From: Burkholderiaceae bacterium
Lineage (GTDB): Bacteria; Pseudomonadota; Gammaproteobacteria; Burkholderiales; Burkholderiaceae_E
DNA length: 64,000 nt
Reading direction: 5' to 3'
Assembly: GCA_023954135.1 (NCBI GenBank)
Contig: JAMLIN010000011.1
Coordinates: 43,400-107,399, forward strand
The notes beneath the pieces are model-generated. The model was not told the DNA's origin. It worked only from the letters and a program-made list of their open reading frames with translations, and made no database searches. Below are positions 1 through 64,000 of this stretch, one piece after another. Positions within the stretch are counted from its first letter, which is position 1, and each line of letters opens with the position of its first letter. A program made the position numbers and the translations under genes.

Positions 1-1036
1 TGGTGTCGTCGCGATTGCCCGAGATGTACCACATCACCACCGCATCGCCCTTGCGGATCCGCTTGCCGCCGAGCTCGATGTCCTCGACGGCGGTGCGTCG
101 CATGAAGGCGAGCGGCGTCTGCCAGCGGATGATCTCGGAGACCATCTTCGGGATCAGCGCCGGGTCGGCGCGCAGCTTGTCGTATTCCGCCGGGAAGCGG
201 TTGAGCGCGAGCAGGCCGCCCGACATCGAGTTACGGGTGGTGTCGTTGCCGCCGACGATCAGCAGCAGCAGGTTGCCGAGGAACTCCTTCGGGTCCATGT
301 TCCGCGTCGCCGGCGAATGGGCCATCATCGAGATCAGGTCGGGGCGCGGCGGCTCGTTGACGCGCTCGTTCCACAGCTGGGTGAAGCGAGCGAGGCACCT
401 GGCGAGCTCTTCCTGGCGCATCTCCCAGGACTCGACCGGCCCGGCGTCCTTCGGGTGCCCGGTCGCGATGTCCGACCACCAGGTGAGCTGGCGGCGATCC
501 TCGAAGGGATAGTCGAACAGGGTGGCCAGCATCTTGGTGGTGAGGTCGATCGAGACCCGCTCGACCCAGTCGAAGGGCTCGCCCACCGGCAGCGATTCGA
601 CCACCTCGATGACGCGCGAGCGGATCAGGCCTTCGAAGGTGGTGAGGTACTGCGGCGCGACGATCGGGCTGACCGCCTTGCGCTGCTCGTCGTGGCGCGG
701 CGGATCCATCTCGATGAAGCTCGGCAGGATCTCCTCGGGCTTGCGCGGCATCAGCGAGACGCTGCCGCCGGCGAATGCGTCCGACGAGAACGCGCGGTGG
801 TTCATGTCGACCGCCATGATGTCCTTGTAGCGGGTGACCGACCAGAAGGAGCCGAAGCGCGTCTTCGTGCTCCAGTGCACCGGATCCTCGCGGCGCAGCC
901 GCTCGAACACGAGGTGGATGGTGTCGTCGCGGAAACGATAGCCGTCGCTGGGGTCGAGGTCCTCGACCGGGGTCGACAGGATCGTCTCGCGGATCGACTC
1001 GGGAGTGGCAAGGTCCATCGGGATCGTCTCCGTCAT
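1..1036 (-). CDS. Cytochrome P450, C-terminus cut off by the window edge
   Basis: Heme monooxygenase that would hydroxylate a hydrophobic substrate using an external ferredoxin/reductase. About 345 codons are present, starting MTETIPMDLATPES. Seen: the substrate-recognition region, an I-helix oxygen-activation motif GGNDTTRNS, and a K-helix ExxR within EIIRWQTPLAFMRR. The heme-binding Cys loop lies beyond base 1. The I-helix form (GGNDTTRN) resembles bacterial P450s of the CYP125/CYP142/CYP124 type, which act on steroid or isoprenoid side chains; the substrate assignment is inference. The start ATG at 1036 follows the stop of the exporter gene, which lies upstream on the same strand, by about 60 nt, so the two are probably cotranscribed. 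A fragment, but not a pseudogene as far as visible. Confidence 0.9.
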   Translation of the reverse strand, partial: MTETIPMDLATPESIRETILSTPVEDLDPSDGYRFRDDTIHLVFERLRREDPVHWSTKTRFGSFWSVTRYKDIMAVDMNHRAFSSDAFAGGSVSLMPRKPEEILPSFIEMDPPRHDEQRKAVSPIVAPQYLTTFEGLIRSRVIEVVESLPVGEPFDWVERVSIDLTTKMLATLFDYPFEDRRQLTWWSDIATGHPKDAGPVESWEMRQEELARCLARFTQLWNERVNEPPRPDLISMMAHSPATRNMDPKEFLGNLLLLIVGGNDTTRNSMSGGLLALNRFPAEYDKLRADPALIPKMVSEIIRWQTPLAFMRRTAVEDIELGGKRIRKGDAVVMWYISGNRDDT

Positions 1037-1099
1037 CGTGTCGTCGCCTGGCGGATCGCGGTGTCGCGCGCCGCGTCACCGGACAATGCCGTTACCGTA

Positions 1100-2650
1100 T
1101 CACGAACCCGGCGCCGCGCCTGCACCACGTCGCTGCGCGTAGCGGGCGGCGCCGGCTGCCAGCCCGATGCAGGCGATTGCGCTCACGATGGCGCCTGTGC
1201 GCATCGCCTCGGTGAACGCATTGCGGCTCGCCGCGAGAACCGCATCGGCGAGCGGAGCGGCGAGCCCGGCGGCCTGCGCGATGCCGTCGTGAAGCGTCTC
1301 GGGCATCGGGCCGGCGCCGGCCGGCCAGGAATCGGTGAGCGTCAGACGGTAGATTGCCCCGACGAGGCTGCCGTAGAGCGCGATGCCGGTGGCGCCGCCG
1401 AACTCGGCGACGGTCTCCGATATCGACGAGGCCGCCCCGGCGGCATGAGCCGGCGCGCTGCTCACCACGAGATCGGTGGCGAGCGTGAACACCGGCGACT
1501 GGCCGAGGGAGAACACCACGGCCCACAGGATGATCCAGGCCGGCGACTGGCCGGGTGCGACGGTAGCCAGGCCGAGATAGCCGACGGTGGCGAGCGCGAA
1601 GCCGGCGCCGACGACCCGCGCCGCCGGGAAGCGCCGGGCGAGCAGGGGCACGCCGATCGATCCGACGATGAAGGCCAGTGCGATCGGCGTGCTCCAGAGG
1701 GCGGCCAGCAGCGGCGAGAGGCCGAGCACCTGCTGCAGGTAGAGCGCGACGAACAGGAAGTTGCCGAAGGCGATGAAGCAGGCGAGCCCGTAGACGACCA
1801 GCGCCGCGGCGAAGCCCGGCGCCCGGAACATCGCGAGATCGATGAGCGGCGTCGGGTGGCGCGACTGCCGGCGCACGAACACGACGCCGAGCGCCATGCC
1901 GAGCGCGAGGGCGGCGAGCGGTTCGAGGGCGGGCCCGGCGAAGGCGAGCTGCTTGACACCGTGGATCGTCGCGACGACCGCGAGGATCGACAGACCGACG
2001 CTGGGGAGATCGAGCGGCCCGGGCCGGGGCGACCGGTATTCCGGCAGCAGGAAGGGGCCGAGCAGGAGCAGCAGCACCATCACCGGAACGGCGACGAGGA
2101 AGACCGCCCGCCAGCCCCAGGCTTCGAGCAGCAGGCCGCCGGCGATCGGGCCGATCGCGGCGCCGACCGAGAAGCTCGCGACCCAGATGCCGATCGCCAG
2201 CGTCCGTTCACGCGGATCGTCGAACAGGTGGCGGATCAGCGACAGCGTCGATGGCGCGACGGTGGCGCCGGCAATGCCGAGCAGCGCCCGGGCGGTCACC
2301 AGCATCGCGGCGCTCGTCGAGTAGGCCGCGAGTATCGAGGCGGCGCCGAAGGCGGCGGCACCGGCGAGCAGCAGGCGGCGCCGGCCGAAGCGATCGCCGA
2401 GCGTGCCCATGGTGATCAGCAGGCCCGCGACCATGAACCCGTAGATGTCGACGATCCAGAGCATCTGGGTCGCGCTCGGGCGGAACTCCGCCGCCAGGGT
2501 CGGCAGTGCGAGGTTCAGCACCGTCATGTCCATCGAGTAGAGCATGCACGGCAGCGCGAGCACCGCGAGCCCGAGCCAGGCGCGCTGGCCGGCCCTGGCG
2601 GGAACCCCGGCGGGCATGGCGTGATCGTGTGAGGGCCGGGTCGTGCCCAT
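1100..2650 (-). CDS. MFS drug exporter, DHA2 (14-TM, SmvA/QacA-like)
   Basis: Proton-driven multidrug efflux pump of the inner membrane, 516 aa. Seen: a first helix followed by DMTVLNLALPTLAAEF, motif A (GTLGDRFGRRRLLL) between TM2 and TM3, a motif C-like GAAIGPIAGG, and hydrophobic segments enough for about 14 helices. The order and motifs resemble SmvA (methyl viologen/quaternary ammonium export). The frame stays open upstream to 2881, but ATG at 2650 has AGGA about 9 nt before it and the preceding residues are Arg/Pro-rich and unlike the family. Stop lies 63 nt before the P450 start, suggesting a shared transcript; divergent from the kinase gene at 2836. Substrate unknown. Confidence 0.85.
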   Translation of the reverse strand: MGTTRPSHDHAMPAGVPARAGQRAWLGLAVLALPCMLYSMDMTVLNLALPTLAAEFRPSATQMLWIVDIYGFMVAGLLITMGTLGDRFGRRRLLLAGAAAFGAASILAAYSTSAAMLVTARALLGIAGATVAPSTLSLIRHLFDDPRERTLAIGIWVASFSVGAAIGPIAGGLLLEAWGWRAVFLVAVPVMVLLLLLGPFLLPEYRSPRPGPLDLPSVGLSILAVVATIHGVKQLAFAGPALEPLAALALGMALGVVFVRRQSRHPTPLIDLAMFRAPGFAAALVVYGLACFIAFGNFLFVALYLQQVLGLSPLLAALWSTPIALAFIVGSIGVPLLARRFPAARVVGAGFALATVGYLGLATVAPGQSPAWIILWAVVFSLGQSPVFTLATDLVVSSAPAHAAGAASSISETVAEFGGATGIALYGSLVGAIYRLTLTDSWPAGAGPMPETLHDGIAQAAGLAAPLADAVLAASRNAFTEAMRTGAIVSAIACIGLAAGAARYAQRRGAGAAPGS

Positions 2651-2835
2651 CGGTGGCATTCCTGGTAGCGGGCGGGGATGTTCGCACGGCTGCCGGTCCG
2701 GCGGTGGATTTCCCTGCGGCCGCAGGGTCGTTGGGGCGGGCCGGGAGATGCCGGCGATCCTCCTATACTTGCCGGACGGACAACCATCATCGAGCGGGCA
2801 GCCCATGGCGGGCGGGTCGCGCAAGGAGACAGGGC

Positions 2836-3837
2836 TTGATCGACATCGAGGCGCTGGCCGGGATCGTTCGCGGCTTCGCACCGTCCTGCCGGGGCATCGA
2901 GAACCTGCGCCGGCTCACCGGCGGCGCCAGCCAGGAGACCTGGAGCTTCGACGCGGTGCCTGGCGGCGGGCCGCCGCTGGGCGTGATCCTGCGCCGGATG
3001 CCGGGCGGGGCCGAGGGCTCCTCGGTTACCGAGTCCCGCAAGATATCGCTCACCGACGAGGCCGGCCTGCTCGGCCTGGCGGCAGGCGCCGGCGTGCCGG
3101 TGCCCGCGGTGCTCGCGGTGCTCCCGCCGGCCGGCCCGATCGGCGCCGGCTACCTGATGACCCGCATCGAGGGCGAGACGATTCCCCGGCGCTTCCTGCG
3201 CGAGCCGCGCTATGCCGCCGCCCGCGCCGGGCTTGCCCGCCAGTGCGGCGAGATCCTCGCGCGACTGCATGCGATCCCGCGGGCGGAACTGCCACCGCTG
3301 CGCCTGGCGCCGGCCGCGGTCGAGCTCGAGCTCTATGTAGAGCGCCATCGCTCCTACGGCTGGCCCAAGCCGGTGCTCGAGCTCGCGATCCGCTGGCTGC
3401 GCGAGCGGGCGCCCGCCGGAGACATCGCGCCGGTGCTGGTGCACGGCGACTTCCGCAGCGGCAACCTGATGATCGATGAACGGGGCGTGGCCGCGGTGCT
3501 CGACTGGGAGCTCGCCCATCTCGGCGATCCGATGGAGGACCTCGGCTGGATCTGCGTCAATTCATGGCGCTTCGGCGAGGACAGCCATCCGGTCGGCGGC
3601 TTCGGCAGCCGGGAGGATCTCTTCGCCGGCTACGAGGCGGCCGGCGGCATGCCCGTCGATCCGGAGCGGGTGCGCTACTGGCAGGTGCTCGGGACGCTGA
3701 AGTGGGGTGTGATGTGCGCCAGCATGCTCGAAGTGTTCCGCAGCGGCGAGGATCGCAGCGTCGAGCGCGTTGCGATCGCGCGGCGGGCTTCCGAGGCCGC
3801 CATCGATCTGCTGCGCCTGATGGCGGGGAGGGACTGA
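2836..3837 (+). CDS. APH-fold phosphotransferase, LvaA/ACAD10-kinase-like
   Basis: Protein-kinase-like small-molecule kinase, 333 aa. Seen: N-terminal loop LTGGASQETWSF, Brenner-type catalytic motif VLVHGDFRSGNLMI (HGD..N) near residue 205, and metal-binding AVLDWELAHLGDPMEDLGW. Known: in the Pseudomonas putida levulinate pathway a kinase of this type (LvaA) works with a small partner (LvaB) to phosphorylate the 4-hydroxyl of 4-hydroxyacyl-CoA; mammalian ACAD10/11 fuse this domain to an acyl-CoA dehydrogenase. Here the same three parts are adjacent genes. The chosen start is TTG at 2836, with AAGGAGA 6 nt upstream; no ATG or GTG in frame fits the family N-terminus. The stop overlaps the next start (TGATG). 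Aminoglycoside resistance is unlikely in this context. Confidence 0.86.
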   Translation: MIDIEALAGIVRGFAPSCRGIENLRRLTGGASQETWSFDAVPGGGPPLGVILRRMPGGAEGSSVTESRKISLTDEAGLLGLAAGAGVPVPAVLAVLPPAGPIGAGYLMTRIEGETIPRRFLREPRYAAARAGLARQCGEILARLHAIPRAELPPLRLAPAAVELELYVERHRSYGWPKPVLELAIRWLRERAPAGDIAPVLVHGDFRSGNLMIDERGVAAVLDWELAHLGDPMEDLGWICVNSWRFGEDSHPVGGFGSREDLFAGYEAAGGMPVDPERVRYWQVLGTLKWGVMCASMLEVFRSGEDRSVERVAIARRASEAAIDLLRLMAGRD

Positions 3838-4253
3838 TGCAGGATCCACCGTCGGCCGCCGGGCTCGTGCGCGCCGTGGCCGCCTTCCTGCGCGAGGAGG
3901 CGATGCCGGCTCTCGAGGGCCGCAATGCCTATCTCGCGCGGGTGTCCGCCAACATCCTCGAGATCGTCGCCCGCGAGCTCGATGCGGCGCCGGCTGCCGA
4001 TGCCGCCGAGCGCGCCCGCCTGCTGGCGCTGCTCGGCCCGGTCGATGCCGATGGCGCCACGCTCGAGCAGCTCAACGCGGAACTGTGCCGCCGCATCGAG
4101 GCGGGCGAGATCGGCGCCGAAACGCTCGGGTTGCTCGCCCACTTGTGGACCACCACGCTGGCTTCAGTCGCCGTCGACCAGCCCGGCTATTCCGGCTACC
4201 GGCGCGCGCTCGAGGAAGCGCGGCCCGGCGAGGGCCCGGCCGGCGAAGCATGA
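3837..4253 (+). CDS. DUF6285 small protein, LvaB-like kinase partner
   Basis: 138 aa, mostly alpha-helical, starting MQDPPSAAGLVRAVAAFLRE, with a conserved-looking segment EGRNAYLARVSANILEIVARE and an acidic, Ala-rich middle. No catalytic motif is visible. Known: DUF6285 genes sit between APH-like kinases and acyl-CoA dehydrogenases in many bacteria, and LvaB in P. putida is needed for LvaA activity. Inference: an accessory subunit that activates or completes the kinase encoded just upstream. It overlaps the kinase stop by one base and is followed after 22 nt by the dehydrogenase, so the three are translationally linked. The enzymatic role rests on the family and the neighbours, not on residues I can point to. 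Confidence 0.82.
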   Translation: MQDPPSAAGLVRAVAAFLREEAMPALEGRNAYLARVSANILEIVARELDAAPAADAAERARLLALLGPVDADGATLEQLNAELCRRIEAGEIGAETLGLLAHLWTTTLASVAVDQPGYSGYRRALEEARPGEGPAGEA

Positions 4254-4275
4254 ATCGCTTACCCAGGAGACATCG

Positions 4276-5547
4276 ATGGATTTCGACCTGCCGCAGGACC
4301 TCACCGACTACCTCGCCGAGCTCGATGCGTTCATCGAACGCGAGATCGACCCGCTGCAGGCGGCCGACGACAACCAGCGCTTCTTCGATCATCGGCGCGA
4401 ATGGGCCCGCACCGATTTCGACCGGGGCGGGCTGCCGCGCGAGGAATGGGAGGCGCTGCTCGCCGAAGCCAAGCGCCGCGCCGACGTCGCCGGCCATCTG
4501 CGCTTCGCCCTGCCGCGCGCCTATGGCGGTCGCGACGGCAGCAATCTCTGGATGGCGGTGATCCGGGAGCATCTCGCCACGCGCGGGCTCGGCCTGCACA
4601 ACGACCTGCAGAACGAGCACTCGATCGTCGCCAACCATCCCTTCGTCCTGATCTTCAGGGACTTCGGCACGCCCGAGCAGCAGGCGGAGTTCATCCCCGG
4701 GATGCTCGACCATCGCACCCATCGCGTTTCCTTCGGGCTGACCGAGCCGGCGCACGGCTCGGATGCGACCCACATGGAAACAGTGGCGGTGGCCGAGACG
4801 CGCGACGGCGTTCCCGGCTACCGGATCGACGGCGAGAAGATGTGGATCACCGGGATGCATGTCGCGAGCCACTGCGCGGTGTTCGCCCGGACCTCCGGCA
4901 AGGCGGGCGACGCCCGGGGGATCAGCTGCCTGCTGGTGCCGCGCGACACGCCGGGGCTGAAGATCGAGGAGTACCTCTGGACCTTCAACATGCCCACCGA
5001 CCATCCGCGCATCAGCTTCGAGAATGTCTGGGTGCCGGCGCAGGCCCTGCTGGGGCCGCCCGACGACGGCCTCGCGATCGCCCAGCATTTCGTGCACGAG
5101 AACCGGATCCGCCAGGCCGCCTCCAGCCTGGGCGCCGCCTGCTACTGCATCGCGCAGAGCATCGAGTACGCCCGCGAGCGCAAGCCCTTCGGCAAGGCAC
5201 TGGCCACCAACCAGGGCATTCAGTTCCCGCTGGTCGAGCTCGCGACCCAGGCCGAGATGCTGCGGCTATTGATCCGCAAGACCGCCTGGGAGATGGACCG
5301 CATGCCCAAGCCCGAGGTCGCCCGCCGGCTTTCGGACAAGGTGTCGATGTGCAACTACTGGGCCAACCGGCTCTGCTGCGAGGCGGCCGACACCGCGATG
5401 CAGGTCCATGGCGGCATCGGCTACTCGCGGCACAAGCCCTTCGAGCACATCTACCGGCACCATCGCCGCTACCGGATCACCGAAGGCGCCGAGCAGATCC
5501 AGATGCGCAAGGTGGCGGGCCACCTGTTCGGGTTCCTCGGACGCTAG
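4276..5547 (+). CDS. Acyl-CoA dehydrogenase family flavoprotein, LvaC-like
   Basis: FAD enzyme of 423 aa with the three-part acyl-CoA dehydrogenase fold. Seen: the middle-domain motif FGLTEPAHGSDATHMET, a C-terminal helical region with FGKALATNQGIQFPLVELA, and the terminal signature MQVHGGIGYSRHKPFEHIYR followed by RITEGAEQIQ. In the LvaABC scheme this partner removes the 4-phosphate and rearranges 4-phosphoacyl-CoA to the 3-hydroxyacyl-CoA, without classical oxidation; that role is inferred from gene order. ATG at 4276 follows CAGGAGA. Convergent with the AraC gene 18 nt downstream, with no clear terminator between them. It could otherwise be an ordinary beta-oxidation dehydrogenase. Confidence 0.9.
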   Translation: MDFDLPQDLTDYLAELDAFIEREIDPLQAADDNQRFFDHRREWARTDFDRGGLPREEWEALLAEAKRRADVAGHLRFALPRAYGGRDGSNLWMAVIREHLATRGLGLHNDLQNEHSIVANHPFVLIFRDFGTPEQQAEFIPGMLDHRTHRVSFGLTEPAHGSDATHMETVAVAETRDGVPGYRIDGEKMWITGMHVASHCAVFARTSGKAGDARGISCLLVPRDTPGLKIEEYLWTFNMPTDHPRISFENVWVPAQALLGPPDDGLAIAQHFVHENRIRQAASSLGAACYCIAQSIEYARERKPFGKALATNQGIQFPLVELATQAEMLRLLIRKTAWEMDRMPKPEVARRLSDKVSMCNYWANRLCCEAADTAMQVHGGIGYSRHKPFEHIYRHHRRYRITEGAEQIQMRKVAGHLFGFLGR

Positions 5548-5565
5548 GTTCTCCGGCAGCGGGCC

Positions 5566-6549
5566 TCAGCGGGTGAGAGCCGGTTCGGGGCCCGGCTGGC
5601 GCGCCTCGCGCCGCCAGCGCGCCGGCGAGACGCCGATCTCCCGGGCGAACGCCCGAGTGAAGGCGGCTTCCGATTCATAGCCGACCTCGGCGGCGACCTG
5701 CGCGACCGAGCGCTGACTCTCGCGCAGGCGCTGCGCCGCCACCCGCATCCGCCAGGCGCCGAGATAGCTCATCGGCGGGGTACCGATCAGCCCGGTGAAG
5801 CGCTCGGCGAAGGCCGAGCGCGACAGCGCCACCGCGCGGGCCAGCTCGCTCGTCGTCCAGGGATGCTCGATCCGGGTGTGCATGAGCATCAGCGCCCGGC
5901 CGACGACCGGGTCGCGCAGTCCGCCGAGCCAGCCGCGCTCGCCCTCGGGACGCGCATCGACATAGCTGCGCACCGCTTCGATGAACATCAGCTCGGACAG
6001 GCGCGCCAGCGCGGTCGCGGCGCCGGGACGCAGGGCGCCCAGGCTTTCGGCGGCGTAGCGAAACGAGGTGGCGACCCACTGACAGCCCGGCTCGTCGCGC
6101 ATGGGCAGCACCAGCACCGGCGGCAGGGCGTCGACCAGGGGATGGTGCTGCAGGTCGGAGCCCACGAAGCCGCAGACGATGCGTGTCCGTTCGCCGCCGC
6201 CGCCATAGCGGACACGCATGATGCCGCTGTCGGCATCGACCTCGAGATGGTCCTCGGGGGTGACTGGCAGCAGGCCCGGGCCGCTGCCGAGCACATGGTG
6301 GTCGTTGCGGGTGAGCAGCACGACGGTGTTCTCGGCAACCTCGATCGGTCCGGAACCGTCGAGCATCAGCTGCATGCGGCCCTCGGCGACGAAATGGAAG
6401 GCGACTACCGAGCCCGGGTCGGCCTTGATGAGCTGGCAGTCCTCGGGGGTGACCTGGGAATTGATGCACCAGGGAGCCGAGAACTCGCCATCGAGGAATA
6501 TGCCGCCGCTGAGCCGGACCACACGGAGCAGGTCGGACAGTGCATCCAT
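5566..6549 (-). CDS. AraC-family transcriptional regulator with cupin sensor domain
   Basis: 327 aa. An N-terminal cupin_6/AraC-type ligand-binding region (about residues 1-200, beginning MDALSDLLRVVRLSGGIFLDG) is followed by a double helix-turn-helix DNA-binding domain (about 220-315). The HTH is seen in TTSELARAVALSRSAFAERF and in VAQVAAEVGYESEAAFTRAF, with the family tail FAREIGVSPARWRR. ATG at 6549 is preceded by CCGGAGAT. It is divergent from the TPR gene at 6716, sharing a 166-bp intergenic region that likely holds both promoters. Members of this subgroup often control neighbouring oxidoreductases or stress genes; here the TPR gene, or the Lva-like trio it faces tail to tail, are candidate targets. 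Ligand unknown. Confidence 0.92.
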   Translation of the reverse strand: MDALSDLLRVVRLSGGIFLDGEFSAPWCINSQVTPEDCQLIKADPGSVVAFHFVAEGRMQLMLDGSGPIEVAENTVVLLTRNDHHVLGSGPGLLPVTPEDHLEVDADSGIMRVRYGGGGERTRIVCGFVGSDLQHHPLVDALPPVLVLPMRDEPGCQWVATSFRYAAESLGALRPGAATALARLSELMFIEAVRSYVDARPEGERGWLGGLRDPVVGRALMLMHTRIEHPWTTSELARAVALSRSAFAERFTGLIGTPPMSYLGAWRMRVAAQRLRESQRSVAQVAAEVGYESEAAFTRAFAREIGVSPARWRREARQPGPEPALTR

Positions 6550-6715
6550 TGCTGATCTCCGGAAAGCGCGGCGGATCGAGCATGTTTGCCGGCGGCGCGA
6601 GCATGTTCATGCCCTGGCCGCGGCCATAAAGTGCACTCCTTCCTGCGACGCCGGCCTTGCCGCGCGAGGCAGGCGAGATTCGATTATCAACCATTGAACG
6701 GACAAGGTGAGAGAA

Positions 6716-8044
6716 ATGAAGGATTCGAGCGGATACGAAACCACCGGTGCCGATGCGGCCGGCCTCGAGCTTCTCGAGCGGGGCATCGGGGAGTTGCGCT
6801 GCTATATCGGCGATCCGGTGGCGAGCGCCGAGCAGGCGATCGCCGCGAGCCCCGGCTGCGTCATGGCGCATGTGCTGCATGCCTGGCTGCACCTGCTCGG
6901 TACCGAGCCGCAGGGCATCGCGGTTGCCCGGGCGGACCTCGGTCGAATGGCCGGCTTGCCGGCCAACGAGCGCGAACGCGCCCACCTCCACGCGATCGGC
7001 CTGCTCGTCGCGGGTCGCTGGCATGCGGCCGCGCGTGCGCTCGAAGACCTGAGCATCGAATTTCCCCGCGATACGGTCGCCCTGCAGGCGGGCCATCAGC
7101 TCGACTTCTTCATCGGCGATGCGCGGATGCTGCGTGACCGGATCGCGCGGGCATTGCCCCACTGGAGCGCTTCGATGCCCGGCTGGCACGCCGTGCTCGG
7201 CATGCATGCCTTCGGCCTGGAGGAATGCGGCGACTACGCCGCCGCGGAAGCGCAGGGGCGCCGCGCGGTCGAGCTCGAGCCGCGCGACGGCTGGGCGCAG
7301 CATGCGGTCGCACACGTCCTCGAGATGCAGGGGCGCAGGCGCGAGGGCATCGCCTGGATGCGGGGCAACGAAGCGGGCTGGGTGCCGGAGAGTTTCTTCG
7401 CGGTGCACAACTGGTGGCACCTCGCCGTATTCCACCTCGGGCTCGACGAGGCCGATGCCGCACTCGCCCTGTTCGACGGCCCGATCGGCGGGTCGGGATC
7501 CGAAGTGATGCTCGACATGGTCGACGGCTCCGCCCTGCTCTGGCGCTTGCAGCTCGCCGGCGTCGACGTCGGTGATCGCTGGCAGGCGCTGGCCGATCGC
7601 TGGGCGCCGCTGGCCGGCGCCGGCAACTACGCCTTCAACGACATGCACGCGATGATGGCCTTCGTCGGGGCGGGGCGCCGAGCCGCCATCGAGGAGGTGC
7701 TGGCGGCGCAGACCGAGGCGATGGCGGCGGACGACGACAACGCGATGTTCACTCGCGACGTCGGCGCGGCGGCGACCCGGGCGATCCGCGCCATTGCCGA
7801 GGACGATCTGGCCAGGGCCGTCGAGTTGCTGCGCGGCGTGCGCAACCGGGCGCATCGTTTCGGCGGCAGCCACGCCCAGCGCGACCTCATCGACCTGAGC
7901 CTGATCGCGGCGGCGAGCCGCGCCGGCCAGGACCGGCTCGCGCAGGCCTTGTGCGCCGAGCGGCTCGCGGCGCGGCCCGAGCCTCACGTCGCCTGGCTGG
8001 CGGCGATCGCCGCGGGCCGGCAGGACGAGCGACTCGCTGCCTGA
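6716..8044 (+). CDS. TPR protein of the TTC38 family
   Basis: 442 aa soluble alpha-helical repeat protein without signal peptide or membrane segment. Seen: repeated Ala-rich helix pairs, and the TTC38-typical stretch WAQHAVAHVLEMQGRRREGI followed by HNWWHLAVFHLGL. TTC38-like proteins occur in bacteria and animals, and no biochemical function is established for them. GTG at 6707 is also in frame, but ATG at 6716 is better placed behind the Shine-Dalgarno AAGGTGA. Divergent from the AraC regulator, which makes regulation by it plausible. The glyoxalase-like gene follows after about 120 nt in the same direction. Confidence 0.85.
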   Translation: MKDSSGYETTGADAAGLELLERGIGELRCYIGDPVASAEQAIAASPGCVMAHVLHAWLHLLGTEPQGIAVARADLGRMAGLPANERERAHLHAIGLLVAGRWHAAARALEDLSIEFPRDTVALQAGHQLDFFIGDARMLRDRIARALPHWSASMPGWHAVLGMHAFGLEECGDYAAAEAQGRRAVELEPRDGWAQHAVAHVLEMQGRRREGIAWMRGNEAGWVPESFFAVHNWWHLAVFHLGLDEADAALALFDGPIGGSGSEVMLDMVDGSALLWRLQLAGVDVGDRWQALADRWAPLAGAGNYAFNDMHAMMAFVGAGRRAAIEEVLAAQTEAMAADDDNAMFTRDVGAAATRAIRAIAEDDLARAVELLRGVRNRAHRFGGSHAQRDLIDLSLIAAASRAGQDRLAQALCAERLAARPEPHVAWLAAIAAGRQDERLAA

Positions 8045-8163
8045 GCAGGTCGCCGGGCGGCCGCCGGTGGTATGCTGATTCTCCGAAGGCGGGCGGGCCG
8101 ATCGGTTCCGTCCGCCCCGACGAGAAAGCGATGCGCGATCGGCGCGCGCCTGGAGACAAGTGA

Positions 8164-8955
8164 ATGTCCGACTATCTGCATCTGCGGCAGGTCTGCCTCG
8201 CCGCTCCTTCCCTCGAACCGGCGGTCGATGCCGTCCAGGGCATCTTCGGCCTCGAGCCCTGCCATCGCGACGGCAACGTCGGGAAGTACGGCCTCGTGAA
8301 TGCGCTGTTCGCGTTCGGCCCCGCCTTCCTGGAGATCGTGGCGCCGATCGACCCGTCGGCGCCGATACGCAGCACCGCCGCCGGCCGCTTCATCGAGCGT
8401 AGCGGCGGGCAGGGCGGCTACATGGCGATCTTCGACTGCAGCGACCCGCGCGAGCGGCGCGCGCGCGCCGAAGCGATGGGCATCCGCATCGCGCATACGC
8501 TGGACTATCCGCACTTCTTCGGCTCGCAGCTCCATCCGGTCGACTGCCGCGCCACCATGCTCGAGTTCGACCACACCATCGGCGGCGAGGACCTCGACGG
8601 GCCCTATGGTCCGGCCGGCGAGCACTGGCGCGACCACCAGCGGCTCGACCTGGTGTCGGGGATGCCGGCGATCGAGATCCGCAGTCCCGATCCGGCCGAT
8701 CTCGCCGCTCACTGGGGGCGGATCATGGCGATCGAGCCGCAGACGCGGGACGATGGCGGCTGCGCGCTGCAGTTCGACCTCGGCATGGCGCGCATCATGC
8801 CGGCGCCGGCCGGCTCGCCCGAGCGGATGACGACGGTCGACGTGGCCGTCCCCGATCCGGACAAGGTGCTCGCGGCGGCGGCCCGCCACGGCTGCCCGGT
8901 CGAGGGCGACGGCTTCTTCCTCGCGGGTGTGACCCTGCGGCCGGTGGCAGGCTGA
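8164..8955 (+). CDS. Glyoxalase-like (VOC superfamily) protein
   Basis: 263 aa made of paired beta-alpha-beta-beta-beta units. Seen: the opening MSDYLHLRQVCLAAPSLEPA and a first half ending near GGYMAIFDCSD; the second half around YPHFFGSQLHPVDCRATMLE carries His and Glu residues suited to metal binding. VOC proteins include isomerases, lyases and ring-cleavage dioxygenases, so the reaction cannot be named. ATG at 8164 lies 7 nt after a clear GGAGA. Upstream is the TTC38-like gene. Downstream is a hairpin terminator shared with the convergent AtuA operon. Confidence 0.82.
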   Translation: MSDYLHLRQVCLAAPSLEPAVDAVQGIFGLEPCHRDGNVGKYGLVNALFAFGPAFLEIVAPIDPSAPIRSTAAGRFIERSGGQGGYMAIFDCSDPRERRARAEAMGIRIAHTLDYPHFFGSQLHPVDCRATMLEFDHTIGGEDLDGPYGPAGEHWRDHQRLDLVSGMPAIEIRSPDPADLAAHWGRIMAIEPQTRDDGGCALQFDLGMARIMPAPAGSPERMTTVDVAVPDPDKVLAAAARHGCPVEGDGFFLAGVTLRPVAG

Positions 8956-8967
8956 GAGCCTCTGAAC

Positions 8968-8997
8968 GAGGTGCGCGGCCGTCCCGCTGCGCACCTC
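8968..8997. terminator. Bidirectional hairpin between convergent genes
   Basis: GAGGTGCGC at 8968-8976 pairs perfectly with GCGCACCTC at 8989-8997 around a 12-nt loop. It lies between the stop of the glyoxalase-like gene (8955) and the stop of the AtuA-tail gene (9023), so it can serve both strands. No U-tract follows on either strand, so termination efficiency is uncertain. Confidence 0.6.
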
Positions 8998-9022
8998 GGC
9001 AGCGACGGAAGTGGCGCGCGGA

Positions 9023-9388
9023 TCAGACCTCGCCGGCTTCCATCCCGTGCAGCAGGGGAACCAGCTCGTCCGGCACCTCGATCCCGAAACCGAGCAGCGC
9101 CGCCGACAGGGCCTTGCCGTAGTTGTCCAGGCAGAGGCTGCGCGAGACGCCGCCGCCGAGCGCGCCGTGGCAGACGAAATTGATCGCGCCCAAGCCCTCG
9201 ATCGGGTATCGCTCGACCGCGCCGGTGATCGCGCCGCGGTAGAGCTCGCGGACCCGCTCGGCGCTCAGCTGCTCGACCAACAGCGGGTAGAGCTGCGGTT
9301 CGTGGGCGATGACCGCGATGTTGGCGGTGTTGCCCTTGTCGCCCGAACGGGCGTGGGCCAGATGCTGGAGACGGACCTTCATGATCAA
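9023..9388 (-). CDS. AtuA-related protein (AtuA C-terminal ferredoxin-fold domain)
   Basis: 121 aa, opening MIMKVRLQHLAHARSGDKGN, the hallmark of the small domain found at the C-terminus of AtuA-type proteins. Also seen: INFVCHGALGGGVSRSLCLD. In Pseudomonas, AtuA is a single chain with this domain fused behind the DUF1446 part; here it is a separate gene whose ATG overlaps the end of the larger gene by 4 nt (ATGA). Inference: the two chains form one complex in acyclic terpene (citronellol/geraniol-type) or leucine/isovalerate-related acyl-CoA metabolism. The enzymatic step catalysed by AtuA is not settled. Confidence 0.85.
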   Translation of the reverse strand: MIMKVRLQHLAHARSGDKGNTANIAVIAHEPQLYPLLVEQLSAERVRELYRGAITGAVERYPIEGLGAINFVCHGALGGGVSRSLCLDNYGKALSAALLGFGIEVPDELVPLLHGMEAGEV

Positions 9389-10743
9389 CTCTCCAGGTAG
9401 GTGATCGCCGGCTGCACCGCCTCGCGCGGCACCAGCGTTGACCAGACGCCGATCACCTCGCGCACCCGGTCGGCGTGCGGCACCCGCTTGCCGGTGTGGG
9501 CGACGCCCGAAACCGCCATGCCGTCGACCTCGCGGCCGACCTTGTTCGCTTCCTCGCGGGTCCGGGTGCGCGCCGCGACGCGCACCGCGACTTCGTAGGG
9601 CTCGGGCGCATCGGTCGGGGTCGCGTCGCCATGGATCGCGTTCAGCCCGAGGAAGTCGATGCGCAGGTCCTCGGCCTGCAGGCCGACGATCCGGAAACGC
9701 TCCTCGAGGATGCGTTTCGCGAGCCGCGCCCGGCGCAGCGCGCCCGGGCCGGCGTAGAAGAACATGTCCTCGCCGATGAAACCCTCAGCGCAGCCGATCG
9801 AGGCTTTCAGCGTCGGGGTGCGCGGCTTGCCGCCGATGCCCGATACCCGTACCCGGTCGGGGCCGACCTGCTCGATGCGGGCGCCGGTGAAATCCACCAC
9901 CACGTCGGGCGTGATGTAGTTGGCCGGGTCGTGCACCTCGTAGAGCATCTGCTCGATGACCGTGCGCCGGTCGATCGCGCCGCCGGTGCCCGCGAGCTTG
10001 CCGATCACCGCGCTGCCGTCGGGCGCCACCTCGGCGATCGGAAAGCCGAGGTTCCAGGGCTCGGGCACATCCTTGAAGCCTGGGTCCGAGAAGTAGCCGC
10101 CGGTGACCTGCGCACCGCATTCGAGCAGGTGGCCGATGCCGCTGCCCTGGCCGACCAGCGCGTGGTCGAGCGGATCCCAGCCGAACTCGTGGATCATCGG
10201 GGCGACGAAGAGCGAGGGGTCGGCCACGCGCCCGGTGACCACGACCTGCGCGCCGGCGGCGAGCGCCTCGACGATCGGCTCGGCGCCGAGATAGGCCTCG
10301 GCCGAAACCAGGGTGTCGGCGAGCGTCGCGGCCGATGCGCCGTTCTCGAGGATCGGGCCGGCGATCTGCAGCACCCGGTCGGTGATCAGGCTGCCGTCGA
10401 CCGCCGCGATCTTTACCCCGCGATGGCCGAATTCCCGCAGCCAGTGCGCGATGCGCTCGGCCGCGCCCATCGGGTTGATCCAGCCCTGGTTGCTGACGAT
10501 GCGGGTGCCATGACGCATGCAGCCCGGCAGCACCGCGCGCATGCGGTCGTCGAGCCAGGTGTCGTAACCGGGGAAGGTGGGGTCGCGCCGGGCGCGCACC
10601 TGGGCGGCCGAGACCGTGGCCTCGGCCATGGTCTCGAAGCAGAGGTAGTCGAGCTTGCCGTGCTCGGCGCTGGCGGCGGCCGGCTCGATCCGGTCGCCCC
10701 ACCAGGCGGAGCCGGCGCCGATGCGAATGGTCTTCTTTCTCAT
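9385..10743 (-). CDS. atuA: Acyclic terpene utilization protein AtuA family (DUF1446)
   Basis: 452 aa DUF1446 protein. Seen: the N-terminal GAGSAWWGDRIEPA, CMRHGTRIVSNQGWINPMGA, VVTGRVADPSLFVAPMIHEF and HLLECGAQVTGGYFSDPG, which are characteristic of the family. Known: atuA belongs to the acyclic terpene utilisation cluster of Pseudomonas, but its precise reaction is unknown. The C-terminal ferredoxin-like domain is encoded by the next gene, overlapping by 4 nt, so length is short of a full fused AtuA for that reason only. Divergent from mqsRA. No geranyl-CoA carboxylase genes accompany it here, so the substrate may be another branched acyl-CoA. Confidence 0.88.
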   Translation of the reverse strand: MRKKTIRIGAGSAWWGDRIEPAAASAEHGKLDYLCFETMAEATVSAAQVRARRDPTFPGYDTWLDDRMRAVLPGCMRHGTRIVSNQGWINPMGAAERIAHWLREFGHRGVKIAAVDGSLITDRVLQIAGPILENGASAATLADTLVSAEAYLGAEPIVEALAAGAQVVVTGRVADPSLFVAPMIHEFGWDPLDHALVGQGSGIGHLLECGAQVTGGYFSDPGFKDVPEPWNLGFPIAEVAPDGSAVIGKLAGTGGAIDRRTVIEQMLYEVHDPANYITPDVVVDFTGARIEQVGPDRVRVSGIGGKPRTPTLKASIGCAEGFIGEDMFFYAGPGALRRARLAKRILEERFRIVGLQAEDLRIDFLGLNAIHGDATPTDAPEPYEVAVRVAARTRTREEANKVGREVDGMAVSGVAHTGKRVPHADRVREVIGVWSTLVPREAVQPAITYLES

Positions 10744-10848
10744 TTCATCGCGGTTTCAGCACCGAGTTTCGTGGGACTACGTCTCAAGGTCGATACAGCA
10801 AGTTCATGGGCGAGATCAACATATCAGACTGCCTGCGAAGGAGGTGCC

Positions 10849-10890
10849 ATGGTAGTTAACCAATTTGCCAAATTAAACCTAGTAGGTTAA
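10849..10890 (+). CDS. Possible 13-residue leader peptide upstream of mqsR
   Basis: A very short frame, MVVNQFAKLNLVG and stop, sits behind an excellent Shine-Dalgarno (AAGGAGGT at 10838-10845). Its stop (10888-10890) lies five bases before the GTG start of mqsR and overlaps the MqsA-type operator. Inference: translation may be coupled by reinitiation to mqsR, which otherwise has only the weak AGGT of the operator arm as a ribosome site. Whether it is translated is unknown. Confidence 0.4.
   Translation: MVVNQFAKLNLVG
10876..10888. promoter_or_regulatory. MqsA-type operator palindrome
   Basis: AACCT-AGT-AGGTT matches the known MqsA recognition pattern (AACCT, 2-4 nt spacer, AGGTT). Binding of the antitoxin or the MqsRA complex here would repress the operon. 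The right arm AGGTT also lies 7 nt before the mqsR GTG and is the only Shine-Dalgarno-like sequence available to it, so operator and ribosome site coincide. The match is direct; binding in this organism is inference. Confidence 0.8.
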
Positions 10891-10895
10891 TCTTC

Positions 10896-11192
10896 GTGGA
10901 GAAAGGAACGCCGCATTGCAAGCTGGCGATCGTCAAGGCGCTGATCGATGCAGGGCAGGTCCGGGCGACCTTCTCGGCCCTGGCCGGCAGTGCTGCGTTG
11001 GGCCTGGATTTCGACGGGATGCTGGACGTGATCATGACCTTGAAGCCCCAGGACTTCCACAAGAGCATGACCACGCATGCCGACCACCGCATTTGGCAGG
11101 ACGTGTATCGCCCCGATACTGCCGTGGGCGAGGTCTATCTGAAACTCACGGTGATCGACGGTGTACTCATCGTGTCCTTCAAGGAATCATGA
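10896..11192 (+). CDS. mqsR: MqsR toxin, RelE-fold mRNA interferase
   Basis: 98 aa, the normal length of MqsR, a ribosome-independent endoribonuclease cutting mRNA at GCU/GCA. Seen: opening MEKGTPHCKLAIVKALIDAG and the strongly conserved block DFHKSMTTHADHRIWQDVYR, then VYLKLTVIDGVLIVSFKES. The sequence lines up along its whole length with the E. coli toxin from memory. Start is GTG at 10896. The 3' end overlaps the antitoxin start (ATGA). As in E. coli, the toxin precedes the antitoxin, contrary to most type II pairs. No frameshift or missing segment is visible, so it is probably active. Confidence 0.96.
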   Translation: MEKGTPHCKLAIVKALIDAGQVRATFSALAGSAALGLDFDGMLDVIMTLKPQDFHKSMTTHADHRIWQDVYRPDTAVGEVYLKLTVIDGVLIVSFKES

Positions 11193-11596
11193 ACATGCGA
11201 TGCCCCATCTGCGCTGCGGCCGAGCTGACGCATGACACCCGCGACCTGCCTTATACCTACAAGGGCGAGACGACCGCCATCCCGGCCGTGGCCGGGGATT
11301 ACTGTCCGGCCTGTGGTGAAAACGTGCTCGATGCCGCCGAATCGGCGCGCGTGAGCGCGGCGATGCTGGCTTTCAATCGTCAGGTGAATGCCAGCATCGT
11401 CGATCCCGGCTTCATCGTGAGGGTCCGAAAGAAGCTGGCGCTGGACCAGCGGGAAGCGGCCGAGATCTTCGGGGGCGGAGTCAATGCGTTCTCCCGGTAC
11501 GAGAACGGCAAGACCAGGCCGCCGCTGGCGCTGGTGAAACTGCTCAAGGTGCTGGATCGCCACCCGGAACTGCTGGACGAGATCCGGGTCGCGTAG
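11189..11596 (+). CDS. mqsA: MqsA antitoxin (Zn-finger plus Xre-type HTH)
   Basis: 135 aa. The N-terminal toxin-binding zinc domain is seen as MRCPICAAAELT and later DYCPACGENVLDAAES (two CxxC pairs). The C-terminal HTH (about residues 70-130) is seen in VRKKLALDQREAAEIFGGGV and NAFSRYENGKTRPPLALVKL. It neutralises MqsR and represses the operon at the palindrome upstream. The start at 11189 overlaps the mqsR stop; a second in-frame ATG at 11195 is possible. Length and domain order are those of the family. A tandem promoter specific to the antitoxin cannot be excluded. Confidence 0.96.
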   Translation: MNMRCPICAAAELTHDTRDLPYTYKGETTAIPAVAGDYCPACGENVLDAAESARVSAAMLAFNRQVNASIVDPGFIVRVRKKLALDQREAAEIFGGGVNAFSRYENGKTRPPLALVKLLKVLDRHPELLDEIRVA

Positions 11597-11621
11597 CCGT
11601 CGGTCTGGCGCAGGCCGGTCT

Positions 11622-13724
11622 TCATGTGGCCGTCTCGCCGTTCGCCCGCTCGACGAGCGCGTCGACGATCACCGCGCCCCCGCCGGCGGCCCCGACGATC
11701 ACCGGATTGATGTCGAGCGAGGCGATGCGGCCATCGGCGTCGCGGATCAACCGGCCGACGGCGACGGCGATCTCCGCAAGCGCCGCCATGTCCCAGGCGG
11801 GTTCGCCGCGCACGCCGGCATAGAGCGGCGCGATCCGCAGCCGAGCGAGCGCGGCGAGCACTTCGGCGACATCGAAGGGCGGCACCAGCACCACCACGTC
11901 GCCGAGCGCCTCGACGTTGCGCCCGCCGTCGCCGACCAGCACCACCGGACCGAAGACCGGGTCGACGCGGGCCCCGACCATGAACTCGTGCAGGCCGCGG
12001 CGCATCGCGGCGACGACCACGCCGTCGCGCCTCGCGCCCATCGCGGCGAGCTTGTCCCACTGCTGCGCGAAGGCGGCCTCGGCGCCGGCCGCGTCGGTGA
12101 TGCCCAGCGCAACCAGGCCATGCTCGGATTTGTGCGGCACATCGACCGAGCAGGCCTTGACCACCACCGGCGCCCCGATCGCGGTGAAGGCGGCGCGGGC
12201 CTCGGCCGCATCGCGGCACAGGCGATGGTCGACCACCGGCAGGCCGCGCCCGGCGAGCAGGGCGAGGCTGGCCGCCTCGTCGAGGAAACGTCCGTCGCCG
12301 GCGGGCAGATCGACCGGAGCCGGTGCCGGCCATGTGGGGTGCGGCGCGCGCATCAGCGCCGCATGGTCGGCCACCTGGGCGAGCGCGCCCAGGGCGTCGA
12401 CGCCATGGTCGAACACCGCCACGCCGGCCTCGCGGAACACCCGCGCGATCTCGGGCTGCCAGGCCGCCACCGCGACCGGCTTGCCGGTCTTCGCGGCGAA
12501 GGCGGCGGTATCACGTGCGAAGGCCTCCACATCGTAGCCGGCACCCGAGACCGGGATGTCGATGAAGAAGAGGTCGGCGGCCGGATCCTCGGCGAGCACC
12601 GGCAGGATGTCGCTGAACAGGCCGCTGTTCGAGAGCAGCGCCGCGGTGATGTCGATCGGATTGGCGGTGCTCGCGAAGCCCGGCAGCTTCGCGGCGACCG
12701 CGGCCCGGGTCTGCGGCGCGAGATCGGCCAGTGGCAGTCCGAGCGATTCGGATTCGTCGGCGGCCATCACGCAGCTCGCGCCCGAGTTGCTGATCACGAC
12801 GAGGCGCCGGCCAGCCGGGCGCCAGCCGTGCAGGTAGGCGTCGGCCGCGCGGGCAAGGGTGTTCTGGTCACGCACGCGGTAGATACCGTGGTGGCGCAGG
12901 AACGCATCGACGACCCTGTCCTCGTTGGCGAGCGCGCCGGTATGCGACGAAGCGGCGCGCTGCCCGCTCGCCGAGCGGCCGGCCTTGAGCGCCACGATCG
13001 GCAGGTCGCGCTCGCGGGCGACCGCCGCGGCGCGCGCGAGCAGCGCCGGGTCGGCGATCGATTCGAGGTACATCAGCAGCAGCCGGACATCGGGGTCGTG
13101 GACCGCCGCCCAGGCGATGTCCGAGACGGTGACGTCGGCCTCGTTGCCGGTGGCGTGGACGTGGCGCACGCCGATGCCGCGGCCGCGCACCAGGCCGTAG
13201 ATCACCTGGCTCATGCCGCCGCTCTGGCTGGCGATCGCGACCGGGCCGTCCTGCGGCGGGATCTCGGTGAAGAGTGTCGAGAAGTTCGCGATCGCTCCGC
13301 TGCCGAAGTTGGCGATCCCCTGGGTGTTCGGCCCGACGATGCGCATGCCGTGGGCGCGCGCGTCGGCCACCATGCGGTCCTGCACCGCCCGGCCCTCGGG
13401 GCCGATCTCGCCGAAACCCGAGGCGATCACCACCGCCACCTTGACCCCGGCGCGGGCGCACTCGGCCACCGCGGCGACCGCTGCATCGCCGGCGACGGCC
13501 ACGATCGCGACCTCCGGCACCCGGGGCAGCTCGGCGAAGGACGGATAGGCCGGCACGCCCTGGATGGCCGGACGCTTCGGGTTGATCGGCAGGATCTCGC
13601 CGCGATAGCCGTGGCGCAGCATGTAGTGGATCGGCCGGCCGCCGATCTTGTTCGGATCGTCGGAGGCGCCGATGATCGCGATCGATCCGGGATCGAAGGC
13701 GTGCTTGAGCAGGTCGGTGGTCAT
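11622..13724 (-). CDS. ADP-forming acetate/acyl-CoA synthetase, fused alpha-beta
   Basis: 700 aa enzyme that interconverts acyl-CoA + ADP + Pi with acid + CoA + ATP. Domain order: CoA-binding Rossmann domain (about 5-140, with IIGASDDPNKIGGRPIHYML), succinyl-CoA ligase-like domain (140-300) carrying the phospho-His motif SSHTGALANED (His near 261), a linker ligase domain, and an ATP-grasp domain from about 480 (APVVVKACSVDVPHKSEHGL). ATG at 13724 follows GGAGGAG; the frame is open farther upstream into the DUF35 gene, but that extension is Arg-rich and out of family. Last gene of the ligase-iclR-thiolase-DUF35 operon. It could recover ATP from the acyl-CoA released by the pathway, or activate an acid. 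Substrate unknown. Confidence 0.9.
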   Translation of the reverse strand: MTTDLLKHAFDPGSIAIIGASDDPNKIGGRPIHYMLRHGYRGEILPINPKRPAIQGVPAYPSFAELPRVPEVAIVAVAGDAAVAAVAECARAGVKVAVVIASGFGEIGPEGRAVQDRMVADARAHGMRIVGPNTQGIANFGSGAIANFSTLFTEIPPQDGPVAIASQSGGMSQVIYGLVRGRGIGVRHVHATGNEADVTVSDIAWAAVHDPDVRLLLMYLESIADPALLARAAAVARERDLPIVALKAGRSASGQRAASSHTGALANEDRVVDAFLRHHGIYRVRDQNTLARAADAYLHGWRPAGRRLVVISNSGASCVMAADESESLGLPLADLAPQTRAAVAAKLPGFASTANPIDITAALLSNSGLFSDILPVLAEDPAADLFFIDIPVSGAGYDVEAFARDTAAFAAKTGKPVAVAAWQPEIARVFREAGVAVFDHGVDALGALAQVADHAALMRAPHPTWPAPAPVDLPAGDGRFLDEAASLALLAGRGLPVVDHRLCRDAAEARAAFTAIGAPVVVKACSVDVPHKSEHGLVALGITDAAGAEAAFAQQWDKLAAMGARRDGVVVAAMRRGLHEFMVGARVDPVFGPVVLVGDGGRNVEALGDVVVLVPPFDVAEVLAALARLRIAPLYAGVRGEPAWDMAALAEIAVAVGRLIRDADGRIASLDINPVIVGAAGGGAVIVDALVERANGETAT

Positions 13725-13741
13725 GGGGTCTCCTCCCCGGT

Positions 13742-14113
13742 TCAGGTGTCGTCGCTCGCCGGCGCGAAGCGCAGCAACGGGCGGCCGTCGAATTCGAAGA
13801 AGCCGGCTGCGACGCGGTCGCCGATCGCGATGCCCGGCGTGGCATGGCCCATCACCCGGCAGCCCTCGTCGAGGGTGACGATAACGATGGTGTAGGGCGC
13901 CAGCGCCCGATACGCCTGCGAGGGCGCGCGCATGACCACGGTGCTCGAGTAGACGGTGCCCATGCCGGCGGCGCGGCGCCATTCGAGCGTCGTGGCGCCG
14001 CAGCGCGAGCAGGCGTGGCGGGCGAGCGTCTGGGCATGGCCGCAGCCCGTGCAGGCCTGGTAGCGGACCTCGCGCCTGGCGAGGCCCTCGACGAAGGGAG
14101 CGGCGGCACTCAT
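13742..14113 (-). CDS. Zn-ribbon/OB-fold protein (DUF35), partner of thiolase-like protein
   Basis: 123 aa with a rubredoxin-like zinc ribbon (CTGCGHAQTLARHACSRCG: two CxxC pairs) followed by an OB-fold (about 45-120, including APYTIVIVTLDEG). Known: DUF35 proteins bind acyl-CoA and pair with thiolase-like proteins, as in actinobacterial steroid side-chain retro-aldolases (Ltp2 with a ChsH2 DUF35 domain). Its ATG overlaps the end of the thiolase-like gene by 4 nt, which supports a stoichiometric complex. Inference: positions the acyl-CoA in the joint active site. Confidence 0.88.
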   Translation of the reverse strand: MSAAAPFVEGLARREVRYQACTGCGHAQTLARHACSRCGATTLEWRRAAGMGTVYSSTVVMRAPSQAYRALAPYTIVIVTLDEGCRVMGHATPGIAIGDRVAAGFFEFDGRPLLRFAPASDDT

Positions 14114-15255
14114 GTGTCCTCCCTGGCGAGTAGCAGGCTGACGTGCGAGGACATCACGCCGCCGTCGGCATGCACGAAGGCGCGCCGGCGGCCGGGCAGC
14201 TGCCGGTCGCCGGCGCGTCCCGCGAGCTGCCGGAAGGCTTCCACCGCATGCGCCATGCCGCCGGCCACCCCGCAGTGGCCGAAGGAGAGCAGGCCGCCAT
14301 GGGTGTTGAGCGGCAGCGGACCGTCGAGCGAATAGTCGCCATCGCGCAGCCGCCGGGCCGAGCCGCCGCGCGGCGCGAAGCCGGTCTCCTCGAGGAGGAT
14401 CGCCAGGGTGATCGTGAACGAATCGTAGATCTCGAGGAGATCGACCGTGTCCGGTCCGCAGCCGGCTTCGGCGAAGGCTCGCCGGGCCGCATCGCGGGCA
14501 CCGTAGTTGGTGGTGTCCTCGATCGCGCTCAGGTGCTGGTGGCGATGCCCCTGGCCGGCGCCGCGAATCGCCACCGCCGCATCGGGCGCCGGTGTCGCGC
14601 TGACCACGAGCGCCATCGCGCCGTCCGAGATCGGGCAGCAGTCGAGCAGCTTCAGGGGGCTCGCGATCGGTTTCGATGCGAGCACGTCCCCGATCGTGAT
14701 CGGCTCGCGCAGGTGGGCATCGGGATGGCGCATCGCATGGCTGCGCATCAGTACCGCGAACTCCGCGAGGTCGGTCTCGGTGAGGCCGGTCTCATGCATG
14801 TAGCGCGCGGCGAGCAGGGCGTAGTAGGCCGGCACCGAGGCGCCGTAGGGCACTTCGAAATCGGCGTCGCCGACCTGCGCCAGGGTCTGGATGGAGCTGT
14901 CGCGCGTCTGGCCTGTGGCGCGGTTCTCGCCGGCGACGACCAGCACGTTCTCGCAGCGCCGGCTGCGCACGAGCTCGCGCGCGAGCATCAGCATGGCGCC
15001 GCCGGTGGCGCCGCCGAGCTGCATCGCGTGCGCATAGGCGGGGCGGATGCCGGCGCGTTCGCAGAACAGGGTCGAGAGCATCAGGTGCGGCGTGGTCGTG
15101 GCGTAGCCGCAGAGCACGCCGTCGATCGCCGAGCGCGGCCGGGCGGCGTCCTCGAGCGCGGCGCCGGCCGCGGCCGCCATCAGGTCGAGCGCGTCCCGGC
15201 CTTCGAGGCGCCCGAAGGGCGTGTTGCCGACGCCGGCGATCCAGGCGGGGCGCAT
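14110..15255 (-). CDS. Thiolase-like protein lacking the nucleophilic Cys (possible retro-aldolase)
   Basis: 381 aa thiolase fold. Seen: opening MRPAWIAGVGNTPFGRLEGR and the C-terminal active-site loop NTHGGLLSFGHCGVAGG. At the position where thiolases carry the nucleophilic Cys, this protein reads HAMQLGGATGGAMLML, with no Cys. Known: Ltp2-type homologues without that Cys act as retro-aldolases together with a DUF35 partner in steroid side-chain cleavage. The DUF35 gene follows with a 4-nt overlap, and the IclR gene before it shares one base (TGATG). Inference: C-C cleavage of a beta-hydroxyacyl-CoA with a tertiary or ring alcohol. A lipid-transfer/acetyl-CoA acetyltransferase annotation is the conservative alternative. 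Confidence 0.85.
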   Translation of the reverse strand: MRPAWIAGVGNTPFGRLEGRDALDLMAAAAGAALEDAARPRSAIDGVLCGYATTTPHLMLSTLFCERAGIRPAYAHAMQLGGATGGAMLMLARELVRSRRCENVLVVAGENRATGQTRDSSIQTLAQVGDADFEVPYGASVPAYYALLAARYMHETGLTETDLAEFAVLMRSHAMRHPDAHLREPITIGDVLASKPIASPLKLLDCCPISDGAMALVVSATPAPDAAVAIRGAGQGHRHQHLSAIEDTTNYGARDAARRAFAEAGCGPDTVDLLEIYDSFTITLAILLEETGFAPRGGSARRLRDGDYSLDGPLPLNTHGGLLSFGHCGVAGGMAHAVEAFRQLAGRAGDRQLPGRRRAFVHADGGVMSSHVSLLLAREDT

Positions 15256-16061
15256 CAGCTGCGGGCCTCGCGGAGCATGCCGCCGGCGCTGCTCGAGCAG
15301 GCCTGGGCCTCGCGCAGGAGCGCCTCGGCGAGCTCCGTCTCGCGCGAGAGGATCCTCTCGGTGAGCGCCGCGATGCTGATCGCCGCAACCGGGCGCTGGT
15401 CGCTGCCGAGGATCGGCACGGCGATGCCGCCCATGCGGTCGACGACGAGGTCGACCATCAGTGCGTAGCCGCGCCGGCGCGAGTCTTCGATGTGGCGCTC
15501 GAGCACCTGCCGGTCGATCCCGGGATAGCGCTCGAGCTTCTGCATGATGGCCGGAAACGCGGCTTCGATCTCGGCATCGCGCATCCAGGCGAGCAGGGCG
15601 AGGCTGCCGGCGCCGGCGCCGAGCGGACGGCGACTGCCGATCTCGAGATAGTTCGCGCGGATCGGGAAGCTGCCCAGCTCGAGGTCGACGCAGACCGACT
15701 CGGCGCCGCGCGGGATCGACAGGATGGTGCTGTCGAGGAAGGCACTGGCGAGCCGGATCAGGGCCGGGCGCAATATCGGCCGGGGATCGAAACGGGCGGC
15801 GGCGGCAGCGCCGAGCACGAAGGTCTCGGTGCCGAGGGTGTAGCGCTTGGTCTGCGGGTCGCGCAGGACGAAGCCCTCGCGCACCAGGACGTCGAGCAGC
15901 CGCAGGGTGGTCGCCTTGTCCTGGCCGGAGGCGGTGGCGATGTCGGTCAGGCGGGCATTGCGGGCATCGGACATCACGCGCAGGATGCGGCAGGCCTTCT
16001 GCACCGAGGAGCTCGGCGCTGCTGCAGGCGGAGCTGCCCGGCGGGCGACGGTGGACTTCAC
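15255..16061 (-). CDS. IclR-family transcriptional regulator
   Basis: 268 aa if it starts at GTG 16061. Winged HTH in the first third (SSVQKACRILRVMSDARNAR, then LTDIATASGQDKATTLRLLD) and a GAF-like effector-binding domain beyond (LGTETFVLGAAAAARF to the end). The frame extends to an ATG at 16148, but that would place a 25-bp palindrome and operator-like repeats inside the coding region, so I prefer the GTG, which sits behind GGAGACATCGCAGAG. The gene lies inside the ligase-thiolase-DUF35 operon and probably controls it and the divergent Liv importer. Effector is likely the acid substrate or its CoA ester (inference). Confidence 0.85.
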   Translation of the reverse strand: MKSTVARRAAPPAAAPSSSVQKACRILRVMSDARNARLTDIATASGQDKATTLRLLDVLVREGFVLRDPQTKRYTLGTETFVLGAAAAARFDPRPILRPALIRLASAFLDSTILSIPRGAESVCVDLELGSFPIRANYLEIGSRRPLGAGAGSLALLAWMRDAEIEAAFPAIMQKLERYPGIDRQVLERHIEDSRRRGYALMVDLVVDRMGGIAVPILGSDQRPVAAISIAALTERILSRETELAEALLREAQACSSSAGGMLREARS

Positions 16062-16077
16062 CTCTGCGATGTCTCCG

Positions 16078-16110
16078 GTTTCATTCGATGAATTTCTTGT
16101 GAATTCATCG
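16078..16110. promoter_or_regulatory. Palindrome and repeat motif upstream of iclR
   Basis: CGATGAATT (16086-16094) and AATTCATCG (16102-16110) form a perfect 9-bp inverted repeat with a 7-nt spacer. Overlapping it, GTTTCATTCGATGAATTTC (16078-16096) matches the sequence at 17908 in 14 of 19 positions. The location just upstream of the iclR GTG suggests an autoregulatory IclR operator and possibly an internal promoter. Inference; no binding data. Confidence 0.55.
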
Positions 16111-16151
16111 TAGTCGGCCGGTCGATTCGGCGTCAATCGTGGGGGCATGGA

Positions 16152-16172
16152 TTTTCATCCAACAAAAATTTC
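16152..16172. promoter_or_regulatory. Second copy of the candidate IclR motif
   Basis: TTTTCATCCAACAAAAATT at 16152-16170, running over the last bases of the acyl-CoA ligase gene, matches the motif at 17908 in about 14 of 19 positions (shared core TTTCATnnAACAAAA). It lies between ligase and regulator. Weak on its own; it gains weight because the same motif occurs at both ends of the ligase gene. Confidence 0.35.
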
Positions 16173-17784
16173 AGTCGAACCTCGACGGGTCGGCGAGTCG
16201 CTCGAGCGCCATCTCGCGGAGTTTCGCTCGCTGCACCTTGGCGCCGTTGGCGCTGACGGTGACCGGCAGCGTGTCGAGGAACCAGACGCGCGCCGGCACC
16301 TTGAAACCGGCCATGCGTTGCCTGGCGGCGGCGATCAGCCCGGCCTCGTCGAGAGTGGCGCCGGTTGCGGGCGCCACGAAGGCGACGCAGCGCAGCTGTC
16401 CCTCGATCCCGACCGCGATCACCGCGGCGTCGGCCACACCATCGAGCGCGCCCAGGGCGTCCTCGATCTCGACCGGGTTCACGAGGAAACCGCCGAGCCG
16501 GATCGCGTCGCCCCTGCGGGTCAGGTAGACGAAGCTGCCGTCCTCGCGCATCCGGCCGAGGTCTCCGGTGCGAAAGAATCCGTCGGCATCGATCGCGGCA
16601 CCGGTGGCATCGGGATCGTCGAGGTAGCCGACGAAGTTGCCCGGGGCGCGGATCTCGATCTCGCCGACCGCGCCCGGCGCGGCGAGCCGGCCGGTTTCGA
16701 CGTCGCGGACCCGGACCTCGGCGTCGGGCGCGGCCGGGTAGCCGCCGCCTTCGGCCCGCTCGTCGGGCGTGTTGTCGGGGCGCTGGATCGAGAACAGCGC
16801 CTGCACCTCGCTCGAGCCGTACAGTCCGAGAACGGGAACGCCGGCATCCCAGCTCGCGCGGGCGAACTCGGCGCTGCCGGGCTGGAAGGCGGCGTATCCG
16901 AAGATTCGCGCCGCCGGGAAGGGGCGCTCGCCGGGCGCGGCTTCGCGCAGGCGCCGGTACATCTCGTCGCTGCCGTACACATGGGTGAGCGCGTGCTCGC
17001 GAAGCAGCGTGACCATGCGCGGCGCATCGATCGCCTCAAGCAACACCGTCGGGGCGCCGCCCGCCATGGCCGCGAGCATCGCGGTCAGGCCGAAGGTGCC
17101 GCACAGCGGCAGGGCGCCGAGCAGGCCGGCGCCGGGCGCGTCGAAGCCATGGGCGCGGGCGACGTGCGTCGCATGCACCGCGAGGCTGCGCTGGGTGTGC
17201 ATCACGAGCTTCGGGCCGCGGGTGGTCCCCGAGGTGGTGTAGAGCACGGTGACGGCGTCGGGATCGCCGGGGTCCGCATCGCCCGCGTCGCCGCCTTCGT
17301 CAGCGCATCCGGATGCATCGAATGCGAGCGTCGGCCGGCCGAGCAGGCTTGCCGGCATGTCGGGGCCGGCATCGACGATGGCGATGCGCTCGAGCGCGGG
17401 GATCCGGCCCGGTTCGACGCCGGCGAGCACGCCCGGGAAGTCGATGCCGCGGAAGTCGAGCTGCATCACCAGCAGGCGCGCGCCCGAGCGTTCGAGGATG
17501 TAGGAGAGCTCGGAGGAGCGGTAGCGGGTGTTGATCGCGACCAGGGTGGCGCCGATGCGCGCCAGCGCGAAGAGGAGGACGGGCCACTCGATCCGGTTGA
17601 CGAGCCAGACGCCGACCCGGTCGCCGGGTCCGATGCCCCGTTCGCGCAACCAGGCGACGGTCCGGCGCACCTGCCTCTCGAACCCGGCCGGGTCGACGGC
17701 GCCTCGGTGGTCGACGAGAAGCGGCCCGGCGTCGGTGCACCGGCGCAGCAGGCAGGGAAGGGACGACAGTGTCTGCGCGATCAT
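16171..17784 (-). CDS. AMP-forming acyl-CoA ligase
   Basis: 537 aa adenylate-forming enzyme, activating a carboxylic acid to its CoA ester. Seen: ATP P-loop TVLYTTSGTTRGPKLVMHTQ (Arg in place of the usual Gly), YGSSEVQ (A5), FFRTGDLGRM (A7), RRGDAIRLGGFLVNPVEIED (A8 hinge), and a C-terminal SANGAKVQRAKLRE with the catalytic Lys region. It starts the operon with IclR, thiolase-like, DUF35 and ADP-forming synthetase genes and is divergent from the Liv-type importer, so it probably activates the imported acid. The specificity pocket cannot be read. The hinge and the A3 Arg differ slightly from typical fatty-acid ligases. Confidence 0.9.
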   Translation of the reverse strand: MIAQTLSSLPCLLRRCTDAGPLLVDHRGAVDPAGFERQVRRTVAWLRERGIGPGDRVGVWLVNRIEWPVLLFALARIGATLVAINTRYRSSELSYILERSGARLLVMQLDFRGIDFPGVLAGVEPGRIPALERIAIVDAGPDMPASLLGRPTLAFDASGCADEGGDAGDADPGDPDAVTVLYTTSGTTRGPKLVMHTQRSLAVHATHVARAHGFDAPGAGLLGALPLCGTFGLTAMLAAMAGGAPTVLLEAIDAPRMVTLLREHALTHVYGSDEMYRRLREAAPGERPFPAARIFGYAAFQPGSAEFARASWDAGVPVLGLYGSSEVQALFSIQRPDNTPDERAEGGGYPAAPDAEVRVRDVETGRLAAPGAVGEIEIRAPGNFVGYLDDPDATGAAIDADGFFRTGDLGRMREDGSFVYLTRRGDAIRLGGFLVNPVEIEDALGALDGVADAAVIAVGIEGQLRCVAFVAPATGATLDEAGLIAAARQRMAGFKVPARVWFLDTLPVTVSANGAKVQRAKLREMALERLADPSRFD

Positions 17785-17907
17785 CGGCTTGCTCCACGGC
17801 CCCGCCGATGGTGGCGGCAGGCATTTCGGCGATCGAAACCCGGCCTCGGGGAGTACCCCGATTGACCGCCGGGAACGTCCATGCGTAGAATCGTACTCCA
17901 GCTTCGA

Positions 17908-17926
17908 GTTTCATTGAACAAAATTC
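17908..17926. promoter_or_regulatory. Candidate IclR operator in the ligase/livK divergent region
   Basis: GTTTCATTGAACAAAATTC lies in the 211-bp region between the ligase start (17784) and the livK-type start (17996). It contains the short palindrome TTCATTGAA and matches the repeats at 16078 and 16152. Inferred IclR-binding site controlling both directions. Confidence 0.5.
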
Positions 17927-17995
17927 TATTCCTGGACTGAGGCGACCGCAGGGGTTGCGCGTCCGGGCCCCCGAAATCCACACGAGGAGACAGGC

Positions 17996-19159
17996 ATGAA
18001 GCTATCCAAGCGCAAGTTCTCGCTGGGCGTCGCCGCGCTGTTCGCCGCCGGCGCGATCGGCAGTGCGCCGGCCCAGGCCCAGGCGCCGCAGGATCCCGAG
18101 ACCTACAAGATCGGCGCGATCCTCGCCATGAGCGGCCCGGCCAGCTTCTACGGCACCGTGATGAGCGCCGGCATCCGGCAGGCGGTCGACGAGATCAACG
18201 CCAAGGGCGGGGTCAACGGCATCAAGCTCGAGGCGGTCATCGAGGACCACAAGTCGGGCAATGCGCAGGAAGCCGTGTCGGCGATGAACCGCCTGATGAC
18301 GATCCACAAGGCGCGTCTCGTCATGACCTCCTTCACGGCGCCGACCCAGGCGATCGCGCCGATCGCCGACCAGCACCACATCCTGCTGTTGAACGGCGGC
18401 GGGGTGTCCAACAGCCTGGTGGGCGTGTCCAAGTACATCTTCCACAACCGCTCGCTCGCCGCCGACCTCGGCGTGGCGGCCGCGGCGCACATGAAATCCA
18501 CCGGCGCGAAGAAGCTCGCGGCATTGCACTGGAAGAACGATGCCGGCGACAGCGTGGTGAGTGCGGTCAAGGCGTACTGGGAAAAGAACGGCGGCACCAT
18601 CGTCGCCACCGAGTCGGTGGCCCCGGGCGTGACTAACATGGACACCCAGATCGCCAAGCTGCGGGCCGCCAATCCGGACGTGATCGGCCTGTGGATGTTC
18701 ACGCCCGAGCCGGGCCTCGCGATCAAGCGGATCCGCGAGTTCGGCATGAAGCAGCCGGTGATCGGCATCGAGTTCAACCCGAACGATGCCCAGATCGCCG
18801 GGGCCCATTCCGAGGGCCTGCTGTTCATCAACGACTACTTCGAGCCGGTCGACGGCTGGTCGAAGCAGTTCGCCACCGACTACGAGAAGCGCAACAACAC
18901 GAAGCCGGACTTCTACGCGGCGAACTACTACGAAGGCGTCTACATGATCGCGGAGCTGCTGCGGCGCGGACGCGAGAAGGGCGGCGACTACATGGATGCG
19001 GAGGTCCTCAAGAAGGCCCTGTACGAGAATCCGAAGTTCGACAGCGTCTACGGCGGCCAGATGACGATCCAGGAGAACGGCGTCGCCAAGAAGCGTGTCG
19101 GCCTCTTCAAGGTCGAGGGCGGCAAGAACGTGTTCCAGAAGATGGTCGAAGCCGACTGA
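17996..19159 (+). CDS. Periplasmic binding protein of a branched-chain/aromatic acid ABC importer (LivK type)
   Basis: 387 aa. A Sec signal peptide (MKLSKRKFSLGVAALFAAGA, cleavage near AQAQA around residue 30) precedes a type I periplasmic binding fold: YKIGAILAMSGPASFYGTVM, then AVDEINAKGGVNGIKLEAVI and SFTAPTQAIAPIADQHHILL. First gene of a complete five-component HAAT-type importer, followed by permease, fused permease-ATPase and ATPase genes. Family substrates range from leucine to aromatic and cyclic acids; the divergent acyl-CoA ligase suggests a carboxylate imported for CoA activation. Start ATG at 17996 follows GAGGAGACAGGC. Confidence 0.92.
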   Translation: MKLSKRKFSLGVAALFAAGAIGSAPAQAQAPQDPETYKIGAILAMSGPASFYGTVMSAGIRQAVDEINAKGGVNGIKLEAVIEDHKSGNAQEAVSAMNRLMTIHKARLVMTSFTAPTQAIAPIADQHHILLLNGGGVSNSLVGVSKYIFHNRSLAADLGVAAAAHMKSTGAKKLAALHWKNDAGDSVVSAVKAYWEKNGGTIVATESVAPGVTNMDTQIAKLRAANPDVIGLWMFTPEPGLAIKRIREFGMKQPVIGIEFNPNDAQIAGAHSEGLLFINDYFEPVDGWSKQFATDYEKRNNTKPDFYAANYYEGVYMIAELLRRGREKGGDYMDAEVLKKALYENPKFDSVYGGQMTIQENGVAKKRVGLFKVEGGKNVFQKMVEAD

Positions 19160-19208
19160 TGGCGAAACATGCCGCGACGGGTGTCGCGGCACCAAAGGAG
19201 GCTTCGAA

Positions 19209-20072
19209 GTGGATCTCCTGGTCCAGCTGCTCGCCAATGGCCTGGTCAACGGCAGCCACTATGCGCTGCTCGCGCTCGGCTTCGGGCTGATCTTCGGCAC
19301 CACCCGGGTGGTGCATTTCGCCTACGGGCCGGTCTACGCCCTGTCGGCCTACGGGGCTTGGGTCTTCGCGGCGCACCTCGGTGCGCCGCTGTGGCTGGCC
19401 GTGCTCGGTGCCATCGTCACCGGCGTCGTTTTCGGCGTGCTGTCCTATCTCGTCGTATACCGGCCGTTCGAGCGCAAGGGCAGCTCGCCCCTGGTGGTGC
19501 TGATTGCATCGCTCGGCCTGTTCATCCTGCTCGAGAACGCGATCGGCGTGGTCTTCGGCACCGATACCAAGGTGGTGCCGAACCCGCCGGCCGGCATCCT
19601 GATCCTCGGGCCGCTGGTCCTCACCGGCTCGCAGATGCTGCAGGTCGCCGCCTTCGTCGTCGTCTCGGTCGCGCTCGGCCTCTACCTCACCCGGGCCCGG
19701 ATGGGCAAGGCGGTGCTCGCGATGACCGACAACGCCGAGATGGCCCGTGTCATCGGGATCGACACCGCCCGCGTCTCGATCATCGCCTTCGCCATCGGCT
19801 CGGCGATCGCGGCGATCCCCGCGGCACTGATCCTCTTCAAGGACGGGGCGACGGCCCACATGGGCTTCATGGCGGTCTTCATGGCCTTCGTCGCGGTCGT
19901 CGTCGGCGGAGTCGGCTCGCTGCGCGGTGCGGTGCTCGGCGGGCTGGTCCTGGGCGTCGTCGAGAGCACCGGCATGGTCCGCATCCCGACCGAATGGCAG
20001 AGCACGGTCGCCTTCGTCGTGCTGTTCGTGGTCCTGCTGTTCCGGCCTCGCGGCCTGTTCGGGGGGCGCTGA
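19209..20072 (+). CDS. livH: LivH-type inner-membrane permease
   Basis: 287 aa, eight or so hydrophobic segments. Opening (read from GTG) VDLLVQLLANGLVNGSHYAL with GLIFGTTRVVHFAYG typical of LivH, and the permease EAA-like stretch GKAVLAMTDNAEMARVIGID that contacts the ATPase. GTG at 19209 is chosen because a perfect AAAGGAGG ends 7 nt before it; the longer frame starts inside the binding-protein gene. Partner of the LivM part of the next gene. Only 4 nt separate it from that gene's start. Confidence 0.92.
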   Translation: MDLLVQLLANGLVNGSHYALLALGFGLIFGTTRVVHFAYGPVYALSAYGAWVFAAHLGAPLWLAVLGAIVTGVVFGVLSYLVVYRPFERKGSSPLVVLIASLGLFILLENAIGVVFGTDTKVVPNPPAGILILGPLVLTGSQMLQVAAFVVVSVALGLYLTRARMGKAVLAMTDNAEMARVIGIDTARVSIIAFAIGSAIAAIPAALILFKDGATAHMGFMAVFMAFVAVVVGGVGSLRGAVLGGLVLGVVESTGMVRIPTEWQSTVAFVVLFVVLLFRPRGLFGGR

Positions 20073-20076
20073 AGCC

Positions 20077-21747
20077 ATGGACTACCTGCTGCACATCTTC
20101 GTGATGGTGTCGATCTACATCATCCTCGCCAGCTCGTTCAACCTCCTGATCGGCTATGCGGGGCTCTTCGCGCTCTCGCATGCGGCCTTCTTCGGCGTCG
20201 GCGCCTACGCCACCGCGATCCTCGCCGGCACCTACGGGCTGCCGTTCCCGCTGCCGCTGCTGATCGGCATCCTCGCCACCGCCTCCCTCGGCATGATCAT
20301 CGCGCTGCCGGCGCTGCGCATCGGCGGCGACTATCTGGTGATCGTCACGCTCGCCCTGCAGGTGATCGTCACCACCGTCCTGATCAACTGGACCAGCCTG
20401 ACCGGGGGCACCGACGGCATCCGCGGGATTCCGCGGCTCGAGTTCTTCGGCACCGTGCTCAACTCGCCCGGCAAGTTCCTGCCGCTCGCGCTCGTCACCG
20501 CCGTGATCTGCTTCGCGATCGCCTGGCGGCTGGGCGCGTCGCCCTTCGGCCGGGCGCTCAAGGCGATGCGCGAGAACGAGGCGGCCGTCCAGGCGGTCGG
20601 CAAGAACGTGGTCGCGATGAAGCTGATGGTGTTCGCCATCGCCTCCGCGCTCGCCGCGGTGGCCGGCTGGCTCTACGCCCACTACTTCACCTTCGTGTCG
20701 GCCGAGGGCTTCACCGTCGAGCTCACCATCTACATGCTGGCGATGGTGATCATCGGGGGCACCGGCAACCTGTTCGGTTCGCTGGTGGGCGCGATCGTGC
20801 TGGTGGCGCTGCCCGAGATGCTGAAGTTCGTCGACATGCCGCCGGACATCGCCGACAAGGCGAGGAACATGCTCTACGGCCTGCTCCTGATCGTGATGCT
20901 GCGGCTGCGCCCGCAGGGCCTGCTCCCCGAGTCGGCGTCCGCGAGCTCGCTGCATGCGCCGCCCGAGCGTCCCCCGGTGGCGACGCAGGCCGCCGGCGCC
21001 GCGCTCGAGGGCAAGGGCCTGGCGAAGCGCTTCGGCGGCATCGTCGCGGTCAGGGATTTCGACATCTCGATTCCACCGGGGCGGATCACCGGCCTGATCG
21101 GGCCCAACGGCGCCGGCAAGACGACGGCGTTCAACCTGCTCACCGGCTTCCTGCAGCCCAACGAGGGCGAGGTCACCTATCGTGACCGCTCGCTGCGGGG
21201 CCTCAAGCCGCACCAGATCGTGCGCACGGGCGTAGCCCGTTCCTTCCAGGATCTCAAGCTCTTCACCGGCATGACGGTGCTCGAGAACGTGCTGGTCGCG
21301 CTGCCGAACCAGCGCGGTGACAATCTCTGGTACGTCTACTTCATGCCCTGGAAGGTGCGCGCCGAGGAGCGCGAGAACCTCGGGCGGGCGATGTCGATCC
21401 TCGAGTTCGTCGGGCTCGGCGAGCGCGCCGGCGATCTCGCTTCGGACCTTTCCTACGCCGAGGAGAAGCTGCTCGTGGTCGCGCGCCTGCTCGCCACCGG
21501 AGCGGAGGCGCTGCTCTTCGACGAGCCGCTCTCGGGACTGGCGCCCAATGCGCTGGCGAAGGTGATGCCGGTGTTCCGGCGCCTGGCCGAGTCCGGCCGT
21601 ACCCTGTGCATCATCGAGCACAACCTCGACGTGATCCGCGAGCTGTGCAGCCAGGTCGTGTTCCTCGACGAGGGGCGCAAGCTCGCCGAGGGAACGCCCG
21701 ACGAGCTGATGCACGATCCGGAGCTTTCGGAGCGGTACTTCAAATGA
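20077..21747 (+). CDS. Fused LivM permease - LivG ATPase
   Basis: 556 aa fusion. Residues 1-290 are a LivM permease (ASSFNLLIGYAGLFALSHAA, FGVGAYATAILAG). After a linker (SSLHAPPERPPVATQAAG), residues 305-556 are a LivG ATPase with Walker A GPNGAGKTTAFN and Walker B ALLFDEPLSGLAP, plus IIEHNLDVI as the switch His. The ABC signature reads LSYAEEKLLVVARLL rather than LSYGQQR/LSGGQ, an odd replacement of the usual Gly. The fusion is in frame without any sign of a sequencing break. It fixes one ATPase to one permease half. Stop overlaps livF (ATGA). Confidence 0.9.
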   Translation: MDYLLHIFVMVSIYIILASSFNLLIGYAGLFALSHAAFFGVGAYATAILAGTYGLPFPLPLLIGILATASLGMIIALPALRIGGDYLVIVTLALQVIVTTVLINWTSLTGGTDGIRGIPRLEFFGTVLNSPGKFLPLALVTAVICFAIAWRLGASPFGRALKAMRENEAAVQAVGKNVVAMKLMVFAIASALAAVAGWLYAHYFTFVSAEGFTVELTIYMLAMVIIGGTGNLFGSLVGAIVLVALPEMLKFVDMPPDIADKARNMLYGLLLIVMLRLRPQGLLPESASASSLHAPPERPPVATQAAGAALEGKGLAKRFGGIVAVRDFDISIPPGRITGLIGPNGAGKTTAFNLLTGFLQPNEGEVTYRDRSLRGLKPHQIVRTGVARSFQDLKLFTGMTVLENVLVALPNQRGDNLWYVYFMPWKVRAEERENLGRAMSILEFVGLGERAGDLASDLSYAEEKLLVVARLLATGAEALLFDEPLSGLAPNALAKVMPVFRRLAESGRTLCIIEHNLDVIRELCSQVVFLDEGRKLAEGTPDELMHDPELSERYFK

Positions 21748-22451
21748 GCATCTCGATGAAGGTCAGGGGGCTCGCGGCCGGCTACGGCAGGAAGCGGGTG
21801 GTCGAGGGGATCGATCTCGACGTGGCGGCCGGCGACATCGTGCTGCTGCTGGGCCACAACGGCGCCGGCAAGACCACCTTCGCCCGCGCCCTGTTCGGAT
21901 TGCTCGAGCCGGAGGAAGGCAAGGTCTGGCTGGGCGACAAGGAGATCACGGGCCGCTCGCCGGCGCGCAACGTCGCCGACGGTTTCGCCTTCGTTCCCCA
22001 GGGGCACGGCGTGTTCCGCACGCTCACCGTGGCCGACAACCTCGAGCTGGGCGGATTCGTCGAGCACGACCGCAGCCTGCTGGCCGAGCGCCGGGAGCGG
22101 GTGTTCGCGATGTTCCCGATCCTCGCCGAGCGCAGCAGCCAGCTCGCCGGTACGATGTCCGGCGGGCAGCAGCAGATGCTCGCGATCGGCATCGCGCTGA
22201 TGCACGCACCCTCGTTCATGCTGCTCGACGAGCCGTCGATCGGCCTGGCGCCCAACCTCGTCGAGAAGGTGATGCAGAGCGTGGTCGAGATCAACCGGAC
22301 GCTCGGCACCACCATCCTGATCGTCGAGCAGAACGTGAAGGCGAGCCTGCCGATCGCGCAGCGGGCGGCGGTGTTCAAGACCGGGCAGAAGATCTACGAC
22401 GGCGACCCCGAGCCGCTCAACGATCACGTCCGGCTGATGGAGTATTTCTGA
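21744..22451 (+). CDS. livF: LivF-type ABC ATPase
   Basis: 235 aa. Walker A GHNGAGKTTFARAL, Q-loop FVPQGHGVFRTLTV, canonical signature TMSGGQQQMLAIGIAL, Walker B FMLLDEPSIGLAP and IVEQNVKASL with the family Glu-Gln in place of a switch His. It complements the degenerate signature in the fused LivG half, so at least one composite ATP site is canonical. ATG at 21744 overlaps the stop of the fusion gene by 4 nt; the frame is open farther upstream inside that gene but without family similarity. Confidence 0.93.
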   Translation: MSISMKVRGLAAGYGRKRVVEGIDLDVAAGDIVLLLGHNGAGKTTFARALFGLLEPEEGKVWLGDKEITGRSPARNVADGFAFVPQGHGVFRTLTVADNLELGGFVEHDRSLLAERRERVFAMFPILAERSSQLAGTMSGGQQQMLAIGIALMHAPSFMLLDEPSIGLAPNLVEKVMQSVVEINRTLGTTILIVEQNVKASLPIAQRAAVFKTGQKIYDGDPEPLNDHVRLMEYF

Positions 22452-22520
22452 GCTTGTGAACGAGCCCCCGCTGCGCGGGCGACGGACGCCGCCCGCGGGC
22501 CGGTGGCCAGGAGACAGCAG

Positions 22521-23612
22521 ATGGCGAAGAAGAAGGTTCTCGTGGCCGGTGCATCCGGCCTCGTCGGGTTCGCCGCGATCCGTCATTTCCTCACGCTGCC
22601 CGACTGGGACGTGGTCGGCGTCTCGCGTCGTCGGCCCCCGGGGCTCGACGACGCCGATCTCGTCTCGGTGGACCTGACCGACCGCGCGGCTTGCGCCGAG
22701 GTCTTCGGCAGGATGGGCGACGTCACCCATGTCGTCTACGCGGCGCTCTACGAGAAGGACGAGCTGGTCGCGGGCTGGCGCGATCCCGAGCAGATGCGGG
22801 TCAACGACGCGATGCTGCGCAACCTGCTCGATCCGCTGCTGGCGGCGGCCGGCGGGCTGAAGCACGTCACCCTCCTGCAGGGGACGAAAGCCTACGGGGT
22901 GCATATCGAGGCGGTGCCGGCGCCGGCGCGCGAGCGCTGGCCGCGCCATCCGCACGACAACTTCTACTGGCTGCAGGAGGACTACCTGCGCGAACGCCAG
23001 GCGGGCGCCGACTGGCATTTCACGATCCTGCGCCCGCAGGTGATCTTCGGCGAGTCGATCGGCAGCGCGATGAACCCGATCCCGGCGATCGGCGTGTATG
23101 CGGCGATCCTCAAGGACGAGGGCAGGCCGCTGTCCTATCCGGGCGGTGCGCGGCGCATCGTGCAGGCGGTCGATGCCGACCTGCTGGCGCGCGCCTGCGC
23201 CTGGGCGGCGGTGGCGCCCGAGTGCCGCAACGAGACCTTCAACATCAACAACGGCGAAGCCTTCGAATGGGCGACGGTGTGGCCGGCGATCGCCGATGCT
23301 TTCGGCATGGCGGTTGGCGAGCCGAAGCCGATGTCGCTGGCCGTGGAGATGCCGAAGCGCCAGGAGCAGTGGAGCCGGATCCACAAGCGCTACGGGCTGA
23401 AGTCGCCCGAGTCGCTGCGCGATTTCGTGGGCCTGTCGTTCCAGTACGCCGACCGCAATTTCGCCTATGGCGATGAGCTCGCGGCGCTGCCGACGATGGT
23501 GAGCACCATCAAGGCGCGCCAGTGCGGTTTCCAGGACTGCGTCGATACCGAGGAGATGTTCGTGCGGCTGATCCGGCGCTTCCAGGAACGGGAGTGGCTG
23601 CCGCCGCGCTGA
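22521..23612 (+). CDS. PRISE-family SDR (progesterone 5-beta-reductase/iridoid synthase-like)
   Basis: 363 aa atypical short-chain dehydrogenase. NAD(P)-binding GASGLVGFAAIRHF (about 10-23). The PRISE catalytic pair is visible: Lys in LLQGTKAYGVH (about 123) and Tyr in DNFYWLQEDYLRER (about 149), in place of the classical YxxxK. Known PRISE enzymes reduce the C=C bond of enones and enals such as steroids and monoterpenoids. Chosen start ATG 22521 lies after CCAGGAGACAGC. Same direction as the Liv importer, 69 nt after livF, so likely in its operon. Inference: reduction of an unsaturated ring or chain in a terpenoid/steroid-like substrate. Confidence 0.85.
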   Translation: MAKKKVLVAGASGLVGFAAIRHFLTLPDWDVVGVSRRRPPGLDDADLVSVDLTDRAACAEVFGRMGDVTHVVYAALYEKDELVAGWRDPEQMRVNDAMLRNLLDPLLAAAGGLKHVTLLQGTKAYGVHIEAVPAPARERWPRHPHDNFYWLQEDYLRERQAGADWHFTILRPQVIFGESIGSAMNPIPAIGVYAAILKDEGRPLSYPGGARRIVQAVDADLLARACAWAAVAPECRNETFNINNGEAFEWATVWPAIADAFGMAVGEPKPMSLAVEMPKRQEQWSRIHKRYGLKSPESLRDFVGLSFQYADRNFAYGDELAALPTMVSTIKARQCGFQDCVDTEEMFVRLIRRFQEREWLPPR

Positions 23613-23615
23613 TCG

Positions 23616-23645
23616 GCACCGCCGCCTTCGATGAGGCGGCGGTGC
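23616..23645. terminator. Strong bidirectional hairpin between PRISE gene and leuA
   Basis: GCACCGCCGCCT (23616-23627) pairs perfectly over 12 bp with AGGCGGCGGTGC (23634-23645), loop TCGATG. It begins 3 nt after the PRISE stop and ends 7 nt before the leuA stop, so it probably ends both convergent transcripts. Confidence 0.8.
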
Positions 23646-23652
23646 TTCGCGG

Positions 23653-25356
23653 TCAGCCTTCGGTGCCGGTGGCGGCCGCCTGCTCGGCGGCCACGGGCCG
23701 CAGGCCAAGACGGCGGGCGGCGCCGACCACCGCGAGGATCGATGCGGTGACGGTGTTGGCGTCGCGGCCCGCGCCGAAGCGGGTGCCGGCCACGCCCGGT
23801 GCAGCCGCCTCGACGATCGCCATCGCCTGAGCGTCGGAGCCCGCGCCGATGCTGTGCTCGACGTAGTCGTCGATGCGCAGCCCCATGCCGAGCGCGTTCA
23901 CCGCGGCGTCGATCGGGCCGTTGCCCTGGCCCTGCAGCCGGTGGACGACGCCGTCGACCTCGATGAGCAGCTCGATGCCCTGGGCCCCGTTCGGCGCGTC
24001 GAAGAGGCGGTGGCGCACGTGGCGCATGCCGCCGTCGTGGGCCTCGGGCACGAGATAGGTGCGCTCGAACATGGTCCAGAGCTCCCGGCTGCTCACCTCG
24101 GCCTCGCTGGCATCGGTATGCGCCTGCACGACCGCGCTGAACTCCACTTGCATGCGCCGGGGCATGGTCACGCCGTGGTCCCGCTCGAGCAGGAAGGCGA
24201 TGCCGCCCTTGCCCGACTGGCTGTTGACCCGCACGATGCTGTCGTAGGTCCGCCCGATGTCCTGCGGATCGATGGGCAGGTACGGGACTTCCCAGATGCC
24301 GTCGGCGGCCTGCGCCGCGAATCCCTTCTTGATCGCGTCCTGGTGCGATCCCGAGAACGCGGTGAAGACGAGGTCGCCGACATAGGGATGCCGCGGGTGG
24401 ATCGGCATGGCGGTGCAGGCCTCGGCGACGCGGGCGACCGCGCCGATGTCGGAGAAATCCAGCCCCGGGTGCACGCCCTGGGTGTAGAGGTTGAGCGCGA
24501 GGGTGACGATGTCGACGTTGCCGCTGCGCTCGCCGTTGCCGAAGAGGCAACCCTCGACGCGCTGCGCGCCGGCCATCACGGCGAGCTCGGCGCTGGCCAC
24601 CCCGGTGCCCCGGTCATTGTGCGGGTGGACCGAGAGCACGACGTGCTCGCGCCGCTCGAGATGACGGTGCATCCACTCGATCTGGTCGGCGAACACGTTC
24701 GGCGTCGCGACCTCGACCGTGGTGGGCAGGTTGATGATCACCGGCCGTCCCGGGCCGGCATCCCAGGTGCGGATCGCGGTATTGGAGGCTTCGAGCGCGA
24801 CCTCGAGCTCGGTCATGCAGAAGACCTCGGGAGAGTACTGCAGGACCCATTCGGTCTGCGGATGCTGGTCGGTGAGCTTGCGGATCAGGGCGACCTGCTC
24901 GCGCACGAGGTCCATGACCTGCGGCACCGTCATGTCGAAGACGACCCGCCGCCAGACCGGCGCGGTTGCATTGTAGAGATGGATGATCGCGCGGCGCGCG
25001 CCCGCGACCGAGAGCACCGTCTGCTCGATGAGCTCGGGGCGGGCCTGGGTGATCACCATGGGGGTGACGTCGTCGGGGATGTGGCCGTTGTCGACGAGGC
25101 CCCGGATGAAGTCGAAGTCCGTCTGCGAGGCCGACGGGAAGCCTACCTCGATCTCCTTGAAGCCGATGCGCACGAGCTCGTCGAACAGGCGCTGCTTGCG
25201 GGCCGAGTTCATCGGCTCGAACAGCGCCTGGTTGCCGTCGCGCAGGTCGGTCGACAGCCAGACCGGCGGCTTGGTGATGGTGCGCGACGGCCACTGGCGG
25301 TCGGGAAGATCGATCGTCGGGAACGGTCGATAGCGGGTAGCGGGATTTGCAAGCAT
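23653..25356 (-). CDS. leuA: 2-isopropylmalate synthase, long (actinobacterial-type) LeuA
   Basis: 567 aa; condenses acetyl-CoA with 2-oxoisovalerate, first step of leucine synthesis. Seen: RYRPFPTIDLPDRQWPSR N-terminal signature of the long type, catalytic/metal STDLRDGNQAL, metal His pair in VHPHNDRGTGVASAELAV, GCLFGNGERSGNVD, and a C-terminal LeuA_dimer allosteric domain (about 430-555). ATG at 25356 matches the family N-terminus; an in-frame GTG at 25428 would add 24 residues. It is preceded by a leucine-rich leader peptide and a hairpin, implying leucine-responsive attenuation in addition to feedback inhibition. Isolated from other leu genes. Confidence 0.95.
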   Translation of the reverse strand: MLANPATRYRPFPTIDLPDRQWPSRTITKPPVWLSTDLRDGNQALFEPMNSARKQRLFDELVRIGFKEIEVGFPSASQTDFDFIRGLVDNGHIPDDVTPMVITQARPELIEQTVLSVAGARRAIIHLYNATAPVWRRVVFDMTVPQVMDLVREQVALIRKLTDQHPQTEWVLQYSPEVFCMTELEVALEASNTAIRTWDAGPGRPVIINLPTTVEVATPNVFADQIEWMHRHLERREHVVLSVHPHNDRGTGVASAELAVMAGAQRVEGCLFGNGERSGNVDIVTLALNLYTQGVHPGLDFSDIGAVARVAEACTAMPIHPRHPYVGDLVFTAFSGSHQDAIKKGFAAQAADGIWEVPYLPIDPQDIGRTYDSIVRVNSQSGKGGIAFLLERDHGVTMPRRMQVEFSAVVQAHTDASEAEVSSRELWTMFERTYLVPEAHDGGMRHVRHRLFDAPNGAQGIELLIEVDGVVHRLQGQGNGPIDAAVNALGMGLRIDDYVEHSIGAGSDAQAMAIVEAAAPGVAGTRFGAGRDANTVTASILAVVGAARRLGLRPVAAEQAAATGTEG

Positions 25357-25468
25357 CTTGGCCAACTCGATTCGGTGCGTGGGGCGCGTTCCGGTGAAAC
25401 GCGCCGGGGGGACCTTGTGTGTGCGCACGGACTTCCCTGCAGCGCTCCTCGCGGGAGGCTGTGGCTCA

Positions 25469-25535
25469 GGCCGGGGTCAGGGGAAGTTCAGTGAATCGTG
25501 ATGGCGATGCACGGGCGCGCGGACCGACCCCGGCC
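25469..25535 (-). promoter_or_regulatory. Attenuator-like long-range pairing in the leuA leader
   Basis: On the leuA strand, GGCCGGGGTC (25535-25526), lying about six codons after the Leu run of the leader peptide, is exactly complementary to GACCCCGGCC (25478-25469) just after the leader stop. A second short hairpin (CCTC-CCGC-GAGG, about 25448-25459) follows. A ribosome stalled at Leu codons or reaching the stop would expose or cover the first arm, so alternative structures are expected. No U-tract is seen, so termination may be Rho-assisted or the control may act on leuA translation. Confidence 0.55.
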
Positions 25536-25586
25536 GAGCGCTAGGCCCGGACGTAGAAGAAGCAGGGGTAGTCGGCGAATGTGCAT
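25488..25586 (-). CDS. leuL: leuA leader peptide (leucine attenuation)
   Basis: 32-codon frame starting MHIRRLPLLLLRPGLALG, with seven Leu, four of them consecutive, using CTA, CTG, CTT, CTT, CTA including uncommon CTA/CTT codons for a G+C-rich genome. It ends 131 nt upstream of the leuA ATG. A Leu-rich short peptide followed by mutually exclusive pairing elements is the standard layout of ribosome-mediated attenuation of leu operons. No other role is likely for such a peptide. Confidence 0.75.
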   Translation of the reverse strand: MHIRRLPLLLLRPGLALGRGRSARPCIAITIH

Positions 25587-25785
25587 AGGCGGGACCATAC
25601 GTGGCACTGTCGGGCCTGTCAACCGGCCGCCGGTCGGCGAGTCGCCCCGGGCGGGCCGGTGCGGCGCTGGTCCGGTCGACCACTGCGGCCGGGAAAGCTC
25701 GCCGGCGGGCACCGATCTTGCGCCTTGGCCGGGCCGTGTGCGTGCCTCGCACGCATGATGCGAGAATCGGCGACGGAGGCACCCG

Positions 25786-28700
25786 ATGTCCGATGGTGAT
25801 GGTCTGCGCAGGATAGTTCTCGGCCCTCCGCTGCGGATCATCGCAGCGGTGGCGGCGGCCTGGCTGCTGTTCGCCTGGTTCGCGGTGGGCCCCATACTCA
25901 AGTGGGCGGCGCCGAAGTTCATCGCCGCCAACGGCGAGCGGGTGCTGACGATCGAACGGGCGCATTTCAATCCTTTCCGCCTCGCGCTCGAGGTCGAGGG
26001 CGCCCGGCTCGCCGAGCCGGACGGCGCGCCGCTGCTGGCCTTCGAGCGCTTCCTCGCCGACTTCGAGCTCGCCAGCATCGTGCGGCGCGCCTGGACCTTC
26101 CGGGAGATCGTCCTCGACGCACCCTCGACCCTGGTCGCCCTGCGGGCCGACGGCTCGCTGAACTGGCTCGATTTCATCGCCGGCTTCGCCAGCGACGAGC
26201 CGGCGCCCGAGACCGCCGACTCCGGGCCGCCGCGGTTGCTCGTCGACCGCCTCGCGGTGACGCGCGGCACCGTGGATTTCTCCGATCGCAAGTTCGCCGA
26301 CGAGTTCGAGACCCGGATCGAGCCGATCGACTTCGAGGTCCGGGAACTCTCGACCCTGCCCGACGAGACCGGCGAGCACCGGCTGCAGTTGCGCACCGAG
26401 ATCGGCGCCGAGCTGAAATGGCAGGGCACCCTGGGCCTCAATCCCGTGGTCGCGACCGGCGAGGTGGCGCTCTCGGACCTGGTGTTCGAGCGGATCTGGC
26501 CGTATCTCGAGCCGCGTCTCGCGATGGCGCCGCCCAAGGGGAACGGCGAGATCCGCTTCGCCTATCGCCTGGGCTACGAGGCGGGCGACATGTCTATGGT
26601 CCTCGACGGCATCGCCGCCACGATCCGGGAGCTGGGCATCGCCGGCACCGAGGCGGCCGAACCGGGAATCCGGATCGACACGATCGCCCTGGCGGGCGGG
26701 CGGTTCGATATGCAGGCACGCAGGGCGAGCGTCGATTCGCTCGACGTCACCGGCGGTCGCATCGCGGCGCGACGCGGAGCCGACGGCGCGATCGACATCG
26801 CGTCCTGGTTCGCGTCGCCCGACGAGGCGCCTGCCGACACCGGCACCGACACGACGACCGATGCTTCCGGGACGCAGGCCGAAGGGCCCGCTGCCGCGCC
26901 GGTCGCCGGAGCCGATGACGAAACCTGGCGCTTCGAGATCGGTCGGGTCGGCATCGACGGCATCGCGTTGCGCTATCTCGACGAGGGGTTCGCCCGGCCG
27001 CTGACCGCCGAGGCGGGCAAGCTGCGGGTCGGCTTCAAGGCCAGCGGCGCGGCGGGCGCAGGTGGCCCGCAGCTGCAGATCGAGGAACTCGGCATCGCGC
27101 TCTCGGAAATCTCGCTTGCCGCCGACGGCATCGAGGATCCGGTGCTGGGCCTGGCCGGGCTCACCCTCGAGTCGGGCCGGCTCGACCTCGGAGAGCGCAG
27201 CATGTCGGCCGGCCTGATCCGGCTGGAGAGTCCGAAGCTCGTCGCCGCGCGTGGCGCCGACGGGACGATCGCGGTGCTCGACGCCTTCGCGCCGGCGGAC
27301 GGAGCGGTTGCGGCTTCCGATGCGAAGAGGGCTGAAGCGAAGGACGAGGCGAAGCGCGGCGAATCGGCGGGCGCGGACAGCGATGGTGGCGCATGGGCAT
27401 ACCGGCTCGGCGAGATCCGGCTCGAGGGCGGCGAGGTGATGCTGAGCGATGCGTCGGTCAAGCCGGCCGCCGCGCTCGGCCTGACCGACATCCATGTGAA
27501 GCTCAGGGACCTCAGCGAGGACCTCGCCGCGCAATGGCCGCTCGAGGCGAGCTTCGCGGTCCGCGAAGGAGGGAAGCTCGACGCGAGCGGAACCCTCATC
27601 GCCGGTGCGCCCTCGGGCGACCTGAAGCTGCGGCTTTCCGGCCTGGGCCTGGCGGTCGCCCAGCCCTACCTGAGCCAGTTCGCCCGGCTGCGCATCGTGG
27701 GCGGCAGCCTCGCGAGCGCGGGCCGGCTGCGTTTCGGCGGCGAGGGTCTGCGCTACGACGGCAGCGCGGATATCCGCGGCCTCGACCTCCACGAGCTCGA
27801 GACGAAGGAAACCCTGCTCGGCTGGAAATCCCTGTCCACGAAGGCGCTCTCGGTCCGCGAGGACCGGGTCGGGATCGGCGAGCTGGTGCTCGATGGCCTG
27901 CGCTCGAAGCTGGTCATCTTCGAGGACCGCAGCGTCAACGTCGCCAAGGTCTTCGGCCCGGCCGGGACGCAAGGGCAGGCGGCGCCCGCCGCCACGCGGG
28001 AATCGGCGCAGGCGAAGGCATCCGGCCCGGCCGGCGCTCCGGCGTTCAAGGTCGGCATCGAGCGCCTGCGGCTGGTCGACGGCGACGTGGATTTCGCCGA
28101 CCTGTCGCTGGCGCTGCCTTTCGGTACCCGGGTCCATGAGCTGAAGGGCGAGCTCGCCGGACTGTCGAATGATCCGGGCAGCGCTGCGACGATCGCTCTC
28201 GACGGCAAGGTCGACGAGTTCGGTTCGGCGAAGGTCGGCGGCGAGATCAACCTCTTCGCGCCGGCCGAGCATACCGACGCGAAGGTCGAGTTCCGCAACG
28301 TCGAGATGACCAATCTCACGCCGTATTCGGCGACGTTCGCGGGCCGGCACATCGCATCGGGCAAGCTGTCGCTCGATCTCCAGTACCGGATCGAGCAGCA
28401 GCAGCTGCAGGGCGACAACCGGATCGTGATGGAGCAGCTCACCCTCGGCGAGAAGGTCGACGCGGAGGGCGCGCCGGACCTGCCGCTCGATCTCGCCGTG
28501 GCGATCCTCAAGGACAGCCAGGGTCGAATCGATCTCGGCCTGCCGGTGGCGGGATCGCTCGAGGATCCGCAGTTCAGCTTCGGCGGCCTGATCGGCAAGG
28601 CACTGCTCGGGCTCGTCACCCGCATCGTGACGGCGCCGTTCCGGGCGCTGGGGGCGCTGTTCGGCGGCGGCGAGGGCGTCGACATGTCGCAGATCGCCTT

Positions 28701-29388
28701 CGACGCCGGCGGCGCCGAGCTGCCCGGGCGCGAGCGAGAGAAGCTCGCGAAGCTCGCCGAGGGCTTGAGCAAGCGACCCGGCCTCGCGCTCGAGATCGAG
28801 CCGGGAGTCAATCGTGATGCCGATGGCAGGGCATTGCGCGATCTCCAGTTGCGGCGCGAGATCGCGAGCCGGCTCGGGCGCAGCATCAAGCCCGGCGAGG
28901 ATCCCGGGCCGCTCGCGCTCACCGACGGCGCCACCCGCTCGACGCTCGAATCCCTGTTCGTCGAACGCTTCAACGCCCATGAGCTGCGGCAACTGCGCGG
29001 GGCGGCGCCCCGGCAGGACGGCGCCGGCCCGGATCAGGCAGGCGAGGGGAGCGATGCCGCTGCCGGGAATGCGGAGGCGGCCCCGACACCGAAGCCATCC
29101 GGTGAGAACGACGTCCACCGGCGGATCGTCGACCGCCTGCGCGATGCCGAAACCCTCGACGAGGCCGCGCTGGCCGCGCTCGGCAAGCAGCGCGGCGAAG
29201 CGATCCGGGCCGAGCTCGAAGCCAAAGGGCTGGCGGCCGGACGGATGTCGGTCGCGGAGCCCGCCGAGCGTGAAGCGAAGGATGGTGCTGTCCTCATCGG
29301 GCTCGGACTCGACGCGAGGGGAGCGGCTGAGGCCGCGCCGGCCGGCGAGCAACCGGCGACCGGGGTGCCCGCAGCGGCGGGTACCTGA
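25786..29388 (+). CDS. DUF748/AsmA-like large envelope protein
   Basis: 1200 aa. A single N-terminal membrane helix (about residues 15-38, IIAAVAAAWLLFAWFAVGPI) anchors it in the inner membrane; the rest is a long periplasmic region of repeated beta-rich units (for example LDLQYRIEQQQLQGDNRIVM and LGLPVAGSLEDPQFSFGGLI, both DUF748 hallmarks). Known: AsmA/TamB/YhdP-type proteins bridge the envelope and carry phospholipids; DUF748 is placed in that superfamily. Two low-complexity linkers (Ala/Asp/Thr-rich near 345-375, Ala/Lys-rich near 505-535) separate modules. The C-terminal 200 residues contain an OmpA-like RDLQLRREIASRLG segment. ATG at 25786 follows CGGAGG. Monocistronic. Confidence 0.82.
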   Translation: MSDGDGLRRIVLGPPLRIIAAVAAAWLLFAWFAVGPILKWAAPKFIAANGERVLTIERAHFNPFRLALEVEGARLAEPDGAPLLAFERFLADFELASIVRRAWTFREIVLDAPSTLVALRADGSLNWLDFIAGFASDEPAPETADSGPPRLLVDRLAVTRGTVDFSDRKFADEFETRIEPIDFEVRELSTLPDETGEHRLQLRTEIGAELKWQGTLGLNPVVATGEVALSDLVFERIWPYLEPRLAMAPPKGNGEIRFAYRLGYEAGDMSMVLDGIAATIRELGIAGTEAAEPGIRIDTIALAGGRFDMQARRASVDSLDVTGGRIAARRGADGAIDIASWFASPDEAPADTGTDTTTDASGTQAEGPAAAPVAGADDETWRFEIGRVGIDGIALRYLDEGFARPLTAEAGKLRVGFKASGAAGAGGPQLQIEELGIALSEISLAADGIEDPVLGLAGLTLESGRLDLGERSMSAGLIRLESPKLVAARGADGTIAVLDAFAPADGAVAASDAKRAEAKDEAKRGESAGADSDGGAWAYRLGEIRLEGGEVMLSDASVKPAAALGLTDIHVKLRDLSEDLAAQWPLEASFAVREGGKLDASGTLIAGAPSGDLKLRLSGLGLAVAQPYLSQFARLRIVGGSLASAGRLRFGGEGLRYDGSADIRGLDLHELETKETLLGWKSLSTKALSVREDRVGIGELVLDGLRSKLVIFEDRSVNVAKVFGPAGTQGQAAPAATRESAQAKASGPAGAPAFKVGIERLRLVDGDVDFADLSLALPFGTRVHELKGELAGLSNDPGSAATIALDGKVDEFGSAKVGGEINLFAPAEHTDAKVEFRNVEMTNLTPYSATFAGRHIASGKLSLDLQYRIEQQQLQGDNRIVMEQLTLGEKVDAEGAPDLPLDLAVAILKDSQGRIDLGLPVAGSLEDPQFSFGGLIGKALLGLVTRIVTAPFRALGALFGGGEGVDMSQIAFDAGGAELPGREREKLAKLAEGLSKRPGLALEIEPGVNRDADGRALRDLQLRREIASRLGRSIKPGEDPGPLALTDGATRSTLESLFVERFNAHELRQLRGAAPRQDGAGPDQAGEGSDAAAGNAEAAPTPKPSGENDVHRRIVDRLRDAETLDEAALAALGKQRGEAIRAELEAKGLAAGRMSVAEPAEREAKDGAVLIGLGLDARGAAEAAPAGEQPATGVPAAAGT

Positions 29389-29512
29389 CCAGCGACCGCG
29401 GCGATGCCGGGATGATCCCCGCCTTGCGTCCCGCGCATGCGAGGCGGCGTGAGATCTCATGCCGCGCCGTGCGGTGGCTGTTCAGAATGGGCTTCTCCAA
29501 CGGAGGCCCATC

Positions 29513-29863
29513 ATGCAATACCGCTTCGAGACGAAAGAGGAATGTGTGCGTCTGCGGCTGCGCCAGGGTGCGATCGTCCGATGCGCCGGCGGCAGGCTCT
29601 GGATCACCTTCGAAGCGCGCGGCTCGGCCGTTGCCAGCCCGGACCTGCAGCTCGCGACCGGCCAGTGTCTGCGGATCGAGATCGATGCGGACTACTTCGT
29701 CGCCAGCCTGGATGTCGGGGTGAGCAGCCGCTGCATCGTCGACCTTTCCCGCGAGCGCGCGGGATGGTTTCAGCTCGCGCTGCGCCGGCTCTGCGCGCCG
29801 GCTTCCTTCCTGATCCAGGACGCGACTTCGGCCACTTCCCTGCGCGGCTGTTCCTCGGCCTGA
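29513..29863 (+). CDS. DUF2917 protein
   Basis: 116 aa, opening MQYRFETKEECVRLRLRQGA and IVRCAGGRLWITFEARG, a compact beta-strand domain of unknown function common in Burkholderiales and usually encoded beside a LysR-type regulator, as here. ATG at 29513 follows CGGAGG. Unusually the LysR gene is convergent: the last 94 bases of each coding region overlap on opposite strands. The C-terminal tail after about residue 85 lies wholly in that overlap and is probably not part of the conserved domain. Confidence 0.75.
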   Translation: MQYRFETKEECVRLRLRQGAIVRCAGGRLWITFEARGSAVASPDLQLATGQCLRIEIDADYFVASLDVGVSSRCIVDLSRERAGWFQLALRRLCAPASFLIQDATSATSLRGCSSA

Positions 29864-30693
29864 AGCAGCCAGTACCGGTTCGGGCTCGGCACGGCGAACG
29901 GCGACGGCACCCGCTGCAGCTGGCCCTGGTCGAGCAGCGGCCAGAGGAGCTCCAGCCGACCGAGGGCGAGGCCCTGGCCGGCGAGCGCCGCATGGATCAC
30001 CTGGTCGTACTGATTGAAGCGCAGGATGCCGCGGCGGCTGGCGAGCCGCCAGTCTTCCTCGCCCAGCCAGGACCGCCACTGCAGCCAGGGCCGGGGGTCG
30101 TCGAACTCTAGAAGCGGCAGCCGGTCGAGGGTTTCGCGCGCCTGCGCCAGATCGGCGCGCAGCGAGGGGTGCGCGATGGGTTCGATCGTTTCGCCGAACA
30201 GCGGGATCGCCGCGGGCGGCACCATCGCGTCCCGGCAATAGCGGATCGCGAGGTCGATGCCATCGCCGGGGAGCTCGACGATCCGGTTGTCCGCCGACAG
30301 CCGCACATCGATTCCCGGATGCAGCGACTTGAGCCTGCCGAGGCGTGGGAGGAGCCACAGTCCCGTGACGCCGATGCTGGCCGATACGGTGACGGGCCGG
30401 GGATTGCCGGCGCTGCCGATCTCGGCGGCGACATCCTGCAACTGGCGCATCGCCGGGTCGGCGACGCGAAACAGGCGCTCCCCTTCCGGCGTGAAGGCGA
30501 CGCCGCGATGCCGACGAATCAGCAGGGCGACGCCGAGCCGTTCCTCGAGCGCGCGTATCTGCCGGCTGACCGCCGACTGGCTGAGGCAGAGCTCGTCGGC
30601 GGCAAGCGTGATGCTCATGCGGCGACCGACGGCGACGAATCCCCGCAGCAGGTCCAGCGAGGGTAGCCGGGTCAGTGGGCTCGGGCGATACAT
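29770..30693 (-). CDS. LysR-family transcriptional regulator (GcvA-like)
   Basis: 307 aa. N-terminal HTH with ITLAADELCLSQSAVSRQIR and ALEERLGVALLIRRHRG, then an effector domain starting TVSASIGVTGLWLLPRLGRL. Start ATG at 30693 gives the usual length; the frame is open further to 30918 but that would run over the promoter of the divergent PEP mutase-family gene. The 215-bp divergent region contains a perfect 12-bp palindrome CATGCCGGCATG (30787-30798), a possible binding site. Likely regulates the PEP mutase-family gene. Confidence 0.9.
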   Translation of the reverse strand: MYRPSPLTRLPSLDLLRGFVAVGRRMSITLAADELCLSQSAVSRQIRALEERLGVALLIRRHRGVAFTPEGERLFRVADPAMRQLQDVAAEIGSAGNPRPVTVSASIGVTGLWLLPRLGRLKSLHPGIDVRLSADNRIVELPGDGIDLAIRYCRDAMVPPAAIPLFGETIEPIAHPSLRADLAQARETLDRLPLLEFDDPRPWLQWRSWLGEEDWRLASRRGILRFNQYDQVIHAALAGQGLALGRLELLWPLLDQGQLQRVPSPFAVPSPNRYWLLQAEEQPRREVAEVASWIRKEAGAQSRRSAS

Positions 30694-30786
30694 GGTCGGG
30701 GTCCACGAGGTGGGTGGCGTTCCATTGCGCCAGCGGCCGGCCCGGGGCGCAAGCGAATTCGATGCATCGGAGACATGCGCGAGATG

Positions 30787-30798
30787 CATGCCGGCATG
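30787..30798. promoter_or_regulatory. Palindrome between LysR and PEP mutase-family gene
   Basis: CATGCCGGCATG is a perfect inverted repeat in the LysR/PEP mutase-family divergent region; GATGCAT also occurs twice nearby (about 30760 and 30783). Candidate LysR or other regulator site; no further support. Confidence 0.3.
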
Positions 30799-30908
30799 GC
30801 GCAATCCTCGCTTGAACCGGGAACGACGTGAAGGTGTAATCTCGTCGCCAGCACCTTTCCGGGGCGCGGCGTCCGCCCCGATCGATCCACCGCCAGCGAG
30901 GGCCGACC

Positions 30909-31757
30909 ATGACCGCAAGCAATCCCGACCAGGCCGAACGCGCCGCGGCTTTCGTCGCCCTGCACGAGGCGCCGCGGGGATTCGTGATTCCCAATCCCTG
31001 GGACGCCGGCTCGGCGCGGCTGCTGCAGGCGCTGGGCTTTCGCGCGCTGGCGAGCACCAGCGCCGGATTCGCCTTCTCTCTCGCCCGGCCCGACTACGGA
31101 ATCAGCCGCGAGGCGCTGATGGCGCACCTCGCCGAGCTCGCCGCGGCCACGCCCCTGCCGGTCAATGCCGATCTCGAGAACGGCTTCGGCGATGCGCCCG
31201 AGGAATGCGCGAAGACCATCGAGCTCGCCGCGGCGGCCGGCGTCGTCGGCGGCTCGATCGAGGATTCGACAGGTCGGCGCGACGAGCCGATATACCCGCC
31301 AGGGCTTGCCGTCGAGCGCATCCGGGCCGCGGCCGAGGCAGCGCGTTCGCGCCCGGTCCGCTTCCTGCTGACTGCCCGCTGCGAGAACTTCCTCGTCGGT
31401 CGGCCCGACCTCGCCGACACGATCGCCCGCCTGCAGGCCTACCAGGAGGCCGGCGCCGACGTGCTCTACGCACCGTCGCTGGCGAGCCGTGAGGACATCG
31501 CCACGGTGCTGCGCGAGGTCGACCGGCCGCTGAACGTCCTGTTCGGTGTCCCGGGGATGAGCCTCGGCATCGAGGACCTGCTCGCGCTCGGTGTCCAGCG
31601 CATCAGTACCGGCGGCACCCTTGCGCGGGCCGCGATAGGCGGTATGCTGCGCGCCGCGATCGCCTTGCGCGACGAAGGCCGCGTCGACTATGCGGCCGAT
31701 GCGACGCCTGGCGCCGTCCTCAACAAGCTGTTCTCCGATCCGAAAGAAGCCCTCTGA
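30909..31757 (+). CDS. Isocitrate lyase/PEP mutase family protein
   Basis: 282 aa TIM-barrel of the PEP mutase/isocitrate lyase superfamily. Seen: VIPNPWDAGSARLLQALGFR, the acidic metal motif NADLENGFGDAPEECAKTIE, VGGSIEDSTG and LLTARCENFL. The KKCGH lyase motif is absent, so it is not a true isocitrate or methylisocitrate lyase; oxaloacetate/2-oxo acid decarboxylase-like or C-C hydrolase activity is possible. The 3' end (99 bp, last 32 codons) occurs again, about three-quarters identical, at 32332-32430 beyond dinB, which suggests a recombination event at this gene end. Confidence 0.87.
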   Translation: MTASNPDQAERAAAFVALHEAPRGFVIPNPWDAGSARLLQALGFRALASTSAGFAFSLARPDYGISREALMAHLAELAAATPLPVNADLENGFGDAPEECAKTIELAAAAGVVGGSIEDSTGRRDEPIYPPGLAVERIRAAAEAARSRPVRFLLTARCENFLVGRPDLADTIARLQAYQEAGADVLYAPSLASREDIATVLREVDRPLNVLFGVPGMSLGIEDLLALGVQRISTGGTLARAAIGGMLRAAIALRDEGRVDYAADATPGAVLNKLFSDPKEAL

Positions 31758-31796
31758 AAGCGGTTTCCTGCCGGATCGAAGAGAGGGGAGCTCGAC

Positions 31797-32309
31797 ATGC
31801 TCGCGGCACAGGCACGGGACATGGCTTCATACAATCGCTGGATGAACCAGCGCCTGTACGAAGCCTGCGCGCGACTCGCGGACGGCGATCGGAAGAAGGA
31901 CTGCGGCGCCTTCTTCCGGTCCGTCCATGGAACCCTGAACCATCTGCTGCTGGGCGACAAGATCTGGCTGGGTCGCTTCCTCGGGAATCCGGTCCGGGTA
32001 CGCAGCCTGGACGAGGAACTGCATGCCGGGTTCGATGCACTGCGCAGCGATCGTATCGATACCGATGACGCCATCGTGCGATGGGCGAGCTCGCTCACGG
32101 ATTCCGCGCTGATGGGAACGCTCCGGTACACGAGCGTCGTCAGCCCGGCTCCGCGGAAGTACGAGATGTGGCTGGCCGTCGCGCACTTCTTCAATCACCA
32201 GACGCACCATCGCGGGCAGGTCACGACATTGCTCAGCCAGTTCGGGCAGGATATCGGCGTTACCGATCTGATCTGGCTTCCCGAGGTGGTGGAACGCAAT
32301 GCAAGCTGA
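31797..32309 (+). CDS. DinB/YfiT-family protein
   Basis: 170 aa four-helix-bundle metal-binding protein. Seen: the first ligand region SVHGTLNHLLLGDKIWLGRF and the C-terminal HFFNHQTHHRGQVTTLLSQF with the family His cluster. Many members are bacillithiol/glutathione-type transferases or maleylpyruvate isomerase-like; the substrate is unknown here. SD GAGAGGGGAG precedes ATG 31797. Base composition looks slightly less G+C-rich than its neighbours, and the gene lies exactly between two versions of the PEP mutase gene's 3' end, so it was probably inserted. Confidence 0.88.
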   Translation: MLAAQARDMASYNRWMNQRLYEACARLADGDRKKDCGAFFRSVHGTLNHLLLGDKIWLGRFLGNPVRVRSLDEELHAGFDALRSDRIDTDDAIVRWASSLTDSALMGTLRYTSVVSPAPRKYEMWLAVAHFFNHQTHHRGQVTTLLSQFGQDIGVTDLIWLPEVVERNAS

Positions 32310-32430
32310 CAAGTGGATCGATTCCGCGCGCATCGCCTTGCGCGGCGAAGGCCTGGCGGGCCGCGCGGCCCGGCCGGAGCAGGGCGCCGCTCTCGACCGG
32401 CCGTTCTCCGACCCGAAAGAAGCCCTCTGA
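32299..32430 (+). pseudogene. Displaced 3' end of a PEP mutase-family gene
   Basis: The last 33 codons (SARIALRGEGLAGRAARPEQ to SDPKEAL) align without gaps with the C-terminus of the PEP mutase-family gene (31659-31757): by hand about 75 of 99 bases agree, and the last 26 bases differ at one position. The stop is followed immediately by the ATG of the TSUP gene. An in-frame ATG at 32299, inside the end of dinB, makes a 43-codon frame, so a short peptide could be made, but the simplest reading is a leftover gene end. Confidence 0.75.
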
Positions 32431-33180
32431 ATGCTCGCCGTCACGGAAGGGGTCTCGCTCGGGCTGGTCGCGTTCGTATTCCTGCTCGCCGGACTCGTCA
32501 AGGGCGTGGTCGGGCTCGGCCTGCCGACGGTGGCGATTGCGGTGCTCGCCCAGCTGATGCCGCCGGCGGCCGCCGCCGGCCTGCTCATCGTCCCATCGCT
32601 GCTCACCAATGTCTGGCAGGCCCGGCCCTTCGGGAAGCTCGGCCGCCTGCTGCGGCGGATCGGGCCGATGCAGCTCGGGGTCTTGGTCGGCACGCTCGCC
32701 ACCGCATGGGCGCTCGGCGCGCCGGCCGGTAACTGGGCGAGGGTCGGGCTCGGCGTGGCGCTGCTCCTGTATGCGGGATGGGGCCTGGTGGGGGCCCGCT
32801 TCGTGATCGGGCCGGATACCGAGCGCTGGCTCGGCCCGGTGACGGGCCTGCTCACGGGCGCGATCACCGCCGCGACCGGTGTATTCGTGATGCCCGCGGT
32901 TCCCTATCTGCAGTCGCTCGGCCTGCAGCGCCCCGATCTCGTGCAGGCGATGGGCGTGTCGTTCACCGTCTCGACAGTGGCGCTCGGCATCGGCCTCGGC
33001 TGGAACGGGGCGTTCCCGCCCGCGGTGCTCGGGGCTTCGACCCTGATGCTGGCGCCGGCGATCGCGGGCATGTGGCTCGGCCAGAAGCTCGGCGAGCGCA
33101 TGTCGCCCGAGATGTTCCGCAAGGTGCTGCTCTGGAGCCTCGTCGTGCTAGGCGGCCAGATGGTGCTGCGCGGGCTCTGA
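32431..33180 (+). CDS. TSUP (TauE/SafE) family permease
   Basis: 249 aa, about eight hydrophobic segments in two repeated halves. Seen: FLLAGLVKGVVGLGLPTVAI and TGLLTGAITAATGVFVMPAV, the two G-rich half-signatures of the family. Exports or imports sulfonates, sulfite or organic acids; substrate unknown. ATG at 32431 directly abuts the TGA of the displaced PEP mutase fragment, which suggests that the ancestral neighbour upstream was the PEP mutase-family gene. Confidence 0.88.
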   Translation: MLAVTEGVSLGLVAFVFLLAGLVKGVVGLGLPTVAIAVLAQLMPPAAAAGLLIVPSLLTNVWQARPFGKLGRLLRRIGPMQLGVLVGTLATAWALGAPAGNWARVGLGVALLLYAGWGLVGARFVIGPDTERWLGPVTGLLTGAITAATGVFVMPAVPYLQSLGLQRPDLVQAMGVSFTVSTVALGIGLGWNGAFPPAVLGASTLMLAPAIAGMWLGQKLGERMSPEMFRKVLLWSLVVLGGQMVLRGL

Positions 33181-33184
33181 AGCC

Positions 33185-33328
33185 TCAGGAGCAGAAGCTC
33201 AGCAAGACGAGCACCGCGGCTTCGAGATCCGGATCGGACCAGGCGACGGTGACCAGGGCCGCGACGAGGCCGAGCCCGACCAGGGGCAGGAGCAGCCCGA
33301 ACGGCCCGTGCGCGGCCGGGCTTCTCAC
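33185..33328 (-). CDS. Small one-helix membrane protein coupled to MFS gene
   Basis: 47 codons, GTG start at 33328 overlapping the TGA of the MFS gene (GTGA). The translated product has a single hydrophobic segment, GLLLPLVGLGLVAALVTVAW, then an acidic patch and a second hydrophobic run to the end. No family recognised. The overlap with the MFS stop supports translational coupling, but the frame is short and could be chance. Confidence 0.4.
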   Translation of the reverse strand: MRSPAAHGPFGLLLPLVGLGLVAALVTVAWSDPDLEAAVLVLLSFCS

Positions 33329-34590
33329 GCGCGGGCTCCGAGTGGCGCTCGGCGGCCGATCTCGCGGTCGTCGATCGGCCAGTGCAGCGCGGCCGCGGCC
33401 ACTCCGAGCGCAACCGCGATGAGCCAGACCGGGTCGTAGCTGCCGCCCGCCTCGTAGACGAGGGCGCCCAGCCAGACGCCGAGGAAGGAGCCGACCTGGT
33501 GGCCCAGGAACACGAAGCCGAACAGGGTGGCGACGTAGCGGACCCCGAAGACCTGCGAGACCAGCCCGTTGGTGAGCGGAGCGGTACCGAGCCAGCCCAG
33601 GCCCATGACCGCGGCGAACAGGTACAGGCCCGTGCTCGAGGCGGGCAGGCTCGCGAAGAGCGCGATCGCCAGCGCCCGGCCGAGGTAGATGCCGGCGAGC
33701 AGCCTCTTGCGCCGGTAGCGGCCACCGAGCACGCCGCAGCCGTAGGTGCCCAGCACGTTGGCGAGCGCGATGATCGCGAGCGCGACGACGCCGTCGGAGG
33801 GGGAAAGGCCTCGATCGAGCAGGAAGGCCGGCAGGTGGGTCGCGATGAAGGCGAGCTGGAAGCCGCAGGCGACGAAGCCGAGGTTGAGCAGCCAGAAACC
33901 GCGATGGCGGAACGCTTCGCCGAGCGCGTCCGCGAGCCCCGCCGCGCCGTCCGCAAGCGCGGCTGCCGCCTGGTCCTCGACCGTGGGTCGGTCGGCCAGC
34001 GGCCAGGCGAGCGGCAGCAGCATCGCAGTCACGATCGCCAGGCCGACGAGCGCGCCGGCCCAGCCCAGGCCGTCGATCAGGCCTTGCGCGGCCGGCACCA
34101 TGGCGAACTGGCCGAGGCCTCCGATCGCGCCGGCCAGGCCGAGCGCCCAGCCGCGGCGCTCGGCGACGACCAGGCGGCTGAGCGCGCCGTAGATCACGCC
34201 GAACGTGGTGCCCGACAATCCGATGCCGATGCACACGCCGGCGCTCCACAGGAAGGCGACAGGTGTCGCGACTTGCGCCATCAGCACGAGGCCGAGCACG
34301 TCGAAGAACAGTCCGCCGACGATCACCTTTGCCGAGCCGAAGCGGTCGGCGAGCATGCCGGCGAAGGGCTGGGCGAGCCCCCATACCAGGTTCTGCATCG
34401 CCATCGCGAAGCCGAAGGTCTCGCGCGACCAGCCGTGTTCGAGACTCACGGGCAACAGGAACAGGCCCTGCACGTGGCGCACGCCGAGGGCGACGCCCAT
34501 CACGATGCCGCCGGCGAGCACGATGGCCCAGGCATTGCGATGCCAGGGCGCGGCAGGGCCTGCCGCGCCCGTCGATTCGGCAACGGTCAT
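33325..34590 (-). CDS. MFS transporter (monocarboxylate/oxalate-formate antiporter-like)
   Basis: 421 aa, 12 predicted helices. Seen: GVRHVQGLFLLPVSLEHGWS, motif A variant GMLADRFGSAKVIVGG, and YGCGVLGGRYRRKRLLAGIY in the central half. The sequence type is that of MCT-like uptake permeases for carboxylates. ATG at 34590 overlaps the stop of the DsbA-family gene (ATGA), so the two form an operon; longer frames upstream run through that gene. Substrate may be the aromatic or cyclic acid handled by the isomerase. Confidence 0.85.
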   Translation of the reverse strand: MTVAESTGAAGPAAPWHRNAWAIVLAGGIVMGVALGVRHVQGLFLLPVSLEHGWSRETFGFAMAMQNLVWGLAQPFAGMLADRFGSAKVIVGGLFFDVLGLVLMAQVATPVAFLWSAGVCIGIGLSGTTFGVIYGALSRLVVAERRGWALGLAGAIGGLGQFAMVPAAQGLIDGLGWAGALVGLAIVTAMLLPLAWPLADRPTVEDQAAAALADGAAGLADALGEAFRHRGFWLLNLGFVACGFQLAFIATHLPAFLLDRGLSPSDGVVALAIIALANVLGTYGCGVLGGRYRRKRLLAGIYLGRALAIALFASLPASSTGLYLFAAVMGLGWLGTAPLTNGLVSQVFGVRYVATLFGFVFLGHQVGSFLGVWLGALVYEAGGSYDPVWLIAVALGVAAAALHWPIDDREIGRRAPLGARA

Positions 34591-35231
34591 TCGCCGGTCT
34601 CCCGCGCGGTCCGCCGCCCCGGCCCGGCGGCATGCTCGAGCGCGTCCTCGAGCCGGTCGTTGCCCCAGAACATCTCGTCGCCCGCGAAGAAGGTCGGCGC
34701 GCCGAACAGGCCGCGTCGGCGCGCCTCCTCGGTCTGCGTGCGCAATGCGAGCTTGTTCGTGTCGGAGAGCGCCCGCGCGAGGATCGGTCCGGGCGGCAGG
34801 CCGAGCCGGCCGAGCGCATCGCCGACCGCATCGGCCGAGTCGATGTCGAGGTCGCGGGCGAAGTTCATCCGCATCACCTCCCGGCAGAAGTCCCCGATCC
34901 ATGGCTCGTCGGCGCCGGCGAGGGCGACGCGCAGCGGGGTGAGCGAGGCGCGCGGAAAGACGCTCGGGCGCACCAGCTCGAGCCCGTACTTGCGGCACTG
35001 GCGCTCGATGTCGCGCCAGGCGTATTCGCCCTTGGCCTTCTGGTCGATGAAAGGGGAGGACTGCCAGCCGATGGCGCGAAAGACGGGGCCGAGGAGAACC
35101 GGCTTCCAGCGCACCGCCACGCCACGGGCCGCGGCTACGTCCTCCACCCGCATCACGGCGAGATAGCTGTAGTGGCTCGCGAAGTCGAACCAGATCTCGA
35201 TCGATGCGGTGTCTTGCGGCGTGTCGTTCAT
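34587..35231 (-). CDS. DsbA-family 2-hydroxychromene-2-carboxylate isomerase-like protein
   Basis: 214 aa thioredoxin-fold protein of the kappa-class GST/HCCA isomerase group. Seen: IEIWFDFASHYSYLAVMRVE, where the usual SPYSYL active-site Ser-Pro reads SHYSYL, and cis-Pro LFGAPTFFAGDEMFWGNDRL. No Cys-x-x-Cys, so it is not a thiol oxidoreductase. HCCA isomerase is a naphthalene-pathway enzyme, but most homologues have unknown substrates. ATG at 35231 is preceded by GAGGGAA. Followed on the same strand by an MFS carboxylate permease with a 4-nt overlap. Confidence 0.87.
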   Translation of the reverse strand: MNDTPQDTASIEIWFDFASHYSYLAVMRVEDVAAARGVAVRWKPVLLGPVFRAIGWQSSPFIDQKAKGEYAWRDIERQCRKYGLELVRPSVFPRASLTPLRVALAGADEPWIGDFCREVMRMNFARDLDIDSADAVGDALGRLGLPPGPILARALSDTNKLALRTQTEEARRRGLFGAPTFFAGDEMFWGNDRLEDALEHAAGPGRRTARETGE

Positions 35232-35278
35232 GACGATGGTTCCCTCTCGCCTTGCAGTGAGGCGCATCCGGCGCGCCG

Positions 35279-35298
35279 GACGGCCGAAGCGGGCCGTC
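35279..35298. terminator. Hairpin between MFS gene and DsbA-family gene
   Basis: GACGGCC (35279-35285) pairs with GGCCGTC (35292-35298), loop GAAGCG. On the minus strand it lies after the MFS gene ending at 35399 and before the DsbA-family start at 35231, so it may separate the two transcripts. No U-tract. Confidence 0.4.
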
Positions 35299-35398
35299 GA
35301 CGAGTCCTCATTGGATTCGCGGAATCCGCGCCGTTCAAACGATATCCGTGCGCGCCTGCGATGCGTGTCGGGAATGCGAGAGGCCGGGACGGGCTGGG

Positions 35399-36649
35399 TC
35401 AGCCTTGCGCCTGCTGTCCGGCCGAAGTCGGCATGGGGCCGGCGAGCGCCATCGCCCCGGCGCCCGCCAGGGCAAGCGCGCCGGCGACGACGAAGGCGCC
35501 GACATAGTCCTGCCGGGCCGACTGGAGCACGCCCATGATGCTGGGCCCGAACAGCACGCCGAAGGTGCTGATCACCCGCGACAGGCCATAGATCCGCGCA
35601 TAGGCGGCGGTGCCGAAGGCTTCGGTGATCAGCAGCGACTGGACGGTGATGAAGTTGCCGATCGTGGCGCCGAAGAACACGATCGAGACGAACAGGGCGG
35701 CATCGCCTTGCGCCATGCCGATGCCGGCGAGCGCGATCGCCTGGGTCACGAGCAGCAGGATCACGAAGGCGTGGTTGGACATGCGCGCAAGCAGCCAGAT
35801 CGCCACGAAGCGGGCGGCCACGCTGGCGCCCGCCATCAGGGCGATCGCCGTGCCGGCGCGCGCCGCATCGGGCTCGCGCAGCATCATCAGGTTGAACAGG
35901 TGGGTCTGGCCGCCGACGGTGGCGGCCATCCCGAGCAGGAAGGCGGCGCATGCCGCCCAGTAGTAGCGGCTGCGCAATGCGGCGCGGAACACCGCGTCGC
36001 CATCGTCCGGCGCGGCCGGTTTCGGCACGCCGGTGCCGCCGACCGGCGCGAGGCCGAGATCGGCCGGCCAGGAACGCAGGACCAGCCAGGTCAGCGGAAG
36101 GATGCCGAGCGCCATGACGAGAGCCAGCCAGGGGCTGGCGCCGTCGAAGCCGAGCGCCGCGATCAGCATGGCTACCGGGGGCGTCAGCACGATCGCGCCG
36201 ACGGAGTTGCCGGTCGCGGCGACCGTCATCGCGGTGCTGCGCCCGGTGACGAACCAGCGTGCCACGACGGTGGTGCCGGGCAGGAGGGCGGCGGCGCCGA
36301 AGCCGATGCCGAGAACGATATGGAAGGCGAACAGGCGCGCCAGCGTGTCGATCCAGGGAACGGCGAGCAGGGCGGCCGTCATCAGGAACGTGCCGCCGCT
36401 GATCACGAGCCGCACGTCATGGCGGTCGACCAGCCGACCGACGGCGAAGGCCACCAGGCCTCCCGCGGCCATGAAGGTGCTCGATGCGAACGAAGCCTCC
36501 TCGATGGTGAACCGGCCGCTGTCGACGAAGGCGTGGAGATAGACCGACAGGCAGTAGATGGTCAGCCCGGAGGAGACGGTGAAGATGACGAAGACCGCCG
36601 CGACGATGGCCCAGGGGCGGGAGAGAGGCGCGCGCATGGCGGCGAGCAT
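35399..36649 (-). CDS. MFS transporter (12-TM)
   Basis: 416 aa. Seen: AIVAAVFVIFTVSSGLTIYC, AAGGLVAFAVGRLVDRHDVR as the motif A region, and VLGIGFGAAALLPGTTVVAR; paired six-helix halves are evident. The type is MCT/CynX-like with no recognisable substrate specificity. ATG 36649 or ATG 36637 may be the start (MLAAMRAPLSRP). Divergent from RidA, with 83 bp between them. Confidence 0.85.
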   Translation of the reverse strand: MLAAMRAPLSRPWAIVAAVFVIFTVSSGLTIYCLSVYLHAFVDSGRFTIEEASFASSTFMAAGGLVAFAVGRLVDRHDVRLVISGGTFLMTAALLAVPWIDTLARLFAFHIVLGIGFGAAALLPGTTVVARWFVTGRSTAMTVAATGNSVGAIVLTPPVAMLIAALGFDGASPWLALVMALGILPLTWLVLRSWPADLGLAPVGGTGVPKPAAPDDGDAVFRAALRSRYYWAACAAFLLGMAATVGGQTHLFNLMMLREPDAARAGTAIALMAGASVAARFVAIWLLARMSNHAFVILLLVTQAIALAGIGMAQGDAALFVSIVFFGATIGNFITVQSLLITEAFGTAAYARIYGLSRVISTFGVLFGPSIMGVLQSARQDYVGAFVVAGALALAGAGAMALAGPMPTSAGQQAQG

Positions 36650-36732
36650 GCCATAGCCTCGCGCAAGGCGTCGGCCGCTGCGGCTATCATGGGCCGGACC
36701 CGATCAACGAATGCACAACCGGAGACACGACG

Positions 36733-37146
36733 ATGGGCTCGACGATCCGCTACCAGAACCCTTCCTCGCTCGCGACGCCGAGCGGCTTTTCCCACGTTAC
36801 CGATGCACCCGGCAAGCGCCTGGTGTTCGTCTCCGGGCAGGTCGCGTACGACCAGCAGGGCCGCATCGTGGGGGTCGGCGACATGGCTGCCCAGACCCGG
36901 CAGGTCCTGCGCAACCTCGGGCAGGCGCTCGAGGCTGCCGATTCCGACCTCGCGCACGTCCTGAAGTTCACCTTCTTCGTGCGCGGCATGAACGCCGATG
37001 CGATCGCGAAGATCCGCGAGGTCCGCAAGGAGTTTCTCGACGAGAGCCGCCTGCCGGCGAGCACGATGGTCGGCGTCGCGGCTCTTGCGAAGGACGACCT
37101 CCTGCTCGAGGTCGAGGCCTACGCGATCAGCCGGGGCGCCGGCTGA
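36733..37146 (+). CDS. RidA/YjgF-family protein without the deaminase Arg
   Basis: 137 aa trimeric chorismate-mutase-like fold. Seen: GKRLVFVSGQVAYDQQGRIV and the C-terminal block LPASTMVGVAALAKDDLLLE. In the imine deaminase RidA this block carries an active-site Arg (PARS); here the position reads PAST, so 2-iminoacid deaminase activity of the RidA type is unlikely and a Rid2-7-like role is more probable. Such paralogues are common in catabolic clusters. ATG at 36733 follows CGGAGAC. Convergent with the enoyl-CoA hydratase gene. Confidence 0.88.
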   Translation: MGSTIRYQNPSSLATPSGFSHVTDAPGKRLVFVSGQVAYDQQGRIVGVGDMAAQTRQVLRNLGQALEAADSDLAHVLKFTFFVRGMNADAIAKIREVRKEFLDESRLPASTMVGVAALAKDDLLLEVEAYAISRGAG

Positions 37147-37160
37147 GGGAAGGCAGCCGG

Positions 37161-37937
37161 TCAGGCGCCGCGCCAGACCGGCTTGCGCTTCTCGACGAAG
37201 GCCTTCAGGCCTTCCTTGCGGTCTTCCGATTCGAGGGCGATCCTCGCGATCGGCATCTGCTTCTCCCAGCCTTCGGCATCGGTCCAGGAACGGCTCTCGG
37301 ACATGATCTGCTTGCTGGCGGCCAGCGCCGTGGGGCCGTTGACGAACAGTGATTCGGCCAGCTCGATGGCGGCATCGAGCGCCTGGCCTGGCTCGACGAG
37401 CCGGTTGACCAGGCCCCAGCGCTCGAAGAACTCGGCGTTCTTCAGCGCGCCCGACAGCGCCAGCTCCATCGCGATGTGATACGGAATGCGCCGCGGCAGG
37501 CGGAACAGGCCGCCGCCGATGGCGACCACGTTGTGCCGGACCTCGGGCAGGCCCATCCGGGCGTTGCGCGCGGCGACGATCAGGTCGCAGGACAGGCAGA
37601 GCTCGAGCCCGCCCCCCACGGCGACGCCTTCGACGGCGGCGATCAGCGGCTTGCGTGGCGGCTGGGCGAACACGCCGAAGCCGCCTCGTGGCGGACGTAC
37701 CCGGAGATCGCCTCGGGCCGCGGCCTTGAGGTCCGCGCCGGCGGAGAAGTCGCCGCCGGCGCCGGTGATGATGCCGGCGAAGATGTCCTGCTCGTCGTCT
37801 ATCCGGTCCATGGCCGCGTTCATCTCGGCCGCCGTCTGCGAGTCGCAGGCGTTCTTCACTTCGGGACGGTTGAGGGTGACGATCAGCACATGGCCGCGCT
37901 TCTCGACCAGCACACGGGGTTGGGTCTGCTCGCTCAT
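37161..37937 (-). CDS. Enoyl-CoA hydratase/isomerase family protein
   Basis: 258 aa crotonase. Seen: oxyanion-hole segment GAGGDFSAGADLKAAARG, VEGVAVGGGLELCLSCDLIV with the first catalytic Glu, and ARMGLPEVRHNVVAIGGGLF with the second. Both catalytic Glu are present, consistent with hydratase activity. Last gene of a minus-strand beta-oxidation-like operon (two CoA transferases, dehydrogenase, ligase, SDR). Start ATG 37937 lies 8 nt after the SDR stop. Confidence 0.93.
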   Translation of the reverse strand: MSEQTQPRVLVEKRGHVLIVTLNRPEVKNACDSQTAAEMNAAMDRIDDEQDIFAGIITGAGGDFSAGADLKAAARGDLRVRPPRGGFGVFAQPPRKPLIAAVEGVAVGGGLELCLSCDLIVAARNARMGLPEVRHNVVAIGGGLFRLPRRIPYHIAMELALSGALKNAEFFERWGLVNRLVEPGQALDAAIELAESLFVNGPTALAASKQIMSESRSWTDAEGWEKQMPIARIALESEDRKEGLKAFVEKRKPVWRGA

Positions 37938-37945
37938 GGTGTTTC

Positions 37946-38737
37946 CTAGAGTGCGAAGGTGAAGCCGCCGTTGACGGGGTAGGTCTGCCCGGTGATCCAG
38001 TCGCTCGCGCCCGAGGACAGGAACAGCGCCATGTTGGCGACGTCGTCGGGCTTGCCGAGGCGGCGGATGATGTACTTCTCCATGACCTTCTTGGTGCGCT
38101 CGGGATCGGCGGCCATCCGGGCCTCGATCTGCGGGGTGCCCATGGCGGCGATCACGATGCAGTTGGCGTTGATGTGGTAGCGACCCATGCCGCGGGCGAC
38201 CGAGCGCATGAACCCGGCGGCGCCCGCCTTGGCGGCGGCGTAGATCTCCATGCCGGCGTCGCCGAAGCGGCTGGCGTCGGAGATGATCGTCACCACCTTG
38301 CCGTGCTTGCGCTCGATCATGCCCGGCAGTGCTGCCGCGGTGCAGTTGATCACGCCGTCGAGGTTGACGCCGATCCAGGTGCGCCAGACTTCGGGTCCGG
38401 TCTCGTAGAAGGGCTTGCGCGCGGCGGCATCGGGTGTCGCACCCGCGTTGCCGGCGTTGTTGACGAGCGCGTCGACCCGGCCATAGCGCTCGCGCGCCTT
38501 CGCGAACATCGCCTGCACGCTCTCGTGGCTGGAGACGTCGGCCTGCAGCGCGATCGCGCTGCCGCCGGCCGCCTCGATCTCGTCGGCCACCGCCTGGGCC
38601 CGGTCGAGGAAGTAGTCGTTGACCACCACGCCCTCGGCGCCGTGCGCCGCGAAGTGCAACGCGATCTGCCGGCCGACGTTCTGGCCGGCGCCGGTCACCA
38701 GGGCGACGCGGTTCTTCATGCTCAGTATCTCGCTCAT
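37946..38737 (-). CDS. SDR family oxidoreductase (3-hydroxyacyl-CoA dehydrogenase-like)
   Basis: 263 aa classical SDR. Seen: TGAGQNVGRQIALHFAAHGA (cofactor binding), VDALVNNAGNAG, catalytic Ser in VTIISDASRFGD and the Tyr-Lys motif EIYAAAKAGAAGFM. Context between ligase/dehydrogenase and hydratase suggests oxidation of a 3-hydroxyacyl-CoA. ATG at 38737 overlaps the ligase stop by 4 nt. Confidence 0.92.
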   Translation of the reverse strand: MSEILSMKNRVALVTGAGQNVGRQIALHFAAHGAEGVVVNDYFLDRAQAVADEIEAAGGSAIALQADVSSHESVQAMFAKARERYGRVDALVNNAGNAGATPDAAARKPFYETGPEVWRTWIGVNLDGVINCTAAALPGMIERKHGKVVTIISDASRFGDAGMEIYAAAKAGAAGFMRSVARGMGRYHINANCIVIAAMGTPQIEARMAADPERTKKVMEKYIIRRLGKPDDVANMALFLSSGASDWITGQTYPVNGGFTFAL

Positions 38738-40275
38738 ACCTTTTTCTCCTTGTCCTTCCAGAATGGGGCGCGCAGGTCGCGCTTGAGCAGCTTGCCGACG
38801 GTGTTGCGCGGCAGCTCGTTGACGATCCGGATCGTTCGCGGCCGCTTGTAGGACGCGAGCAACTCGGTGCAATGGGCGAGCAGCCCGGCTTCGTCGGCCG
38901 TGCTGCCCGGCTTGATCTCGCAGAAGGCCATGACGCTCTCGCCGAATTCCTCGTCCGGGATCCCGATGACCGCCGAATCGACCACGGCCGGATGCTTGTT
39001 GAGCACGGCCTCGATCTCGGCGGGGTAGATGTTCACCCCGCCGGAGATGATCATGTCCTTCGCGCGATCGCTGATGAAGAGATAGCCGTCCTCGTCGAGC
39101 CGGCCCATGTCGCCGGTGCGGAAGAAGCCCTGCGCATCGCGTACATCCGTTCCCAGCGGGGGCTGGTTCAGGTACCGGGTGATCGAGACCGGCGTCCAGA
39201 CCCAGATCTCGCCCACTTCGCCCGTCGGGAGTCGCCGGCCGTCCTCGTCACGGATCTCGATGCGTACATGCCGGTTCGGAAGACCGCTGGAGCCGGGCTT
39301 CGCCTTCTGCATCTCGGGCGGCATGTAGGAGATCATGCCGGTCTCGGTCGAGCCGTAGCCTTCGCCCAGGCAGTCGCCCAGGTTCTCGATGATCCAGGCC
39401 TTGAGGTCGTCCGACACCGGCGCGGCGCCCACGCCGAGGTTGCGCAGCGACGACAGGTCGCGCCTGGCGACCTCCCCCGGGGGCAATGCCGCGAGCCGCT
39501 TGAACATCGTCGGCACGCCGGTCCAGTGCGTGATGCGATGCCGTTCGATGGCGTCGAGCGTCGCCTGCGGGTCGAAGCGTCGCAGGATCACGGCCTTGCT
39601 GCCGGCACGGCGCGCCCGCCACATCTGGGCGGGCCCCGAGCCGTGATGCATCGGCATCGTGACGAGGAAGGCATCGTCCGGGCCCGCGTCCCGGTGGCCT
39701 TGGACATCCAGGAGGTACTCCTGGGTCGTCCGGTCGGTACCCCGCTCCATGACCACGCCCTTGGGCAGGCCGGTCGTGCCGGAGGTGTAGATCACCAGCG
39801 GCGGATCGCCGGCCGACAGGAAGGTCGCGCCGTGTTCCTCGGCGAGCAGCGCCGCATAGTCCTCGAAGCCCTCGGCGGGCACGTCGATCGAGACCGCCGC
39901 CTTCAGCGGCCGGCCGTCGAAGGCGGGAATGAGCGCGGTCGGGCTCGGGTCGTCGCAGATCACCGCCACCGCCTCGCTGTTGTTCAGCACGTAGCGGACC
40001 TCGGCCGGCGTCAGCCGCCAGTTCATGCCGAGCAGCCGGCAGCCGAGCTTGCCCAGCGCCGCTGCGATCACCGACCATTCGAGGCGGATCTGGGTACGGA
40101 CGACGACGATGTCGCCCGCCGCGAGCCCGCGGGCGGCGAACGCCGCCGCGAGGCGGTCGGCCCGGGCGTTCCATTCGCGCCAGGTGAGCGACCGCTCGCC
40201 TTCGATCACGGCCTGGGCATCGGGCCTCGCATCGGCCCAGTATTCCAGGCTGCCGGCGGTTGCCTGAGTTTGCAT
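38734..40275 (-). CDS. AMP-forming acyl-CoA ligase (fatty-acyl-CoA synthetase type)
   Basis: 513 aa. Seen: P-loop PLVIYTSGTTGLPKGVVMER, GEGYGSTETGMISYMP, FFRTGDMGRLDEDGYLFISD, DRAKDMIISGGVNIYPAEIE and the catalytic Lys region RNTVGKLLKRDLR. All adenylate-forming core motifs are canonical, unlike the ligase at 16-17.8 kb. It would activate the acid entering this pathway. Followed by SDR with a 4-nt overlap, preceded by acyl-CoA dehydrogenase 22 nt away. Confidence 0.94.
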   Translation of the reverse strand: MQTQATAGSLEYWADARPDAQAVIEGERSLTWREWNARADRLAAAFAARGLAAGDIVVVRTQIRLEWSVIAAALGKLGCRLLGMNWRLTPAEVRYVLNNSEAVAVICDDPSPTALIPAFDGRPLKAAVSIDVPAEGFEDYAALLAEEHGATFLSAGDPPLVIYTSGTTGLPKGVVMERGTDRTTQEYLLDVQGHRDAGPDDAFLVTMPMHHGSGPAQMWRARRAGSKAVILRRFDPQATLDAIERHRITHWTGVPTMFKRLAALPPGEVARRDLSSLRNLGVGAAPVSDDLKAWIIENLGDCLGEGYGSTETGMISYMPPEMQKAKPGSSGLPNRHVRIEIRDEDGRRLPTGEVGEIWVWTPVSITRYLNQPPLGTDVRDAQGFFRTGDMGRLDEDGYLFISDRAKDMIISGGVNIYPAEIEAVLNKHPAVVDSAVIGIPDEEFGESVMAFCEIKPGSTADEAGLLAHCTELLASYKRPRTIRIVNELPRNTVGKLLKRDLRAPFWKDKEKKV

Positions 40276-40297
40276 GCTTTCTCCTGTGGACTCGCGC

Positions 40298-41431
40298 TCA
40301 GGCGAGCAGTTGCCGGGCGAGCACCCGATACTTGTGCACTTCGGTGGGGCCTTCGTAGATGCGCGCCATCCGCTGGTGGTCGTACCAGTGGGCCAGCGGG
40401 TTGTCGAGGGCGCAGCCGGCGGCGCCGAACACCTGGATCGCCCGGTCGAGGACCCGGGCGCACATCTCGGTGGCGAGCATCTTGACCATGCCGCATTCGA
40501 TGCGGATGTCGTGGCCGCGATCGGCCTTCTCCGCCGCGGCGTAGAGCATCAGCCGGTTCTGCTGGATCTCGACCCATGAGTCGACGACCTTCGACTGGGT
40601 TTCCTGCAGGTCGGCGAGCCGCTTGCCGAACACCTCGCGGCGCTGGGCGTTCTCGACCATCATCTCGTAGGCGCGTTGCGCGATGCCGATCGCGCGGGCG
40701 CCGACGTTGAGCCGCGCCGCCGACAGGGTCTGCTGCGCACCCTTGAAGCCCTTGCCCGCCGGGCTGATCATCGCGAGCTCGTCGACGAAGCATTCGTCGA
40801 AGATCAGCTCATGGGTGACGAAATCACCCAGCATCGGGATGCGCCGCGGAATCAGCCCCGGGTTGTCGCGCTCGACCGCGAACATCGCGATGCCGCCCGC
40901 CTTCTTCTCGCGGTCGAGGCTGGCGAGCACGAAGCAGATCCGGGCATTGTCGAAGCTGCTGATGAATACCTTGGTGCCGTTGATCTTCCAGCCGCCGTCG
41001 ACCTTGGTGGCCATCGTCCGGATGGCGCCTGCCGGATCGGCGCCGCCGTGCGGCTCGGTCTGCGCGAAGCAGTAGCCGATCTCGCCGGCCACGATGGGGT
41101 CGAGGTAGCGCGCCTTCTGCTCGCCCTCGAGCGAGTAGAGCGGCGGCAGCGCGCTGCCGCCCGGTCGCAAGGGGACCAGGCAGCGGAATGCGGTTTCGGT
41201 GATCGCCATCCGGTCGACGACGCTCAGGTCCGGGCCGCCGAGCTCCTGCGGACGGTTCAGATCCCACAGGCCGACCTTGCGGGCCGCCTCGACGCCGGGT
41301 GCGAGATCGGCGCGGCCGATGGTCTCGCCGCGCAGCTTGCGCGCCTCGAGCGGCATCTGGAATTCGTCGGTAAGCCGCTGCACCACATCGGCCAAGGCGC
41401 GTGTCTGTTCATTGAATTCGTACATCGGCAT
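40298..41431 (-). CDS. Acyl-CoA dehydrogenase
   Basis: 377 aa FAD enzyme. Seen: YCFAQTEPHGGADPAGAIRT (middle domain), KINGTKVFISSFDNARICFV, and the C-terminal IQVFGAAGCALDNPLAHWYD, followed by RIYEGPTEVHKYRVLARQLL. Introduces the alpha-beta double bond before the hydratase in the same operon. ATG at 41431 (MPMYEFNEQTRALADVVQRL). Flanked by CoA transferase and ligase genes on the same strand. Confidence 0.94.
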   Translation of the reverse strand: MPMYEFNEQTRALADVVQRLTDEFQMPLEARKLRGETIGRADLAPGVEAARKVGLWDLNRPQELGGPDLSVVDRMAITETAFRCLVPLRPGGSALPPLYSLEGEQKARYLDPIVAGEIGYCFAQTEPHGGADPAGAIRTMATKVDGGWKINGTKVFISSFDNARICFVLASLDREKKAGGIAMFAVERDNPGLIPRRIPMLGDFVTHELIFDECFVDELAMISPAGKGFKGAQQTLSAARLNVGARAIGIAQRAYEMMVENAQRREVFGKRLADLQETQSKVVDSWVEIQQNRLMLYAAAEKADRGHDIRIECGMVKMLATEMCARVLDRAIQVFGAAGCALDNPLAHWYDHQRMARIYEGPTEVHKYRVLARQLLA

Positions 41432-41467
41432 CTCGCTTCGTTCTGGATGGTTTTCCGCGGCCGGCCC

Positions 41468-42679
41468 TCAGGACAGCACACCTTCGCGTCGCAGGCCGGC
41501 GATCCCGGCGTCGGACAGTCCGAGGAGATCGCGCAGCACGTCATCGGTGGAGTCGCCGATTCGCGGCGCGGGCCGGGCCGGCGCGGTGGCGGCCGGCGTG
41601 ATCCGGCACTGGGCGTTGCGAATCCGGAGCGGCCCGATCGCCGGATCCTCGACGCTTTCGAAATAGCGATCGGCGGCGAGGTCGGGATCGGTCGCGAGGT
41701 CGTCGCAGTCGCAGACGACATGGGCGGGAATGCTCGCCGCCTGCAGCGTCCCCTCGACATCCTCTGCCGACCGGGCACGGGTCCAGGCGGCGAGGTTCTC
41801 ATGCAGCGCGTCCCGGGCGCGCAGCCGGCCGACCAGGGTATCGAAGCAGGGATCGTCCAGCGCGCCGGCGGCCAGGCGGCGCAGCGCCTGCCAGTGCGGC
41901 GCCGCCGAGGCATCGATCGATACCCAGCGATCCTCGCCGGCGCATGGGAACACCCCGCTGGGCGAGCGCAGGGGGTCGACGTCCGCACCGGCGCGCCGCG
42001 CCTTCCGGTGGTTGGCCGCGTAGTCGTAGTAGGCGGGAAGCAGGAACTGCAGCCCGGCTTCGGCCTGTGCGACGTCGATGTAGCGGCCCTGGCCGTCGAT
42101 CGCGCGCTGGCGCAGGGCGGCGAGGATCGCCGCGACGATGAAGCGCGGGGTCACCGAGTCGGTCCATGCGCCATAGGGGCCGACCGGCATGCGATCGGGC
42201 CATCCGGTCAGCAGGCTCGCTCCGGAGTATGCGGCGCCGAGGGTACCGACACCGCTGGTCTCGCGATCGGGCCCGGTCTGGCCGAACAGGCAGGTCGAAG
42301 CCATGACGAGCCGGGGGTTCGCGGCGCTGAGATCGGCCCAGCCGAGCTTCATCCGGTCGAGCACGCCGGCCCGGAAGCTCTCGATGACGACGTCCACCCG
42401 GCGGACGAGCTCGAGCACGATGTCGCGCCCGGCCGGCTGGTTGAGATCGAGCGTGATGCTCCGCTTGCCCGCGTTGATGAACTGGTAGGCGAAGGTGCGT
42501 TCCGGATCCGGCTTCGCATCCTTGAACGGACCGAGGCCGCGCAGCGGATCGCGCCGCCGGGAGCTCTCGACCTTGATGACGTCGGCGCCGAGGTCGGCGA
42601 GATAGCGGCCGGACATCGGGCCGACCATCACCCAGCTCAGGTCGAGAACGCGAAGGCCGGCCAGTGGGGAATCGGACAT
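41468..42679 (-). CDS. CaiB/BaiF family (type III) CoA transferase
   Basis: 403 aa. Seen: GLRVLDLSWVMVGPMSGRYL, ADLGADVIKVESSRRRDPLR, and the catalytic Asp region GPYGAWTDSVTPRFIVAAIL. Moves CoA between an acyl-CoA donor and a free acid by a glutamyl/aspartyl-anhydride mechanism. ATG at 42679 fits the family N-terminus; the frame continues upstream through the next CoA transferase gene, which is a shadow. It follows the other CoA transferase by 14 nt, suggesting a heteromeric or sequential pair. Confidence 0.91.
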   Translation of the reverse strand: MSDSPLAGLRVLDLSWVMVGPMSGRYLADLGADVIKVESSRRRDPLRGLGPFKDAKPDPERTFAYQFINAGKRSITLDLNQPAGRDIVLELVRRVDVVIESFRAGVLDRMKLGWADLSAANPRLVMASTCLFGQTGPDRETSGVGTLGAAYSGASLLTGWPDRMPVGPYGAWTDSVTPRFIVAAILAALRQRAIDGQGRYIDVAQAEAGLQFLLPAYYDYAANHRKARRAGADVDPLRSPSGVFPCAGEDRWVSIDASAAPHWQALRRLAAGALDDPCFDTLVGRLRARDALHENLAAWTRARSAEDVEGTLQAASIPAHVVCDCDDLATDPDLAADRYFESVEDPAIGPLRIRNAQCRITPAATAPARPAPRIGDSTDDVLRDLLGLSDAGIAGLRREGVLS

Positions 42680-42693
42680 GGGGCGTTCCCGGT

Positions 42694-43887
42694 TCAGACG
42701 ATGTGGTGGCAGAACAGGGCCTGGACCTCGCTGCCCGAATAGCCGGCCTCGGCCAGCACTTCGTGGGTATGCTCCGACAGCCGCGGCGCTGCCCGGCGCG
42801 TCGGCTCGAAAGCCGGCGTGAAATGCGCGAAGCGGGCGGGTGCGGCTATCTCTCGCCCGTCGGGCAGGCGCTGGCCGGTCCAGAGGCCACGTTCGGCGTA
42901 CTGGGCGAATTCCGCGATGTCGGCCATGTCCATCAGCGGCGCGACGAAGAAGCCGTGATCGCGGGCGGCGGCACCGATCTGCGCCTTGGACAGCGGTGCG
43001 ATCGCGGCGGTGAGGCCGTCGATCAGTCCGCGCAGGTGGCGCAACGCCGTATCGGTGTCGCCGGAAGGGAAGGTCGACCAGTCGACCTCGGCGACTTCCG
43101 GCTCGGCCTGTCCCTGTCCGACGACCCATTGCGCCATCCGGCGGGTGACCGCGCCGAAGCCGCCGAACGCGATCGAGACCTGCACGAAGCCGTCGGCGCA
43201 GGGCAGGAACTGCGGAGGCCTGATGCCGAGCACCGGCTTGACGCGCAATCCGCGCTGCGGCCTCGGCTCGGCGGTCTGGGGGTAGTAGGGCGTCGCGAGA
43301 GCGCTCATCATCGCCGCGACCCGCATCGACACCTCGACCCGCTGGCCTTCGCCGTCGCGATCGCGCGCCGCCAGCCCGGCCAGTGCGGCGACGGCGGCTT
43401 CCGCGCCAGCTTCCATCATCGCCTGCGGAACCGGCAGGAAAAGCGGCTCGCGATCGGTGTCGCCGGTGTAGGTCGGCACGCCGGATGCCGCTATCACGGT
43501 GCGGTCGGTGAAGGCGTAGCGGCTCTTCGGGCCATCGGCCGAGAAGGGTCGTACGATGCAGCGCACCAGCCGCTCCCGGGTCTTCGGCGGCTCTCCCGAT
43601 GGCGGCTCGAGCAGCACGTCCGCCCCGGCGAGCAGCTCCTCGAAGATCGCGCGACCGTCGTCCGCCTCGATGTCGAGCGTGATGGCGCGCTTGTTCCGAT
43701 TGAGCGCATGCCATGCGAGGCTGCTCTCGAGGCCGGCCCGGTCGTCGAGAAAGGGCGGCATGCGCCGACCCGGGGCGCCTGCCGGCGGCTCGATCACGAT
43801 CACGTCGGCGCCGAGCTCGGCCAGGATCTGCCCGGCGAGCATCGTCTCCGGTCGCGAGACCTCGAGCACCCGTATTCCGTCAAGCAC
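42694..43887 (-). CDS. Second CaiB/BaiF-type CoA transferase, divergent active site
   Basis: 397 aa from GTG 43887, which lies 8 nt after GGAG in GAGGAGACAAGGC. Seen: GIRVLEVSRPETMLAGQILA, ELGADVIVIEPPAGAPGRRM and ALNRNKRAITLDIEADDGRA. Where family III enzymes have a conserved Asp after the small domain, this one reads VPQAMMEAGAEAAVAA, so the catalytic Asp may be replaced. It could be the non-catalytic half of a heteromer with the adjacent transferase. First gene of the minus-strand operon; the promoter with twin palindromes is just upstream. Confidence 0.85.
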   Translation of the reverse strand: MLDGIRVLEVSRPETMLAGQILAELGADVIVIEPPAGAPGRRMPPFLDDRAGLESSLAWHALNRNKRAITLDIEADDGRAIFEELLAGADVLLEPPSGEPPKTRERLVRCIVRPFSADGPKSRYAFTDRTVIAASGVPTYTGDTDREPLFLPVPQAMMEAGAEAAVAALAGLAARDRDGEGQRVEVSMRVAAMMSALATPYYPQTAEPRPQRGLRVKPVLGIRPPQFLPCADGFVQVSIAFGGFGAVTRRMAQWVVGQGQAEPEVAEVDWSTFPSGDTDTALRHLRGLIDGLTAAIAPLSKAQIGAAARDHGFFVAPLMDMADIAEFAQYAERGLWTGQRLPDGREIAAPARFAHFTPAFEPTRRAAPRLSEHTHEVLAEAGYSGSEVQALFCHHIV

Positions 43888-43926
43888 GCCTTGTCTCCTC
43901 GAGATTGCCTGCACGATAGAGTACAT

Positions 43927-43947
43927 ACTAGATGCTTGGCAAGTATC
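43927..43947. promoter_or_regulatory. Operator-like palindrome 1 in the divergent promoter
   Basis: GATGCTTG-G-CAAGTATC (43931-43947) is an inverted repeat with one mismatch. The 12-mer ACTAGATGCTTG (43927-43938) recurs as ACTAGATACTTG 57 bp away. Located between the divergent CoA transferase (43887) and DUF35 (44058) starts. Candidate TetR-family operator; the TetR gene at 51301 is the nearest regulator. Confidence 0.55.
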
Positions 43948-43983
43948 CAACCAATCTTTCCTGCGGTTTTCTCGTATTCTGGA

Positions 43984-44008
43984 ACTAGATACTTGCAAAG
44001 GATCTAGT
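43984..44008. promoter_or_regulatory. Operator-like palindrome 2 in the divergent promoter
   Basis: ACTAGATACTTG (43984-43995) and AAAGGATCTAGT (43997-44008) form a 25-bp inverted repeat with two mismatches around a central C. The left arm repeats palindrome 1. Two related sites in one intergenic region suggest cooperative binding of one repressor controlling both arms. Confidence 0.6.
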
Positions 44009-44057
44009 AAATCGAGCACACTGGCATCACACAAAGCACTGGATGGAGACGATCCTC

Positions 44058-44462
44058 ATGCAGGCGCTCAAGCCCGAGCTCTATGCACTGCCCGAAGTCG
44101 GTGGCGAACCCCCGATGCTGAAAGGCGGTCGCTGCGGCCGCTGCGGCTACACCTTCTTCCCGATGCAGGCCTACGGCTGCGAACGCTGCGGCAGCACCGA
44201 GCTCGCCCCTGTTTCACTGGTCGGCCACGGCCGTCTCGTCGCGTCGGCCCGGGTCCTGCTCCATGCGCGGCCCGAGCGCCAGCCTCCCTTCGTGGTGGTG
44301 GCGGTCCGGCTCGACGACGGGCCGATGGTGCGCACGTTGCTGGCGCAGGACACCGAGGAGCCGCTGCCCGTCGACACCCCGATGGCGACCTGCACGGTTG
44401 CCGCCGGCCAGTCCGAATCCGGCGAACCGCTGGTCGACCTGCGGTTCGCGCCCGAGCATTGA
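44058..44462 (+). CDS. Zn-ribbon/OB-fold protein (DUF35), second pair
   Basis: 134 aa. Zinc ribbon GGRCGRCGYTFFPMQAYGCE with a second CxxC (CERCG), then an OB fold (VVVAVRLDDGPMVRTLLAQD). It precedes a thiolase-like gene by 13 nt, the same pairing as at 13.7-15.3 kb but with the order reversed. GGAG at 44045-44048 favours ATG 44058; an in-frame ATG at 44043 is possible. Likely acyl-CoA-binding partner of the next protein. Confidence 0.87.
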   Translation: MQALKPELYALPEVGGEPPMLKGGRCGRCGYTFFPMQAYGCERCGSTELAPVSLVGHGRLVASARVLLHARPERQPPFVVVAVRLDDGPMVRTLLAQDTEEPLPVDTPMATCTVAAGQSESGEPLVDLRFAPEH

Positions 44463-44475
44463 GACAGGAGTCCGC

Positions 44476-45630
44476 ATGCCCGTTCATCTGAAGCAGATGC
44501 GCCCGGTCTACGTGGTCGGCGCCGGCTGGCACCGCTACCAGTCGCTCAGCGACGACACCTTCGTGACCCTCGGTCTCGCCGCGGTGCGCGGCGCCCTCGC
44601 CGATGCCGGGATCGAGTGGCCCGAGGTCGAGTCCGCCTACGTGGCCAAGGCCTTGCTGCCGATGGCGCCGGGCCGCCCGATCCTGCGGCACCTCGGGGCC
44701 TCGGGCATCGAGTTGATCCACATCGAGAACGCATCGGCGTCCGGGTCGGCGGCTTTTCGCAAGGCCTGCATCGAGATCGCCTCCGGCGTGACCGACGTGG
44801 CGCTGGTGCTCGGCGTCGACAAGCCGACCGGCAAGCCCAATGTGCGGGCGGAGTCGGTCACCGGCATCAGGGCACTGGCCGACGATGCGATCGTCCCCTT
44901 CACCCATTTCGCGCTGCTCGCCGACCAGTACGCGCAGCGCTGGGGCGTCTCGCCCGACGACATCGCCCGGGTCGCGGTCAAGAACCACGGCAACGGCGCC
45001 CGCAACCCCAATGCCCAGCGCCAGCAGGTGCGCACGCTCGAGGAGGTCCTCGGCGGTCGCAAGGTCTCGGGCAATTTCACCACCTTGCAGTGCACCCCGG
45101 TGGGAGAGGGCGCCGCCGCGGTGATCGTCGCGTCCGAGGACGCGATCCGACGCCTCGGCATCGCGGGCGACAAGCCGGTGCGCGTCACGGGTTCGGCCGC
45201 GCGCAGCCAGCGCGTCTACGAGGATCCGGGCCGTTTCGATGCCACGCTCACCGCCGAGACGACGAGGATCGCGCTCGAGCAGGCGGGCGTCGCGCCCTCG
45301 CAGCTCGACATCGTCGAGCTGCACGATGCCTTCACCGTCGAGGAGGTCGAGTACGTCGAGGCGATGGGCCTGTGCGAGCCGGGCGAGGCGGTCCCGCTGC
45401 TCAAGGCCGGTGCCTGGGACATCGGTGGGCGATGCGCCGTCAATCCGTCGGGCGGGCTGATCGCGATGGGCCATCCCATCGGCCCGACCGGCGTCGGCCA
45501 GATCGGCGAGATCGCGCTGCAGCTGCGCGGTGCCGCCGGCGCGCGCCAGCATGCCGGCGCAAAGACCGGGCTTGCGCACATGGTCGGCGTCGGCGCCGTC
45601 TGCTACGTCCACGTCCTGCAGCGCGACTAA
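44476..45630 (+). CDS. Thiolase-like protein lacking the nucleophilic Cys, second pair
   Basis: 384 aa thiolase fold (PVYVVGAGWHRYQSLSDDTF). At the nucleophile position it reads HIENASASGSAAFRKA, with no Cys; the C-terminal loop is NPSGGLIAMGHPIGPTGVGQ with the conserved His. As with the protein at 14.1 kb, absence of the Cys with a DUF35 partner points to retro-aldolase or other non-thiolytic chemistry. Annotation as acetyl-CoA acetyltransferase would be by fold only. Followed by a 160-bp repeat-like intergenic element. Confidence 0.87.
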   Translation: MPVHLKQMRPVYVVGAGWHRYQSLSDDTFVTLGLAAVRGALADAGIEWPEVESAYVAKALLPMAPGRPILRHLGASGIELIHIENASASGSAAFRKACIEIASGVTDVALVLGVDKPTGKPNVRAESVTGIRALADDAIVPFTHFALLADQYAQRWGVSPDDIARVAVKNHGNGARNPNAQRQQVRTLEEVLGGRKVSGNFTTLQCTPVGEGAAAVIVASEDAIRRLGIAGDKPVRVTGSAARSQRVYEDPGRFDATLTAETTRIALEQAGVAPSQLDIVELHDAFTVEEVEYVEAMGLCEPGEAVPLLKAGAWDIGGRCAVNPSGGLIAMGHPIGPTGVGQIGEIALQLRGAAGARQHAGAKTGLAHMVGVGAVCYVHVLQRD

Positions 45631-45789
45631 GAACCTATGAACGAACCAGCCACGCCCGCTCGTCACGCCATGGCGGCCCCGCTCTTCGTTGCAAATGCTC
45701 GCCATGTCACCCGACATGGCTGCGCTTTGCGCCTCGATCGGAACCGCCCTGGCGCGCCGCTCGGGCGCGTCCGGTCCATTCACAGGTTC
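45631..45789. repeat. MITE-like intergenic element with terminal inverted repeats
   Basis: GAACCTATGAACG at 45631-45643 and CATTCACAGGTTC at 45777-45789 are inverted copies with 11 of 13 positions matching. Inside lies a perfect hairpin GCCATGTC-ACCC-GACATGGC (45701-45720) and no coding frame of note. It fills the gap between the thiolase-like stop and the ABC permease start. No transposase; mobility or genome copy number cannot be judged from one copy. Confidence 0.55.
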
Positions 45790-45801
45790 TGACTGGTTCC
45801 C

Positions 45802-46755
45802 ATGACGGCCCGACGCATATTCTGGGGAACTGGCGGCGTCCTCGCCACGACCTTCGCGGTATCGGTGGTGGCGTTCCTGCTGATCGCGCTGATGCCGGGC
45901 GATCTCGCCCTGCTGATCCTGGCCGATTCGGCGACGCCCGAGCGGGTGGCGGCGCTGCGGGCGGAGCTCGCGCTCGACGATCCGCTCTGGCAGCGCTACC
46001 TGCACTGGCTCGGCAACGTGCTGCAGGGGGATCTGGGTCGCGCGATCCACTCCGGCGAGCGCACGCTCGACGTGATCCTGTCGCGATTGCCGGTGACGAT
46101 CGAGCTGATCATCCTCACCCAGATCGTGGCGCTGGGGCTGGCGATTCCGCTCGGCATCTGGAGCGCCTATCGCCGGGGCTCGAGCGCCGATCATGCGACC
46201 CTGGTCGGCAGCCTCGCGCTGCTCTCGACGCCTTCGTTCGTGATCGCCCTCGGGCTCATCTACCTGTTCGCGCTGCACCTGCAGTGGCTGCCGGCAACCG
46301 GGTTCGTGCCGCTGTCCGAGAGCGTGAGCGGCAACCTGGCGAGCGTGGCGCTGCCGGTGCTGGCGCTGGCGCTGAACGAGGTGCCGGTCTATCTCCGGCT
46401 GCTGCGCAGCGAGATGATCGGCACGCTGCAGCAGAACTTCATCGCGCTGGCACGCGGCGTCGGCCTGCCGACCCGGCGGATCCTCTTCGAGAACGCGCTG
46501 CGACCCTCGTCGCTGAACCTGATCACCGTGGTCGGCATCAACATGGGGCGGCTGATGGGCGGCGCGATCATCATCGAGACGATGTTCGCGCTTCCCGGGG
46601 TCGGCCAGCTCCTGGTGGAATCGGTCTACCAGCAGGAATACCTGATGACGCAGGGCATCGTGCTCTTCGTCGGGGTCGCCTTCATCGCGATCAACCTGCT
46701 GACCGATCTCGTCTACGCGATCGTCGATCCCCGCCTGCTGCGCGAGGGAAGCTAG
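45802..46755 (+). CDS. Oligopeptide-type ABC permease (DppB-like)
   Basis: 317 aa, six hydrophobic segments; large first periplasmic loop after FLLIALMPGDLALLILADSA, and the ATPase-contact EAA loop IALARGVGLPTRRILFENAL. First gene of a complete five-gene DppB-C-D-F-A-like importer. The stop abuts the next gene's ATG (tagATG). These importers carry peptides but also opines, glycosides and organic solutes; the catabolic neighbours suggest a non-peptide substrate. Confidence 0.92.
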   Translation: MTARRIFWGTGGVLATTFAVSVVAFLLIALMPGDLALLILADSATPERVAALRAELALDDPLWQRYLHWLGNVLQGDLGRAIHSGERTLDVILSRLPVTIELIILTQIVALGLAIPLGIWSAYRRGSSADHATLVGSLALLSTPSFVIALGLIYLFALHLQWLPATGFVPLSESVSGNLASVALPVLALALNEVPVYLRLLRSEMIGTLQQNFIALARGVGLPTRRILFENALRPSSLNLITVVGINMGRLMGGAIIIETMFALPGVGQLLVESVYQQEYLMTQGIVLFVGVAFIAINLLTDLVYAIVDPRLLREGS

Positions 46756-47571
46756 ATGCGAAAGTATCCCTGGAGCTTCGTCGTCGCAAGCGCCTGGCTG
46801 GCGCTGGTGGTGGCCGCCACGCTGCTGGCCGATCTCCTGCCGCTCGCGGATCCGCTCAGGCAGAGCCTCATGAGCATGCTCGCTCCCCCGGACGCGCAAC
46901 GCTGGTTCGGCGCCGATTCGCTCGGGCGCGACATCTTCTCCCGGGCGATCTACGGCTTCCGGATCACGCTGCTGGTCAGCCTCGGCTCGGTCGGCCTCGC
47001 GCTGCTGGTGGGCGGCGCGCTCGGCATCAGCGCCGGCTTCTTCCGCGGCTGGGTCGAGAAGACGATCATGACCGGCGTCAACGTCCTGCTCGCCTTCCCG
47101 CCGCTGGTGCTCATCATCGCGATGCTCGCCTATCCGGGGCAGGCGATGATCAAGGTGATCATCGCGCTCGGGATCGTGTTCGTGCCCTCGGTGACCCGGA
47201 TCGCACGGGCGAACACGCTGCGCTTCTCCGAGCTCGACTTCGTCACCGCGGCGAGGGCCGCCGGCATGGGCAGCGGACGGATCATCCTGCGCGAGCTGCT
47301 GCCCAACCTGGTGCCGGCGCTGCTCGCGTACTCGCTGCTGCTGCTCGCGGTCGCCGCGGTGGCCGAGGCCGGGCTGAGCTTCCTCGGCCTGGGCATCCCG
47401 CCGCCGTCCCCGTCGCTCGGCTCGATGATGGCCGAGGAGCAGTCGCGGGTGATGGATGCGCCCCATGCGGTGTTCTTTCCCGCGCTGATGCTGTTCGTGA
47501 CGATCTTCGCGCTCAATGCGGTGGGGGAATACGTGCAGAAGCGGATCGACGGCAGGGCGGGGGCGGCATGA
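46756..47571 (+). CDS. Oligopeptide-type ABC permease (DppC-like)
   Basis: 271 aa. Seen: the DppC signature PPDAQRWFGADSLGRDIFSR, then FRITLLVSLGSVGLALLVGG and the EAA loop FVTAARAAGMGSGRIILREL. Partner of the preceding DppB-like permease. The stop overlaps the next ATPase start by 4 nt (ATGA). Confidence 0.93.
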   Translation: MRKYPWSFVVASAWLALVVAATLLADLLPLADPLRQSLMSMLAPPDAQRWFGADSLGRDIFSRAIYGFRITLLVSLGSVGLALLVGGALGISAGFFRGWVEKTIMTGVNVLLAFPPLVLIIAMLAYPGQAMIKVIIALGIVFVPSVTRIARANTLRFSELDFVTAARAAGMGSGRIILRELLPNLVPALLAYSLLLLAVAAVAEAGLSFLGLGIPPPSPSLGSMMAEEQSRVMDAPHAVFFPALMLFVTIFALNAVGEYVQKRIDGRAGAA

Positions 47572-48560
47572 CCGGGTCCGATGCCGAGCCGATGCTGAAG
47601 GTCGAGAACCTCCACACGCATTTCGATCTGCCGCAGGGCGTGCTGCGGGCGGTCGACGGGGTGTCGTTCACCGTCGAGGCCGGCCGCACCCTGGGCATCG
47701 TGGGCGAATCGGGGTCCGGAAAGTCGGTGCTCGCGCGCAGCATCATCGGGCTGCTGCCCTCGGACCGGACCCTGAAGCCGGGTGGCCGGATCCTGTTCGG
47801 CGGACGGGACCTGCGGGCGATCTCCGAGGCCGAGATGCGCCGGATCCGGGGCCGCGAAGTGGCGATGATCTTCCAGGACCCGCTGACCTCGCTCAATCCG
47901 GTCCTGACGATCGGCCGGCAGATCGAGCAGGTCCTGCTCCAGCACACCGATCTGTCGAAGGCCGCCGCCCGCGAACGCGCCGTCGAGCTGCTCGCCGAGG
48001 TCGGCATCCCGGATCCGCGTCAGCGCGCGCTCGAGTATGCGCACCGGATGTCGGGCGGCATGCGCCAGCGGATCGTGATCGCGATCGCGCTCGCCTGCAA
48101 CCCGCGGCTGCTGATCGCCGACGAGCCGACCACCGCGCTCGATGTGACGGTGCAGGCGCAGATCCTCGACCTGCTGCGCCAGCTCCAGGATTCCCACTCG
48201 ATGGGGATGATCCTGATCACCCACAACCTCGGCGTCGTCGCCGAGATGTGCGACGAGGTGGCCGTGATGTACGCCGGCCGGATCTTCGAGCACGGGCCGG
48301 TCGACGATGTGCTCGCCCGGCCCCGGATGCGCTATACCGAGGCGCTGCTGCGCTCGGTGCCGAGGCTCGACGCCGTGTCCCACCAGCGCCTGCCGGTGAT
48401 CGACGGCCAGCCGCCGAACCTGGTCAAGCCGCCGCCGGGCTGTCGTTTCGCCGCGCGCTGCGCCTACCGGATCGGCAGGTGCGATGTCGATGCGCCGGAG
48501 TTCCGGCAGTCCGGCCGCGACCATGTGTTCGCGTGCTGGAACCCCCTGGAGGAATCCTGA
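47568..48560 (+). CDS. Oligopeptide-type ABC ATPase (DppD-like)
   Basis: 330 aa. Walker A GESGSGKSVLARSI, Q-loop MIFQDPLTSLNPVLT, signature HRMSGGMRQRIVIAIA, Walker B LLIADEPTTALDVTVQ, switch LITHNLGVV. C-terminal Cys-rich extension PPPGCRFAARCAYRIGRCDV typical of this subfamily (Fe-S-like motif of Dpp/Opp ATPases). ATG at 47568; a long open frame upstream is a shadow of other genes. Confidence 0.93.
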   Translation: MTGSDAEPMLKVENLHTHFDLPQGVLRAVDGVSFTVEAGRTLGIVGESGSGKSVLARSIIGLLPSDRTLKPGGRILFGGRDLRAISEAEMRRIRGREVAMIFQDPLTSLNPVLTIGRQIEQVLLQHTDLSKAAARERAVELLAEVGIPDPRQRALEYAHRMSGGMRQRIVIAIALACNPRLLIADEPTTALDVTVQAQILDLLRQLQDSHSMGMILITHNLGVVAEMCDEVAVMYAGRIFEHGPVDDVLARPRMRYTEALLRSVPRLDAVSHQRLPVIDGQPPNLVKPPPGCRFAARCAYRIGRCDVDAPEFRQSGRDHVFACWNPLEES

Positions 48561-48561
48561 C

Positions 48562-49593
48562 ATGGCTGGCAGCGGAACCGCCCACCTCGCGGCCGATGGC
48601 GCGCTCGTCAGCGCGCGCCGGCTGGTCAAGACCTTCCGGGCCCGCGGCGGACGCCGGGTGCAGGCGCTGTCCGACGTGTCCTTCGACATCCTCCGCGGCG
48701 AGACCCTGGGCGTGGTCGGCGAGTCGGGCTCGGGCAAGTCGACGCTCGCGCGCGCCGTGCTTGCACTGCCCCGGCCGGACAGCGGCGAGGCGCGCTTCGA
48801 CGGTGAATCCGTCTTCGAGGCGAGGGGCGCGGCAGCGAGGGCCCTGCGCCACCGGATGCAGATGGTGTTCCAGGATCCGATGTCCTCGCTCAACCCGGCG
48901 CACCGGATCCTCGACATCGTCCAGACGCCGCTCGCGGTCGCCGGCCGCGGCAATGCGGCGCAGCGCCGCGAGGTGGCCGAGCGGACCCTGCGCGCGGTCG
49001 GCCTCGATCCCGACGTGGTCGGCCGCCGCCGCTCCTACGAGCTCTCCGGCGGGCAGTGCCAGCGGGTCAGCATCGCTCGCGCCTTGGTGCTCGAGCCCGA
49101 CCTGCTGGTCTGCGACGAGGCGGTCTCCGCGCTCGACGTCTCGGTGCAGGCGCAGGTGCTGAACCTGCTCGAGGACGCCAAGGAGCAGTTCGGCCTGACG
49201 ATGCTCTTCATCTCGCACGACCTCGGCGTGGTCAAGTCGATCAGCGACCGCGTCATGGTGATGTATCTCGGCAAGGTGTGCGAGGTGGGGCCGGCCGACG
49301 CGCTCTTCGCGGCGCCTCGCCATCCGTACACCGCGACATTGCTCGCCTCGGTGCCCTCGCTCGTCCCGAGCCGCCGCAGCGCGCGCCCGGAAGTGGCCCG
49401 CGGCGAAACGCCTTCACCGCTCGACGTGCCGTCCGGCTGCCGGTTCCGCACCCGCTGCCCGCGGGCGAGCGAGCTCTGCACCCGCGAGGAGCCGGAGATC
49501 GCGGGCTCGGGCGACGCCGCCGGGCATTTCGTCGCCTGCCACCACCCGCTGGCGGTCCGGCGGCCAGAGGCCGTCGCGCTGGAATCCCTGTGA
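48562..49593 (+). CDS. Oligopeptide-type ABC ATPase (DppF-like)
   Basis: 343 aa. Walker A GESGSGKSTLARAV, MVFQDPMSSLNPAHRI, signature ELSGGQCQRVSIARAL, and Walker B LLVCDEAVSALDVSVQ, where DEA replaces the usual DEP. C-terminal Cys cluster CRFRTRCPRASELCTREE. Works as heterodimer with the preceding ATPase. ATG 48562 follows TGGAGGAATCC. Confidence 0.93.
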   Translation: MAGSGTAHLAADGALVSARRLVKTFRARGGRRVQALSDVSFDILRGETLGVVGESGSGKSTLARAVLALPRPDSGEARFDGESVFEARGAAARALRHRMQMVFQDPMSSLNPAHRILDIVQTPLAVAGRGNAAQRREVAERTLRAVGLDPDVVGRRRSYELSGGQCQRVSIARALVLEPDLLVCDEAVSALDVSVQAQVLNLLEDAKEQFGLTMLFISHDLGVVKSISDRVMVMYLGKVCEVGPADALFAAPRHPYTATLLASVPSLVPSRRSARPEVARGETPSPLDVPSGCRFRTRCPRASELCTREEPEIAGSGDAAGHFVACHHPLAVRRPEAVALESL

Positions 49594-49693
49594 AGCACGC
49601 ATGAACCTGCCTCTACATATCGCCTCCGCATTGCCCGGAGCAGCAGACCGCGATCCGGGCGATGCCACAACCACCGAAGACAGGAGACTGGAC

Positions 49694-51250
49694 ATGACAC
49701 GATCCCCAGCCAGGCCAGCCATGGCCCGGTTCGTCTCACGATTCGCGACCGGCGTGCTCGCCGCAGCGATATCGACGCTGGCCACGGCCGCTGATCCCAA
49801 GCCGGGCGGCGAGCTGACCGTTGTGCTGGCGCAGGACCCGTCGGTAGTCGATCCATTGCGCTTGGGCTCGTTCACCGAGCGCCAGTTCGGCCGGCCCATC
49901 TTCGAGGCCCTCTTCGACATCGACGAGAAGGGCAACGCCGTGCCCTTCCTGGCCGAGAGCTACAAGGTGTCGGATGACGTCCGGGTCTGGACGATCACGC
50001 TGCGCGAGGGAATCAAGTTCCACGACGGCACGAATCTCGATTCGGCGGCGGTGATCGCGAACTTCGACCGCACCCGTGATCCGAAGAATCGCTGCCGCTG
50101 CCTGTCGCAATGGGCGGACGTCGAGAGCTACCGGGCGATCGATGCGCGCACGGTCGAGGTCACGATGAAGACCGCCAACGCGACAGTGCCCGTCCTGCTG
50201 GCCGATTCGATCGGCGTGATGGCCTCGCCGACCGCGTTCCAGGCGGACCCGGCCGGTTTCGGCACCAAGCCGGTGGGTACCGGGCCGTATCGTCTCGTCG
50301 AATGGGAGCGAAACAGTCGTTTCGTCATGGAGAAATTCCCCGACTACTGGGTCAAGGGCAAGCCCTACCTGGACCGGGTGGTGTTCCGCGGCATCCAGAA
50401 CACCGAGACTCGCGAGGCGGCGTACAAGTCGGGTCAGGCCGACATCATCATGCAGCCGTCGATGCACTTCGTGTCGACCGCGAAGCGGGACAAGCGCCAG
50501 GTCCTGCTCGAGCCGGCCGGCTTCGGTACCGATGGCGTCTACTTCAACTCGAAGACGCCGCCGCTCGACGACCTGCGGGTCCGCAAGGCGCTTGCCCATG
50601 CGATGGACCGGGACCTGATCATCCGGACCCTTGGCTTCAGCATCTGGACGCCCGCCTACAGCCCCTGGGGCCGCGGCATCACCATGGTCGAGCAGCCGGT
50701 CGACGTGTACCCGAAATTCGACGTCGCCAAGGCGAAGGCGCTGCTGGCCGACTACGGCAAGCCGGTGGAGTTCACCCTGAGCTACAACAACGCGCCGGCG
50801 ACCCGGCATCTCGTGCAGTCGCTGCAGGAGATGTGGGCCAACGTCGGCGTGAAGGTCGAGCTCGCCGCCTTCGACCAGAACCGCCTGGTGCAGAATATGG
50901 TCTCGAAGAACTTCCAGGCGAGCATCTTCCGGTTCACCGGGCGGGCCGATCCGCACTCCAATGTGTGGTCGTTCCTGCACTCGGATTTCGCCGACCGGAA
51001 CCCCTCGTCGAACTACGGCGGCTGGAAGAACGCCAAGGTGGACGAGCTGCTCGAGAAGGGCAGGGCGACCATCGATCAGGCCGAGCGCAGCCGGATCTAC
51101 ACCGAGCTGGGCAAGGTGCTCGCCACCGAGGTTCTGCCGCATGCCTACCTGACCAACGTGCCCGATACCATCGTCACCAGGCCCAGCATCAAGGGCGTTC
51201 GGGTCGTTCCGGATGGCATGATCCGGTTCGAGCATGTCTGGCGCCAGTAG
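49694..51250 (+). CDS. Oligopeptide-type periplasmic binding protein (SBP_bac_5)
   Basis: 518 aa. Signal peptide about residues 1-33 (ARFVSRFATGVLAAAISTLA, cleavage near TATAA). Family 5 signature KPGGELTVVLAQDPSVVDPL and GIKFHDGTNLDSAAVIANFD, then GTKPVGTGPYRLVEWERNSR. Placed last in the operon after the two ATPases. ATG at 49694 follows CAGGAG; the open frame upstream to 49601 is not family-like. Substrate not readable. Confidence 0.92.
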   Translation: MTRSPARPAMARFVSRFATGVLAAAISTLATAADPKPGGELTVVLAQDPSVVDPLRLGSFTERQFGRPIFEALFDIDEKGNAVPFLAESYKVSDDVRVWTITLREGIKFHDGTNLDSAAVIANFDRTRDPKNRCRCLSQWADVESYRAIDARTVEVTMKTANATVPVLLADSIGVMASPTAFQADPAGFGTKPVGTGPYRLVEWERNSRFVMEKFPDYWVKGKPYLDRVVFRGIQNTETREAAYKSGQADIIMQPSMHFVSTAKRDKRQVLLEPAGFGTDGVYFNSKTPPLDDLRVRKALAHAMDRDLIIRTLGFSIWTPAYSPWGRGITMVEQPVDVYPKFDVAKAKALLADYGKPVEFTLSYNNAPATRHLVQSLQEMWANVGVKVELAAFDQNRLVQNMVSKNFQASIFRFTGRADPHSNVWSFLHSDFADRNPSSNYGGWKNAKVDELLEKGRATIDQAERSRIYTELGKVLATEVLPHAYLTNVPDTIVTRPSIKGVRVVPDGMIRFEHVWRQ

Positions 51251-51300
51251 GCGCCACGGCCCGGCGCTTCGGCGCCGGGTTTCCTGAACGGACAGCACCC

Positions 51301-51984
51301 ATGCAATCGACAGCCGAATCCGCCGATCACCAGCCTCGCACCAACGCCCAGTTGCGCGAGGAGGCGACCGCGAGGATGATCGAGACGGCGATCCGGCTGA
51401 TCGCGGAGAAGGGGGCCGCCAGGCTTCCCCTGGTCGACGTCGGCCGGGAGGCCGGTTACAGCCACTCGCTGCCGACCTACTATTTCAAGACCAAGACGCG
51501 CCTGGTGGTCGAGGTCTACCGCCACCTCGTGCTGTCGTTCCAGTCGCGCTCGCGCGCCTGGATCAAGGCGCGCTTCCCGGGCCGGGTGCGCTCCGGGATG
51601 GAGAATCTCGAGGCGATAGTGCGTGCCTATCTCGGGCTGGCGGGCCAGAACTCGACCCGGCCGCGGGCGATGCACCTGATGTGGGCCGAGTCCTTCTCGT
51701 CGGTGCCCGAGCTTCGCGAAGAAGTGCGGGCGCTCAATGCCCGTTCCCTCGCGGGGATCGCGGAGCAGCTTCACGCCGGCATCCGGCGCGGCGAGATCGA
51801 CCCGGACATCGACGTCGAATCGCTCGCGATCGCGATTCTCGGCCTGCTCCGGGGCGCGACCGCCCAGTACCTGCTCGAGCCCGAGACGGTCGACATCGAG
51901 CGTCTTTCGAACACCATCGTCGCGATGCTGCGCGGCGGCATCACCACCCGGCAGCCGGTATCGGCTCCCACGGAGACATCATGA
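51301..51984 (+). CDS. TetR/AcrR-family regulator
   Basis: 227 aa. HTH seen in ATARMIETAIRLIAEKGAAR and LVDVGREAGYSHSLPTYYFK, followed by an all-helical ligand domain. Placed between the ABC importer and the flavoprotein genes, within the plus arm of the divergent regulon. It is the only regulator in 37-56 kb, so it likely binds the paired palindromes at 43.9-44.0 kb. The stop overlaps the next start by 4 nt. Ligand probably a CoA ester or the acid (inference). Confidence 0.92.
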   Translation: MQSTAESADHQPRTNAQLREEATARMIETAIRLIAEKGAARLPLVDVGREAGYSHSLPTYYFKTKTRLVVEVYRHLVLSFQSRSRAWIKARFPGRVRSGMENLEAIVRAYLGLAGQNSTRPRAMHLMWAESFSSVPELREEVRALNARSLAGIAEQLHAGIRRGEIDPDIDVESLAIAILGLLRGATAQYLLEPETVDIERLSNTIVAMLRGGITTRQPVSAPTETS

Positions 51985-52973
51985 GCCTTCCTTCCTCGAT
52001 CGGTTCGCGGCTCGCGTTGCCGCTGATCGCCGCTCCCATGCTGCGGGTCTCGGGCCCCGACCTGGTCTCGGCCGCCTGCCGCGCCGGGGTGATCGGTGCG
52101 TTCCCGACGGTCAATGCCCGTTCCACCGAGGAGCTCGATGCCTGGCTCGTGCGCGTCGCCGAGGACTGCGCCCGTGTCGACGGGCCGACGGCGCCGGTGT
52201 GCCCGAACATCATCATGCGGCGCGACCCGGAGATGCTCGCCGGGGACGTCGCGGTGCTGGCGAAGCACCGGGTCAGCCTGGTGATCGCCAGCGTCGGCTC
52301 GCCCAAGGCCATCGTGGAGCCGCTGCACGACGTCGGCTGCCTCGTCTTCGCCGACGTGGCGTCGATGCGCCATGCCGAGAAGGCGCTCGAGGCCGGTGCC
52401 GACGGGCTCGTGCTGCTGTCGGCGGGCGCCGGCGGGCAGACCGGCTGGGTGAACGGGATCGCGTTCATCCGGGCGGTGCGGGCGATGTTCGGCGGCCCGC
52501 TGGTGCTCTCGGGCGGCATGTCGGACGGCGCCGCCCTGTGGGCGGCCGAGGTCGCGGGTTGCGACCTCGCGATGATGGGCACGCCCTTCATCGCCACCAC
52601 CGAGAGCATGGCGGCGGACCGCTACAAGGCGATGCTGGTCGAGAGCCGGCTCGACGACGTGATGATGACGCAGGCATTCACCGGCCTGGACGCCAACATG
52701 CTCAAGCCGTCGATCGTCGCCGCCGGGCTGGACCCCGTGCAGCTCGCGGGCAAGGTATCGCCCGAGCAGGCGCGTGAGCTCTACGGCGAGCATGCGAAGA
52801 CCGCGCGATCCGGGCCGAAGCGCTGGGTCGACATCTGGAGCGCCGGCCATACCGTCTCGGGCGTCGATGCGGTCCGGCCCGCGGCGGAGCTGATCGACCG
52901 GATCGCGACCGAGTACCGGGAAGCGCGCCGCGGTACCGCGCGGATGCTGGCGGCGGCCGGCATCACGGCCTGA
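51981..52973 (+). CDS. Nitronate monooxygenase-family flavoprotein (A)
   Basis: 330 aa FMN TIM-barrel. Seen: LALPLIAAPMLRVSGPDLVS, FADVASMRHAEKALEAGADG, LSAGAGGQTGWVNGIAFIRA and LVLSGGMSDGAALWAAEVAG. The catalytic His of true nitronate monooxygenases (AGGHxG) is replaced by Gln (AGGQTG), so the activity may be an NAD(P)H-dependent flavin/quinone or enoyl reductase instead. The first of two tandem paralogues. Confidence 0.88.
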   Translation: MSLPSSIGSRLALPLIAAPMLRVSGPDLVSAACRAGVIGAFPTVNARSTEELDAWLVRVAEDCARVDGPTAPVCPNIIMRRDPEMLAGDVAVLAKHRVSLVIASVGSPKAIVEPLHDVGCLVFADVASMRHAEKALEAGADGLVLLSAGAGGQTGWVNGIAFIRAVRAMFGGPLVLSGGMSDGAALWAAEVAGCDLAMMGTPFIATTESMAADRYKAMLVESRLDDVMMTQAFTGLDANMLKPSIVAAGLDPVQLAGKVSPEQARELYGEHAKTARSGPKRWVDIWSAGHTVSGVDAVRPAAELIDRIATEYREARRGTARMLAAAGITA

Positions 52974-52992
52974 GGATCGGGACCATACACAT

Positions 52993-54030
52993 ATGTCGCC
53001 ACCGCTCGTTCGCAACCGGATCACCGCGCTCTTCGGCATCGACCATCCCGTCCTGCTCGGCGGGATGCATCACCTGGGCCGCTCGGGCCTGGTGGCGGCG
53101 GTTGTCAGGGCGGGCGCCATGGGATTCATCACGCCGCGCTCCTTCGATTCCCTCGATGAATACCGGGAGGATCTCCGGCGCTGCCACCGGCTTACGCACG
53201 AACGGCCCTTCGGGGTCAACCTGACGATCTCGCGCCGGCCCGGCTTCAACGCCGACGTACCGGCCTGGATCGACATCGCTCTCGAGGAAGGGGTGCGGCA
53301 TTTCGAGAGCGCGGGGACGTCGCCCGAGGAGATCATCGGCCCGATCCACGCCGGGGGCGGCATCCTGCTGCACAAGTGCCCGAGCGTGCGGCATGCGCTT
53401 ACCGCCGAGCGGCTCGGGGTCGACGCCGTCGGTCTCGTCGGCCTGGAGGAGGGCGGGCATCCGGGCTCCAACCAGCTCTCGGCCTTCGTCAACGGCGCGG
53501 TCGCGCTGCAGCGCCTGCGGATTCCGCTGGTGATCGGCGGCGGCATCGGCTGCGGCGCCCAGATCGTGGCCGCCCTGGCGATGGGGGCGGAGGGCGTCGT
53601 GATGGGCAGCCGCTTCATGGTGGCGACCGAGGTCGAGGTCCATGAAGCGCTCAAGCAGCGCATCGTGTCCCTGGACGAGCATTGCTCGATCTCGATCCTC
53701 GGTACCCTGAACGATACGTGGCGGGTCATGGCCAACGAGACGGCGCGCGAGGTCCAGCGCATGGAGGCCGCAGGGGCGCGCAGTCATCGCGAGTTCGGCG
53801 ACCTGATCCTTTCGTCGCGTACGCGCGAGCGGGTCTATCGCGGCGGCGATGTCGAGGGCGGCATCGTCTCGCTCGGCCCGGCGGGCGGCTTCGCCGATGC
53901 GATCGAATCGGCCAGCACGATCGTCGAGCGGCTGATGGAAGAGGCGCACGAAGCGGCATCCCGGTTCATGGGGTCCATGGACTTCGCCGATCGACCTGTC
54001 GCCCCGATGGCCGGGACCGGTACGGGGTGA
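52993..54030 (+). CDS. Nitronate monooxygenase-family flavoprotein (B)
   Basis: 345 aa. Seen: ITALFGIDHPVLLGGMHHLG, VDAVGLVGLEEGGHPGSNQL with the family His (GGHPG) and IGGGIGCGAQIVAALAMGAE, VVMGSRFMVATE. Unlike protein A it keeps the His. Its 3' end overlaps the racemase-like gene (GTGA). Possible roles include nitronate oxidation or 2-enoyl reduction; the CoA-ester context makes an acyl-chain reductase or oxidase plausible. Confidence 0.9.
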   Translation: MSPPLVRNRITALFGIDHPVLLGGMHHLGRSGLVAAVVRAGAMGFITPRSFDSLDEYREDLRRCHRLTHERPFGVNLTISRRPGFNADVPAWIDIALEEGVRHFESAGTSPEEIIGPIHAGGGILLHKCPSVRHALTAERLGVDAVGLVGLEEGGHPGSNQLSAFVNGAVALQRLRIPLVIGGGIGCGAQIVAALAMGAEGVVMGSRFMVATEVEVHEALKQRIVSLDEHCSISILGTLNDTWRVMANETAREVQRMEAAGARSHREFGDLILSSRTRERVYRGGDVEGGIVSLGPAGGFADAIESASTIVERLMEEAHEAASRFMGSMDFADRPVAPMAGTGTG

Positions 54031-55163
54031 GCGCGGGGGTCCTGAAGGGCGTCCGGATTCTCGAGATCGCGGGGATAGGCCCGGGGCCTTTCTGCGCAAT
54101 GCTGCTCGCCGACCTGGGCGCCGAGGTGATCAGCATCGAGCGTCCCGCGGCAGCGGCCCGCAACCGTGCCACGCAGATCACCCAGCGCGGCAAGAAGTCC
54201 GTCGTCCTCGACCTCAAGCAGCCCGAAGCCGTCGATGCCGTGCTGCGCCTTGCCGGGAACGCGGATGCGCTCATCGAGGGCATGCGGCCCGGCGTTGCCG
54301 AGCGACTGGGGATCGGGCCCGATGCCTGCCTCGCGCGCAATCCGGCGCTCGTCTACGGTCGCATGACCGGCTGGGGACAGCAGGGGCCGCTCGCGCAGGC
54401 CGCCGGGCACGACAGCAACTACACCGCGCTCGCCGGGGCGCTGTGGTTCGCCAGCCCCCCGGGGCAGCCGCCGGTTGCGCCCTCGACCCTGCTCGGCGAC
54501 GTCGGCGGCGGCGCCCTCTACCTGGCGCTCGGCATCGTGGCCGGGGTGCTGCGCGCCCGGACGGACGGACGCGGCCAGGTCGTCGATGCCGCGATCGTCG
54601 ATGGCGCGGCCCACATGATGAACCTGCTGCTCGGGATGATCGCCGCAAGGGGCACCGGCTTCGAGCGTGGCGCCGGATTCGAGGCATCCCACTGGGCGGC
54701 CCGGTCCTATCGCTGCGCGGACGGGCAGTGGATCAATCTCGCATCGCTCGAACCGCAGTTCTACGCCGAGCTCGTCCGGCGCTTCGGCCTGGCCGACGAC
54801 CCGGCGTTCGCCGCGGGCCATATGGACCGGGAAGCCTGGCCGGGGCTCACCGAGCGACTTGCCGTCCTCTTCGCCGGGCATGATCGTGCCCATTGGTGCG
54901 CGATCCTCGAGGGCAGCGATGCCTGCTTCGCGCCGGTGCTGAGCCCTCCCCAGGCGGCGCAGCATCCTCACATGATGGCCCGCGGCGTCTATTCGACGAT
55001 CGACGGCGTGTTGCAGGCGAACCCGGCGCCACGCTTTTCGGCGACGCCGTCGCGTCCCCTGCGGAGCATCTCCGCCCGCGGTGCGCACACGCGGGAAGTG
55101 CTGGCCGAAGCCGGCCTCGACCCGGGCGCCATCGACCGGCTGGCAGCCCGCGCCGGCGCCTGA
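54027..55163 (+). CDS. Alpha-methylacyl-CoA racemase-like (CaiB/BaiF family)
   Basis: 378 aa. Two racemase catalytic residues appear in place: His in QAAGHDSNYTALAGALWFAS (about 128) and Asp in STLLGDVGGGALYLALGI (about 158), matching the His126/Asp156 pair of the mycobacterial racemase. Known: it epimerises 2-methylacyl-CoA made from isoprenoid or sterol side chains so that beta-oxidation can proceed. GTG at 54027 overlaps the flavoprotein stop (GTGA). A type III CoA transferase is the alternative, but the HD..D pattern favours racemase. It supports a branched/terpenoid substrate for this cluster. Confidence 0.85.
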   Translation: MSAGVLKGVRILEIAGIGPGPFCAMLLADLGAEVISIERPAAAARNRATQITQRGKKSVVLDLKQPEAVDAVLRLAGNADALIEGMRPGVAERLGIGPDACLARNPALVYGRMTGWGQQGPLAQAAGHDSNYTALAGALWFASPPGQPPVAPSTLLGDVGGGALYLALGIVAGVLRARTDGRGQVVDAAIVDGAAHMMNLLLGMIAARGTGFERGAGFEASHWAARSYRCADGQWINLASLEPQFYAELVRRFGLADDPAFAAGHMDREAWPGLTERLAVLFAGHDRAHWCAILEGSDACFAPVLSPPQAAQHPHMMARGVYSTIDGVLQANPAPRFSATPSRPLRSISARGAHTREVLAEAGLDPGAIDRLAARAGA

Positions 55164-55232
55164 TCGTTCCCCTTTCCGTCGGTGCCATGGCGCAGCGCGA
55201 GCGGCCGGCGCCGACCTGCCCCACAATGCCGG

Positions 55233-56477
55233 ATGCCCTCGCCGACCCCGATCGATCCGGATACCGCCGGCGCACCGGTGCCGGTGCTCGCCATCATCGC
55301 GCTTTCGCTCGCGGCGCTCGCCAATGGCGTCGCGCTGCGCATCACCGATGCCCTGCTGCCGCGCCTGGCCACCGAATTCTCGATCACCCTGGGAGAGGCC
55401 TCGCAGGTGGTCACGATGTTCGCGATCGCGTACGGCTTCGCCCAGCTGCTGTTCGGTCCGCTCGGCGATCGTTTCGGCAAGTACCGGGTCATCGCCTGGG
55501 CGTGCGCCGCATCCGCGCTGACCTCGATGCTGTGCGGACTCGCGCCCGGCTATGGTGGCCTGCTCGTCGCCCGCCTGCTCGCCGGCGCCACCGCCGCGGC
55601 GGTGATCCCGCTCGCGATGGCCTGGATCGGCGATGTCGTGCCCTACGAGCAGCGCCAGCCGGTGCTCGCCCGATTCCTGATCGGGCAGATCAGCGGCTTC
55701 GCGCTCGGCATCTGGGCCGGCGGCTTCGCCGCTGACCATCTCGACTGGCGTACGCCGTTCCTGGTGCTCGGCGCCTTCTTCCTGCTGATGGCGCTGGTGC
55801 TCGGCCATGTGCAACGCCGGCTGCCTGCGTCGGCGCTGCGCCGGGCACCGCGCGACGGCTCGCGGCGGTCGTCGACCATCGATGAGTTCCGGGCGGTGCT
55901 GGCCTCGCGCTGGGGGCGCATCGTGCTGCTGGCGGTCTTCCTCGAGGGCGGCAGCCTGTATGGCGTGCTGCCTTTCGTCGCCGCGCACTTGCATGAGCGA
56001 TTCAGCCTGTCCTTGTCGAACTCCGGGGCGCTGGTGATGGTGTTCGCCGCTGGGGGCATCGTCTACGCCTTCGGCGCGAAGCGGCTCGTGCAGAATTTGA
56101 GCGAGCCGGCGATGATCCGCAGCGGAGCGATCCTAATGGCAACCTCCCTTGCACTGACTGCGTTCGCGCAGGCTTGGTGGTGGGTATTGCCCGCCTGCAT
56201 CGTGATGGGTTTCGGCTACTACATGATGCACAACACGCTGCAGGTGCAGGCGACCCAGATGGCCCCCGAGCGGCGTGGCGCTGCAGTCGCCGCTTTCGCC
56301 GGTTCATTCTTCCTCGGTCAGTCGGCTGGCGTGGCGCTGGCCGGCCTTCGGGTGGAGTCCGTTGGAACTGCCGGGATACTGGTCACCGGCGCCGTCGCGG
56401 TCGCATTCTGCGCCTGGAACTTCAATCGGCAACGCCGTCCGCTGTTGGCGGCCGCTCCACTACCGCCGTCAACTTGA
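55233..56477 (+). CDS. MFS transporter whose 3' end appears chimeric
   Basis: 414 aa, 12-helix MFS permease. Seen: TMFAIAYGFAQLLFGPLGDR (motif A), FGYYMMHNTLQVQATQMAPE. ATG 55233 fits better than the upstream ATG at 55182. From about 56090 the sequence becomes more A+T-rich, and the last 110 bp or so recur, diverged but in frame, at 63.88-63.99 kb with an exact 31-bp repeat. This suggests that the resident gene's 3' end was replaced during acquisition of the downstream operon. The product remains complete. Likely exporter or importer of a pathway acid. Confidence 0.85.
   Translation: MPSPTPIDPDTAGAPVPVLAIIALSLAALANGVALRITDALLPRLATEFSITLGEASQVVTMFAIAYGFAQLLFGPLGDRFGKYRVIAWACAASALTSMLCGLAPGYGGLLVARLLAGATAAAVIPLAMAWIGDVVPYEQRQPVLARFLIGQISGFALGIWAGGFAADHLDWRTPFLVLGAFFLLMALVLGHVQRRLPASALRRAPRDGSRRSSTIDEFRAVLASRWGRIVLLAVFLEGGSLYGVLPFVAAHLHERFSLSLSNSGALVMVFAAGGIVYAFGAKRLVQNLSEPAMIRSGAILMATSLALTAFAQAWWWVLPACIVMGFGYYMMHNTLQVQATQMAPERRGAAVAAFAGSFFLGQSAGVALAGLRVESVGTAGILVTGAVAVAFCAWNFNRQRRPLLAAAPLPPST
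56407..56437. repeat. 31-bp direct repeat, left copy (MFS 3' end)
   Basis: The segment coding for CAWNFNRQRR in the MFS gene is identical over 31 bases to 63916-63946. The two copies flank the TctCBA/cyclase operon. Flanking sequence is diverged. Confidence 0.85.
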
Positions 56478-56506
56478 GCGCGGTGCCGATGGGCGCACAT
56501 TCGGAT

Positions 56507-58009
56507 TCACTCCTCGACGAATGCTTCATCACGCCTCTTCCGAAAGTATGGGAGGGCGACCAGTATCAGGAGGAGTGCGGCTGCCACCAGCAGCCACATC
56601 GAAAGGGGTCGAGTGACGAAGGTGCTGAAATCCCCCTGCGAGAGCAACAGCGCCCGACGGAAGTTCTCCTCCATCATGGGCCCGAGAACCAATCCCAGAA
56701 GTAACGGCGCTCCTTCGCACCCCAGCTTGTTCCAGAGATATCCAAGAAAGCCGAAGGCCGCGGTCATGTAAACATAGAATATATTATTCTCGAGCGTATA
56801 CACGCCGATTACACAGAACACCAGGATCGCGGGAAACAGTATCTGGTACGGTATGTTCAGAAGCTTGACCCACAGGCCTACCAACGGCAGGTTGAGCACA
56901 AGCAGCATCAAATTCCCGATCCACATCGATACAATCAATCCCCAAAAAAGGTCGGGATGATTGCTCATGACCTGTGGCCCTGGTTGAATATTGTGAATCA
57001 TCATCGCGCCGAGCATCAACGCGGTTACCGCGTTGCCGGGGAGGCCGAGCGTCAGAAGCGGGATGAACGCCGTCTGTGAGCCTGCATTGTTGGCGGACTC
57101 CGGACCGGCCAAGCCCGCAGGGTGGCCCTGGCCGAAACGTTCCGGCTGCTTTGAGATCTTCTTCTCGAGTGCATAGGAGGCGAAGGACGACAGTACCGCG
57201 CCTCCGCCAGGGAGAATTCCCAGAAGGGAGCCGATTCCGGTGCCTCGTACCACGGCGGGCCACGCTTCCTTGAACTCTTTCTTGTTCGGATACAGGGATC
57301 CGATCCTGGAGACTACTTCTGCGCGCTTGTCGCGCAACTCCAGGTTCTTCATGATCTCGGCGAACCCGAAGACTCCTATGGCGACGACCGCGAAGTCGAT
57401 GCCGTCCTGAAGCTCCAGGATGCCGAAATCGAATCGTGCGACACCGGAATTTATATCCATCCCGACAAGCCCGAACAACAAGCCGAGCAGGATCATGCAG
57501 ATTGCCTTGATAAGCGATCCGGATGCGAGAACGACTGCGCCGATCAATCCGAGAATCATCAGTGAAAAATACTCGGCGGATCCGAATTCGAAAGCGAGCT
57601 CCGTCAGCAATGGCGCAAATCCCGCGATGATGCCGGTGGCAACCGATCCGGCAAAGAAGGATCCCAATGCCGCGATCGCAAGCGCAGCTCCCGCACGTCC
57701 GTTTTGCGCCATCTTGTGCCCATCGAGCACGGTTACCACTGCCGCTGTCTCTCCCGGCAATGCCATCAGGATGGCGGTGGTCGACCCTCCGTAAGCAGCC
57801 CCGTAGTAGATTCCCGCGAGCATTATCAACCCGACCACCGGCGGCAATACATAGGTAATGGGCAGCAGCATGGCGATCGTCGGTATCGGCCCGATGCCAG
57901 GCAGTATTCCAATTACGGTGCCCAGCAGGCAGCCGAGAAGGCAGTAGGCCAGTGCCTGCACGGATAAAACCACATCAAAGCCGAGCAAGAGGTTGTTGAT
58001 CATTTCCAT
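56507..58009 (-). CDS. tctA: TctA, large membrane subunit of a tripartite tricarboxylate transporter
   Basis: 500 aa, about 11-12 helices. Seen: GCLLGTVIGILPGIGPIPTI, IYYGAAYGGSTTAILMALPG, the two TctA G/P-rich signatures, and FFAGSVATGIIAGFAPLLTE. Secondary transporter (cation-driven) that works with TctB and a periplasmic TctC. ATG 58009 (MEMINN) is chosen; ATG 58003 is also possible. Last gene of the minus-strand operon and separated by about 510 bp from tctB, an unusual gap. Base composition is lower in G+C than the rest of the window. Confidence 0.94.
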   Translation of the reverse strand: MEMINNLLLGFDVVLSVQALAYCLLGCLLGTVIGILPGIGPIPTIAMLLPITYVLPPVVGLIMLAGIYYGAAYGGSTTAILMALPGETAAVVTVLDGHKMAQNGRAGAALAIAALGSFFAGSVATGIIAGFAPLLTELAFEFGSAEYFSLMILGLIGAVVLASGSLIKAICMILLGLLFGLVGMDINSGVARFDFGILELQDGIDFAVVAIGVFGFAEIMKNLELRDKRAEVVSRIGSLYPNKKEFKEAWPAVVRGTGIGSLLGILPGGGAVLSSFASYALEKKISKQPERFGQGHPAGLAGPESANNAGSQTAFIPLLTLGLPGNAVTALMLGAMMIHNIQPGPQVMSNHPDLFWGLIVSMWIGNLMLLVLNLPLVGLWVKLLNIPYQILFPAILVFCVIGVYTLENNIFYVYMTAAFGFLGYLWNKLGCEGAPLLLGLVLGPMMEENFRRALLLSQGDFSTFVTRPLSMWLLVAAALLLILVALPYFRKRRDEAFVEE

Positions 58010-58520
58010 CGCCAAGCACTCCAGAATCTGGTTCCGCGGCCCATGCGCTGATCTCGGAGACATTGCCAGCCTGGAAAGCCCGGTCGATGTCGATCCTGAT
58101 CGGTCGATACTCTTCGAATCCGCCGAGCGCCGCTGAGAATTTCAGTTCAAACCGACCCGGCTCGACTCGGTCTCCCTTCGCGAATACCGTGCCTCAGCCT
58201 ACCGGTCGTCGTCGACGCCGGCCGGTATTTCAGGTTCCGCTCGTTTGCCATGCTCATTCGATCGGTGTCGTAATGTCGGTGCGGCCTGTGGTCGCGAATA
58301 TCCGATGGCGCGTGCGGCGGTGATTGAATGTACGGGCGACCCACGGTGCGACATGAAATGCAGCGTGCCGATACCGTCTCCGTCACGGCCCGCAGGTTGC
58401 CGGCGCCGCTGTATCGGAGTTCCGGCTATTGTTCGTCCGCCGGATATCCGCCTTTCGTATCGGTTGGTTCGGTGCCATGGGTGCCGGCCATCGTCTCGGC
58501 GCGTTCGCAGATCGTCACCG
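58010..58520 (-). other. tctA-tctB gap: no clear gene, possible decayed coding remnant
   Basis: About 510 bp between tctB and tctA, which normally abut. On the minus strand one frame reads coding-like near the tctA end (FELKFSAALGGFEEYRPIRI, then DIDRAFQAGNVSEISAWAAE, about 57975-58190) but begins directly after a stop with no start codon, and a second short frame (MANERNLKYRPASTTTGRLR) ends at 58147. I do not recognise either. Possible frameshifted or truncated accessory gene, or spacer. Confidence 0.4.
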
Positions 58521-58982
58521 TCAGCTGCCCGCGAACAAGGACGGAGAAGGAAAGACGATGCCGAGCCCCTTCACGAAAACCAGCCATACGATACCGGCCA
58601 TGACGATGGCGTTCAGCACCGAAACTCGCCAGCTGAAGACATGGCTGGCCAGACTGCTCAAAACGACGAGCAGCCCGACCGCCACGATCACACCGACGAA
58701 ATCGAAAACCAGTCCGACCAGAATTACCGATCCGAGCACGAACAACACCACGCGCCAATCGATCCCCTCTACCGGGACGGAGTCGGAGCGTTTCGACAGG
58801 CTGGTCATGCAGATTGCAGACCCCATGACCGCCAGAACCGCTCCCAGCCAGAACGGGAAGTAGCCTGGCCCCATCCGAGCTGCCTCACCCATGTCATAAC
58901 GCGTTGCGCCGATGGAGAACCCGAGGCCGATGACGAAAAACATGATCCCCGACCAGAAGTTCTGCCAGTTTCTGATTTTCAT
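58521..58982 (-). CDS. tctB: TctB, small membrane subunit of the tripartite tricarboxylate transporter
   Basis: 153 aa, four hydrophobic segments: FWSGIMFFVIGLGFSIGATR, GPGYFPFWLGAVLAVMGSAI, VVLFVLGSVILVGLVFDFVG and a C-terminal pair. The GPGYFP motif is typical of TctB. Follows tctC by 71 nt on the same strand. Confidence 0.92.
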   Translation of the reverse strand: MKIRNWQNFWSGIMFFVIGLGFSIGATRYDMGEAARMGPGYFPFWLGAVLAVMGSAICMTSLSKRSDSVPVEGIDWRVVLFVLGSVILVGLVFDFVGVIVAVGLLVVLSSLASHVFSWRVSVLNAIVMAGIVWLVFVKGLGIVFPSPSLFAGS

Positions 58983-59053
58983 TCCGCCGCTCCGAAGTGC
59001 GAATCAAGTGCCCTCTTTGCACCTGTCTGCCGATGGTCCTGGTCTTCGATGCT

Positions 59054-60013
59054 CTAGCTGGGAGTTATGTTCTCGCTGCGAATGAGCTCGCCGAATCTGT
59101 CGTATTCGCTGCGCATGAACTTCTCGCAATCGAGGGGGTCGCTGGCTATCGGGGTGTACCCATTCGCAATCACCTGCTTTCTGACGGCTTCGTTCTCGAA
59201 CGCAGCCTTGATGGCCAACTGCCACCGCTTGCGCCATTCCATCGACAACCCGGGTGGCCCGAAGACCGCCTGCCAGCCTGTCATGTCGTATCCCGGGAAA
59301 ACGCTCGACAGCATCGGCACGTTCGGCAGGTTTGGCTCCTCCCAGATGCTGGAGACTGCGATCGCTCGGACGGATCCCGCTTTCACGTGGGAGATCGCTG
59401 TTCCCGCAGAATCGAAAAAGAAGTCGATTTGCCCGCCGATGACGTCCGTCATCGCCGCGGCCGACCCTTTGTACGGAACATGAATCATCTTGACTCCCAG
59501 GGCCTGCGCCAGGAATACACCGCAAAGATGAGAGTTCGAGCCCGTTCCCCAGGATCCATACGTCAGCGGCGTCTTGCTTTCCTTTGCTGCGCGGATGAAT
59601 TCCGAAAGATTCTGGGCCGCCATCCGCTTCCCGACGACGAGCACGTACTGCACCGAAATTAGCTGTGTAATCGCGGTCAGGCCCTTTAAGGGGTCGACTG
59701 CATTCTTGAGCAGATGGGGGTTCGCTACAACGTTGGGCCCCACCGACACGACGGTGCGGCCGTCCGGCGCGGCGCGGGATGCGTCCAAGGTTCCGATGTT
59801 GCCTGCTGCGCCAGCCTTGTTCTGTATCACGATCTTGAGACCCAGAGCTTCACTGGCCGCAGGGGCCAACAGGCGAGCCAGGGTATCCGACGGGCCGCCG
59901 GGAGTGGCCGCGACCACGTTGATGGCGACATCGGACGACTGTGCGCGTGCGGCCAGTGGCCCCATGGCCAGTGATCCTGCTACCGCTCCAAGAATGGCTT
60001 CACGTCGATTCAT
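59054..60013 (-). CDS. tctC: TctC/Bug-family periplasmic solute-binding protein
   Basis: 319 aa. N-terminal twin-Arg-bearing signal (MNRREAILGAVAGSLAMGPL, cleavage near ARA-Q, Sec or Tat). Bug signature: VVAATPGGPSDTLARLLAPA and VIQNKAGAAGNIGTLDASRA, with DGRTVVSVGPNVVANPHLLK. Bug proteins bind carboxylates through two water molecules in a Venus-flytrap cleft. Partner of TctAB. Upstream lies the cyclase gene after 122 nt. Confidence 0.94.
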   Translation of the reverse strand: MNRREAILGAVAGSLAMGPLAARAQSSDVAINVVAATPGGPSDTLARLLAPAASEALGLKIVIQNKAGAAGNIGTLDASRAAPDGRTVVSVGPNVVANPHLLKNAVDPLKGLTAITQLISVQYVLVVGKRMAAQNLSEFIRAAKESKTPLTYGSWGTGSNSHLCGVFLAQALGVKMIHVPYKGSAAAMTDVIGGQIDFFFDSAGTAISHVKAGSVRAIAVSSIWEEPNLPNVPMLSSVFPGYDMTGWQAVFGPPGLSMEWRKRWQLAIKAAFENEAVRKQVIANGYTPIASDPLDCEKFMRSEYDRFGELIRSENITPS

Positions 60014-60135
60014 GTTCTCCTCCTGCTTGTATGGCGCTCATCGGTCGCCGGAACTGTGATTCCGATACTCGATATTCGTTGGGGAGATCGTCGCCGGAGG
60101 GCGATCTCGCTCAGAGAAAAGCCCGCTGCTGCGGC

Positions 60136-61155
60136 CTACTTGATGGCCTGAGGATTGACGGCCGAGCCCACGGCCCCGGTAATCGGCAGGGATGGCGCCA
60201 CGAACATGAATTCGTAGATTCCATCGGCCTTGCAATCCTGGGCGAGCTCTTCCAGGTAGAAGATCTCGCCCATCGTCAGCCCCATCGTCGGAATGATCAT
60301 CCGATGCCAGGGTTGAAACATCACCCGCGATTCATTGGGAATCACCTCGCAACCCCATGTGTCGGTCGAGATGGAAACGACGTCCCTGTCGTGAAGCCAT
60401 TCCGCCGTCTCGAAACGCATCCCGGGTGCGTCTCCCCCCGCATAGGTTCCCCAGTCGCCTTCGGCGAGGCATTTCCCCATGATTCCGGTCCGGCAGATCA
60501 CGAAGTCTCCGCGACCTACATCGACTCCCTGAGCCTTGGCGCATCCCTCGAGGTCATCGTTCGAGATCCCATACCCTGGCTCCAGATAATCGACCCCCTT
60601 GTAGTTGGCGATATCCAGAAGCACGCCGCGGCCAATCAGCTTGTTTTTCGTCTTCTCGATGCCGTTCTTTGCCGCGCCAAGGGCGTCGACCAATGTCTGG
60701 TCGTAGCCGTTCCACATCTTGCCCCGGAAGAAAATATGGCCAAGGCCGTCCCACTGCGTACCGCATTGCAGGGGCATCGTGACCATGTCGTCTGCATGCC
60801 CTCCGCCGGATTGACGACCGGCCGCAGCGTCCGTGCCCGTCGCGAACATGGTGTGGATCGGATTGAATCGCATGCCCCAGGTCGACGCCCGCTGCGGGCC
60901 GTTCTGGTCGAATGGCAGGGCGAGGGAGAATACTTTGCCCTGCTTTACCAATCCGGCTGCCCTGATGATCTCCTCGGGTCCGATCAGATTCAGCGCGCCG
61001 ATTTCATCATCGGGCCCCCAGCGATTCCAGTTGGACAGCTTCCTGGCCGTTTCGTCCAGGACCTTGTCGTCGATGTAGACATCGAGCGGCTCGCGCTTAT
61101 GCATCTTGAGAGGCGGGAGGCCTTCCACTTTGGTCATCTTGGTGCGTGCTGCCAT
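60136..61155 (-). CDS. Cyclase-family hydrolase (kynurenine formamidase superfamily)
   Basis: 339 aa. Seen: LSNWNRWGPDDEIGALNLIG (family N-terminal signature) and the metal-site segment MPLQCGTQWDGLGHIFFRGK, a variant of HxGTHxD with Gln-Trp-Asp in place of the usual His-x-Asp arrangement. Metal-dependent hydrolysis of amide or lactone/cyclic compounds is known for the family (formamidase, isatin hydrolase, polyketide cyclase). ATG 61155 is chosen; the longer upstream frame is not family-like. Probably opens the transported substrate or an intermediate. Confidence 0.87.
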   Translation of the reverse strand: MAARTKMTKVEGLPPLKMHKREPLDVYIDDKVLDETARKLSNWNRWGPDDEIGALNLIGPEEIIRAAGLVKQGKVFSLALPFDQNGPQRASTWGMRFNPIHTMFATGTDAAAGRQSGGGHADDMVTMPLQCGTQWDGLGHIFFRGKMWNGYDQTLVDALGAAKNGIEKTKNKLIGRGVLLDIANYKGVDYLEPGYGISNDDLEGCAKAQGVDVGRGDFVICRTGIMGKCLAEGDWGTYAGGDAPGMRFETAEWLHDRDVVSISTDTWGCEVIPNESRVMFQPWHRMIIPTMGLTMGEIFYLEELAQDCKADGIYEFMFVAPSLPITGAVGSAVNPQAIK

Positions 61156-61241
61156 GGTCCTCGTCCCCTGATTGTTCTTGCGAGCGTCGGATTTGCCGAT
61201 TGCTCGACCAGGAATCGCGCGCGGCGATTCCTGGAGTTCCA

Positions 61242-62123
61242 CTAGAACTTCGATTTGAGATGGGCGCCGACTCTGGACATTTCCTCGCGGCATTCGGCCG
61301 GGGTCATCTGCGCCAATCTGTCGGTCTGCTCTTCGATACCGGGCATGACCCATCCCTTCCAGGAAGCCGCATCCCGTTCCGCGAAACTGACTCCCGGCAC
61401 ATCCGGCGTGGTGCCGCGGATGGTGACCTTGGGTCCATACAGGTGTTCCGCTTTTCCGGAGGGTGTCATCCTGAAAGGCTGGTCATGCGCCGGATATATG
61501 AGGTCCGCCATGTCGACCACCCGCTTGATGCTCTTCGTCGCCTGTTCGCGATCCCAGAACACGAGTGTGTTGATCTTGGTTTCAGCGACCTTGGCAAAAT
61601 GAAGGGCATCGCCCGTCACGACGCAAAGCCCCTCTTCGGTGTCGATGGCAACCGCTATGCTTCCGACCGAATGGCCGGGCATGGCCACGACGGTCACTCC
61701 ATTCAGGAGCTCATCCCCGTCCACCACTTCGCGCAGCTTGAATTGCTCCAGCATGACCCCGGTCCAGCTGGGCGTCGCCCAGTCGTTCGGGTGGGGCCTG
61801 AGCGCATACCTTCGCTCTTCCGGATGTATAAGGATTTCAGCGTTGGCAAATACGTCGATATTCTGGATGTGATCCCAGTGCGCATGGGTCAACAGCACCA
61901 TGTCGATATCCGTCGCCTTCAGTTCTCGTTTCGCCAGCTCTTCCCAAAGTCTCGTCCGTCTTCCGACATGCGCCGGATCGATGAGCAGTCTTTTCTTCGC
62001 GCCGGTGCTGTCATATCCCGTCACGAGATAGACGCCGCAGAATGCGGGATGCCCTTCACTCGTCGAGATGGCCAGGCCTTCGAGCAGGACATCGAGTGTT
62101 GGCTTGGCGGGTGCGTTACTCAT
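61242..62123 (-). CDS. MBL-fold metallo-hydrolase
   Basis: 293 aa. Zinc motif LLTHAHWDHIQNIDVFANAE (HxHxDH), AMPGHSVGSIAVAI and VVTGDALHFAK for the later ligands, and YPAHDQPFRMTP. Architecture resembles AHL lactonase/MBLAC1-like hydrolases. With a neighbouring cyclase-family hydrolase it suggests a lactone, thioester or cyclic ester substrate. ATG 62123 is 28 nt after the SDR stop. Confidence 0.9.
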   Translation of the reverse strand: MSNAPAKPTLDVLLEGLAISTSEGHPAFCGVYLVTGYDSTGAKKRLLIDPAHVGRRTRLWEELAKRELKATDIDMVLLTHAHWDHIQNIDVFANAEILIHPEERRYALRPHPNDWATPSWTGVMLEQFKLREVVDGDELLNGVTVVAMPGHSVGSIAVAIDTEEGLCVVTGDALHFAKVAETKINTLVFWDREQATKSIKRVVDMADLIYPAHDQPFRMTPSGKAEHLYGPKVTIRGTTPDVPGVSFAERDAASWKGWVMPGIEEQTDRLAQMTPAECREEMSRVGAHLKSKF

Positions 62124-62151
62124 TCCTGAATCTCCTGTTATTCGGTCGAAA

Positions 62152-62943
62152 TTAGTACATCACGGTACCGGCGTTGATGTTCAGATCAATGCCTGTAATG
62201 TTGCTGGCGTAATCCGAGACCAGGAACACAACTCCCAGGGCAATGTCCCGAGCGCTGACCATTCGCCTCAGCGCAGCCGTCTTTTCCATCTGGGCAACGA
62301 TCTCCTCCTCGGAAATGGCGCGCGCCTCCGCCTGATGCTTGATGACCCAGTCAAGGCGATCTCCCATTACGGCTCCGGGCGAGACGAGATTCACATTGAC
62401 GTTGAATTCCCCGGCCTCGACCGCCAGTGTGCGGACCATGCCCAGCAGTCCCAGCTTCGAGGCGGCATAGGGAGTCCGATTGAGAAGCGGCCTCTTGCCT
62501 GTGACGGAGCCGATGAAGACTATTTTTCCGGACAAGCTCTCCTGCATCTTCGGCAGCACTTCTTTCGTCACCAGATATGCTCCGGTCAGGTTCACATCCA
62601 GCGTTCGTCGCCACTCGTTTTCGTCCACATTCACCAGCGCCTGGGTGGGGCCTCCGATACCGCTGTTGTTCACTAATATGTCGATTCGGGGGCATTTCGA
62701 CGCCATTTGTTGCAATGCCGCTTTGATCTCGCCGGAATTGGAGAGATCCATCTTGAAGTCCCATGCCTTGCGACCCATGGAACGGATCTCTTCGGCGACC
62801 GCCTTCATTTCCGTGACGGAACGTGCTGCCAGTATTACGTCGGCGCCGTGCTTTCCGAGTTCAATCGCTATTTCGCGGCCGATACCCCTTCCTGCGCCGG
62901 TCACCAGGGCCGTTTGCCCCGATAGATCCATTCCGCCTGCCAT
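62152..62943 (-). CDS. SDR family oxidoreductase
   Basis: 263 aa classical SDR: VTGAGRGIGREIAIELGKHG, VILAARSV, LVNNSGIGGPTQ, catalytic Ser in IVFIGSVTGKRP and PYAASKLGLLGMVR with Tyr-Lys. GGAGGAG sits just upstream of ATG 62943. Second gene of the operon after the TetR regulator. Likely oxidises or reduces an alcohol/ketone of the imported compound. Confidence 0.93.
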   Translation of the reverse strand: MAGGMDLSGQTALVTGAGRGIGREIAIELGKHGADVILAARSVTEMKAVAEEIRSMGRKAWDFKMDLSNSGEIKAALQQMASKCPRIDILVNNSGIGGPTQALVNVDENEWRRTLDVNLTGAYLVTKEVLPKMQESLSGKIVFIGSVTGKRPLLNRTPYAASKLGLLGMVRTLAVEAGEFNVNVNLVSPGAVMGDRLDWVIKHQAEARAISEEEIVAQMEKTAALRRMVSARDIALGVVFLVSDYASNITGIDLNINAGTVMY

Positions 62944-62976
62944 ATCTCCTCCATTTATGTTTCTTGATCCGCTCGA

Positions 62977-63666
62977 TCAGTTGTTCGTCTGCTTTTCCAA
63001 TTTTTTCACGCTGAGCGATGCCTTGTCTGGCGCGGCGGAAATAAACCCCGCTTCGAGAAACGGGAGAATCTGTGTCAGAGCGGCGTCTATATCTGTCGTG
63101 GTGCAGCGTCCGTCCGATATGAATTCCAGGCGGCCGCTCTTGGCGAGGGTGTAGGTGATTGCACCGATCATGAAATGGATGCGCCAGAACAGGACATCCT
63201 CCGGAAGATCGGGTAATGCGCTCCGGAATGCTTTTACAAATGCGCGTGTCGATTCGTTGTAAACCTTGGCTCGCACTGATAATGCGAGTTCGCGTGGCTC
63301 GGATGACAATCGGCAGTGCAGCTGGACATAAGCGGCCGTATCGGGCTTTTGGGCCAGCGCTAGAATGGGCCGTACAAAGCAGCGGATGAGTTCTCGCACC
63401 GGGATGCGCTCCCCGCCGTATTTTCTGGACGCGTCTGCAAGCAGCTGCATGCGTTCGTCCACCAACGGTCGGCCACGGCGCAGAAATACTTCCTCGTAGA
63501 GTGCGTCCTTCCGCTTGAAGTAGTAATGCACATTGCCGAGGTTTATCTCCGCGGCACTCGCGATCATGCGTGTGCTCGTCGCGGTGAAGCCGTGTTGCGC
63601 GAACAACTCCTCCGCGACATCGAGCAACCGAGTGCGTGCGTCTCCTCGATGGGTTGAATCTCCCAT
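62977..63666 (-). CDS. TetR/AcrR-family regulator heading the Tct operon
   Basis: 229 aa. HTH: RTRLLDVAEELFAQHGFTAT and IASAAEINLGNVHYYFKRKD; the rest is a helical ligand domain (DUF1956/CecR-like type). First gene of the minus-strand operon, so it likely autoregulates through the palindrome at 63721. Ends with a Lys-rich tail KKLEKQTNN. Codon use is more A+T-rich than the window average, like its neighbours. Confidence 0.92.
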   Translation of the reverse strand: MGDSTHRGDARTRLLDVAEELFAQHGFTATSTRMIASAAEINLGNVHYYFKRKDALYEEVFLRRGRPLVDERMQLLADASRKYGGERIPVRELIRCFVRPILALAQKPDTAAYVQLHCRLSSEPRELALSVRAKVYNESTRAFVKAFRSALPDLPEDVLFWRIHFMIGAITYTLAKSGRLEFISDGRCTTTDIDAALTQILPFLEAGFISAAPDKASLSVKKLEKQTNN

Positions 63667-63720
63667 CTGCCCTCCTTTGTGGGTCTCTAGTGGTGCGACA
63701 TCGACATGGTCATTGTCATA

Positions 63721-63736
63721 AGTCAGTCGACCGACT
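63721..63736. promoter_or_regulatory. Operator-like palindrome upstream of the TetR gene
   Basis: AGTCAGTC-GACCGACT is a 16-bp inverted repeat with one mismatch, about 55 bp upstream of the TetR start, a typical position for TetR autorepression. Inference. Confidence 0.55.
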
Positions 63737-63869
63737 AAATCGCAGAGTATCGGCCGGAGCAGCAGAAGTCAACAATCAGGCTTCCGCGATTTCTGGTTCG
63801 AAGCTACCCGGAAGCTGTCGAGTCGCCGACTACATCTACCGGGATGTGATCACCCGAAGGTTTCCATTG

Positions 63870-63989
63870 CAGCGTGTGCGCCCGGCGCTCGCCGTCGGCG
63901 CGCTGGCGGTGGTGCTCTGCGCCTGGAACTTCAATCGGCAACGCCGCCTGCTGCTGGCGGGCGCGCCGGCGGGACCGGGGGCGGCATGA
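63870..63989 (+). pseudogene. Displaced original 3' end of the MFS gene
   Basis: In frame, PALAVGALAVVLCAWNFNRQ followed by RRLLLAGAPAGPGAA and stop corresponds to the C-terminus of the MFS protein encoded at 55.2-56.5 kb (GAVAVAFCAWNFNRQRRPLL). The G+C-rich codon use matches the resident genome. No start or upstream portion is present. The stop overlaps an ATG (63986), suggesting that the original gene was followed directly by another gene. It marks the right edge of the acquired operon. Confidence 0.75.
63916..63946. repeat. 31-bp direct repeat, right copy
   Basis: Identical to 56407-56437. It lies in the displaced MFS 3' end and borders the acquired segment. Confidence 0.85.
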
Positions 63990-64000
63990 ACTCGCGCCGC
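63986..64000 (+). CDS. Possible start of the next gene (cut by window)
   Basis: ATG at 63986 overlaps the TGA of the MFS remnant (ATGA) and reads M-N-S-R-R to the edge. The overlap is like other coupled genes in this window. Too short to judge. Confidence 0.3.

Follow-up and report, generated by a model that had tools for sequence, protein, structure and literature searches.

An operon flanked by an MFS transporter gene and an MFS-like stub

One end of the window, by which we mean the whole stretch of 64,000 nucleotides analysed here, carries a gene for an MFS transporter (55233-56477), followed by seven same-strand genes of lower G+C content and then by a short stub that encodes an MFS C-terminus. 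The features are listed below.

55233..56003, + strand: MFS transporter gene, putative resident 5' part, about codons 1-257; near-identical to the metagenome protein P0002; GC3 0.89 (55233-56063)
56004..56477, + strand: MFS gene, foreign-looking 3' part; divergent from P0002; GC3 0.77 (56064-56474)
56507..58018, - strand: TctA, large membrane subunit of a tripartite tricarboxylate transporter; PF01970, 530.7 bits; a start at 58063 is also possible
58521..58982, - strand: TctB, small membrane subunit; PF07331, 71.9 bits
59054..60013, - strand: TctC/Bug solute-binding protein; PF03401, 167.7 bits
60136..61155, - strand: putative cyclase of the PF04199 family; PF04199, 74.6 bits
61242..62123, - strand: MBL-fold hydrolase, distantly lactonase-like; PF00753, 65.5 bits
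62152..62943, - strand: short-chain dehydrogenase/reductase (SDR); PF00106, 184.8 bits
62977..63666, - strand: TetR-family regulator; PF17939 and PF00440
63721..63736, no strand: predicted operator, a near-perfect palindrome upstream of TetR; symmetry at 14 of 16 positions
63870..63887, no strand: right junction zone between operon-side DNA and the probable native MFS end; G+C jump at 63870, P0002-like frame from 63888
63888..63989, + strand: probable displaced native MFS 3' end, 33 codons and a stop; the last 30 codons match the end of P0002

The genes for TctA, TctB and TctC lie together (PF01970, PF07331 and PF03401), as in a tripartite tricarboxylate transporter operon. By E-value, the solved structure nearest to TctC is a periplasmic terephthalate-binding protein (8hka, E 8.5e-49), and the cyclase matches an uncharacterised protein (5ibz_A, E 6.9e-62). 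The best NCBIfam matches of the MBL-fold hydrolase are lactonases, every one of them below the cut-off. Six segments of the gap of about 500 bp at 58019-58520 were without a Pfam match, and one of them also lacked a plasmid match. These annotations predict that the Tct system imports a carboxylic acid and that the cyclase, the MBL-fold hydrolase and the SDR convert it under TetR control. An earlier note on this DNA had remarked on the lack of an integrase, IS element or tRNA, and this agrees with our results: ARAGORN found no tRNA genes in the window, and Pfam assigned neither an integrase nor a transposase among the seven predicted genes of the insert.

The MFS gene is a mosaic by protein comparison

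The MFS comparison took in 35 proteins, with P0009 excluded as a fragment, and 20 of the 35 were used for trees. The most informative relative was P0002, which is known as a protein only, from a contig of 1879 bp, and resembles the product of an uninterrupted MFS gene. Over residues 14-215 it is 98% identical to the window MFS protein. The differences between the two number 9 in the first 240 residues and 44 in the other 174; when the split is set at residue 257 instead, 11 fall before it and 42 in the last 157 residues. This step has a Fisher p of 9e-11 at the best split (uncorrected for the choice of split) and was matched in none of 2000 permutations in a conservation-aware breakpoint test. 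At the protein level, the switch is placed at 55707-56058 (2 log units), an uncertainty of about 350 bp, and the drop in GC3 starts only at 56073 (120-nt windows). The earlier note had drawn the left boundary at 56090; the fall in GC3 is close to that position, and the protein-level switch lies just to its left. Because P0002 is near-identical to the 5' part, diverges afterwards, and has a final 30 residues identical to the translation of the right-hand stub, the left MFS gene is, as judged from its sequence, a mosaic that switches near 56.0 kb. The full-length frame is kept across this join, and the step, measured against a protein-level relative, places one border in homologous sequence.

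Comparison with six further relatives indicated which part is unusual. Five of the six (P0003, P0004, P0005, P0007 and P0008) are more similar to P0002 than to the window MFS over residues 260-401, with P0003 being 83% identical to P0002 versus 78% to the window MFS; the exception is P0006, to which both C-terminal parts are about equally close (79% and 78%). Over residues 14-215, the two proteins are about equally close to the relatives (P0003: 88% each). By these comparisons, the 3' part of the left copy is the odd one out. In the N-part tree the path between P0001 and P0002 is 0.03, with a pairing support of just 85/60. In the C-part tree the row nearest to P0001 is P0004 at 0.30, and P0002 falls outside the five nearest, with P0001 and P0002 as sisters not rejected (AU p 0.478).

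Divergence of the MFS 3' part in place was considered and is disfavoured, because this part is farther from P0002 (75% identity) than from P0003-P0007 (76-79%). Two observations run counter to that rejection: P0008 is only 74% identical to the MFS 3' part, and the sister relation with P0002 stands unrejected.

The right-hand stub and the composition of the insert

The earlier note had claimed that the MFS gene and the fragment to the right of the operon encode the same C-terminus and share an exact 31-bp match. This was confirmed: the match lies at 56407-56437 and 63916-63946, and its 29-bp core has two occurrences in the window (at most 3 mismatches) against 0.00 expected in 100 shuffles. Alignment of the two MFS ends extends the repeat to 72 nt at 83% identity, with the copies 7509 bp apart. 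On its own the 31-bp match is weak evidence, because the motif that it encodes, CAWNFNRQRR, is conserved, and with local codon use two independent copies have a probability of about 0.02 of agreeing at every degenerate codon.

The stub is more informative. From 63888 its frame agrees with P0002 at 32 of 33 residues, and, in a protein-level comparison made at the contig tip, it lacks about codons 257-382 of P0002. As the earlier note had described, this copy is G+C-rich (GC3 0.89 over 63882-63986) and its TGA overlaps an ATG, at 63986, with which the next gene starts. The product of that gene begins MNSRR. The stub is thus most likely, from these sequence features, the displaced native end of the MFS gene. 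The contig ends at 64000, the last base of the window and about 113-131 bp beyond the right junction, so that this junction, seen as a switch in both G+C and frame at 63870-63887, rests on the contig tip.

Base composition changes at both sides of the insert, with GC3 falling from 56073 and G+C jumping at 63870, from 0.53 to 0.83 in 30-bp windows. G+C is 0.70 to the left of 55900 and 0.57-0.61 in the operon genes, which bears out the earlier description of the left copy's end and the roughly 7 kb between the copies as richer in A+T. The GC3 of the operon genes is 0.66-0.77; by this measure the left MFS 3' part goes with the operon, and the stub goes with the resident genes.

Searches for the operon, its donor and the empty junction

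In the family, the MFS gene was found in 2 of 74 genomes at E<=1e-90, namely its own and one at 56%. The hybrid MFS occurs on one public contig and the operon's MBL protein on six. For the MBL protein, the remaining 398 genomes of the order contained no relative at E<=1e-60, and the remaining 368 of the class contained none at E<=1e-50. The cyclase has a close relative in 8 of the 398 other order genomes. Eight stretches around such relatives (8 of 13 cyclase relatives, some truncated at the end of a contig) showed no operon like that of the window: TctA, TctB, MBL and TetR had no match there, and the only hits were distant TctC matches and one SDR at 32%, adjoining the cyclase in L099. Among plasmids, TctA relatives reach 70% DNA identity, the best full-length match of the MBL protein is 53% (Streptomyces), and the best cyclase match is 56% (Rhizobium). 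By sequence comparison, the operon looks alien to the sampled relatives. A donor was looked for and not found; the MFS 3' part has other relatives at 77-79% identity at best.

In 69 MFS loci, many with flanks of only 1.5 kb or cut at contig ends, TctA, TctB, MBL and TetR had no matches at E<=1e-8; distant matches to TctC, SDR and cyclase (26-33%) occurred in some of them. The earlier note had proposed looking in close relatives for an MFS gene followed directly by the gene that begins at 63986. P0002, apparently uninterrupted, supports a displaced native MFS end at the protein level. At the DNA level, the sequence downstream of the MFS gene was read in 23 loci (22 of the 50 in one set and one from another), and none held a convincing gene of at least 60 aa with an ATGA overlap: L031 has the ATGA with a frame of just 55 aa, and in L046 the overlapping frame, of 100 aa, starts with TTG.

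Probable origin of the arrangement

We consider it probable that a foreign MFS 3' part and the operon arrived together on one piece of DNA and recombined into the resident MFS gene near 56.0 kb, with a likely non-homologous join at about 63.88 kb that left a stub, most probably native. Donor DNA carrying a related MFS 3' part and the operon would have entered the cell, and recombination within the shared gene, presumably by RecA, would have produced the full-length, in-frame hybrid that we observe. The other end would have joined towards the end of that resident gene, with the loss of about codons 257-382, or some 0.4 kb; this figure derives from P0002, and the stub itself is observed. The earlier note had proposed much the same. 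The mosaic gene, the foreign-looking 3' part that matches the operon in composition and the displaced native end all favour recombination with donor DNA, and the illegitimate nature of the right join is what we infer. The right junction re-enters the very gene exchanged at the left, an outcome that would be rare for a random join. As regards the uptake of linear DNA, for instance by competence, a ComEC-type domain is present, in a search that also matches in E. coli; Ku was looked for and not found. The presence of the MBL protein on six public contigs, as against one for the hybrid MFS, counts against the proposed event.

The simplest mechanism would be homology-facilitated illegitimate recombination (HFIR), which would be expected to leave such a footprint. 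HFIR is known in Acinetobacter baylyi, Streptococcus pneumoniae and Pseudomonas stutzeri and is rare in E. coli conjugation. Laboratory events insert about 1 kb and delete about 1 kb on average, mostly with 3-10 bp of microhomology (PMC3240628). As in HFIR, one end here lies in homologous DNA and the other apparently does not; foreign DNA seems to have been gained, and resident DNA was probably lost. Unlike the laboratory events, the present case has about 7.4 kb of non-homologous cargo and a putative loss of about 0.4 kb. This difference in size counts against HFIR.

An assembly artefact at the right or both junctions is unlikely, though several facts suit it; it would mean that reads from a co-occurring strain with the gene uninterrupted had been attached to the contig tip of another strain or species. 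The distance from the junction to the contig end is close to a read or k-mer length, no overlap of the tip with other contigs of the genome was found (only a 39-bp, 85% match in C42), and the difference in public contig counts fits as well. Against this, both joins, separated by about 7.9 kb, would need to hit one and the same gene, and the left one preserves the full-length frame. The right join also lies upstream of the 31-bp repeat and not inside it, and therefore a misjoin driven by the repeat does not give the structure.

It is quite improbable that the arrangement is older, arose in another lineage and was moved whole by homologous recombination in the MFS gene and the next gene. The left switch does lie within homologous sequence, and the right exchange point could be past the contig end. 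The stub, however, looks local because it is P0002-type at 32 of 33 residues with resident-like GC3, and a whole transfer merely shifts the original event to another place. Hardly any better is a Campbell-type route, in which a circular molecule would integrate through one crossover within the MFS gene and part of the duplicate would then be lost, although in an E. coli test single crossovers that left a partial duplication were the more frequent result (PMC3240628). A crossover near codon 257 should leave the rest of the resident gene at the right; just the last 33 codons are there, and this route therefore needs an extra deletion.

Site-specific integration with the 31-bp repeat as attachment core and a replacement 3' end, as in tRNA-targeting islands, would suit the direct repeat and the restored gene end, but we reject it, with very little probability left to it, because the foreign tract begins about 350-700 bp before the core on the left; native-type sequence also precedes the core on the right, and the seven genes predicted in the insert include no recombinase. 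Some genomic islands integrate into the 3' ends of genes and restore them. Like such islands, the present insert leaves a full-length gene and a remnant of its end at the far border. It differs from them in that its predicted genes include no integrase and the exchange took place away from the repeated core.

Relation to known systems

The proposed recombination of donor DNA into the MFS gene also has a counterpart in T6SS effector-immunity and Rhs loci, in which 3'-end displacement leaves the remnant orphaned downstream (Kirchberger et al. 2017, PMC5361080). The likeness lies in a conserved 5' anchor, behind which the old 3' end gives way to a new end or module (PMC5361080). In contrast to those loci, the gene here codes for an ordinary transporter, the incoming end represents a homologous form of the same domain, and the operon carried along is predicted to be catabolic. 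The finding makes a good natural example, but of a process already known; it does not define a new type of system.

Should both junctions be confirmed, the locus would be a natural case of an ordinary transporter gene anchoring a whole predicted catabolic operon, and the capture would exceed the laboratory average for one-sided homology; no gene of a mobile element was identified within the insert. It is very doubtful that the transporter gene serves as an integrase-free docking site, where cargo with a homologous 3' part swaps in behind a conserved 5' part, the gene stays working, the cargo can exit through exchange between the 31-bp repeats, and catabolic operons turn over like Rhs effector ends. 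The locus does offer a recipe for recognising such events: a mosaic gene at one side and its native end at the other.

Layout of the locus and composition of its parts

On contig C13 of a 4.36-Mb assembly (116 contigs, 98% complete) the window spans bases 43400-107399, and the contig terminates at 107399, the last base of the window. The locus comprises the following features:

55233-56477, +, MFS transporter gene
From 29 bp past the MFS gene, - (all seven), block of TctA, TctB, TctC, putative cyclase, MBL-fold hydrolase, SDR and TetR regulator genes
63721-63736, palindrome AGTCAGTCGACCGACT upstream of the TetR gene, candidate operator

The TetR gene is followed by ~200 bp of lower-G+C DNA and then by a stub coding for an MFS C-terminus. 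The TGA of the stub overlaps an ATG at 63986, and the contig stops after just 15 bases of this next frame. TctA and TctB genes are usually adjacent. Here a 500-bp stretch with no assigned gene (58019-58520) separates them, and a Pfam search of six segments of it gave no match.

An earlier note had contrasted an A+T-richer left MFS end and operon with a G+C-rich right copy, and this contrast is borne out: GC3 is 0.89 in the 5' part of the MFS gene and 0.77 past the split at 56064; the operon genes have 0.66-0.77 and the stub 0.89. G+C steps from 0.53 to 0.83 at 63870. In 120-nt windows GC3 drops from 56073 onward, close to the previously proposed switch point at 56090. In composition, therefore, the left 3' part resembles the operon, and the stub resembles the resident genome.

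The exact 31-bp match reported between the two MFS ends is real: repeat search and alignment place it within a 72-nt direct repeat of 83% identity. As evidence it carries less weight than first appears, because the motif it specifies is conserved across the family. Given local codon use, the probability that two independent copies match at all degenerate codons is ~0.02. The codons AAT and CAA are in the minority here (7 of 35 Asn and 2 of 40 Gln codons, respectively), and of 23 relatives, the two whose DNA was located by the motif search have AAC and CAG; this codon choice mildly favours shared descent of both repeat copies.

The MFS gene resembles a mosaic

A protein search revealed P0002, a 415-residue metagenome protein (source contig 1879 bp) that appears to be an uninterrupted relative of the window's MFS. 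Over its last 30 residues it is identical to the translated stub (32 of the last 33), and the window's own MFS differs from it there. The window's MFS and P0002 show 9 differences in the first 240 residues and 44 in the remaining 174, a step reached in none of 2000 permutations that kept family conservation classes. Fisher's test placed the best split at residue 240, and a two-rate likelihood favoured residue 257 (56004); the position is not sharp, as splits from 55707 to 56058 all fall within two log units.

We compared both proteins with six further MFS relatives, P0003-P0008. Over residues 14-215 each is 88% identical to P0003; over residues 260-401 identity is 75% between the window's MFS and P0002, 78% between the window's MFS and P0003, and 83% between P0002 and P0003. 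In this latter region five of the six relatives are closer to P0002, and P0006 is about equal to both (79% and 78%). The protein comparisons thus single out the window's MFS as having the odd 3' part. The trees agree with the mosaic reading in branch length: the N-part tree separates the window's MFS and P0002 by 0.03, their pairing having 85/60 support only, and the C-part tree puts P0002 outside the window protein's five nearest, with the two as sisters not rejected (AU p 0.478).

A single recombination event could account for the arrangement

We propose that a donor fragment carrying an MFS 3' part and the operon would have entered by homologous recombination near 56.0 kb on the left, and by joining at 63.87-63.89 kb within the end of the resident gene on the right. 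A single event of this kind accounts for the hybrid gene being in frame, for the stub, for the composition and for the absence of the native copy's middle section. The proposed event would fit the pattern of homology-facilitated illegitimate recombination, in which one end is homologous and the other illegitimate, usually with 3-10 bp of microhomology, and resident DNA is deleted (PMC3240628); compared with the averages given in that paper, it would have inserted more DNA and deleted less. Other papers invoke the same process for variable segments of E. coli genomes (PMC2884548) and for Vibrio cholerae effector-immunity arrays and Rhs genes; in these, a new end attaches to a conserved 5' part acting as anchor, and the old end stays as an orphan (PMC5361080). 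On this reading the locus would be a new example of a known process.

The right junction sits at the contig tip and might instead have arisen in assembly, since contig tips are also where chimeric ends occur; moreover, one public contig carries the hybrid MFS, and six carry a protein identical to the MBL protein (61242-62123). However, the two joins lie within one and the same gene, with the right join outside the repeat, so we consider a pure artefact unlikely. The break itself could be an assembly-graph outcome if insertion-bearing and uninterrupted alleles share the stub and next gene; no overlap with the C13 tip was found among the other contigs of the genome. Taken together, the observation in the earlier note is confirmed, and its reading as recombined donor DNA is supported in its main points (mosaic gene, foreign-looking 3' part, displaced end), although the mechanism itself is unproven.

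Origin and predicted role of the operon genes

For the MBL gene, the order-level sample (398 genomes besides the window's own) gave no relative at E<=1e-60, and the class-level sample (368 besides it) none at E<=1e-50; the two draws share a few order genomes. The best protein-database relatives of the MBL protein share 61% identity with it; of the 120 matches listed, those named by organism are mostly Actinomycetota (e.g. Streptomyces), with some Chloroflexota and Dormibacterota (~52-58%). No solved relative of the MBL protein was found at E<=1e-8, and TctC is most similar to solved Bug-type receptors, terephthalate-binding proteins among them. Cyclase relatives (54-65%) occur in 8 of the 398 other order genomes; the eight stretches fetched around them contain distant TctC matches and, in one, a distant SDR, with no match to TctA, TctB, MBL or TetR. 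From these relatives we predict uptake of a carboxylic acid followed by its hydrolysis, putatively controlled by the TetR protein at the palindrome. A different cyclase-family gene (31% identical) lies divergently beside a related MFS gene (56%) in the nearest family relative (L008:326-1276).
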